40,655 nucleotides of DNA. Source: Planctomycetota bacterium. GTDB lineage: Bacteria > Planctomycetota > UBA11346. Positions 1 to 40,655 of the stretch are shown one piece after another (within the stretch, counting starts at the first letter, position 1; each line of letters begins with the position of its first letter). A model generated the notes under the pieces. That model saw only the letters and a list, made by a program, of their open reading frames with translations, ran no database searches and was not told where the DNA came from. The position numbers and the translations under genes were made by a program. Location of the stretch: NCBI GenBank assembly GCA_007695355.1, contig REDX01000142.1, positions 1 to 40,655 on the forward strand, given 5' to 3'.

Positions 1-1
1 C

Positions 2-1126
2 CCGCCCCCCCCCCCCCCCCCCGCCCCGGGACGGGCCCGCGCTCGGGCGCGCCGCGGGGGGGGGGCCGCGCCGCCGGCTCCGGGCAGTGGAAGCGGCACC
101 GCCCGCCGGCGTGCCGCCATCCCTGAGTCCCCTCCCGCAGATCTGCCCGCAGAGTCAGATGAAGCATCGCAACCCTTGGATGACGATGGCCAAACTAGCG
201 CATCCCCCGGGCGGGCCAGTCTTGGCCAGCGCTTAGCCGCCGGCAGCATCGATCTGCTGGTGCATGGACTTATTATTCTGCTGGCGTTTTTGCTGATCGG
301 CCGCTTCGGCAATGCGGCTCAATCAGAGGCGCTTAGCCAACACCAGCAGCAACGGTCAGATGAAATGCGCAAATTGGCGGAGGCCAATCACGCCGCTGCC
401 TTCCTGCGCATCCTGGATCGCGAGGCCTTTCCGCAGCATCCGGATGCGGATCAATTCCAATCATTTATCGCTGATCTCCGAGCCCTTGATGCTTCCTCGC
501 CGCCGGAGATGGTCCTTGATGAGATCATTCATTTCTGGAGAGAGCGCCAGGCCAGTGCCGAGGCTCCCTTGGATCCTGAGGCCCGCGCGGCCCTGCGGGC
601 GGCCCCGATTACCCCCGAGGAACGCGAGCAGGTGGTTTTGTGGCGACAGTACGAGGAATTTCAGGCCCATGTTGAACGGACGGAAATTGCCTATCGGCGC
701 AATCTGCTCCAGATTGCTGGTGTCCTTGCCCAGATCGACCGGCGCATGAGCCAGGAACTCAGCCAAGCGGCGCAGCGCGATGCCCTGGGTCGCGTCCTGA
801 CCTGGCTTGCGGTGGGGCTGCTGCTGCTCTTGATTATGCCCGTAAGTGAGCGACTGCTGGGCGGCTCTTTGGGCAAGGTGCTCATGGGATTGCGCGTCGC
901 CAATTTAGGACGCGTTCCGCCTTCCACTGCAGCCTTGATCATGCGCCAAGTTTATCGCCTGCCCCTGCTGACCTTTTTCGGCGTTTTCCGCGCCGAGGGC
1001 CAGGGCTTTCATGACGCCTTATCGCGCACCCAGGTGATAGCACGGGAAGCCCTTTTAGAGGCCCCGGCATCCCGCCGCGGCCCTGGGCGTCGCGCCCCTG
1101 GCCGGACACGTACGGCAAGGAAATAG
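2..1126 (+). CDS. RDD-family membrane protein, 5' end probably incomplete (track start TTG at 176; frame is open upstream to the window edge)
   Basis: Two hydrophobic segments (DLLVHGLIILLAFLLIG; LTWLAVGLLLLLIMPVSE) and the RDD-type 'GGSLGKVLMGLRV' motif. Codons upstream of 176 in the same frame have no stop, but bases 1-70 are near-homopolymeric C/G. Confidence 0.6.
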   Translation, partial: PPPPPPPAPGRARARARRGGGAAPPAPGSGSGTARRRAAIPESPPADLPAESDEASQPLDDDGQTSASPGRASLGQRLAAGSIDLLVHGLIILLAFLLIGRFGNAAQSEALSQHQQQRSDEMRKLAEANHAAAFLRILDREAFPQHPDADQFQSFIADLRALDASSPPEMVLDEIIHFWRERQASAEAPLDPEARAALRAAPITPEEREQVVLWRQYEEFQAHVERTEIAYRRNLLQIAGVLAQIDRRMSQELSQAAQRDALGRVLTWLAVGLLLLLIMPVSERLLGGSLGKVLMGLRVANLGRVPPSTAALIMRQVYRLPLLTFFGVFRAEGQGFHDALSRTQVIAREALLEAPASRRGPGRRAPGRTRTARK

Positions 1127-1208
1127 TCGATTGGGCGGGTAACCCCCTGCACCTGCCCTGCAATCGGGCAATCCCCCAAAGTGAGCGGCATCGGCTGAAC
1201 AGGGCAGC

Positions 1209-2666
1209 TTAGGTTTCGCGGGTCCAGCTGGATCCTTGGGGGCCGTCGGCGACGGTGATGCGTAAGGCCTTTAGACCATCGCGAATAGCGTCGGCGGTGG
1301 CGAAGTCCTTCTTTGCCCGGGCTTCGGCGCGCAGGCTTAAAATCAACTCCATTAACTGCCGACTAAGTTCATCGCCGTCGTTCTGGGCTTCGCCGCTCGC
1401 GCCCTGATCGCTGCCTGCTTGGTCGCCGGGTTGGAAGCAGCCAAGGAGTCGTCCGCAATCGCGCAGGGTTTGCAGTAGGAGCTGGGCCATCTGTCCGTCG
1501 GCCTTCTTGGCGAGACCAGCGATGGCGAAGAGGTGGCCGAAGGCAGCACCGGTATTAAAATCATCGTCCATGGCCGCGCAGAACTGCTGTACACGCTTGC
1601 CGGCTTCGCTTTCTAGTGGGCGCGCCAAGATTTCCTCAAGGCTGGCCTGCCCCGGTTCATCAAGCAGGGGCCCCAATTGCCGATGCAGGCGCTCGAGGGC
1701 AGCGCCGGCGGCGCGCAGGTGCTGGGGGGCAAAATCGAAGGGCCGGCGGTAATGGCCCTGAAGGAAGAAAAAACGCACCGTGGCTGGGCCGTAGGTATCA
1801 AGGAGGTGCTGCGCCTTGAATTGACCGGCGAAGGCGGGGTCGGCATTGCGTGGGTCGCTCTTGGAAATCTTTGCGCCTTCGTATTGAATTAAGCCATTGT
1901 GCATCCAAACGCGGGCGTATTCGCCGCCGTGGGCTTCGCCTTGGGCGATCTCGTTTTCGTGGTGGGGGAATTTGAGGTCATCGCCGCCGCCATGGATATC
2001 AAAGCTATCGCCAAGCAAGGCGTTGGTCATGACGCTGCATTCAATGTGCCAGCCCGGACGACCGGCGCCCCAGGGGCTTTCCCAGGATGGCTCGCCGGGC
2101 TTGGCGGCCTTCCACAGGGCAAAATCGCCGGGGTGATGAAGGCAGGATCCGCGTTCGATACGCGCTCCCGAGCGCATGTCGTCGGCCCGTCGGCCTGACA
2201 ATTTGCCGTAACCATCTTTTTTGCTGACTTCAAAATAAACCCCATCATCGCCGGCGTAGGCCATGCCGCGATCTATAAGGTCTTGAATATAGGCGATCAT
2301 GCCGGGAATGTGCTCGGTGGCCTTGGGGTGGTCCGTGATGGTGCTGACGCCGAGGCGCTGGAGGAAGTCGAAATACTGGGCGGTATAGCGCTCGGTAATG
2401 GCCTGCCAGGGCTCACCGCTCTCTAAAGAGCGGTTAATGATTTTGTCGTCGATATCCGTAATATTGTTGACGAAGCGCACCGCGAAACCGCGGGCGATGA
2501 ACCAGCGGGCAATGGCGTCGAAAAGGATGGGGCCCATGAGGTGGCCAATGTGGCAATCGCTGTAGACGGTTGGCCCACAGACATACATGCCGATACGCCC
2601 AGGGCTTATCGGCTGGAGCGCTTCCTTTTGGCGGGTTAGGCTATTGTAGACTTGGATCGTCGTCAT
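1209..2666 (-). CDS. cysS: Cysteinyl-tRNA synthetase
   Basis: [81 protein letters not shown] motifs. The track ORF begins at 2849; ATG at 2666 matches the family N-terminus. Confidence 0.97.
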
Positions 2667-2829
2667 GGCATGCCTTGCAATCGTGGGCCGGGCTGGCTTG
2701 TACCGCTGCGCGCGGTCAACAGGGGACGGTAGGGGGGCGGGTGAAGAGGACAACTCCCTTCCCCTGCTCAGTCGCCAAAAGCAAAGCGGCGTAAGGATTT
2801 TTGCCCTCTGAATTGCCGGAGCCTGTCCT

Positions 2830-3939
2830 TTAGGGGAATTCGATCTCAAGCTTTAAGGGCAGCTGAAGGCGTTCTTTCGCCAGCGAAACAGTGAGGCGGA
2901 TGGTGACCGGAAGTTGCTGATCGGCTGAGTAAAAAAAGGTAAAGGTCTGACTGCCGTCAGCGGACCAGCGCGAGCTTTGGCCCTGGGTTTCAATGCGTTG
3001 GCCGTGCTGATCTTCGAGTTGAAGATTGATCCCGCCTTGGCTTTGGCTATCCGCCGGAATGTTCATGGTGAGGCGATGTCGCCCTTGCTGGACGTGCTGC
3101 TCGGCGTGCAGGCTTATCCGCCAGGATTCTTCGGCAGCGGCATTGGGCAATTGGTGATCGCCGAATTCACTGATGGTGAACCGCGACTCATGGGCACGCA
3201 CCAAAAGCGCCTGCAGCATCCCCTGCACATAGAGATCCTTGGCCTGCACCTGCTGACCCCGGGCACTGAGGTGAATAGAGGCTGGTGGCCCGCCGATCAT
3301 CGCCCCCCGTAGCTGGCGGGTGCCTTGAGGCCGGCTGAGGAAGCTCGGTTCAGGGCCGAGCTCTGGCTGCCAGGATAGGTTTTCCTGCCCCAATTGTAAG
3401 GGCTCCCAGCGGAGTATCACGTGGTGTATCTGCTCACCGGGAAGGCGTGGCTCGGCCCTCAGGTAGTAAATGATATCCGCCTCCATGCTGCCGCTCATGG
3501 GACTGGAGGTGAGGGCTGCGGTGGGCACGGTAAAAAGAAAGGGGCCGATGGCGATTCTGGGGTGGGCAGTCTTATCGCCCCGCGGCACCAGGACCAAGGG
3601 CCCAAGGCCAACATTGGGGATGTCAAAGCCGGCGGCCCGGGTTTGGCCATGGATACGGAAGTGCTGGGGAGCTTCTTCAATACTGAGATCAAAGGCCTGG
3701 GTAATCGCGAGCACCGCCTGCCAGTAGGTTCCAGAGGCGAAGGAGAAAGGCTGCTGTTGCGGGCTGGCGTGTTTAATGGTGGTCGGATTGCCACTGGCGC
3801 TCAGCCAATCCTCGGCCTGCTGGCTGCTGATACTGGAGCCATCCCAACTGAGGATGCTCGGGTAGGCATGCTCTTCTGCCTCGAGCCCGCAGAGGACTAG
3901 AGAAAGAGTGAAGGCCAAGAGGAGGGCAATGGGTTTCAT
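2830..3939 (-). CDS. Secreted hypothetical protein (signal peptide MKPIALLLAFTLSLVLCGLEAEE), planctomycete-like
   Basis: Signal peptide after internal ATG at 3939; ATGA overlap with the upstream gene; 'EPRLPGEQIHH' region resembles the neighbour's 'EPRLRDRPHLY'. Confidence 0.7.
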   Translation of the reverse strand: MKPIALLLAFTLSLVLCGLEAEEHAYPSILSWDGSSISSQQAEDWLSASGNPTTIKHASPQQQPFSFASGTYWQAVLAITQAFDLSIEEAPQHFRIHGQTRAAGFDIPNVGLGPLVLVPRGDKTAHPRIAIGPFLFTVPTAALTSSPMSGSMEADIIYYLRAEPRLPGEQIHHVILRWEPLQLGQENLSWQPELGPEPSFLSRPQGTRQLRGAMIGGPPASIHLSARGQQVQAKDLYVQGMLQALLVRAHESRFTISEFGDHQLPNAAAEESWRISLHAEQHVQQGRHRLTMNIPADSQSQGGINLQLEDQHGQRIETQGQSSRWSADGSQTFTFFYSADQQLPVTIRLTVSLAKERLQLPLKLEIEFP

Positions 3940-5321
3940 GGGGTCAGACTCAAGCGGAAGCGAAGGGGGATGACCTGGATGTGTTCGACCTCTTGAGAGC
4001 TGATGCGCAAGCTCAGGTTTTCTTCGCCAAATTGATGCATTGCCCCGGCGCGCCACTGGATGCGACGACTATCGCTGGAATTGCGGCCGCTATGGTGAAC
4101 TCGATCCAGGCTTTGGCTGCGTTCACGCTCGTCATGAAGAATCAGCTGCCAGCGATCCCAGCTGGGCTCATCCGCCGTATCCTCCGCAGCTGTCACCATA
4201 ATCACCCCTGGGGCCCGCACTAAGTGCTCCTCAAGGTCTAATTCGTCGGCTAAGCGAGCGGTCTGCTGGCGATCGCTAATAATGGCGATGTGGTAAAGGT
4301 CCTCGCCATGCATCCAGGGCAGCCAGGTATTGGCCGGGCCGACCAGCACCGCCTCCCAGGGGCGTAGGCCTTCTAGGATAAGCTGGGCCTGCAGCTCGAC
4401 CGTCGCGGGCAAGGCGGCATCACTGGCTAAAAAGAGATTCGCCCCGGCGCTCAAGCTTTCTTCCTGGGTTGCCGACTGCTGTCGCCCGAGGACTAAACGG
4501 CCGCGCTGAGCGTTGGCGTGCGTCTCGCCCCGGCGCAGTTCCGGCGGACTGTGGGTAAGTCTCAGAGGCTGTTCGCTGGGCAAGCCTTGGTGATCCCAGC
4601 CGCTGGGCGTTTGCCAAATCAAGCTGGCATAAAGGTGGGGGCGGTCGCGCAGCCGCGGTTCACCAAGGACCCTTGAGCGTAGTTCAAGCCAGTTCTCTTC
4701 CTCGCCATTCAGATATCTGCGCTGGAATCGATTGAGGAGCTGTAATTCAATCCGCCATGGCCCATGGTGGGTATAGGATAGCGCATCGCGATTCCCGCCG
4801 CTGGTCAGGGCCATGGCTTCGCGGATGACGGGTTGGCGCAGGATCATATCAGTTTCGGCCTGCAGGCGGGCGATCTCTGGTCGCGAGCTGGCAAGATAAG
4901 CTTCTACACCCGGGCCGAGGCGGTGCGGCATCGAGATGCGGCGGGTCATCGATCCCGTATTCACCGGGGTGATGGCTAAGTGATGGTGCTGGGAAAGATC
5001 CTGGACCACATCCCACCAGCTTGCCGCTGCGCCCAGCGGCGCCCAGGGGATATCTCCCTGGGGAGCTGATCCGAGCTCGAGCATTAAGGGATTGTCATGT
5101 GCTCTCAGGCGCTGCAGGGCCTCGGCCAGGGCGAGGGCTTGGTCTCCCATTTCAGGTTGAAGCGCCTGGGTCCAATTTGGAGCGGCTTCTGGTTCCTGGC
5201 TGATCCCTGGAGATGAAGTGTAAACCAAAGTAAAAAATAGACTTAATATGATGGCCCCGGGGCGCCAAGGATGCGCCAGTCGGCATCGTAGGGGAACTCG
5301 TGGGGGGCCAAAAAGGAGCAT
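3936..5321 (-). CDS. Secreted or membrane-anchored hypothetical protein, possible paralogue of the downstream gene
   Basis: Long ORF with N-terminal hydrophobic segment (PGAIILSLFFTLVYTS). Internal ATG 5321 chosen; the stop overlaps the start of the next gene (ATGA). Confidence 0.65.
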   Translation of the reverse strand: MLLFGPPRVPLRCRLAHPWRPGAIILSLFFTLVYTSSPGISQEPEAAPNWTQALQPEMGDQALALAEALQRLRAHDNPLMLELGSAPQGDIPWAPLGAAASWWDVVQDLSQHHHLAITPVNTGSMTRRISMPHRLGPGVEAYLASSRPEIARLQAETDMILRQPVIREAMALTSGGNRDALSYTHHGPWRIELQLLNRFQRRYLNGEEENWLELRSRVLGEPRLRDRPHLYASLIWQTPSGWDHQGLPSEQPLRLTHSPPELRRGETHANAQRGRLVLGRQQSATQEESLSAGANLFLASDAALPATVELQAQLILEGLRPWEAVLVGPANTWLPWMHGEDLYHIAIISDRQQTARLADELDLEEHLVRAPGVIMVTAAEDTADEPSWDRWQLILHDERERSQSLDRVHHSGRNSSDSRRIQWRAGAMHQFGEENLSLRISSQEVEHIQVIPLRFRLSLTP

Positions 5322-5549
5322 CTTGAACCCCTTATACCAGTTGAGGCGCGAGAATGGAAGGGCGAAAGAATGGGGAAGCGAGCACGTCCAGGGGGAAAAT
5401 CCAACCCCCACCATGTTTTTTTACGCTACGAGCTTCTCGCTGTTGGCGCTTAAGGCCTCGAGTATTCTCCATAATTCATTGCACAGCAGTTTCTTAAGCA
5501 GGGTCCTAGAGCTGCGTGGGGATGATTTGAGGAAGCCCCAAAAAAAGGC

Positions 5550-5576
5550 TCAAGTGAATCGCCCGCGAGTCGATAA
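5550..5576 (+). promoter_or_regulatory. Putative sigma28 (FliA)-type promoter of flaG: TCAAGTGA-N11-GTCGATAA
   Basis: -10 box 7/8 to GCCGATAA and -35 box 5/8 to TAAAGTTT, spacing exactly 11 nt. Confidence 0.5.
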
Positions 5577-5679
5577 TGCCTTGGGGAAGGGTCTGCTTGG
5601 ATGACTCTTTTCCGTAAACCCTGTGCCGAGTCTGCAGCTCGGCCGTGGATAACCCCTCCGCACATCCCAGGAGGTTCCC

Positions 5680-6045
5680 ATGCAACGCATTGAGTCCAAT
5701 ATCGCAACCCAGTTTGCCGACATTACCCGCCCACGACAGACCGCTCAGGACTTGGTTAGCCAAGCCATTGAGGCAAATAAAGTCGAAAAGCGTGGAGATG
5801 CCATCAGTAGCCGCGATATCAGCGCTGAAGAACTGAGCTCCACCGTGGCGCAGATCCAAAAGGTGGTTCAGGCCGCCACCGGTCGCGCCCTCTCCTTCGA
5901 AGTCGATGAAGAGAAGAAGGGAATCATTGTCACCGTGAAAGACGATGAGGGAGAAATCATCCGCCAAATTCCCAGTGAAGAGGTGCTTGCCCTGCGCCGC
6001 CGCCTGGAAGATCTTGTCGGCGTTTTCCTCGACGACCAAGCTTAA
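5680..6045 (+). CDS. flaG: FlaG-family flagellar protein
   Basis: Short protein ending LSFEVDEEKKGIIVTVKDDEGEIIRQIPSEEVLALRRRLEDLVGVFLDDQA, the FlaG C-terminal signature; AGGAGG Shine-Dalgarno just upstream; followed by fliD and fliS. Confidence 0.9.
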   Translation: MQRIESNIATQFADITRPRQTAQDLVSQAIEANKVEKRGDAISSRDISAEELSSTVAQIQKVVQAATGRALSFEVDEEKKGIIVTVKDDEGEIIRQIPSEEVLALRRRLEDLVGVFLDDQA

Positions 6046-6198
6046 TCCCCCTTGCCAGTGACGCCGTCCTCCTCGCCATCAGGCATGTTATGTGCGTTGA
6101 TCTAGCTGAAACGGTTCAAGCAGGAGATCGCGGCGAGGCGAGAGGGGCGTCGAGTCAAGGATTCGGGGTAAAATAGTTGGGCTGCTCTAAAGTTTTCC

Positions 6199-6226
6199 TT
6201 GAGTCATCACGGTTCACAGCCGTTAC
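6199..6226 (+). promoter_or_regulatory. Putative sigma28-type promoter of fliD: TTGAGTCA-N12-GCCGTTAC
   Basis: Aligns with the fliS promoter motif CTTRAGTCA...CAGCCGTTA; spacing one nt longer than canonical. Confidence 0.35.
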
Positions 6227-6276
6227 TGATGGAGAGCAGGTTAAAGTAGCGCGAGAAGCGAAGGGCGGGAAAGATT

Positions 6277-8214
6277 ATGGCTGGAATCACCGGAGTTGAT
6301 GGCTTGGCATCGGGCATTCAGACGACCCAGATCGTCGATGCTATGATCTCTGCCCAGCGCAATGCCACGACCGTACAAGAAAGCCGGAAAGCCCTCCTTG
6401 AGGCCCGTCTAGAGGCCGTTCGTGGATTTAATACGCGGATGCTTGGGGCCCAACTTGAGCTCAGTAATCTGCGCTCTGGGGCGGCTTTCAATACCAATAC
6501 GGCGACGTCTTCCAATAGCGGGGTGCTCAGCGCCACCGCCAATAGTTCGGCGGTAGCCGGTTCCTATAATCTCAACGTTACGAAGATGGCCAGCGCCCAT
6601 CAATTGGCCGCCGCTGGTCAGGCCAGCCGTTCGGCCAACCTGGGCTCGGGCACCATCACCCTGCAGATGGGCAATGGTGCCCCGGTGGAGTTAAGCGTAT
6701 CCTCGGATAGCTCCTCCCTCGATGCCATTGCCCGGCAAATCTCTGATGCCGGCCTTGGCGTCACTGCCTATGTGGTGCAGCAGGATGGGGCCGATCCTTA
6801 TCGATTGGTGCTACAGAGCCAACAGACGGGATTATCCTCGGCGATTACCATTAGCGCCGATGGCGATCTCGCCGGTCTTTTTAGCGGCATGGAAACCCTC
6901 TCTGCAGCTGATGATGCCCAAATCCAAATGGGTAGCGGCAGTCTCATCTTTAGTTCGAGCACCAATCAATTCACCAATGTCATTCCCGGGGTGACGATTA
7001 ACGCTGCCAGTACCGGTAGCAGTACTTTGACCGTCGGACGCGATGTTTCCGGCGCGGCAGAGGCCATTACCTCGTTTATGGAAAGTATGAATCAGGCGAT
7101 CGACTACTTAAGGGCGAATACCGAGGTGGATTTGGAGGGGGGTCAATCCGGCATCCTCCTCTCCGAGACGGATTTGCGCCGCGGCCTCGACTCGGTGATT
7201 CGGCAAATATTTACCGCTGTTCCCGGGCTGCCAACCTCGATGAACAATGTAACCAGTATTGGCATCGGAATCGATCGCACTACCGGCCAGCTCACCGTGG
7301 ATCAGGGAGTGCTGAGTGCCAAGCTGACCAGCGATCCCAATGGGGTTGCGAAGTTATTCAATAATTCCGGCGTCAGCAGCGATCCCGGGATTGAATTTGC
7401 ATCCATGGGCGCGGCCACCAAAGCAACCCAGCCCTTCACCGTCGACATTACCCAGGCGGCCCGGCGCGCTGAGACCACCGGGGCCAATTTGAGCAATGAT
7501 CCGATTGTCATCGATGCCTCGAATCGCGCTTTTGGCCTCAGTGTGAATGGTCGTTCCTATGCCATGAACCTTGCCGAGGGCACCTACTCAAGCGCTCAGT
7601 TGGTGGCCCACCTACAAGCGGTCCTAGATGGCGAATTGGGCCCCCAGGATAAGGTGAATGTGGGGGTGAATGGCGACGGTCAGGTGCAATTGTCCACCCA
7701 GCGCTTTGGCAGCGCGGCTACCTTGAGGGTGGATGCCAGCTCGGCCAATGGTGTCTTTGGCTTTTCCACCGGCTTGACTGCGGGCGCCAATGTTGTCGGC
7801 ACGATTAATGGGCAAGCGGCTACCGGCTCCGGCCAAATTCTTACGGGCACCAGTGGTGATGCCGAAGGCTTGGCCCTGATCGTGCGTTCGACGACACCGG
7901 TAAGCAACGCTACCCTAAGCGTTAATGTGGGCCTTGGCACCCGCTTGGGCAGCCGCTTTAGCGCCCTTACCGACTCCCAATCCGGCGCCATAACCGCCAA
8001 GGAAAACAGCCTCACCTCCTCAATTAGCAATATTCAAGAGCAGGTTCGTCGTGTCGACGAGCGCCTTGAACTGCGGCGCGAAGGTTTGCTGCGCCAGTTC
8101 CGCACCATGGAAACGCTTATCGGCCAATTTCAATCCCAGCAAAGCTTCCTTGAGGGGTCGATTGCTGCTTGGAATAATTTAGCTCGTAGCGTTGGCAGCA
8201 ACCGCAGGAACTAG
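6277..8214 (+). CDS. fliD: Flagellar hook-associated protein 2 (filament cap)
   Basis: N-terminal GVDGLASGIQTTQIVDAMISAQRNATTVQESRKALLEARLEAVRGFNTRM and C-terminal SALTDSQSGAITAKENSLTSSISNIQEQVRRVDERLELRREGLLRQFRTMETLIGQFQSQQSFLEG are FliD signatures. Confidence 0.96.
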   Translation: MAGITGVDGLASGIQTTQIVDAMISAQRNATTVQESRKALLEARLEAVRGFNTRMLGAQLELSNLRSGAAFNTNTATSSNSGVLSATANSSAVAGSYNLNVTKMASAHQLAAAGQASRSANLGSGTITLQMGNGAPVELSVSSDSSSLDAIARQISDAGLGVTAYVVQQDGADPYRLVLQSQQTGLSSAITISADGDLAGLFSGMETLSAADDAQIQMGSGSLIFSSSTNQFTNVIPGVTINAASTGSSTLTVGRDVSGAAEAITSFMESMNQAIDYLRANTEVDLEGGQSGILLSETDLRRGLDSVIRQIFTAVPGLPTSMNNVTSIGIGIDRTTGQLTVDQGVLSAKLTSDPNGVAKLFNNSGVSSDPGIEFASMGAATKATQPFTVDITQAARRAETTGANLSNDPIVIDASNRAFGLSVNGRSYAMNLAEGTYSSAQLVAHLQAVLDGELGPQDKVNVGVNGDGQVQLSTQRFGSAATLRVDASSANGVFGFSTGLTAGANVVGTINGQAATGSGQILTGTSGDAEGLALIVRSTTPVSNATLSVNVGLGTRLGSRFSALTDSQSGAITAKENSLTSSISNIQEQVRRVDERLELRREGLLRQFRTMETLIGQFQSQQSFLEGSIAAWNNLARSVGSNRRN

Positions 8215-8252
8215 TTAAATACTACATAATGTGAGCGCGCCAATTTTTTTAC

Positions 8253-8279
8253 TTAAGTCAGATTTATGCCAGCCGTTAA
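8253..8279 (+). promoter_or_regulatory. Putative sigma28-type promoter of fliS: TTAAGTCA-N11-GCCGTTAA
   Basis: -10 box 7/8 to GCCGATAA, -35 box 5/8 to TAAAGTTT, spacing exactly 11 nt. Confidence 0.5.
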
Positions 8280-8309
8280 TGGATGTGTTACGCAAGAAGG
8301 AGAATGATC

Positions 8310-8741
8310 ATGGCCAGTGCCGCCGCCGCTTTCGCATCCTACCGCACCGCCGAGGCTGAAACCCTCTCCCAGCGCGATCTCTTAGTCCGCCTCTTCCAGG
8401 GTGCCGAGCGGTTTCTGGCTCAGGCTCGTATCGCCATGCTCAATAAGGAATGGTACCAAGCCAACGAAGGCTGCCAAAAGGCTAAGCGGATTTTTGTCGA
8501 GCTCTTGTCCACCCTCAATTTTGAATTGGGTGGCGAGATTGCCGAGCGTCTGCGCGATCTCTACCTTTTCCTGATTGGTGAAATCGTTGAGGCCAATGTC
8601 CACCACCAACCCGAGCGTCTTCTCGCTCTGGCGCCGGTAGTGGAAACCCTGCGCAGCGCCTGGCAGGATATTCCTGATGCGCAAGCCAACACGAGTTCTC
8701 TCAATCAAAATATTGCTGCCACCTTTAGCGTCCGCACCTGA
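8310..8741 (+). CDS. fliS: Flagellar export chaperone FliS
   Basis: Small protein (ASYRTAEAETLSQRDLLVRLFQGAERFLAQARIAM...) directly after fliD; AAGGAG Shine-Dalgarno 7 nt before ATG 8310. Confidence 0.9.
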   Translation: MASAAAAFASYRTAEAETLSQRDLLVRLFQGAERFLAQARIAMLNKEWYQANEGCQKAKRIFVELLSTLNFELGGEIAERLRDLYLFLIGEIVEANVHHQPERLLALAPVVETLRSAWQDIPDAQANTSSLNQNIAATFSVRT

Positions 8742-8776
8742 GACGCGTCGAAGCTGTCATTGGCTTTAGGCAGGAG

Positions 8777-8809
8777 GACATAGGGAAAGCCAGGCGCTTT
8801 CCCTATGTC
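8777..8809. terminator. Strong intergenic hairpin, 14-bp perfect stem with CAGGC loop
   Basis: GACATAGGGAAAGC-CAGGC-GCTTTCCCTATGTC; no clear T-tract on either side. Confidence 0.55.
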
Positions 8810-8873
8810 ATTGAAACGGCGGATAGGCTCCGCCGGAATTCCAGTCCGCAGTAGTGATTCCGTGCAAGAAACA

Positions 8874-8891
8874 AGGCCGCCTAGGCGGCCT
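8874..8891 (-). terminator. Probable rho-independent terminator of the minus-strand gene ending at 8960
   Basis: 18-bp palindrome AGGCCGCCTAGGCGGCCT followed on the minus strand by TGTTTCTTGC. Confidence 0.6.
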
Positions 8892-8959
8892 GCCCCACGC
8901 GCCTAGCGATTGCTCGGCCTGCCGTAATCCGCCCATAACAATTATTATGACAACAGAAT

Positions 8960-11251
8960 TTAGTCCTCTGCTGCCTGCCAAATGGCTCGCCAGTGTAGCT
9001 CACCATCGCTGATAATCCCATTGCCAGTCCAGGGCGCAGTCGCAAAGGCGGGTTTGGGCATGGCTAGGCGCCGCTTACTGGGCAGGGCAAGCAGGCTATC
9101 TTGACCATCGTAAATAAAGAGTTCGCCGCCAAGGTTGAACCACCAGCGGGCAGGATATTCTAAGCCTATAGTCTCTGTGTTCGATGCATCGACCAGCGTG
9201 ACCTGGCGATTGACCGAAATCGGATGGAGAATGGCGATGCGCCCCGCGGTAAGGAGCCGGGCCTGGGATACCATGGCGAGGCCATTGGGCACGCGCAGGG
9301 CCGCTAAGCGTTGGCCGCTGTGTGGGTCTATGGCGTGGAGTCGTGACTGCCCCTCGGCCACCATAAGCATATCGCCGGTGGCATCCACCGAGCGCCCTGG
9401 CAGATAATCCGGGGCCGCCCAGCGCTGGCGCCAGCGTAGCCGACCGTCGCTGGCCGGCCCGGCAAAACGGCTGAGTTGGGTGTGATCGGGGCCAAAGACT
9501 AAGGTGACTTCGTCGTCGCCGATGAGCAGACGGGTATCGGCGCCGGGCTGGCGATGGCGTTTTAGGCGCAGGGGCTCTGGGGGTTTGGCATGGTCATCAT
9601 CGGCGACGAATGCGTGAATGCGCCGCTCTTGCGCCGCGGCGTGGTTTTGCTCATCGCTGACTAGGGTTTTCCAGGTCTCGGCCGAGATGAGATAGCGCCA
9701 GTCTTCACTGGGATGTACCGGGCGCACTACGGGCTCGCGGGAGATGGCGAGATGGGGATGGGCGGCGGCTAGGCTGGTGGCGATGGTGAGCAGGGAGGCA
9801 TCCAGACCCTGGCGGCGATGGATTTCCGCCAGTAGGCGCAGGCGCCAGTGATCATCTTCAACCACGTTCAGGGCTTCTGTCAGCTCCAGCGGTGCCGGCT
9901 CGGCATTTTGATCGCCGAGGATAGCGAGAAGGGCTATGGCGAGTTCGCTTCCGGCCCTGTGGCGATTCTCCTCTGGTATGGTGCGCCACAGTTCTAGCGC
10001 CTCGCGGTGACGCAGGGCGCGATTGGCGTGATGCATGGCAGTTACCCTGTCCGCCGCCTCGGGATAGGGGCTGAGGCGCCAGTACTGGCGATCCTCCCCA
10101 TCTCGCATGCGAAGGATGGGCTGCTGCTGCCCTGGCGGGCTTAGCCAGCGCAACTGTCCCGAAAGCCGCAGGCCATGGACGTAGCGGTGGCGAACCTCGG
10201 CGCCCTCCACCAGCACCACCTCATATTCGCTGAGCCAGAGGCTGGTATCGCCATTGACCAGGGGCGGTAGGAGAGGCACAGCCGGCAGGCTAAGCCGGCT
10301 ATGATCCTGCTCGCGCAGGCGATAACGGTAAACTTGGCGTCCCTGGTAAAACCACGCCGCATCGCCATGCATGCCTAGGGGGCGGATGGCGGGCGGCAGG
10401 CTGAGGCTGCGTTCATCGCCCTCGGTATCGATGAGCAGGGTGCTCAAGGGGCTCCACACCAAGGCGTAAGATCCTGCCGCCCAGACCTGCGCCCGCCGCG
10501 GTAGGGGGCGCTGCCAACGCACCTGGCGGTAGGGATCGAGGGCCATGAGCCTGTCCGTATCCCAATGCCATAAGCCGGTCTCATCGCTAACTCCCTCAAG
10601 GCCCTTGGGATCGATGGGGACCAGGGGGCCAGGGGCCGGCAGGGGGACGGTCCAGGGCGATTGGGGATCACCGGCAAGGGCGCTTTGGGCAATTTGAAGG
10701 CGCCGTGCCTTGTCTGGACTGGCTTCAAGGGGATGGGGTTTAAGCACCGCCAATAAGCGATGCAGGGCGAGAAAGGTGCTAAAGTCACCGAGATCAAAGG
10801 CGCGATTGGCGTCACGGCGGAGGATGGCAACGGCGCTGGGCGCGGGCAGGAAATGGATGGCCGTGGCCCCATGGGCGGCGGCAGGCAGTTGCGTTAATTC
10901 CCGCTGCAGGCGTTGCTCTAGGGTATTTATGGCCTGCTGGCGGGGTGCATCGGGCAGGGCTAGGATGGCCCTTGGCAGGCGGGCGGTCCAGCGGACAACC
11001 ATGCCTTCGCGGCCTGAATCCATGCCCAGGGGGTAAATAAAGAGACGGCTGTCGACGGTGGCCAAGTCGCTGGCCAGACCGCGTTGGAGATCCCGCCAAA
11101 GGGCCTGCAGGGCGCCTTGCTCACCGCTGGCGGTGCTAAGCCCCGTGGGCGGTTCTCTGTCGCTGCCATAAACCCGTGGCCCTGCCGCTGCTAGAGCGGC
11201 GAGCAGGATGAGCGGGCAGCATGCCCCCAGCAGGCTTCGTCCATTGCGCAT
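8960..11251 (-). CDS. Secreted protein with a predicted beta-propeller (PQQ/quinoprotein-like) C-terminal half
   Basis: Signal-like N-terminus (MRNGRSLLGACCPLILLAALAAAGPRVYG); repeated 'LHAIDPHSGQRLAALRVPNG', 'RLRWRQRWAAPDYLPGRSVDATGDMLMVAEG'-type motifs. Confidence 0.6.
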   Translation of the reverse strand: MRNGRSLLGACCPLILLAALAAAGPRVYGSDREPPTGLSTASGEQGALQALWRDLQRGLASDLATVDSRLFIYPLGMDSGREGMVVRWTARLPRAILALPDAPRQQAINTLEQRLQRELTQLPAAAHGATAIHFLPAPSAVAILRRDANRAFDLGDFSTFLALHRLLAVLKPHPLEASPDKARRLQIAQSALAGDPQSPWTVPLPAPGPLVPIDPKGLEGVSDETGLWHWDTDRLMALDPYRQVRWQRPLPRRAQVWAAGSYALVWSPLSTLLIDTEGDERSLSLPPAIRPLGMHGDAAWFYQGRQVYRYRLREQDHSRLSLPAVPLLPPLVNGDTSLWLSEYEVVLVEGAEVRHRYVHGLRLSGQLRWLSPPGQQQPILRMRDGEDRQYWRLSPYPEAADRVTAMHHANRALRHREALELWRTIPEENRHRAGSELAIALLAILGDQNAEPAPLELTEALNVVEDDHWRLRLLAEIHRRQGLDASLLTIATSLAAAHPHLAISREPVVRPVHPSEDWRYLISAETWKTLVSDEQNHAAAQERRIHAFVADDDHAKPPEPLRLKRHRQPGADTRLLIGDDEVTLVFGPDHTQLSRFAGPASDGRLRWRQRWAAPDYLPGRSVDATGDMLMVAEGQSRLHAIDPHSGQRLAALRVPNGLAMVSQARLLTAGRIAILHPISVNRQVTLVDASNTETIGLEYPARWWFNLGGELFIYDGQDSLLALPSKRRLAMPKPAFATAPWTGNGIISDGELHWRAIWQAAED

Positions 11252-11364
11252 GTCCGAAGGGTAGCCGAGAACGTGCCAGTCCAAGGTCGTTTATCTCGGC
11301 CCTGTGCGCCTTGCTCTGTAGCGCTCTGAGACAAGAATGCTTGGCCAGTTCCTGGAGGGTTGAC

Positions 11365-12060
11365 ATGTCACTGATCGCCGAAGCCGATGAGGACCGGTAT
11401 GAGCCCTCTGAGCCCGAGCCAAGCCTTTCCCCCGACAGCCCCATCTCCTTTGAGGAAAGGGAGGAGGGCTTGGCCATTCTGGTGCCAGCTCGGGGTCTGC
11501 TGCGCGGTAGCCGGGGCTTATTTGTCATGGCCCTGGGCTGGCTTGCGGTCACCCTGCCCAGCTCCCTGGTGGTGATCATATCCCTGGTTAGCGAGCGTCG
11601 TGGCGAAGCAGCCAGTGCCGGCATCGATGAGATTATGGTGAGCCTGTTGTTTGCCCTTGTCTTCGTTGGCGCCGGTGTGGCCATGCTCCTAATCGCCATC
11701 TCCATGGGTCGTCGCAGCTATCAGATCCTGTTGGCAGCGGATGGTTTGACCCTCCGCACCATTGGCTGGCGCCGGCAGCGCACCGATCACCTGAGCCTAG
11801 AAGACTTGGATCAAATTAGCGTCGGCCATTCGGGTATGACCGTCAATAATAAACGCATTATGGAAGTTCAGGCCTTCGCCGCCGGCAATCAGCGCAAGGC
11901 CCTGGGCATGCTCACCACCTGTAGCGATGAGGATGTCGACTGGGCGGCGTGGAAGCTCGAGCAAACCCGCCGCCGCCTACGGGGAGAGGACTACTCAGCG
12001 GATTCAAGCGCTGGCTCAACCAGCCCTTCCAATGGTCGGCTGGTGGAGAATCCGGAGTAG
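11365..12060 (+). CDS. Hypothetical membrane protein (two TM segments, soluble C-terminus)
   Basis: Hydrophobic stretches GLFVMALGWLAVTLPSSLVVIISLV and IMVSLLFALVFVGAGVAMLLIAISMG; ATG 11365 preferred over the track start. Confidence 0.55.
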   Translation: MSLIAEADEDRYEPSEPEPSLSPDSPISFEEREEGLAILVPARGLLRGSRGLFVMALGWLAVTLPSSLVVIISLVSERRGEAASAGIDEIMVSLLFALVFVGAGVAMLLIAISMGRRSYQILLAADGLTLRTIGWRRQRTDHLSLEDLDQISVGHSGMTVNNKRIMEVQAFAAGNQRKALGMLTTCSDEDVDWAAWKLEQTRRRLRGEDYSADSSAGSTSPSNGRLVENPE

Positions 12061-12512
12061 GGAAAGGCCAGGGGAATGGCGTGCTTGGGAAAACCATACC
12101 AGCTCACCGCTTCCAGGGGCAGCATCACCGTTCCCTCTTCCAACTCGCCATCGGAATGGATATCAAGCGAGACTTGGCAGGTATCGAGATCCACCCCCAG
12201 TACCTTGCGCACGGCAAAGCAGTGGAAGCCCGGCACGGCGGCATAGAGAAAGCAGGATCCGGGCGGGAATTCTCCGCCCTCGCAGTCCTCTTGCAGGCTC
12301 ATTAAGCGACCTAAGCGATTGACCTGCATCCACAGATCCGGGTGCTCCTCGCGAAAGCGTTGCATCATCACTTCCTGCTGCAGCTCGGCGGAAATGCGCG
12401 CCCGCATTTCCGCCTCGGGGTCTATGGCCCCATCCGTGGCTGCCGGCGTTGAGCGATCGGCATCGCTGTCATCGGCGTCTTGGTGCAGGTGGGCGTAGGG
12501 GTCGGAGGGCAT
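11991..12512 (-). CDS. Hypothetical acidic protein
   Basis: Complete 173-aa ORF between flanking genes with no competing ORF; overlaps the 3' end of the plus-strand gene. Confidence 0.55.
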   Translation of the reverse strand: MPSDPYAHLHQDADDSDADRSTPAATDGAIDPEAEMRARISAELQQEVMMQRFREEHPDLWMQVNRLGRLMSLQEDCEGGEFPPGSCFLYAAVPGFHCFAVRKVLGVDLDTCQVSLDIHSDGELEEGTVMLPLEAVSWYGFPKHAIPLAFPYSGFSTSRPLEGLVEPALESAE

Positions 12513-12693
12513 GGATGCTCCAGGTGCGGAATTGCCGAGGCAGCTCCGCCGGTGTCACAGGCTTTGGCGGTTCTGGGTGGGTAATGCACGGCTTGCCTGA
12601 GAAAGCGAGTGCCCGCAATGGGGGCAAGCGTTGCGTCACCCTTGTGTTGGTGGGTAGAACTCTAGCATGCCCCGACCCCAGGAGACCGCAACC

Positions 12694-13767
12694 ATGACCC
12701 AGCGCCTGTTCAATTTCTCGGCCGGCCCCGCCACCCTCAACGAGGAGGTGCTGCGCGCCTCCGCCGCCGCCCTGGTCGATTACCAAGGAGCCGGTGTGGG
12801 CATCGCCGAGGTATCCCACCGCGGCCCCGAATTCACCGCGGTAATTGAAGAGGCCGAAGCCCGCTGCCGGCAATTAATGGGCATTTCCGATGAATATGCG
12901 GTGCTCTTCCTGCAGGGTGGTGCCACTCAGCAGTTCGAACTCATTGCGATGAACCTGCTGCGCCAGCGCGCCCAGTACGTGGTGACCGGCGAGTGGGCAA
13001 CCAAGGCCGCCAAGGCCGCCAAGCGCTATGGCCAGGTGGAGGTGGTGGCGGATACCAGCGCCGATAATTTCAACCACCTGCCCGTCGATTACCCCATCGA
13101 TGAGAGTGCGGATTATCTGCATATTTGCACCAATAATACCATCTACGGCACCTGCTTCGCCGACTTCCCGCAGCATCCCTGCCTGGTTGCAGATATGTCT
13201 TCGGAAATCATGTCGCGGGTGGTGGATGTAAACCGCTTTGGCCTCATCTACGCTGGCGCCCAGAAAAATCTCGGCCCAGCTGGGGTGGTCCTGGTCATTA
13301 TCCGCAAGCAACTCCTGGCCCAGATCCCCGCTGATCTCCCCCCGATCTTTAGCTACGCCGCCCATGCCAAGGCGGGCTCCTGCCTCAATACCCCGCCCAC
13401 CTTTGGCATCTACATCCTCCTCGAAACCTTCCGTTGGTTAGAGCGGCAGGGCGGCATCGCCGCCGTTGAAGCCGTTAACCGCCGCAAGGCCGGGCTGATT
13501 TATCAGGCCATCGATGGATCCCAGGGCTTTTACACCGGCACCGTCACCAATCCCGCCGATCGCTCGCTGATGAACATTACCTTCACCCTGCCCAATGAGG
13601 ATTTGACCAAGGTCTTCATTAAAGCCGCCGAAGCCCGCGGCATGGTTGCCCTCAAGGGCTATCGCACTGTTGGCGGCATCCGCGCCAGCACCTACAACGC
13701 CATGCCCGAAGCCGGCTGCCAAGCCCTCGCCAGCTTTATGGACGAATTCGCCGCCGCGCAAAAATAA
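12694..13767 (+). CDS. serC: Phosphoserine aminotransferase
   Basis: RLFNFSAGPATLNEEVL, GVGIAEVSHRGPEF, LFLQGGATQQFELIAMNLL, YAGAQKNLGPAGVVLVIIRK (PLP lysine), TPPTFGIY. Confidence 0.97.
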   Translation: MTQRLFNFSAGPATLNEEVLRASAAALVDYQGAGVGIAEVSHRGPEFTAVIEEAEARCRQLMGISDEYAVLFLQGGATQQFELIAMNLLRQRAQYVVTGEWATKAAKAAKRYGQVEVVADTSADNFNHLPVDYPIDESADYLHICTNNTIYGTCFADFPQHPCLVADMSSEIMSRVVDVNRFGLIYAGAQKNLGPAGVVLVIIRKQLLAQIPADLPPIFSYAAHAKAGSCLNTPPTFGIYILLETFRWLERQGGIAAVEAVNRRKAGLIYQAIDGSQGFYTGTVTNPADRSLMNITFTLPNEDLTKVFIKAAEARGMVALKGYRTVGGIRASTYNAMPEAGCQALASFMDEFAAAQK

Positions 13768-13881
13768 GCCCTCGGCCGGCGTCGCTTGCCGCGATTGCCG
13801 ACTGACCACCGACGAAAAGCGCCAGTCGCCCATCGTATCTCTCCCCTCGCCATTCCCCGTTGTGGGCCCGAGGGCGGCCAA

Positions 13882-13908
13882 GCGCCCACCGCTTTTGGCG
13901 GCGGGCGC
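13882..13908. terminator. Hairpin between convergent serC and the minus-strand lipoprotein gene
   Basis: GCGCCC-a-CCGC-TTTTG-GCGG-c-GGGCGC, 10 bp with one mismatch. Confidence 0.45.
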
Positions 13909-13916
13909 ATGGCAGC

Positions 13917-15677
13917 TTAGAGATCCAAGGCCTCGAGGAGAAAGCCGACTTCTTCCCGTTGCAGGTCCTTGGGGTATTCGACGTGGAGGACGAGATCGCC
14001 GCGTTCGCTGTCCACTTCCGAGCTCCAGGAGCGGGCGCGCAGATTGACCCGGCGTTGATGCTGGCCCTGGTGTTCGCGGCTATTGTCCTGGCGGATATTA
14101 CTGGAATAGCCACGATCGGCTTTGGAGTAAGCTAGGCGCAGGCGCACATCGCCGACTTCGGGCCCGCTGCTGCGCAGCATGAGCTCCACCGTTTCCTCTC
14201 GGCCGTCTTCGCTACTGGCGCCGCGGCGCAGTTGGAGGACGAGATCTTCGTGCATATCGCTGAGGCGAATGGCTCCGCCGCTGTGCTCATCGATGACAAT
14301 GGTGCGGGTCACCCATTCGCTGCAGGTGGTGATGAGGGCGCGGGCCTGCAGTTCCTCGATGGCTTCTAGCTCGTGCTCGGGCAGGGGCAGGCGCAGGGAA
14401 AAGCTGAGGGAGCTTTGCTCGGTTAAGGACTCCCCTCGATGGAAGCTTGAGGAGACATGTCGGCGCCCCTGGTCCTGGCGTGGAAAGAGGGCCATGGGCT
14501 TATCCGAATCGTCGATCGCCTTCACCACCCAGGCTTCTTCCAGCTCCACCAGGCGGCGGCCTTCGGGGGGAAAGAGCACGCCGCTAATGGCAATGTGTGA
14601 GCTATCGCCGTGGAAATGCCGGCCGCTTTGGCGCAGCATCTCGGTGGCTTCCGGGAAGTCGTGGACGATGGTGGTCACCAGCATACTGGCCTGGGCGATA
14701 AGGGTATGGCTGACTTCGGAGGCGGCGAGTTCGGCGCTCTCCTCGGGGCTAATAATGGCCGGTTCCTCAGGGCCAGAGGCCATGCGTTGGATCATTGGCG
14801 TTGCCTCATATTCCACCGGCAGTTGCGTGATATCCATATCGCCCGCGGCAAAGGTAATGACCTCAGATGCGGGATAAAAAGCGGCGAAATGCTGCAGGGG
14901 ATTTTCGCCGCCGGTGTAAAATTCTCGGGAAATATGCCGGGGGTTCTCCGCATCAATGGTCCAGCCTGGGGCCTGACTCACCGCGCCGGGAAAGGTAAAG
15001 CGGGAGGTCATGCGCAATTCGGGGAATTGGGCCAGCATCATGGCGATATGATCTTCGTCATGCGGGCCCTCGCGGCCCAGTTCGAGACGGAGGAGGTTGG
15101 GCTGATTCTCATCGACGGCCAAATGCATACGAATGAGATCTTCAGCGTTATTGAGATCGGGCAGGGTGCGGAAAAGGGTTTTGAGATCGCTAAACTGTAT
15201 GGTCCAGGCGACGGTGACCGAATCCTCATCGTAGTCGGTGACCAGTAAACTCATGGACTCAGGTGTTAGTTCAAATTGTTCCATTGGGTCCCGGGCGAGG
15301 ATGGCCAGCAGTTCATTCCACTCTTGGCGGGGATCCTTGCTCTCGGCAGCGACGGCGGTTTCGGCGCCGTCTTCGGTATTGGCGGTGGCAGCGCCATCGC
15401 TGTCCTTCGCCGGCTCGGCTGGGGTTCCTTGATCATGGCCGCCGAAATCTTCAAAATCCGCAGCTGGGCCAGTCCCATGTCGGGGTTCGCTGGCGAATTG
15501 GCGCAATTGGCTATCGAAACTTTCGCGCTCCATGACCGCGGTCAGGATGAGGGTAGAGCTGCCATCGGCCTTGAGCTCCAAATGGCTATCAAGGCTGTGG
15601 TAGCAGCCATTGGCAAGGATCATTAGCAGGCCCAAGAGGCCGGCGTTTAGAACGTGGGGAATGGTGAAATGTGGCAT
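13917..15677 (-). CDS. Putative lipoprotein, paralogue of the upstream gene
   Basis: MPHFTIPHVLNAGLLGLLMILANGCYHSLDSHLELKADGSSTLILTAVM: signal plus lipobox-like LANGC; shares the 'C..(S/V)(L/E)D..L.(L/I).ADGS' start with the next protein. Confidence 0.6.
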   Translation of the reverse strand: MPHFTIPHVLNAGLLGLLMILANGCYHSLDSHLELKADGSSTLILTAVMERESFDSQLRQFASEPRHGTGPAADFEDFGGHDQGTPAEPAKDSDGAATANTEDGAETAVAAESKDPRQEWNELLAILARDPMEQFELTPESMSLLVTDYDEDSVTVAWTIQFSDLKTLFRTLPDLNNAEDLIRMHLAVDENQPNLLRLELGREGPHDEDHIAMMLAQFPELRMTSRFTFPGAVSQAPGWTIDAENPRHISREFYTGGENPLQHFAAFYPASEVITFAAGDMDITQLPVEYEATPMIQRMASGPEEPAIISPEESAELAASEVSHTLIAQASMLVTTIVHDFPEATEMLRQSGRHFHGDSSHIAISGVLFPPEGRRLVELEEAWVVKAIDDSDKPMALFPRQDQGRRHVSSSFHRGESLTEQSSLSFSLRLPLPEHELEAIEELQARALITTCSEWVTRTIVIDEHSGGAIRLSDMHEDLVLQLRRGASSEDGREETVELMLRSSGPEVGDVRLRLAYSKADRGYSSNIRQDNSREHQGQHQRRVNLRARSWSSEVDSERGDLVLHVEYPKDLQREEVGFLLEALDL

Positions 15678-15682
15678 GGAAA

Positions 15683-17326
15683 TCAGTCCTCGCTCTCTTC
15701 GGAAGCGGCGACGGGGCGCAGGGGAAGGTCGGTAAAGGTGTGGCTGAGGGTGATCTTGGCGCCACCGCCATCGACCATGAGGGCGATGGAGAGGGGTGGC
15801 TGGGGATGACCGAGGGTGATATAATAGAGGGTGCTTGAGGAGTGCTGATAGGGGTTGACCATACTTGGCCACGGCCGTCCTTCGGCATCAAAGACCTGGA
15901 GGCCGATAATGCGACCGTTGCTATCAGCCAGGCGGGCTTCGATTTGATAACCGGTTTGCTGACGCTCCGCCCGCAGATAACGCAGACCGATGCCGTAATC
16001 ATCGAGTCCCGGAAAGGCGACGCGGTCTTGGGACGACCAAGAGCGGCCGGCGCTATGATTGGCTTCGAGAATCTCGTCGGCGGGAATTAGATGTTCGGCT
16101 TTCACCACATGGGGCGCCCCGGGGAAGGTGAGGGTGGCCTCCACCTCAATGCTGGAAAGGCCATCGGCTCCACGGGGGACTACGCCGAAGCTGCTATGAT
16201 ATTGATGGTAGGCAAAGTTCTCCAAGGGCCCGCGGTTGCGGCCACCACCAAAGTAGGAGCTGTGGCCCCGGGAAAAATTGCGGTCAGCCACGGTGACATC
16301 GCTGCCGTCATTGGCCAGGGCTTGGTTAATGGTGAGCTCGCCCCAGGAGCTGGGTTCTAGTTGCGGTGGCAAGAGCAGCAGGGCATGAAATTGGGTGCCA
16401 TCGCGGCGGTGCTGACGCTCGCCGCTATAGTTGAAGGAACGGGTAACTTCCAAGCGCTGGGGTAGCCAGCGGGCCTGGGCCTTTAACCCTTCCTCGTCCA
16501 CCGCCTGGGCGGAACCGCCGGCGAGGCCGGTGGGGAGATCGGCAAAGGCACCTTGGCCGAGGCGGGTGGTGGGGCTGGGGATCTCCACCTCCAGGGCATC
16601 GCCCCGGGCCCGGCGCGGCATCAGGAAGCGATCTTTATCGAAGCTGCCATCCTCGGCATTGCCGGCGAGTTCCCAGCTGAGCACGCCATCGGCGGAACTG
16701 GCCCAGGCGTCGGGGCTTTGGCCTCCGGGCAGGATAACCCTTTGCGTGCTGCGCCAGTGCTGGCGATGTTTAATTGCGCCCTCTAAAAGTTCGCTGTACC
16801 AGCTCATGTGCTGGTCTTGCTCGGCCTCGGGATCGATGGCGAGGAGGCCGATAATTGTTTGCATAGGGTCTGTATAGGACAGCTCTGTGCCCGCTTCGGT
16901 GGCTTCCAGGCGCAATTGTCGCTGCTGGGCATAGGGGCTATCAAGGAGCTGGCTCAGCTGCTCGCCGCGAATGACAAAGCGGGCCTTGAGGTTGGCCTCG
17001 CTATGTTTGGGCGGCTGGGGGCTAATCTGCACCGCCTGATCGGGGAAGAGATTGCGCGCCTCCTGGGGGGTGAGGGGCGGATAAATGGGCAGGGTTTCGC
17101 CGCGGCGGAGGTGTCCGGCCGCCATCAGGGCCTGCTGGCGCTGATGCTGGCTCATTGGGCTGCCCACCTCCAATTCCACCGACCACGAACCATCGGCATG
17201 GATGGTGAGGGTGTCCTCGACGCTGGCGCAGCCGGCGAAGGTGAAAGCGAAGAGGGCACCGAGGGCGATCAGCCAGTGCCGCCGACGGCTCAGGCTTGGC
17301 CGGGTTTGGGATGGGGAGTGCTGCAT
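15683..17326 (-). CDS. Putative lipoprotein
   Basis: WLIALGALFAFTFAGCASVEDTLTIHADGSWSVELEV: lipobox FAGC; 5-nt gap to the downstream paralogue. Confidence 0.65.
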   Translation of the reverse strand: MQHSPSQTRPSLSRRRHWLIALGALFAFTFAGCASVEDTLTIHADGSWSVELEVGSPMSQHQRQQALMAAGHLRRGETLPIYPPLTPQEARNLFPDQAVQISPQPPKHSEANLKARFVIRGEQLSQLLDSPYAQQRQLRLEATEAGTELSYTDPMQTIIGLLAIDPEAEQDQHMSWYSELLEGAIKHRQHWRSTQRVILPGGQSPDAWASSADGVLSWELAGNAEDGSFDKDRFLMPRRARGDALEVEIPSPTTRLGQGAFADLPTGLAGGSAQAVDEEGLKAQARWLPQRLEVTRSFNYSGERQHRRDGTQFHALLLLPPQLEPSSWGELTINQALANDGSDVTVADRNFSRGHSSYFGGGRNRGPLENFAYHQYHSSFGVVPRGADGLSSIEVEATLTFPGAPHVVKAEHLIPADEILEANHSAGRSWSSQDRVAFPGLDDYGIGLRYLRAERQQTGYQIEARLADSNGRIIGLQVFDAEGRPWPSMVNPYQHSSSTLYYITLGHPQPPLSIALMVDGGGAKITLSHTFTDLPLRPVAASEESED

Positions 17327-17376
17327 GGGAGCCTTTCGAAAGTTCCGGTCGTGGGCGAATACAAAAAGGTGGTGGT

Positions 17377-20300
17377 TTAGCGACGGAGTTCGGCGAGACG
17401 ATCATTAATCTGACGACGCAGCTGGCGCGCTTCGGCGCCACGAATGCCGCTGAGATAACCGAGGTAGGTAAGGAGTTCGCGCTCCGTGCTTTGCGGCGTT
17501 ATGCGCCGCTCGAGGAGGGGAAGGTAGGCGCTGTCGCGGGTAATCATCAGTCCCGCCATCAGCAGATCGGGATCGTGGTCGACGCCATCTTGGAAGGCCT
17601 TAAGTTCCAACTCAATCATGCGCAGATCCCCGTGCTGGGCCAAGAGCATGGCGGTGGCCCGGCGCAGCTGCGGCCATTGCTTATGCTGGACCGCCTCGCT
17701 GAGGGGCGGGGTGGATAAAACCCGCTGCGCCAGGGCCTCGACCTCCGCCGGCACCGGTGGCTGCGGGGTGAAAGGGGGGAGGATTGCAGAACCGGAGCTG
17801 GACCGCCCGGCGCGTCCTGAGATCCAAATCGTAAGATCTTGGTAATAGAAGCGTTCGGGGCGCCAGTCAAGGTCCATGACCTCCTGCAGGCGACCATCGA
17901 GCAGGGCCCAGGCGGCGTAGCTTGCCACCTGCGGTTCGGGATCGGCCAGCAGCTGACGCAGGGAACCTTGATATTCCGGGTCATCCACCTGGCCGCGCAG
18001 CATGCCTTGGACGGCGCTAAAGCGGACCCATGGATTGGCATGCTGCAATGCCCAGATCAGTTGTTTTGGTTCGGGGCTGCTATGGGGCCTGAGGCGCCAA
18101 AAGGCATCAAGGCTTTGCGCCAGGGTATTATCGCTCTTGGCCAGGGCCTGCCATAATTCCTGGCCACCGTCGCGCCTTTCTTCCGGGTGCAGCGGCGAAC
18201 CGGCCCTGGCATTGAGCAGCAAACGGCCGATTTCCGCAGCCATATCCCGGTTCTCGGCATGGTTGAGGAGGGCGAGGATGCGCTGCGGATCGACCAGCTG
18301 CCGACGATAGGGCTGGTGGCTTATCTCTTGGACATGGCTGAGGAGGACAACAAAGAGGTGATCATCGGCCACCATTTGGGCAAGCAGATCGTCGGCCCCA
18401 GCGGGCAGGCGTTTTGCCAGCATCAGGGCCAGGGTGTAGAGTTCTACCCCGTGCCAGTGGCGTTGCGGATGCTCGCCGGCGAAGGCCGCGCGCAGGCGCT
18501 CTAAGCTGCGTTGGGGCTGGGGGTCGCTGGCAAAGAGGGCGAGATCCAGGAGGTGATGTTCGTCATCGCCCCGTTGTCGCAGGAGCAGCTTATGCCACTG
18601 GTCTAATTGCATGGGGGGAAATTGCTGGGGATCGAGGACTTGGTCCCCGGCGCCGGCCGCGGCAGGCTTGGCCTGTGCTGCCGGTAATGCTGGGACGATT
18701 TGCGCAATCGCTTCCGCTGGCAGGTGATCCAGGGCTCCGGATTCATAGAGCTCTTGCAGCATCTGCTGTTGTTGTGCGTCGCTGGGGCTATGGGCCTCGC
18801 TGGGGCCGGCATCGCCCTCGGCACCGAGAAGGGCGGCGAGGCGGCTCAAGAGGCCCCCGCCGGAGAGTTTGCCGGCGTCGATGGGGGCTGGGGCTCGGCT
18901 GGCGCGCTGAATCACCACCGCCGCCGCGGCTTCAAGCACCTGCTGGGCGGGATCACGGAGGAAGGCGCCGAGGAGGCGATCGCCCAAATCCTGGGGCATG
19001 CGCAGGAGGGCGCGGGCAGCGGATTGGCGAACGCCGGCATCCTCGCTCTTCAGGGCCCAGGCGTAAAGCTGATGGAAGTGGCCATCGTGGCGGATTTGAC
19101 CGCTGAGATCGGCAATGGCATTCCACACCGCCACCTGGGCGTGGACCGGGCTATCCTGGTAGATCTGGTGGAGGACTCGCTGATTCTCGCCATGGGCCCG
19201 GCGGTTGAGTTCCCGAATCAGTGGCGTCAGCACCGCCGGGGCGAGATCGGGCACGCGGGCGGCGACGGCGCTCAATTGCTCGGTGCTGGGCTGGGTGCGC
19301 AGTCGGGCGAGGGCATTGAGGGCTTCGCGGACAACGAAGTGATCGGGATCGTCGAGGGCGGCGATGAGGCTGGCGCTGGCATCCTGGGCGCGCATATCGC
19401 CGAGGGCCTTGGCCGCCGCCGCCCGCACCCGCCAGCGCGGATCGCTGAGGCGCTGTTGCAGGATATCGGCATGGGAATTGCCACGGGCTTCTTCGAGGGC
19501 GGCGATGGCGGCCACCGCCACCATTTCATCGGCGTCGCCGGTGGCCTCGCGTAGCAGGCGGGCGGCCTGGGGGTTGCGGGTTTGGCCCAGTTGCTGGGCG
19601 GCGACCATGCGCAGATTGGCATCCGTGCTATCCAAGAGGCTGGCGGTGGCGCGGATGCTTTCCAGGCCCCCCACTTCGGAGAGGGCGTGGAGGGCGCTCT
19701 CGCGGACTAAACTATCCTTATCGGCAAGCAGGGCGCGTAGGGCCGGCAGGGCCCGACTACCGCCAACCCCCAGGCGGCGGGCGGCCTCCTGGCGCTGTCG
19801 GCTGCTGCCGCGGATGAGATCGGCGCGCACGCTTAATTGAGATTCCAGGGCCTGGGGGACGAGAATGGCCCAACGCACGGCCTCAGCGGCGAGGGCGCTA
19901 TCCTCATAGCCGGGTGGCCAGTCGAGGTCTAGGGAGCCTAAGACTCCTGGTCCGAGGAGGGCCAGGGTGGTCATGGCGCGGGTGCGGATGAGCGGTGATG
20001 GGCTGCGTAAATCGCGCAGCGCCGTATCGACTACGGGCAGGGCTTCGGGCTCTAGGGTCTGGTACTGCTCTGCCGCCGCAAACTCGCCATGCTGCTGCCA
20101 CCACTGCTTGAGCTGCTGGGCCTCGGCCTGGCGCTGGGTGGCCTCGGCCCAGGCATCCACCCGCGGTGCCTGCGGCGGCAAGAGGCGACGCAGCAGGCGG
20201 GCGCAGGCAACGCGCACCGCCAAGAGTTCGTGGTTCAAGCCCGAGAGCACCTCCGCAACCGCCGCCGCGGGATCGTTCATCACTTCCTGACTGGCGATCA

Positions 20301-20853
20301 TGCGCTGCAGGGGCTGGTGCGAGCCGAGGCGCTCGAGCAGGCTCAATTCTTGGCCCGGGGCCTGGCCCATGCCTTCCCAGGCGCCACTCTTATGGCTAGC
20401 ATAGGCCTGGTTCAGCCAATCCTGCTGCGCTTCCACATCCATCCAGCCCTCGTGGCGGGCGATCACATAGCCCTGGGGGGCAATGAGGAAGCGCGCCGGC
20501 AACTGGCTTACGCCGAGGCGCATGCCATCGCCCAGTAGCACCAGATGGGGTTGATAGGGGCTTAAGGCTTCGGCGCTGAGGAAGGCGCGGCGGAATTGGC
20601 CATCCGTGCCGGGGGGGATAATCAGGGCGAAAATGGGCTGCTGATCCTCAGCCGCCGCCAGCCGGGCGCCATCCAGGGAGAGGTGGAGGCGCTGCAGCAG
20701 GCTTTGTGAATCCGGCAGCGCCCAGCCATCGCCACCGCCATTACTGCCATTGCCACCATTGCTGCCATTGCTGTCATTGCCTTCGGCCGCCGGGAGCGCC
20801 GCCAGGGCGAGGAGAGAGGGGGCCAGGAAGCGGCCCAGGCGCAGCCAAGTCAC
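17377..20853 (-). CDS. Large secreted HEAT-repeat protein with thioredoxin-fold-like N-terminal region
   Basis: Multiple HEAT units (ALPALRALLADKDSLVRESALHALSEVGG; RWRVRAAAAKALGDMRAQDASASLIAALDDPDHFVVREALNALARL); N-terminal 'AAAEDQQPIFALIIPPG..FLIAPQGYVIARHEGWM' resembles a thioredoxin fold. GTG start overlaps the previous stop (GTGA). Confidence 0.8.
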   Translation of the reverse strand: MTWLRLGRFLAPSLLALAALPAAEGNDSNGSNGGNGSNGGGDGWALPDSQSLLQRLHLSLDGARLAAAEDQQPIFALIIPPGTDGQFRRAFLSAEALSPYQPHLVLLGDGMRLGVSQLPARFLIAPQGYVIARHEGWMDVEAQQDWLNQAYASHKSGAWEGMGQAPGQELSLLERLGSHQPLQRMIASQEVMNDPAAAVAEVLSGLNHELLAVRVACARLLRRLLPPQAPRVDAWAEATQRQAEAQQLKQWWQQHGEFAAAEQYQTLEPEALPVVDTALRDLRSPSPLIRTRAMTTLALLGPGVLGSLDLDWPPGYEDSALAAEAVRWAILVPQALESQLSVRADLIRGSSRQRQEAARRLGVGGSRALPALRALLADKDSLVRESALHALSEVGGLESIRATASLLDSTDANLRMVAAQQLGQTRNPQAARLLREATGDADEMVAVAAIAALEEARGNSHADILQQRLSDPRWRVRAAAAKALGDMRAQDASASLIAALDDPDHFVVREALNALARLRTQPSTEQLSAVAARVPDLAPAVLTPLIRELNRRAHGENQRVLHQIYQDSPVHAQVAVWNAIADLSGQIRHDGHFHQLYAWALKSEDAGVRQSAARALLRMPQDLGDRLLGAFLRDPAQQVLEAAAAVVIQRASRAPAPIDAGKLSGGGLLSRLAALLGAEGDAGPSEAHSPSDAQQQQMLQELYESGALDHLPAEAIAQIVPALPAAQAKPAAAGAGDQVLDPQQFPPMQLDQWHKLLLRQRGDDEHHLLDLALFASDPQPQRSLERLRAAFAGEHPQRHWHGVELYTLALMLAKRLPAGADDLLAQMVADDHLFVVLLSHVQEISHQPYRRQLVDPQRILALLNHAENRDMAAEIGRLLLNARAGSPLHPEERRDGGQELWQALAKSDNTLAQSLDAFWRLRPHSSPEPKQLIWALQHANPWVRFSAVQGMLRGQVDDPEYQGSLRQLLADPEPQVASYAAWALLDGRLQEVMDLDWRPERFYYQDLTIWISGRAGRSSSGSAILPPFTPQPPVPAEVEALAQRVLSTPPLSEAVQHKQWPQLRRATAMLLAQHGDLRMIELELKAFQDGVDHDPDLLMAGLMITRDSAYLPLLERRITPQSTERELLTYLGYLSGIRGAEARQLRRQINDRLAELRR

Positions 20854-22118
20854 AGGGCGGCCTCCTCGGCATTGGCAATGATTTGGGCGGTGGCGGGCAC
20901 CATAAGCATGCCCTCTACTGCCCCTTCAAGCTGCAGATAGAGGGAGACATTGTTGCTCGCCTCCAGGGCTACGGCGTGCAGGGTGACGGTAATCTCTAAT
21001 TGGGCACCGGCGGCGATGTCCTGCTCTTCGATGCCCAGAACAAAGCATCCACAGGTGCTCAACACCCGGCTTAAGCGCACCAAGCCAGAACTATCATTGT
21101 GGATGGTGAGTTGGGCCTGGCGCTGCTCACCATCGGCGATGGGGCCAAAATCAATACGCTCGGGGCTCACCCGCAGGCCCTCGGGAATGTTCTGGATGGG
21201 CGCTGCACCGGCGCTTTGGCTGGTGAGTTCGGTGGCCTCGGTGCGGGCGCTCAGTCGCCGCTGGCCCTCCCAGGTAAGGGTGGTGTCGGCGATATAGCGA
21301 TCGCCATAGATTGCCCCCACCACCGCCCGATTCACCGATTCGGGGAGGCGGGTATTATTGCGCGAGCGGTGCAAAATCAGATGCAACTCGGGGAAATCCC
21401 GGGCCAGGGCATCGGCCTGTTCGCGGTCGAGGTCGGCGAGCACCACCAGCACCTCTGCGGCTTCGCGCATCGCCGGCAGCAGGCGCGCCAGGGCTTCGTG
21501 GGGGGATTCGGCGCGCAGGTCTGGGGCCCGCACCAGGGCCTCATCGACGAGACCGGTAATGGCGCTGCGATAGCCGCCGCGGCGGCTCACGATAAAGGGC
21601 TGTGCCACCGGCTGGTCATCGGCGAGCCGCCGGACATTGGCATTGACCAGGGGCGGCCCCACCTTGGCCAAGCGGGCCAGTTCCGCGGCCCCGAGATTGG
21701 CTTCGTGTTCGCCAAGATTAACAGCATCGTAGACCATCTCCCCCAATTGCCTGAGGATTTCCTCGGCCCAGAGGGCGGCATCGGGGCCGGGCGTGGTTAG
21801 GCAGCCGGTGTCGAGAAGCAGAAAGGGCCGCCGCTGCTGGGCCAGGAAGCCGGCGCGAAACTCCAGGCCTCCGGCGGGGTAGCCCTCGCACATATTGGGC
21901 AATATGCGGCCCAGGCTTTCGCCGCTGAAGAGCACCCGCATTTCGCTGCCGGCCTCGGGGATGCGGTAGCGGGTGCCGCTGGCCATGGCCGCAGCAAGGG
22001 CGAGGAAAATCCCGAGGATGACCGTGGCTGCCACCGCCACCACCATAATACCTCCCCGTCGCCCTGGTTGGGCGAGGGCGCAGGAGGGGATGGCGGGAAA
22101 CGGGTTAGCGATGGTCAT
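20850..22118 (-). CDS. Metallophosphatase/5'-nucleotidase-like domain fused to a C-terminal DUF1573-like domain
   Basis: LLLDTGCLTTPGPDAALWAEEILRQLGEMVYDAVNLGEHEANLGAAEL resembles UshA-type DAGD.../NLGNHE; C-terminus IDFGPIADGEQRQAQLTIHNDSSGLVRLSRVLSTCGCFV is DUF1573-like. Confidence 0.65.
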   Translation of the reverse strand: MTIANPFPAIPSCALAQPGRRGGIMVVAVAATVILGIFLALAAAMASGTRYRIPEAGSEMRVLFSGESLGRILPNMCEGYPAGGLEFRAGFLAQQRRPFLLLDTGCLTTPGPDAALWAEEILRQLGEMVYDAVNLGEHEANLGAAELARLAKVGPPLVNANVRRLADDQPVAQPFIVSRRGGYRSAITGLVDEALVRAPDLRAESPHEALARLLPAMREAAEVLVVLADLDREQADALARDFPELHLILHRSRNNTRLPESVNRAVVGAIYGDRYIADTTLTWEGQRRLSARTEATELTSQSAGAAPIQNIPEGLRVSPERIDFGPIADGEQRQAQLTIHNDSSGLVRLSRVLSTCGCFVLGIEEQDIAAGAQLEITVTLHAVALEASNNVSLYLQLEGAVEGMLMVPATAQIIANAEEAAL

Positions 22119-22128
22119 TATAGGGATC

Positions 22129-22812
22129 TCACTGCATGAGGGCGTAGGCGAGAATATTAACATTCACCTGCTGGGCATTGCGGATCTCAGCGCCGCCACA
22201 GCAGCAGCAGCCGTGCATGGTGCCGGTGTCGTTGAGCCCATCCTTGGAATGGACGAGAACGATTTTATCGCCAATGCGCAGGCCTTCGAGGGTGGTATTG
22301 CCGAGGCGCGTTTCCAGGTTTTGGATGGTGAAAACGGTGCGAAAAATCTCGTGATCGGCGGCAATGGTTTCGAGGCTATATTCGGGGAAAATAAGCCGCA
22401 GTTCGCGGCGGAAGCTGGTGTCCCAGTCACGGCTTGAACAGCCGGCGCTGGTCAGCAGAAATCCACCCCGTTTCAGGTAGCGCCGCAGATTTTCCCGCTC
22501 AATCTCGGTGAGGCTGAAAGATCCCTCGCCGGTCATCATGGCGAAGGGGAATTCATAGACCTCCTCGTCGGCGAGGCGCACCGCCTGAAAGCGCCGGGCG
22601 GCATTGATGGTGCTGCGCTGGGCGGCCACGCTCAGGAAGCGGTCGCTAAAGCAGACCGAGGAGCGGGTGCCGGCATAGATCAGATTGGCGGCGGCGATGG
22701 AATCATCACCGCTCATGCCCGCGGCCGCCGAGCGACCCTGGTCAGCCCCATCGGAGGCCATAAAGACGAGGGCGAAGAAGACTAGGCCACAGCTTGCAAG
22801 GAAGGATCGCAT
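22129..22812 (-). CDS. DUF4159 family protein
   Basis: VYEFPFAMMTGEGSFSLTEIERENLRRYLKRGGFLLTSAGCSSRDWDTSFRRELRLIFPEYSLETIAADHEIFRTVFTI; C-terminal CCCCGG...VNVNILAYAL. Confidence 0.8.
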   Translation of the reverse strand: MRSFLASCGLVFFALVFMASDGADQGRSAAAGMSGDDSIAAANLIYAGTRSSVCFSDRFLSVAAQRSTINAARRFQAVRLADEEVYEFPFAMMTGEGSFSLTEIERENLRRYLKRGGFLLTSAGCSSRDWDTSFRRELRLIFPEYSLETIAADHEIFRTVFTIQNLETRLGNTTLEGLRIGDKIVLVHSKDGLNDTGTMHGCCCCGGAEIRNAQQVNVNILAYALMQ

Positions 22813-22829
22813 AAATGTCTCCTAGGTAC

Positions 22830-25616
22830 TCAGAATGGAGATTGGCCGCTTTGGGCCCCGGCCCCTTCGGCGATGGCGCGGAAATAATCGCCAACCAGGG
22901 AACGGTAGTGGAGGGGAAAGGGGAGATCGGGCTGGAGGCGCACTCCACCCAGGGATTCGTGGGCCTGTCGCTGGTCAGGATCAGCTGCGTCTTCGTTGCG
23001 GCGGGCCAGCTGGCGACCCTGATCCTGGCCGGATTCGGTATCGCCGCGGCCGCTCTGGCTGCCGCTGGTGTCCGGACCATAGACCGCCCGATTGCTGCTG
23101 AGACTGGAATAGCCGCTGCCCTCGCCGGGCCCGCCGGCACCGCGGCCGCGGCCATGGAGGAGATCCATCAGCGAGCCCAGGGCCTCCCCCGGCAGGTCGC
23201 TCAGGCCGGGGACCTGGCGCAGGCATTCGCCGGCGCCCTCGCAGAGCTGCTGCAGCAGATCATCGCCGTCGTCATTGTGCTTGGCCTGGGTCAGCAAGCG
23301 CCAGGCGCGCAGGGCCGCAAGATGGCCCTCGTCGCCGGCAAGGCTGCCGAAGTAGCCGGCGGCGGCGGCCTGTTCGGCTTGGACACCGGCATTGGCCAGC
23401 CGCTCGCGCAGTTCATGGGCCTGCATCAGCAGGGCATCGTAGGCGGGATTATCGGGCACCCCGTCGATGGCCCCCTGAAGATCCTCAAGCCAGGTTAGGA
23501 AGGCGTCGAGGAGGCGCTGCTGCTGATCGGCGAGGCTGGTGAGCTGCATGCGCGCCAAGCGCTCATCGTTCTGCTGATCCTCGAGAAAGCGACGGGACCA
23601 CTGGGCGATGAGCAGCTGCTCTTCAATAATCCCATCGAGGGCACGGGCGGTTTGGGCGAGCTGATTGAGGCGATCGATGTGTCGGGCGGGTTCGGAGAGC
23701 TGCGCTTCGGCTTGGACGGCGAAATCGGCGAGGGCGGCGGCCAGCTTCTGGGCCTCCTCGGCACGATTCATGTCGGGGCCGGCATTGAGCAGGGCGGCAA
23801 TCGCCTCGCCGGCGGCATCAAGGCCGGGCAGGAGCTCGGCCAGCCGCTGGTCGAGGGCGCTCAAGAGGGGGTTATCAATGGCGCGCTCGGCGAGGGTGTC
23901 AAGCTGCTGACTATAACGCTCGAAATCCTCGGCCAGGCCTTGGATCATGGCGCTTATGGCCGCTTCATCAGCTTCTCCGGCGAGGGCTTCGGCAAGGGCG
24001 CGGGCTCGCTCTTCCATGCGCTGGGCGGTTTGCGCGAGGTTGAGATAATCGTCCATCAGGCCGCCGCCCTCGTTGTCCTGCTGGCGCAGGGCGGCGCGGT
24101 AGGCCTCTTCGGAAATAATGTCGACGACATAGGGAATGCTGGTGGCGATTTGCGGGCCATCGGGATCGTTATCCACGGCCTCAAAAATGTACTCAATGCG
24201 ATCCCCGGGGCGTAGGCCCAGGTCTTTGAGGTCGAAGGCGCTCAGGGATTGCACCCGCGCCGGGTCGTTATTGATGGCCTGGAGATCCATCACCCCGACA
24301 TCGTGGATGCTGCCATTAATACTGCGCAGCCAGTGAATGGCCTCGATGCCATAATCATCCCGCGCCAGGACTTCGATGGGGATTGCCATCTGCGGGGTAC
24401 TTACCGCATCCCGGCCCGGTTCCATAATATGGATGCGCGGCGGGCGATCGGCCTCCACCACCACCCGGCCGCGCTGGGGATGCTGGCTCGTCAGGCCCTC
24501 CTGATCGGTAATGCGCAGTTCATAGGCCATGGATTCAAGCAGGGTGAAGTGGGTGCTGGCGCTGTGCACCTGCTCGGCATGGGGGGCTAATGTCAACTCC
24601 ACCGCCTCGCCGCCGGCGAGGGGCTGCAGCAGCAAACTGCCGCCGGCCAGGGGCCGATTGCTGGCCACCCGCAGGCGGATTTGGCTGCGCCGTGGCAGGC
24701 GCAGTTCCTGATCGTCAAGAACCCGGCTTTCGGCTTCGCGGCGGGTGTGCTCGGGGTAGCTGAGGTCCGCCTCCAAAAGGGTGATTTGTGGGCTGCGGCG
24801 AACCTCCACCAGGCGCCGCTGTGAGCGCGCCCGGCCATCGCCCACCCACACCTGCATCGCTTCGCGGATATTGGTCAGGGTTTGCACAAAACTGCCATCG
24901 GGACTGCGGAACATCACCGTCTGGCTGGCCTCTTCTCCGTCGGCGCCGCGGGCGAAGAGATAGAGGCGGTCCACCGCCCCACCGCGAACCTCGCCGCGGA
25001 CTTCCAAGGCGCCGCCGTAGAGCACCTCGTCGCTGGCGGGCTGGATGCTGAGGCTGAGTCGGCTATAGGGCGGGTGGTCGCCGTGGGGATCGAGGAAGCG
25101 CGGCCATAGGGCGGCCATCATATCCTTGGCCAGCAGCGGCGAGAGCAGCCACCACAGCAGGAGCAGACCGGCGAGGGCGGCGGTGGCCAGCACACTGGGA
25201 CGGGCCAGGGGCCAAATCTGGGCCCGGGCGGCCTGGGCGCGGCCATAGGCCACCGCTTGCTGACGCAGGTGCTCATTGAGGGCCGTGCTTCCGGCGGCCT
25301 GTTCGAGGGCCACCGCATTGCTCAGGGCCGAGCCGAGTTGGGATTGCTGGCGCTCCAGCTGGCTGGCCAAACGCCGGGCCTGGAGTTGGCGCAGGCCCAG
25401 TAGGCTGAGTGCCAGGGCGATGAGCCCGGCCAAGAGCAGGAGGACCCCGGCCTGGGCCCGCCAGGCCAGCGGCAGAATGAGGGTGGCATCGACGATAAAG
25501 AGGAGCAGCAGGAGGGCCGCCCCGGCGCTCCAAATGGCGGCCACGGCGCGCAGCAGCAGCAGCGGCATCAGGCGCCGACGGGGGGCGCTCAGGATGGCTG
25601 GCGACGGTGGCTTCAC
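22830..25616 (-). CDS. DUF4175-like large membrane protein (TM N-terminus, coiled-coil C-terminus)
   Basis: N-terminal TMs (AVAAIWSAGAALLLLLFIVDATLILPLAW; AGVLLLLAGLIALALSLLGL); long Ala/Glu/Leu/Gln helical region; GTG start 25616 overlaps the preceding TGA. Confidence 0.65.
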   Translation of the reverse strand: MKPPSPAILSAPRRRLMPLLLLRAVAAIWSAGAALLLLLFIVDATLILPLAWRAQAGVLLLLAGLIALALSLLGLRQLQARRLASQLERQQSQLGSALSNAVALEQAAGSTALNEHLRQQAVAYGRAQAARAQIWPLARPSVLATAALAGLLLLWWLLSPLLAKDMMAALWPRFLDPHGDHPPYSRLSLSIQPASDEVLYGGALEVRGEVRGGAVDRLYLFARGADGEEASQTVMFRSPDGSFVQTLTNIREAMQVWVGDGRARSQRRLVEVRRSPQITLLEADLSYPEHTRREAESRVLDDQELRLPRRSQIRLRVASNRPLAGGSLLLQPLAGGEAVELTLAPHAEQVHSASTHFTLLESMAYELRITDQEGLTSQHPQRGRVVVEADRPPRIHIMEPGRDAVSTPQMAIPIEVLARDDYGIEAIHWLRSINGSIHDVGVMDLQAINNDPARVQSLSAFDLKDLGLRPGDRIEYIFEAVDNDPDGPQIATSIPYVVDIISEEAYRAALRQQDNEGGGLMDDYLNLAQTAQRMEERARALAEALAGEADEAAISAMIQGLAEDFERYSQQLDTLAERAIDNPLLSALDQRLAELLPGLDAAGEAIAALLNAGPDMNRAEEAQKLAAALADFAVQAEAQLSEPARHIDRLNQLAQTARALDGIIEEQLLIAQWSRRFLEDQQNDERLARMQLTSLADQQQRLLDAFLTWLEDLQGAIDGVPDNPAYDALLMQAHELRERLANAGVQAEQAAAAGYFGSLAGDEGHLAALRAWRLLTQAKHNDDGDDLLQQLCEGAGECLRQVPGLSDLPGEALGSLMDLLHGRGRGAGGPGEGSGYSSLSSNRAVYGPDTSGSQSGRGDTESGQDQGRQLARRNEDAADPDQRQAHESLGGVRLQPDLPFPLHYRSLVGDYFRAIAEGAGAQSGQSPF

Positions 25617-27811
25617 AGCAGTCCTCCTCGACGACGGAGCCACCACTCGGCGGCCAGCAGCCCCAGCATCAGCCCCAGGAGCCAGCTGCTGACCCACAGC
25701 GGTTCGCGGCGGTCGGCAATTTCCTGGCGTTGACGCCATTGCTGCACCAGCTGCGGCAGCCTCCCAAGGGATGCAAGGTCGAGACTAGCACCATCGCTCA
25801 ATAGTGCCAGCGATTCCATGAGATCGGGGTCGGCGGAGAGATTGCGCAGCTCGCGGGAGGAGCTGACCACCGTAATCGCCTGTTCTAACAGCTCGGGATG
25901 GCCATGGGAGCTGTGCAGCTGCAGCTGATAGGCGCCGGGGGGGAAGGGGCCCATGGAGGCGCGGTAGCGACCGCCCTCAATGGCCGCCCCTTCAACCTCC
26001 TCCAGCACCGCGCCATCGCCGTCCACCAGGCGCAGTAGGGGGCGGTAGGGCAGCTCTGGCCCCAGCCGCGAGCGCACTTCCACCCGCAGCGCCTCCTCAT
26101 CGCCAATCAGGCGGCGTTCGGCGCGCAGGGCGACATCATAGCCGGCGAGGAAATCGCCGCCGGCCTGCAGCCAGCGCAGCATGCCCGACCAGAAGCGATC
26201 ATACACCACCTCGTCGAATTCATTGCGCTGGCCGTGGAAGCCCCAGCGCCACAGCCCACCGGCATTGACGGTGACCACCCGCCCCTGGCCGAAGGGCTGC
26301 CAGGCGACCACCACCGGGGCCTGCTCGGCATCGCCATCGCCGGCCCGGGCGAGGGCGGTGGCCAGGGGTTTCAAACCCCGGCTGCGCTCAACTCGATCGA
26401 GGGGCCGCATACGGGCCAGGGCTTCCTGGGGGCTCAGGCTGGGGTCGAGATCGAAGATCGGCGCCAGCTGGCCAGCGGCGCTCAGGCGCAGCGGGGTATT
26501 GCCCACAGAACCCTGGCCCCAGAGCAGGGGTTCGAGATTGGCCAGTTCCGGCGAGCGCCCATCGTAGGGCCGCCCGCGGTGGAATACCAGGCTGCCACCG
26601 TGGTCGGCGACAAAGTTGGTGAGCATCTGCAGCTGCTCGCTGGAGAGCAGGCCATCGCTGCCGCGGCCAAGCATAACCACATCGTAGGCGCTGAGGGCTT
26701 CGTAGCTCTCGGGGAAGCCCGGCTGCTGGGTGGCGGCGGGGTCCGAGCCCTCGATCAGGGTAAAGGTGCGCTCATCGCCCAGGCGATACCAGGCGTGCAG
26801 GCGCACCGTGGGGTGATTGGAGAGGCTCTGCACCAGGAACTTACTATCCCAATGGGGCTGTCCCTCCAGCAGCAGTACCCGCACCGGTCCGGGCACCGCC
26901 CGGAGGTGAATGCTGCGCTGATTATTACTGGTATCGGCCTCGCCGGCGAGGGGCGGCACCACCACCCGCAGGCTGCGCTCGCCCCGCTCGGGGGCGCTGA
27001 CCCGGGCGGAGACGGTGGCCATGCCCGCGGCCCCTGGGGCGACTTCTAGGGATTCCAGCACCGTGCCGTCCTCATCCTGGATCTCCACCGGGATAATGCG
27101 GTGATCAAAGCCCACCTGATGCACGGTGGCGGCAATGGCCACGGTTTCGCCGGCAAAGGCCAGCACTTCGCTGCCCGAGGCCTCCACCCAAATATCCCGA
27201 TGATCCACTTCGTCGCCGGTGGTCACGGTCCAGATCGGCACCCCGCGGGCGAGGGCCAGGCGCGCCGCCTCGGGGGCGCCGGGGTGGGTCTCCCGGCCGT
27301 CGCTTATGAGGAGAATGCCGGCCTGCTGGCTGCGATGGGCCTGCTCGTCGATAAGACTGCTGAGGGCGAGGCCGATATTGGTGCCCTGGCCCTGGGGCCG
27401 CTGCCCGTCGAGGCCCTCGAGGCTGAGGGGGCTGAGTTGGCGGTCAAAACCCCGCAGATCGAGCTGGAAGTGCTCGCTGAGCCGGGGCCAGGCCGCGCTC
27501 AGGGCCTGGGTGGCGGCGCTAAAACGGGATACCCCACCCACATCTTCTACCTCCATGCTTTGGGAGGTATCGAGGAGCACCGCGAGGGTGGGCTTGCCCA
27601 CCGCCCGCTCGGCCCGCACCGCGGTGGGATTGAGGACGATAAAGCCGAGGCAGCAAATCACTCCCAGGCGCAGGGCTAAGCAGGCCAGGGCAATGGGCCG
27701 GGGCAGGCCCTGGCGTTCCCGCCAGGCGCGCAGAACCGCCAGGCCGGCGAGGCCGACCAGGGCCGCCGCAATCAGGCCCTGATCCCAGGGTGGCAACCAC
27801 ATCCAGTTCAT
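25613..27811 (-). CDS. VWA-containing membrane protein of the MoxR/Bat type
   Basis: TM N-terminus; LAVLLDTSQSMEVEDVGGVSRFSAATQAL (MIDAS DxSxS); GTNIGLALSSLIDE; C-terminal TM WVSSWLLGLMLGLLAAEWWLRRRGGLL; ATGA overlap upstream. Confidence 0.8.
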   Translation of the reverse strand: MNWMWLPPWDQGLIAAALVGLAGLAVLRAWRERQGLPRPIALACLALRLGVICCLGFIVLNPTAVRAERAVGKPTLAVLLDTSQSMEVEDVGGVSRFSAATQALSAAWPRLSEHFQLDLRGFDRQLSPLSLEGLDGQRPQGQGTNIGLALSSLIDEQAHRSQQAGILLISDGRETHPGAPEAARLALARGVPIWTVTTGDEVDHRDIWVEASGSEVLAFAGETVAIAATVHQVGFDHRIIPVEIQDEDGTVLESLEVAPGAAGMATVSARVSAPERGERSLRVVVPPLAGEADTSNNQRSIHLRAVPGPVRVLLLEGQPHWDSKFLVQSLSNHPTVRLHAWYRLGDERTFTLIEGSDPAATQQPGFPESYEALSAYDVVMLGRGSDGLLSSEQLQMLTNFVADHGGSLVFHRGRPYDGRSPELANLEPLLWGQGSVGNTPLRLSAAGQLAPIFDLDPSLSPQEALARMRPLDRVERSRGLKPLATALARAGDGDAEQAPVVVAWQPFGQGRVVTVNAGGLWRWGFHGQRNEFDEVVYDRFWSGMLRWLQAGGDFLAGYDVALRAERRLIGDEEALRVEVRSRLGPELPYRPLLRLVDGDGAVLEEVEGAAIEGGRYRASMGPFPPGAYQLQLHSSHGHPELLEQAITVVSSSRELRNLSADPDLMESLALLSDGASLDLASLGRLPQLVQQWRQRQEIADRREPLWVSSWLLGLMLGLLAAEWWLRRRGGLL

Positions 27812-29901
27812 CGCCGGCCCTCCCTTCCCGGCTGCCGCCGGCGCCAGCAGGCGGTGAGCAGCATCTCCAGGGCCAAGAAAGCCGCCGCCAGGGCCCATAG
27901 CCAGGGCCACAGCACCCTTGGCCGGCCGGCCAGAGCGAGGCGGCGATCATCCTCGTAGACGAAGACCGGGGTCTCGCCGTCGGGGTCGATGAGGTCGACG
28001 GCGGCAATGGGCCGGGTATCGCTCTCCCGGGGATCCAGGTTTACCACCCCATAGCCCACCAGCTCATCGCCAGCCTGCACCGCATACAGCCCCGGCTCGG
28101 CCACCGGTGGCAGGGCAAGGCGGGTTTGCCGGCCGCGGGCGAGAATCTGGCTTTCCACCGGGGCGCCACTGGGGGCCCGCACGCGAATGTCTTCCGTCCC
28201 CCCATGGTCCACCAGCAGCGACCAGCTGCGGCCGGGGAAGGCCTGGGGCGCTTCCCCCTGGCTGCGCAGATAGAGCAGGGATTCGTGGAGCAGGGCGGGG
28301 AAAAGGGGGGTGCCAACGAGATTGCTCAGTTCTGGTTCCACCGGCATATTCATCAGCACCAGGCCGCCCCGGCCAAACGGTTCCACCAGCAGCGCCGGGC
28401 TGGCATCGGCGTGGCGCAGATAGGTGGCCTCGGCATGGGCGGAGGCGGTTTGACCCTGGCGATAGCGGTGGATGCGCAGGGGCGCGAAGGGCTGTTCATC
28501 CAGGCCGGTAAAGGCGCGCAGCGGCCCCCGCGGCAGGCCCTGAATCAGTGGCGCCTGGCCCTCGGCGTGGCGCTGGGCCTCGCCGGGATGCCAGGGTAGA
28601 TTGAGGGCACCTTCGCTGGCGCCGATGACCTGGGCCAGGGCCTGGTGGCCATCGCCGCGCTCGCGGCCATCGCAGACCACAAAGAGCACGATGCCATCGG
28701 CCAAGCGGCGGGCGAGCAGGGCGGCCACCTCGCCGGGCAGATGGAGCGGCGGCACCAGGGCGATGACCGCCGCCGTTTCCAGTTGTTGGCGATCCAGGGC
28801 CTGGGCCTGGGCGCGCTGGGCGCGGATGCCGCTGCGGCCATCGCTCAGGGGATCGAAGGCCCGGGCGACAAAGGCGGCGCCGCTGGCGGCCTCGTGCAAG
28901 GGGCTATCGCTGACCACCAGGGCTTCCAGCCGCGGCGCCACGCTCAGGACAAAGCGCCGGACATCATCGCTGGGCATGGCATCGCTGGGCTCTAGGCGAA
29001 TCTCGCCGGGATGCACGCCTACCGCCGGCTGGCCGATGGAAAAGGAGACCTGACTTGAGGCATAAGCGCCCACCGCCACCTGCCGCCGTAAAGAGGCGCC
29101 GCTGGTTTCCAGTACCACGCTAAGCTCGCGGCCGCGGGGCGCGGCATTGAAGATGCTTACCTCGACGGTGGCGGTCTCGCCGGCCACCGGATGGCTGGGG
29201 CGCAGGGAAATATGGGTAATTCCGGCATTCTCCACCGCTTCGCTACTGACCGGTCGAATATCCACCTGCACCGAGCCGAGCTGGCTAAAATCCACCGCCC
29301 CCCAATTGCTGCGCTGGAGATCGCTAAACACCACAATCCGCCCCGAGCCCTCTAGCATCTGCGCAGCCAGGGAAAGGGCGGCGGCGGGATCAACGCCCTC
29401 GTAGGTCACGGTGGCCTCGCGCAGACCCTCGTGCAGGGCGGCGAGATTGGTTGAGAGGGCGGGAAGGATGGGCTGCGGCCGGGCGGCGGCGAGAATCACC
29501 GCCGCCGAACTTCCGCGCTCAAGCCGGGTGAGGTAATCGGCGGCCTGGGAGCGGGCCTGGGTAAAGAGGGGGATGCCGCCTTGGGTGGCTCCCATGCTGG
29601 CCGAGGCATCGACGATCACCACCGCCCGCTGGCTCTGCTCTGGGGCGGCCTGGCCCCCGCGCTGCCAGAGGGGCCAGGAAAAGGCCAGTACCAGGGCGAT
29701 GAGGGCGAGGCAGCGCAGGCAGAGCAGGATAATGGTGCGCAGGCGGTCGAGGGCCTGCCGTCCGCCCCCGGCATCGAGCAGCAAACGAAAGGCGGGAAAG
29801 CGCAGGGCCACCGGCTTGGGCCGGGTCAGGAAGTGGATGAGCACCGGCAGGGCCGCTGCCAGGAGGCCAATGAGCATCAAGGGATAGACGACCAGGGGCA
29901 T
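27808..29901 (-). CDS. BatA-domain / VWA-containing membrane protein
   Basis: YPLMLIGLLAAALPVLIHFLTRPKPVALRFPAFRLLL is the BatA N-terminal signature; AVVIVDASASMGATQGGIPLF MIDAS; C-terminal TM. Confidence 0.85.
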   Translation of the reverse strand: MPLVVYPLMLIGLLAAALPVLIHFLTRPKPVALRFPAFRLLLDAGGGRQALDRLRTIILLCLRCLALIALVLAFSWPLWQRGGQAAPEQSQRAVVIVDASASMGATQGGIPLFTQARSQAADYLTRLERGSSAAVILAAARPQPILPALSTNLAALHEGLREATVTYEGVDPAAALSLAAQMLEGSGRIVVFSDLQRSNWGAVDFSQLGSVQVDIRPVSSEAVENAGITHISLRPSHPVAGETATVEVSIFNAAPRGRELSVVLETSGASLRRQVAVGAYASSQVSFSIGQPAVGVHPGEIRLEPSDAMPSDDVRRFVLSVAPRLEALVVSDSPLHEAASGAAFVARAFDPLSDGRSGIRAQRAQAQALDRQQLETAAVIALVPPLHLPGEVAALLARRLADGIVLFVVCDGRERGDGHQALAQVIGASEGALNLPWHPGEAQRHAEGQAPLIQGLPRGPLRAFTGLDEQPFAPLRIHRYRQGQTASAHAEATYLRHADASPALLVEPFGRGGLVLMNMPVEPELSNLVGTPLFPALLHESLLYLRSQGEAPQAFPGRSWSLLVDHGGTEDIRVRAPSGAPVESQILARGRQTRLALPPVAEPGLYAVQAGDELVGYGVVNLDPRESDTRPIAAVDLIDPDGETPVFVYEDDRRLALAGRPRVLWPWLWALAAAFLALEMLLTACWRRRQPGREGRR

Positions 29902-29912
29902 CAATGCGTCCT

Positions 29913-30818
29913 TTAACGAACCCGTCCCAATAGACAGCTCTTGAGGAAGGGATAGGGATCGAAGTCGGTGCGCGCGAGGTAGTATTCACAGCCGCGGGTG
30001 GCGGCGCCGGCCTGCACCAGATCGAGGTGGGCCTTGATCGCCGCGGCGTAGGACTGGCGCACCACATCCACCTCGGCGGTAAAGGAACCGCCGCTGCCCT
30101 CGCAGTCGATAAAGCGGGCAACGCTGAGCTCCGGCAGCTCTAACTCCTCAGGGTGCAGGACTTGGAAGAGCAGCACATCATTGTGGGTGCGCCGAAAGAG
30201 ATCGACGCCGCGCCAAAAGCTCTCGTCGATACCCAGGAAATCGGAAAAAATAACCACCACCCCGCGCTTGCTGCTGCGGCTAAAGATCTCCCCCATGCAG
30301 TGGCCGAGATCCGTATCCCCGCTGGCCTTGGCCTGGCCCAGGCGCGCCACCAGGGCGGCGAGGTGGGTCCAGCCAGCCCCGGCGCGCAGATGATCCTGCA
30401 GGCGGTCGCTGCACAGGGAGAGGCCCACCTGATCGCCCTGGTCCACCACCAGATAGGCGAGGGCAGCGGCGAGGCGGCTGGCATAGGCCAGCTTGCTTTC
30501 GGTGCGGGTGACGGCGCCGGCGTATTCCATGGAACCCGAGCTATCGATGAGCAGATGGCTGAGCAGATTACGTTCAGCCTCGTAGAGCTTAATGTAATAC
30601 TTATCCGCCCGCGCCACCACCTTCCAGTCGATAAGCCGAATATCATCGCCGGGGACGTACTGGCGATAATCGGCAAATTCGACGGCGGTGCCGCGGAAGC
30701 GCGAGCGATGGGGGCCGGCAAAGCTGCCCTCGGCGGTGCCGCGGGGCAAGAGCCGGCAGCGCCGCAGCATTTCCATGCGCGCCAGATCAAGATAGGGGTG
30801 ATCGAATGCAGCCGGCAT
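29913..30818 (-). CDS. DUF58 domain protein
   Basis: GPHRSRFRGTAVEFADYRQYVPGDDIRLIDWKVVARADKYYIKLYEAERNLLSHLLIDSSGSM is the DUF58 signature. Confidence 0.95.
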   Translation of the reverse strand: MPAAFDHPYLDLARMEMLRRCRLLPRGTAEGSFAGPHRSRFRGTAVEFADYRQYVPGDDIRLIDWKVVARADKYYIKLYEAERNLLSHLLIDSSGSMEYAGAVTRTESKLAYASRLAAALAYLVVDQGDQVGLSLCSDRLQDHLRAGAGWTHLAALVARLGQAKASGDTDLGHCMGEIFSRSSKRGVVVIFSDFLGIDESFWRGVDLFRRTHNDVLLFQVLHPEELELPELSVARFIDCEGSGGSFTAEVDVVRQSYAAAIKAHLDLVQAGAATRGCEYYLARTDFDPYPFLKSCLLGRVR

Positions 30819-30837
30819 ACTGAACCTTTCAGAGCCT

Positions 30838-31842
30838 TCAGACCGCGGCCGGTTGTCCCACCTGCTTAAGCAGGTGGGCGATAATATCCTTGCTCTCCAA
30901 CCCTTCACCCAGGGCATTGTAATTGGGAACGATGCGATGGCGCATTACCGCCAGGGCGACGTCCTGCACATCCCGTACTTCCGGGCTGGGACGACCGTCA
31001 AGCAGGGCCACGGCGCGGGCGGCGGTAATCAAAAACTGGGAGCAGCGGGGACCGGCGCCCCAGTGGACATACTTGCGGACGAAGGCATCGGCACTGTCGT
31101 CGGCTGGCCGGGTGGCGGTGACCAGGGCCACCGCATAGGCGAGCACCGGTCGCGCCACCGGCACCTGATCGACGATATCGGCAAAGCCGAGGAAGTCATC
31201 GGCCCCGGCCACCGCGGGCAGCTCGGGAATCTTCATCCGCGTCGGCATGGCGGCGATATCGATCTCCTGCTCGCGGCTGGGATAATCAAGGTGGACGCTG
31301 AGTAAAAAGCGGTCGAGTTGGGCCTCGGGCAGGGGATAGGTGCCCTCTTGCTCGATCGGGTTTTGGGTGGCGACGACGACAAAGGGCGCCGGCAGCGGGT
31401 AGGTTTGACCGCTCACCGTCACCATGCGCTCTTGCATCGCTTCCAGCAGGGCGGCCTGGGTCTTGGGCGGGGTGCGATTAATCTCATCGGCGAGGACCAG
31501 GTTGGCAAAAATCGGGCCCTGGTGAAAGACCAGGCGGCGCTCACCATCGGGGGTGGTCTGCAGTAATTCGGTGCCGGTAATATCCGAAGGCATGAGATCG
31601 GGGGTGAACTGCACGCGATTGAACTGCCAGCCCAGGGATTTGGCCAAGGTTTTCACCATCAGGGTTTTGGCCAAACCGGGCACGCCCACCATAAGGACAT
31701 GGCCGCCGCAGACCATGGCGGTGGCGAGGAGGCGCACGGCCTCATCCTGGCCCACCACGACCTTGGAAATATTGGCGCGCAGGGCCTCGTAGCATGCACG
31801 CAGGCGGGCGATGGCGGCCTCGGGGCTGGACGAATCTTGCAT
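30838..31842 (-). CDS. MoxR-family AAA+ ATPase
   Basis: VVVGQDEAVRLLATAMVCGGHVLMVGVPGLAKTLMVKTLA; VLADEINRTPPKTQAALLEAMQERMVTVSG; ATQNPIEQEGTYPLPEAQLDRFL. Confidence 0.97.
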   Translation of the reverse strand: MQDSSSPEAAIARLRACYEALRANISKVVVGQDEAVRLLATAMVCGGHVLMVGVPGLAKTLMVKTLAKSLGWQFNRVQFTPDLMPSDITGTELLQTTPDGERRLVFHQGPIFANLVLADEINRTPPKTQAALLEAMQERMVTVSGQTYPLPAPFVVVATQNPIEQEGTYPLPEAQLDRFLLSVHLDYPSREQEIDIAAMPTRMKIPELPAVAGADDFLGFADIVDQVPVARPVLAYAVALVTATRPADDSADAFVRKYVHWGAGPRCSQFLITAARAVALLDGRPSPEVRDVQDVALAVMRHRIVPNYNALGEGLESKDIIAHLLKQVGQPAAV

Positions 31843-32008
31843 CGTGAACTGCTTTCCTGTTTGGAGGTGCATGGGCAGTGAGCGGGGAGCACGGGGGACG
31901 GATCCCCGCGAGGTCTTGATCTTAAGGTTTAAAGGCGGACGCGATCACCTTGGCGGGGGCTGGCTATGGTAGGCATAGATAAGGAAGTAAAGGGCTAAGA
32001 TGATGCTG

Positions 32009-33235
32009 TCATCGAGTGACTCCGAGGGGCTCTGCAGCTGCGGAAGAACTTGCCCCAGCGCGATCCCCGGGTGGCCAGTTTAAGCCCTGCCACAGCCACC
32101 AGGCCATCAGCAGGAAGACCAGCGCCAGGAGAAACTTGGTCAGACCCCACCAGCGATTACCCCAGCCGGCCAGGGTCTGCGATCCCATTCCGAAGTAAGC
32201 GCCGATGACGATGAGGAGGATGGGCAGGATAAAGAGCAAATTGTACCACAGGAGTTTGATTAGGGCTTCGACATTGCCGCTGTGCACTAGGCCGGCGATC
32301 ACCGGGAAGTAGACCGCCCCCGTGCACAGGCTCTCAATCAGGCTGACCAGGGCCCCGGCAACAAAGGCGCCGGCGCAGATCGAGCGCGCAGAGAGGCCCT
32401 GGCGCATCAGGCTGGTCATGCGGTGGCGCAGCCGCTTCGGCACCTTGAGCAGCATTTCGCCGGCCCGGCGCTGCCGCCAGGAAAGGGAGGCATCCCAGCA
32501 GCAAACCAGGGCCCCAACGATACAGATGGTGAAGGCAAGCCACGAAATCAGATCGGAGAGCAGATAGAGGTGGCGGAGTTGCTGAAGCACCCCGTACAGC
32601 AGCAGGCCAATGGCCAAATAGGCAACGAAGACGCCAGCGGCAAAGCCCAGCCCGCCGCTGAGCACCTCGCCCCGGGGCCGACCGCTGGCAACCAGCAGGC
32701 TTATCAGCATAACAATGGTGGCGAAGGCACAGGGATTAACGCTATCGGCGAGGGCGGCGAGGCTAATCGCCAGCCAGCCCAGGCGGCGGCTGGCGGCATC
32801 CTCTTCGCCGGCCCTGCGGCGCAGTGGTCCCAGGGCTTCAGGATTTTCCAGCTCTGCGCTAATCATCTCCTGCCAGCCGGCGATAATCGCCGGGCCCCCG
32901 GCTAAATGCTGGCGCGGGCTAAAGAGATTGAGGGGCTCAATAACCAGGCCTTCCCAGCCGTACTGGTCGAGCATGGCCATCATTCGGGCAGCGCCATCGC
33001 CACGGCTGGTATCAATGCGGGTGAGCGCAATGGCCTCGCCGAAATGGGCCTGTGCCGCCCGCATGGCGCGCAGGGCATCGACGCAGTGGCCGCAGCCAGG
33101 ATGATAGAAAAACCACAGCGGCAGCCCATCCCCGCCCTCCTCGGCCCCAGCTCGGGGGACCAAGCAAAGCATGAGTATGAGGCCGCAGAACAGGGCTGCG
33201 GCGAAAAAACGCAGGCGGGCAAGGTGACGGATCAC
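32009..33235 (-). CDS. Thioredoxin-like (CGHC) domain fused to a CcdA/DsbD-type transmembrane domain
   Basis: LPLWFFYHPGCGHCVDALRAM then ALADSVNPCAFATIVMLISLLVASGR...GLGFAAGVFVAYLAIGLLLYG; further TMs. Confidence 0.85.
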   Translation of the reverse strand: MIRHLARLRFFAAALFCGLILMLCLVPRAGAEEGGDGLPLWFFYHPGCGHCVDALRAMRAAQAHFGEAIALTRIDTSRGDGAARMMAMLDQYGWEGLVIEPLNLFSPRQHLAGGPAIIAGWQEMISAELENPEALGPLRRRAGEEDAASRRLGWLAISLAALADSVNPCAFATIVMLISLLVASGRPRGEVLSGGLGFAAGVFVAYLAIGLLLYGVLQQLRHLYLLSDLISWLAFTICIVGALVCCWDASLSWRQRRAGEMLLKVPKRLRHRMTSLMRQGLSARSICAGAFVAGALVSLIESLCTGAVYFPVIAGLVHSGNVEALIKLLWYNLLFILPILLIVIGAYFGMGSQTLAGWGNRWWGLTKFLLALVFLLMAWWLWQGLNWPPGDRAGASSSAAAEPLGVTR

Positions 33236-33386
33236 AGCCGCGACTATGCATCTCAGAAATTCAGATCAAGGGCAGATGAGGGGATACGCAAATCACCGCG
33301 CTGCAAGCCCAGGCCACGAAGCGCCAAGCGAAGCCATGGGATGTATGATCCCCGACGATGGGCTTTTCCCGGCCCCGCCATCTTTT

Positions 33387-33415
33387 TTGTCCTATAAACC
33401 ATTGCTCGAGATAAT
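33387..33415 (+). promoter_or_regulatory. Putative sigma70-type promoter TTGTCC-N17-GATAAT upstream of the FG-GAP selenoprotein candidate
   Basis: -35 4/6, -10 5/6, 17-nt spacer; AGGAG Shine-Dalgarno at 33457-33461 precedes ATG 33468. Confidence 0.4.
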
Positions 33416-33467
33416 TGTCCCTCTAGTATCGGCCGCCATGTCCCAACCGGTATTTTAGGAGCAGTAT

Positions 33468-34664
33468 ATGCGACGCTATCTATCCCTCCTTGCCGCCATG
33501 GTCTTAATCGGGCCTCTGGCCAGTGCTGAATTCGAGGAGCCCTTTAAGGTCATGATTGGCAATGAGCCGATCGATGTTCCCGTTGGCCATGCTGCGCCGT
33601 TTATGGCGGATATGACCGGCAATGGATTGCCCGATCTTTTGGTTGGCCAGTTTGGCCAGGGCCGGGTGCGGCTCTTTCCCAATGTCGGAGAGCCCGGTGC
33701 CCCGCGTTTTCGCGAGTGGAGCTACCTCGAAGCGGATGGTGCACCGGCGGCAGTACGCGCCGGTTGATGCGTCGGTTTTGTTCCACAGGTTGTGGACATC
33801 ACCGGTAATGGACGCGGCGATCTCATTTCCGGTTCGTGGCCGGGACAGCTCTCCCTCTTCCCCCGCCTTGAGGACGGCAGCCTTGGTCCGGCCCAGCAAT
33901 TATTACACGACGATGGCAGCCCGGTAAAGCCCGGCAGCGCGACCACCGTGTACGCCGTCGACTGGGATGGAGATGGACTCCTGGACTTGGTCTGCGGCAA
34001 TATCCGCGGCGAGGTATGGTGGTATCGCAATGTCGGCAGTGCCAGCAAACCGCGCTTTGCCGAAGGCGAGCGGGTGCTCGCCGATGGTCATCCCTTTACC
34101 GTCCCCGGCGGCGACTCCGGGCCGGTGGTGGTGGATTGGAATGGCAATGGCCGTTTGGATCTGATCGTCGGCTGCGGCGATGGCAGCGTGCGCTGGTATG
34201 CCAACCAGGCCGAGCAGGGGCCGCCGGTATTGGCGGCTGGGGAGTTACTTATCCCTGCCCAGCGCGAAGGCCCCCGGGGAAGCCGGGTAAAAGTGCATGT
34301 GGTGGATTGGAATGGCAATGGCCATCAGGACCTTTTGCTCGGCGATTACCGCCGCCACCCACCGCAATCACCCAGCCCCGAGGATCTGGAGCGCTCTCCG
34401 GAATGGCAGCAGGAGCTTGCCCAGGTGCAAACCCGTCTGCGGGTTTTACGCCGGCAGGCCTTGCGCGAGCTGCGCAGCCAGGATGGGGGCCCGCCGGCGG
34501 ATACGGACGCAGCCCTAGAGGCGGCCCTCGGTGAGAACGAGGAATACCAAGCCGCCCAGGCCCGCGAGGCCGCCCTCACCGGCAAGCTCAATGGCCTCAG
34601 ACCCCGCGCCCGCACCAGCGGCCACGTGTGGGTCTTCCTGCGCCGGACCGATGCCGGCGAATAG
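33468..34664 (+). CDS. Candidate selenoprotein: secreted FG-GAP/VCBS beta-propeller read through an in-frame TGA at 33765-33767 (Sec100, followed by Cys101)
   Basis: Track ORFs 33468-33767 and 33792-34664 share a frame; nothing but the TGA separates them. Signal peptide MRRYLSLLAAMVLIGPLASA. Blade motifs on both sides: MADMTGNGLPDLLVGQF / VVDITGNGRGDLISGSW / AVDWDGDGLLDLVCGN / VVDWNGNGRLDLIVGCG / VVDWNGNGHQDLLLGD. Confidence 0.85.
33773..33804 (+). promoter_or_regulatory. Putative bacterial SECIS element
   Basis: CGGT...[TCCACA-GGT-TGTGGA]...ACCG: 6-bp perfect upper stem with GGU loop starting 20 nt after the TGA, plus a 4-bp lower stem. Confidence 0.8.
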
Positions 34665-34743
34665 GGCTTATCGACGGGCAAGGCTCATGCTGTGGTGGCG
34701 CGCTTGCCGCGATCAATGAAGACTGTCCTGCGCCCCTGCGCTA

Positions 34744-34786
34744 TCGTCGCTCGTCTTTCGCGCGCTTGCGATTCCGCGAGCGACGA
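34744..34786. terminator. Long-loop inverted repeat between convergent genes, possible bidirectional terminator
   Basis: TCGTCGCTCG ... CGAGCGACGA, 10-bp perfect arms. Confidence 0.4.
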
Positions 34787-34850
34787 GAGACGGGCGGCGA
34801 ATGAGCCCTCGGCCGGCGCTGGCCCCATCAATATTTCCCGCCGAGGCCGT

Positions 34851-35615
34851 TCAGCGATGGGCCTGGTAAAGGTCCACCGTCATCGGCAGGCGGTTGGGCG
34901 AGTGGCGCAGGGGGGAGAGGTCGATGGCATTATCTTCGACCAGCCAGGCGATAATGGCGCGGTCTAGTTCTGGAATGCCAGTGCTAGAGCCGCGGGCAAA
35001 GTCGGCGCTTACAATGCGGCTGCGGTCGTGCTCAATCCAGAGGACAAAGGTGCGCCGGGGCAGCCGGTCCCCATAGATCGGTTTCCAATCGCTGCGGTAC
35101 TTGCGCAGCAGAAAGCCCATGAGGAAATAATTGGCTTCCTGCTCTTGGCGGAGTTGGGTTTCCCGCTGATCCATGCCGCCCCCGCGCGGGCCTTCCTCGG
35201 GCAGGGGCAGGGCCATGGCCGGTGGCAGCTGCACGCTTTCAATGGCCGAGCCCTCGCCACCGGCATCGCCGGCGCCGCGGCCAAGGCGATGGTCTTCGTC
35301 TAAAAGCGGGCGCAGGGCCGGGCCTTCATCGCTTGTTGGCGCCGGCAGATCGGGCAGGGCGGGGAGGAGGCCCGGCTCAATCGCCGCCACCGCTTCCTGG
35401 CTAAAGACAATGCGGGTGGGCGGGGCTTCATGTTTTTGCGAAGCGGGGAGGATAGTTGGCTCTCGCTGCAGCCAGGAGAGCAGGCTGTCCCAGCCGAGAA
35501 TGAGGAGAATGGCGAGGAGATGGCCACCCAGGCTCAGCAATTGGCAGCGTCGCAGCAGGGCATCGCGAATGCCGAGGGCGGGCAGCTGCCAGGGGGCCAC
35601 GGCCTGTCTATTCAT
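34851..35615 (-). CDS. TonB-like protein (N-terminal TM, Pro-rich linker, TonB-like C-terminal domain)
   Basis: LGGHLLAILLILGWDSLLSWL TM; Pro-rich segment; C-terminus RRTFVLWIEHDRSRIVSADFARGSSTGIPELDRAIIAWL. Confidence 0.5.
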   Translation of the reverse strand: MNRQAVAPWQLPALGIRDALLRRCQLLSLGGHLLAILLILGWDSLLSWLQREPTILPASQKHEAPPTRIVFSQEAVAAIEPGLLPALPDLPAPTSDEGPALRPLLDEDHRLGRGAGDAGGEGSAIESVQLPPAMALPLPEEGPRGGGMDQRETQLRQEQEANYFLMGFLLRKYRSDWKPIYGDRLPRRTFVLWIEHDRSRIVSADFARGSSTGIPELDRAIIAWLVEDNAIDLSPLRHSPNRLPMTVDLYQAHR

Positions 35616-36699
35616 GGGAGGTCCGCCAGCGCCCGTGGCGTTCAAAGTGGTCAAGGGCATCAAGGATCATGGAGACCGCGTTTTCTTCCACCGCAATCAT
35701 CAGCCGGTCGGGATTGGCGACGAAAATACACACCCGCTCGGGCTCGTGCCAGCCAATGCTGGCGGTTGCCCGCTGAAGGCCGGCGCTGATCAGGGCGCCA
35801 TCGTGGCTGGCGGTGAGCTGGGGGATGGGCAGAACGATTAAGCGCCGGCTCAGGAGGGGGTGGGCGCGGCGGGCGATGGCGGCCAAATCGACGCAGAGGA
35901 CACCGTCCACCCATTCGGCGGTAAAGCCTTGCTGGCGCAGGTGGCGGGCGAAGGCGGCGACGCTGTGGACCTGGAGTTCAATCGCTCGCTCGGCCAGCGG
36001 CAGGGCGGCGACGCTGGGCGAGACGCTGAGGGAAACCTGCAGAGCCTGGGCCTGGTCGATCATCACCTGGGCCCAGCGGCGGCTGCGCACCGGCGGCAGA
36101 TTGTGGTGCTGGTCCGCTTCGGCAAAGCTGGGGATATCGCGCAGGGGCCGGGGCGATGGCACCATCAACTGGCCCTGTTCGAGGGCGGCCAATACTTGGG
36201 TGAGCTGCTCATGGCCGGGTGGCGGCAGGGTTGCCGTCCATTGGCCGGTCCAGGGGATGGAGGCTAGGCCGCTGCCGCTGCGGCCCAGCCAGGGGGTCAT
36301 AATCTGGCGCACCACCACTTCCAAATCGTGGCGGTTGCGCATGGATGAGGAATAAGAGCGGACGCTTAAGGTGCCGGCCCCCATGCCCGCATCGCGGGCA
36401 ATGAGGTGGTAGCGCCAGGCCGCGGCTTCAAACCACCACCAGCGGTCGCTGGCATGGGCCATGGCTTGGAGGGCGGCGCCGATGGGGGCTTCGTGCAGGG
36501 TCAGCCACAGCCCCGGGCCCTCGAGGCTGCTGGCATCGGGCAGGATATCCAGGTCGAGGACGGTGCCGATGAGCCCGCTGACGCTGCCCATGCGCTCATT
36601 GGCGAAGTGGGTGCTGATACGATCGCCCTCGGCGGAAAATAGGTGCCAGCCTGGGGCCAGCACCAGCAGCAGCAGGCAGCATCGCAGGCACAGCGCCAT
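35608..36699 (-). CDS. Secreted STN/secretin-N-like hypothetical protein
   Basis: Signal peptide MALCLRCCLLLLVLAPGWHLFSAEG; STN-like 'LWLTLHEAPIGAALQAMAHASDRWWWFE' and later 'VDGVLCVDLAAIARRAHPLLSRRLIVLPI'. Confidence 0.5.
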   Translation of the reverse strand: MALCLRCCLLLLVLAPGWHLFSAEGDRISTHFANERMGSVSGLIGTVLDLDILPDASSLEGPGLWLTLHEAPIGAALQAMAHASDRWWWFEAAAWRYHLIARDAGMGAGTLSVRSYSSSMRNRHDLEVVVRQIMTPWLGRSGSGLASIPWTGQWTATLPPPGHEQLTQVLAALEQGQLMVPSPRPLRDIPSFAEADQHHNLPPVRSRRWAQVMIDQAQALQVSLSVSPSVAALPLAERAIELQVHSVAAFARHLRQQGFTAEWVDGVLCVDLAAIARRAHPLLSRRLIVLPIPQLTASHDGALISAGLQRATASIGWHEPERVCIFVANPDRLMIAVEENAVSMILDALDHFERHGRWRTSHE

Positions 36700-36703
36700 A
36701 GCT

Positions 36704-38047
36704 TTAGCCTTCTCGGCTCCGGCGATGGGCTTCCACCGCTTCGTAGACCGCATCGATACTGGGCTTGAGGACCTGGGGCTGATTGGCGCGTTCGGGCTGC
36801 ACATCGGCCAGCTTATTGCCGTGGTAAGCAGCTTTGGTTTCGGCAAACTTCAGGCCGTGGGCGGTGCTAATGACGACAATGCGATCGCTGGCGGCAAAGG
36901 CGCCGCGCGCCGCGTACTGCTCTACCGCCGCCAGGGTAACGCCGGTGTGCGGACAGGTGAAAAAGCCAGCGGCATCGGCCCGGGCGCAGGCTTCGGCCAG
37001 CTCGCTCTCCGAAGCATGGGCAACTTCGCCGCCGTGGGCAATGAGGCCCTTCATCGCTTTCGGCACCGATACCGGATCGCCAATACGAATGGCCGAGGCC
37101 TGGGTGGCAGCCGCCACCACCGGCTGGAAACCCCGCCAGCCATTCTGGAAGCAGCGATAGAGGGGATCGGCGGCGGCGGCCTGGCAGCACACCAGCTTGG
37201 GCATGTGCCCAATCACCCCCAGCTCTAAGAGCTCTTCCAGGCCCTTATAGATGGCGGCGGTATTGCCGAGGTTGCCGCCGGAAATAAAGATCCACTCCGG
37301 TACTTCCCAGCCCAGTTGCTGAATAATTTCTATGGCCACCGTTTTCTGGCCTTCGATGCGCAGGCTATTCATGGAGTTGGCCAAATAGAGGCGGCCATCA
37401 TGGGTGAGCTCGCGCACCACCTTCATGCAGCCATCAAAATCCGTATCCAAAGCCAGGGTAAGGGCGCCATTGGCCAGGGGCTGCACTAACTGCGCCGGCG
37501 AGACCTTCGCGTTTGGCAAGAGCACCACCGCCGGAATCCCCGCTGCGGCGGCATAGGCCGCCAAGGCCGCTGAGGTGTCGCCGGAGGAGGCGCAGGCAAC
37601 GCCCAAAAAGTCCTGTTTGCCGGAGCGGATGAGGTGATTGACCTGGCTCACCAATACCGTCATGCCCAGGTCCTTAAACGATCCGCTATGGCTATTGCCG
37701 CACTGCTTGATCAGCAGCTGCTCTCTGTCCAGGCCCAGCCCTTCGGCATAGCGGCCCATGGGCAGCAAGCTGCTATGGCCCTCATCTAATGTTACCACGT
37801 GCTCGTCGGGAATGTCCGGCAGCACCAGCTCTTTCTTGCCCCAAATCCCGGAATGGAAGGGCGTCGGCGTGCGCGGGCCCCAGCGGCTATCCCACAGTGC
37901 CTTGAGCTTGTCCGGGCCTTGGGCCTTGAGCGAGCTGAGATCGTGCACCACCTCTAGGAGATTCCCCGCTGGCGAGCGGTAGATCACCTCATCCAAAGAC
38001 CAGTGACCTTCGCCGGTGATGGCATCGCGAAACCAAGAACGGGACAT
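36704..38047 (-). CDS. thrC: Threonine synthase
   Basis: IKQCGNSHSGSFKDLGMTVLVSQV (PLP lysine), ACASSGDTSAALAAYAAAAGIPAVVLLP, FISGGNLGNTAAIYKG. Confidence 0.95.
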   Translation of the reverse strand: MSRSWFRDAITGEGHWSLDEVIYRSPAGNLLEVVHDLSSLKAQGPDKLKALWDSRWGPRTPTPFHSGIWGKKELVLPDIPDEHVVTLDEGHSSLLPMGRYAEGLGLDREQLLIKQCGNSHSGSFKDLGMTVLVSQVNHLIRSGKQDFLGVACASSGDTSAALAAYAAAAGIPAVVLLPNAKVSPAQLVQPLANGALTLALDTDFDGCMKVVRELTHDGRLYLANSMNSLRIEGQKTVAIEIIQQLGWEVPEWIFISGGNLGNTAAIYKGLEELLELGVIGHMPKLVCCQAAAADPLYRCFQNGWRGFQPVVAAATQASAIRIGDPVSVPKAMKGLIAHGGEVAHASESELAEACARADAAGFFTCPHTGVTLAAVEQYAARGAFAASDRIVVISTAHGLKFAETKAAYHGNKLADVQPERANQPQVLKPSIDAVYEAVEAHRRSREG

Positions 38048-38121
38048 GGGCAGACCTCAGCAGGGAGACGGGTGGGAAGGGGGGGAGTTTACAGCTGGAT
38101 CGCAAGGGGGAACCGCTGGCC

Positions 38122-38997
38122 TTAGTCGGGCAGCCAGCACAGGCCCTGATTATCCGCCTGACAGGCTTGGACCTGGGCGCTGGTGCCCTTGGCCCGTAGG
38201 TGTGCGCTGAGGGTCTCGGCGATGGCGGCGGCGCGGCTGTGCGGGCAGAGGCTGAGAATGGTGGAGCCCGAACCGGAAAGAAAGGTGCCCCAGGCCCCGG
38301 CGGCCCCGGCGGCGGCGCGCAGGCCCTCCAGTTCGGGATTGAGCTCGGCGCGGTAGTGCTCGTGCCAGGCCTGCTGAAAGCAGTCGACCAGGGCCGCTGG
38401 CTGACCCGAGGCGAGGGCGGCGCTAATCAGGCTGGCGCGCTGCCAACCGCGCACCGCTTCCTCGCGGCTCAGGCTTTCGGGCAGCACCCGCCGCGCCGCT
38501 GCGGTAACCACCTCGTAGTCGGGAATTACCACCACCACGCCCAGTTCCGCCGGTACCGGAAAGTGTAGACAGCGCAGGCCCGAGGCCAAATGGGCGGCAA
38601 TGGTAAAGCCGCCCAGGGCCGCCGCCGCCACATTGTCCGGGTGGCCCTCGATGCCGTAGCCAATGCGCACCAATTCCTGGCGATCCTCATCGCGGCCGGC
38701 CAGGCGCTGGTAGGCCGCCGCCAGGGCGAGAATAATCGTGGCGCTGGAACCCAGGCCGCGGGCGATGGGCACGGTGCCGGTAATCTGCAGATGCACCTCC
38801 GGCAGGGCGGGCCCGCCAAAGACCTGCTGGCACTGCTCGCGCACCGCCCCGCAGAGGCGCTCTAGGCCCTCCTGGCGCAGCTCAGCCGGGGCCGGCCCCT
38901 CCAGCACCGTGATCTCATTGGCCAGGGTTAAGGCCATTCCCAGGCAGTCAAAGCCATGGCCTAGATTGGAGGTGGAGGCGGGTACCCGAATGCGCAT
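38122..38997 (-). CDS. thrB: Homoserine kinase
   Basis: MRIRVPASTSNLGHGFDCLGMALTLANEI; PIARGLGSSATIILALAAAYQRL (GHMP kinase motif); GHPDNVAAAALGGFTIA. Confidence 0.95.
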   Translation of the reverse strand: MRIRVPASTSNLGHGFDCLGMALTLANEITVLEGPAPAELRQEGLERLCGAVREQCQQVFGGPALPEVHLQITGTVPIARGLGSSATIILALAAAYQRLAGRDEDRQELVRIGYGIEGHPDNVAAAALGGFTIAAHLASGLRCLHFPVPAELGVVVVIPDYEVVTAAARRVLPESLSREEAVRGWQRASLISAALASGQPAALVDCFQQAWHEHYRAELNPELEGLRAAAGAAGAWGTFLSGSGSTILSLCPHSRAAAIAETLSAHLRAKGTSAQVQACQADNQGLCWLPD

Positions 38998-39281
38998 GGC
39001 CGGCATGGTGGCCCTGGTTCCCAGCTGGCAATGCGGAGATTGTTTCGCTTGCGGCAATAACTGCAGTCTGCCCAATCGCTGCCATCGTCTCGCTAGTGCG
39101 TCCTGATCTTCCCTCGTTTTTTATGGTCTCTAACTGAGGGTTGCGGGGGTACCTTATGGCTAATGGGTGGCTAATGGGGGCATGCGGTTGTTCCAAGGGC
39201 GGGTGGTCAGGCCGCCTTCATCTTAAAATAAAGGCTTTTATTCCATCCTTTACATTGATCAAAGATTGAAATACTACTTTT

Positions 39282-39632
39282 ATGAAGCAGCATCTGCCGC
39301 AGCCAGTTGTGGACGCCTTAGGTGGCTTAGGGGCGGATATCCGTCGTGCGCGCATTCTGCGCCGCTGGACGGTGGCCTCCTTGGCGCAGCGGGCTGGCAT
39401 CTCGTTGTCCACCATGAAGGCCATTGAGGCAGGGGCGCCGGGTACGGGTATTGGGGCGGTGGCACGGGTGCTGCAATTATTGGGGCGGCTCGAAGGCCTG
39501 GCCCAGTTAATGGCGCCAGGAAGCGATCCGGCTGCCCGCATCTTTGAGGATCAACGCCTGCCCAAGCGGGTGCATCCGCGCAAGCCCCCTCAAAAGCCCT
39601 CGCCCAAGCCTAACCCCCCGGATGAGCTATGA
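39282..39632 (+). CDS. XRE-family HTH protein, HipB-like
   Basis: LGADIRRARILRRWTVASLAQRAGISLSTMKAIEAGAPGTGIGAVARVLQLLG; ATGA overlap with the HipA-like gene. Confidence 0.8.
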   Translation: MKQHLPQPVVDALGGLGADIRRARILRRWTVASLAQRAGISLSTMKAIEAGAPGTGIGAVARVLQLLGRLEGLAQLMAPGSDPAARIFEDQRLPKRVHPRKPPQKPSPKPNPPDEL

Positions 39633-40655
39633 AGTATACCGTTCGCTGGGGGGATGAGCACATGCCGGTGGCGGTGCTCACGGTAGAACCGGACAAGCCG
39701 GGCCGGCCCTGGTGGCTGGCCCCTGATGATGATTGGGTGGCCGGGGGCTGGGATGTGGTTCCCGGTATTGAGCGTGGTCTGGATGTGTATGGAAACGCCA
39801 AGCGCCCCCCTGGGGTGCCCCCAGTCTTGGCCGACTGCATTCCCGATGGCTTTGCCCGACAGGTGATTGTGCGTGAGCAGCGTAAGCGGCGCCAAGATAA
39901 TCCGCAACTGCAGCCGCGCCTGGATCCCCTTGACCATATTTTGGCCATCGATGATGAAACGCGCCTGGGTGCTCTGCGCTTTCAGGGCCCCGATGGCAGC
40001 TTTTTGGCTCAGCGGGCCGAGGGTGTTCATCGGGTGCCACCCATTATTGATATCACCCTCACCGCCAACGCCATTCGCCGCATCGAAGAGGACAGCGAAA
40101 CGGCCCAGGATCTGGCCTATTTGCGGGGCCACGGCAGCTCCCTGGGTGGGCTGCGCCCCAAGTGCAGCATGCGTGATGAACAGGGAACTTTGTGGCTGGC
40201 CAAATTCCCCAGTGTCAGCGATCAAGGGCCCATCTGCGCCTGGGAATTAGTGGCGCTGAGCCTGGCCCGGCAATGCGGCATTGAGGTGCCCGATTTCCGC
40301 GCCATCGCCGTGGATGACCAGCGCATCGCGGCGGTCATTCGCCGCTTTGATCGCGATGCGGACGGCGCCCGCCTGGGCTATTGCTCGGCAGCTGCTGCCT
40401 TGGGCGAGGGCGCCGGGCCAGATCCCACCTACGATGATCTGGTGGAAGTCCTCCGCCGCCATGGCGCCGATCCCTTTGCCAATCACGTCAGCGATTTATT
40501 CCGCCGACTCTTGTTTATGGCCGCCATCACCAATACCGATGACCACCTTCACAACCATGGTTTACTGCATGTGGAGGGGGGCTCCTGGCGGCTGGCCCCA
40601 GCCTTTGACCTCAATCCCGATCCCCATGGCCCACGCGAGTTCAAGACCGCCCTCA
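39629..40655 (+). CDS. HipA-like Ser/Thr kinase, truncated by the window end
   Basis: Read directly (absent from the track because it has no stop): MKYTVRWGDEHMPVAVLTVEPDKPGR...GSSLGGLRPKCSMRDEQGTLWLAKFPS...CAWELVALSLARQCGIEVPDFR...AVIRRFDRD...LLFMAAITNTDDHLHNHGLLHVEGGSWRLAPAFDLNPDP. Confidence 0.9.
   Translation, partial: MKYTVRWGDEHMPVAVLTVEPDKPGRPWWLAPDDDWVAGGWDVVPGIERGLDVYGNAKRPPGVPPVLADCIPDGFARQVIVREQRKRRQDNPQLQPRLDPLDHILAIDDETRLGALRFQGPDGSFLAQRAEGVHRVPPIIDITLTANAIRRIEEDSETAQDLAYLRGHGSSLGGLRPKCSMRDEQGTLWLAKFPSVSDQGPICAWELVALSLARQCGIEVPDFRAIAVDDQRIAAVIRRFDRDADGARLGYCSAAAALGEGAGPDPTYDDLVEVLRRHGADPFANHVSDLFRRLLFMAAITNTDDHLHNHGLLHVEGGSWRLAPAFDLNPDPHGPREFKTAL

Follow-up and report, generated by a model that had tools for sequence, protein, structure and literature searches.

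Our findings suggest that a planctomycete gene which conventional open reading frame (ORF) prediction cuts in two is a single gene for an exported selenoprotein of an apparently undescribed family. It occupies positions 33468-34664 on the plus strand of the window, the 40,655-nucleotide contig REDX01000142.1 of a Planctomycetota bacterium (assembly GCA_007695355.1, GTDB UBA11346). The in-frame TGA at codon 100 almost certainly encodes selenocysteine (Sec), judging from comparative sequence analysis. Given selenoprotein status, the redox mechanism proposed below for the resulting Sec-Cys pair is likely. The full statement, an exported, new-family selenoprotein with a Sec-Cys redox centre, is held with the same good but incomplete confidence.

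The gene and its translation product

The ATG at 33468, the TGA at 33765-33767, and the TAG at 34662-34664 all share one frame. Translation with TGA taken as U gives a 398-aa read-through product whose only U is residue 100; the next codon is TGC (33768-33770), for the vicinal Cys101. The initial annotation had noticed that the ORF list breaks the gene at the TGA, into 33468-33767 and 33792-34664, and had argued for a single propeller gene spanning it. Both points were confirmed, the second by the shared frame and by a match of Pfam FG-GAP_3 to the whole of it (4e-28, 98.2 bits versus a curated cut-off of 26.9). Homologues also align over the whole length of the 398-aa frame. The GTG at 33792, listed as the start of the second ORF, is an internal Val codon that doubles as the 3' arm of the hairpin described below. 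As had been noted earlier, the first half carries the translation and export signals. A Shine-Dalgarno sequence, AGGAG (33457-33461), stands 6 nt 5' of the ATG, and the N-terminus MRRYLSLLAAMVLIGPLASA-EF, judged by eye from the letters, is a probable signal peptide (residues 1-20, 33468-33527) in a region of low pLDDT.

The selenoprotein gene is isolated between minus-strand genes, and Pfam gave no match for those flanking it at 32009-33235 and 34851-36846. At 27808-31872, also on the minus strand, genes for a MoxR AAA ATPase, a DUF58 protein, and BatA/VWA proteins lie in a row and form an aerotolerance-type operon.

Evidence for recoding of the TGA

Searching 294 genomes of the phylum yielded matches in 148, and nearly all strong matches contain one in-frame TGA. 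From these, 91 homologues were extracted, 90 of which cover the site. As the initial annotation had anticipated, the column holds either TGA (87 homologues) or Cys (TGC/TGT, 3 homologues), with a gap in the remaining one. The next residue is Cys in 86 of the 87 TGA forms and Arg in one (L058). At least four sub-families carry the feature, in the contexts PTG-U-CVGFGPQ, TT-U-CISFxPQ, GVW-U-CTSSTPQ, and NW-U-CIGMxPQ.

A single-protein scan of genome contigs returned no match, and a degenerate DNA pattern including TGA-TGY was used instead. Scanned over GTDB r220 genomes, with matches checked by HMM, this pattern gave at least 120 matches, and every listed one was a family member. Among the matches listed were Verrucomicrobiota (Akkermansiaceae, Verrucomicrobiales) and Armatimonadota (Fimbriimonadaceae), as well as the closed MAG CP054190 and the chromosome of Planctomycetes bacterium Poly30 (CP036434), a cultured strain. 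The pattern found no member in viral contigs. Overall, the same TGA occurs in more than 200 homologous sequences of Planctomycetota, Verrucomicrobiota, and Armatimonadota. Chance is excluded because the TGA is present in 87 of 90 homologues and all of the listed pattern matches are members. A sequencing error is not credible, since the TGA is kept in a cultured isolate and in closed genomes.

A bacterial SECIS hairpin follows at 33782-33796 on the plus strand, with its stem formed by 33782-33786 and 33792-33796 and its loop, AGGUU, at 33787-33791. Counting the first base after the TGA as base 1, bases 15-19 pair with bases 25-29 around a loop of the form A-G-(T/G)-T-N. Across a set of 57 diverse sequences, the stem cells are 98.2% paired, versus 24-50% when the partner is slid by 1-3 bases. 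Cells changed on both sides number 25, compared with 8.7 in shuffles, and none of 500 shuffles scored as high. Compensatory change is seen at three of the five stem pairs, and RNAalifold agrees. Base 18, a Pro wobble position, covaries with base 26, the second base of a Val/Ala codon: the codon combinations are CCA/GTG, CCG/GCG, and, in L227, CCC/GGG. Base 27 is a wobble position free to vary, yet 173 of 174 distinct sequences have G there. The sole A is matched by T at base 17, and pairing of 17 with 27 is never lost among them. As a control, G is the last base of just 31-39% of the other Val/Ala codons that precede Asp. All three Cys forms have C at base 27, which breaks the hairpin pair.

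The window RNA folded into a hairpin that has a bulged U and a loop of GGU, resembling the E. coli fdhF SECIS. The case for a SECIS rests on covariation, since the fold of the single sequence stands out only mildly (z -1.2) and Rfam, searched at E up to 1, matched no SECIS family here. By this comparative measure, the hairpin 15-29 nt past the TGA has the properties of a bacterial SECIS and is independent evidence of TGA recoding.

The source genome (3.46 Mb, 86% complete) contains the Sec decoding machinery: a tRNA-Sec with anticodon UCA (76 bits), selA (457 bits), selD (334 bits), and selB (246 bits), which shares the contig of the selenoprotein gene and lies about 1 kb from it. The selA, selB, selC (tRNA-Sec), and selD genes, on which the initial annotation had made its reading depend, are therefore all present. 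Formate dehydrogenase alpha is the commonest bacterial selenoprotein, and its model TIGR01553 found no match in this 86%-complete genome despite the full machinery. Contamination of the MAG by this contig was considered and rejected. The neighbouring MoxR gene shares 79% identity with one in a genome of the same family, and GC content is fairly uniform, so the contig appears native to the family.

Possession of the TGA form was also linked to selA across the 294 genomes. A strong selA match was found in 66 of 68 TGA-form genomes, the 68 being a hand tally, versus 124 of the 226 others (Fisher p 1e-12). The two TGA-form genomes lacking one are both MAGs with completeness near 77%. Above-cut-off selA matches were also obtained in each of the 12 named carriers examined, which span three phyla. 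Of the three Cys forms, L049 and L055 come from one family, whose two genomes match selA weakly, below the cut-off.

These lines of evidence decide between the recoding of the TGA and two other readings of it. That it is a real stop, arising from a pseudogene, a sequencing error, or two separate ORFs, agrees with the split in the mechanical ORF track. Nevertheless, this reading is refuted by the conservation of the TGA in isolate and closed genomes alike, the conservation of the protein on both sides of it, the SECIS covariation, and the selA linkage, and we give it next to no credence. The continuation of in-frame codons after the TGA would equally suit insertion of Trp, Gly, or Cys, through reassignment or near-cognate read-through. 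However, homologues and the MoxR paralogues of the same genome use TGA as their terminal stop, which bears out the earlier view that genome-wide reassignment of TGA is unlikely. An in-frame TGA reported in those paralogues proved on checking to be their normal stop. With a UCA-anticodon tRNA-Sec present and Cys alone replacing the TGA, insertion of another amino acid is extremely improbable, and decoding as Sec is strongly preferred.

The history of the site differs from what was first proposed. The initial annotation had pointed to FG-GAP proteins of planctomycetes and relatives with a GCCVGF motif here and had taken the TGA to replace the first Cys of a former Cys-Cys pair. By the counts, 87 TGA versus 3 Cys, such Cys proteins are not the norm. 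In a tree built without the Sec column, Cys requires two changes, each nested among Sec forms, which reverses the proposed replacement: Sec looks ancestral and Cys derived by two replacements, in a sample collected by a TGA-form query in which distant Cys forms may be under-represented.

The Sec-Cys site and its proposed chemistry

An AlphaFold model was built with 44 aligned members and the Sec column entered as C (pLDDT 94.2, pTM 0.87). Sequence and model both contain five FG-GAP repeats, corresponding to a five-bladed propeller. FG-GAP/integrin-alpha propellers (PF13517, PF01839; PVL lectin, CRTAC1, KICSTOR ITFG2) share these repeats and the DxDxDG loops. However, the window protein has five repeats rather than seven and a low TM, at most about 0.4 to the listed structures, and does not have the seven-bladed integrin-alpha-type fold. 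It also differs in its Sec-Cys site and in a helical hairpin (residues 304-375, 34377-34592, plus strand) that the model inserts in blade 5 before the last strand. PDB searches by sequence and by fold returned generic FG-GAP propellers only.

Among aligned members, P44, G65, the Sec column, C101, D110, and the repeat Asp/Gly residues are invariant. In the model, Sec100-Cys101 lies in a loop just before the inner strand 105-109 of blade 2. The conserved His/Tyr41, Asp/His216, and Arg273 likewise precede inner strands. Because the FG-GAP metal loops follow that strand, we infer from the strand order of the model that the pair is on the opposite face, by the channel. Sec-Cys probably sits opposite the DxDxDG metal loops, at the entrance of the central channel and next to His/Tyr41, Asp/His216, and Arg273.

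The main clue to function comes from fusions. In three homologues (L211:2235-4508, L219:3749-5995, and L029:520-2571), Pfam and in-frame TGA codons reveal two-Sec fusions in which a propeller with U-C is followed by DsbD_N and then by a peroxiredoxin. DsbD_N (PF11412) matched at 1.5e-9 in L219 and 4.5e-9 in L029, and just below the cut-off in L211. The peroxiredoxin (PF00578, AhpC-TSA) matched at 1e-29 to 1e-33, and its peroxidatic position is itself TGA (TPG-U-T). L091, a member of another sub-family, carries DsbD_N at 3e-12. The same motif was seen, in sequence without Pfam support, in L150 and a longer stretch of L054. Electron transfer to extracytoplasmic thiol proteins is the established role of DsbD N-terminal domains, and the source genome encodes a DsbD_TM protein and a separate DsbD_N protein. 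The fusions seen belong to two sub-families distant from the window protein; some of these relatives carry both the DsbD N-terminal domain and the peroxiredoxin in one chain, whereas the window protein is a propeller alone. Gene neighbourhoods showed no conserved partner across homologues, so the case for a redox function depends on a small number of fusions.

In the mechanism that we propose, the UGA at codon 100 would be decoded as Sec by SelB and tRNA-Sec, steered by the downstream SECIS, as the comparative evidence indicates. The vicinal Sec-Cys would then most likely cycle between a selenol/thiol and a selenenylsulfide state, carrying out two-electron redox chemistry outside the cytoplasm. 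The DsbD_N fusions suggest that electrons could come from a DsbD-type carrier, and together with the Sec-peroxiredoxin they point to a possible role in peroxide or protein-thiol repair. A selenenylsulfide redox role is plausible for the pair and is strengthened by these fusions. With the fusions and the DsbD_TM and DsbD_N proteins in the genome, we favour an extracytoplasmic selenol/selenenylsulfide centre.

The main rival accepts a true selenoprotein and assigns Sec-Cys and the nearby His/Asp to a soft-metal site (Cu, Hg, or Zn), serving metal trafficking, detoxification, or a metal-dependent oxidase instead of thiol/selenol redox. FG-GAP loops do bind metal, His/Tyr41 and Asp/His216 are conserved, and the metal-handling selenoproteins MerB-like SaoL and HgcA are listed with a CU motif. 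On the other hand, relatives are fused to DsbD_N and peroxiredoxin rather than to metal transporters, and no metal-resistance neighbours are conserved. We consider a soft-metal site unlikely, with perhaps one chance in several. Less probable still, at a level we would call slight, the pair may be structural or a specialised nucleophile, such as a rigid vicinal ring shaping a ligand site, in a propeller that serves chiefly for binding or adhesion. Binding is what the structurally characterised FG-GAP propellers (integrins, PVL lectin, CRTAC1) do, and two further points count against a redox pair: a vicinal Cys-Cys could play a structural part in the Cys forms, and one member (L058) has Arg in place of the Cys. 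Even so, the nearly exclusive use of costly Sec over Cys suggests selenium-requiring chemistry, and the redox centre remains our preferred reading.

Relation to known selenoproteins

A 2026 list contains 119 prokaryotic selenoprotein families or subfamilies, and the majority of the characterized ones are thioredoxin-like (PMC13188914). An FG-GAP, VCBS, or propeller entry is absent from it. Its adjacent Sec/Cys motifs are mostly CU, and the sole GxUC entry is a CopZ-like 2Fe-2S protein (PMC13188914). No NCBIfam release 20 model scored above its cut-off for the window protein. A full-text search for selenocysteine with FG-GAP or VCBS repeat gave no paper; subscription papers and NCBI nr were outside its scope, and an undetected description is possible. 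FG-GAP is also absent from the main text of a study of Sec genes in two planctomycetes (PMC4807772). The earlier impression of a selenoprotein family not yet described thus agrees with the list, NCBIfam, and the full-text searches.

The new family resembles catalogued selenoproteins in its recoding by SelB, tRNA-Sec, and SECIS, its Cys homologues, and its redox-type Sec motif. Thioredoxin reductase carries a C-terminal Cys-Sec, and a vicinal selenenylsulfide is possible in both proteins. Here, in contrast, the order is Sec-Cys, the pair lies in a propeller loop, and the protein is not a flavoprotein.

The family adds a fold absent from the 119-family list, in phyla with little-studied selenoproteomes, and within it Sec is usual and Cys exceptional. 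Any pipeline that takes TGA as a stop will break up or shorten every protein of the family. The fusions open the function to direct testing and suggest that Planctomycetota have a selenium redox pathway outside the cytoplasm. A broader proposal, to which we give about an even chance, is that these are the first beta-propeller selenoproteins: a new, ancient, near-obligately selenium-dependent enzyme family, widespread in Planctomycetota, whose Sec-Cys active site lies at the mouth of the propeller and receives DsbD-type electrons outside the cytoplasm. Its presence may be among the main reasons for these lineages to retain the Sec trait.

Two loci deserve separate mention. In L058, Sec-Arg (TGA CGC) replaces Sec-Cys with the SECIS intact, providing a natural test of the need for the vicinal Cys. 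In L071 (G155:C1:2881000-2884800), two selenopropeller genes with the GVW-U-CTSSTPQ motif lie close together on the same strand.
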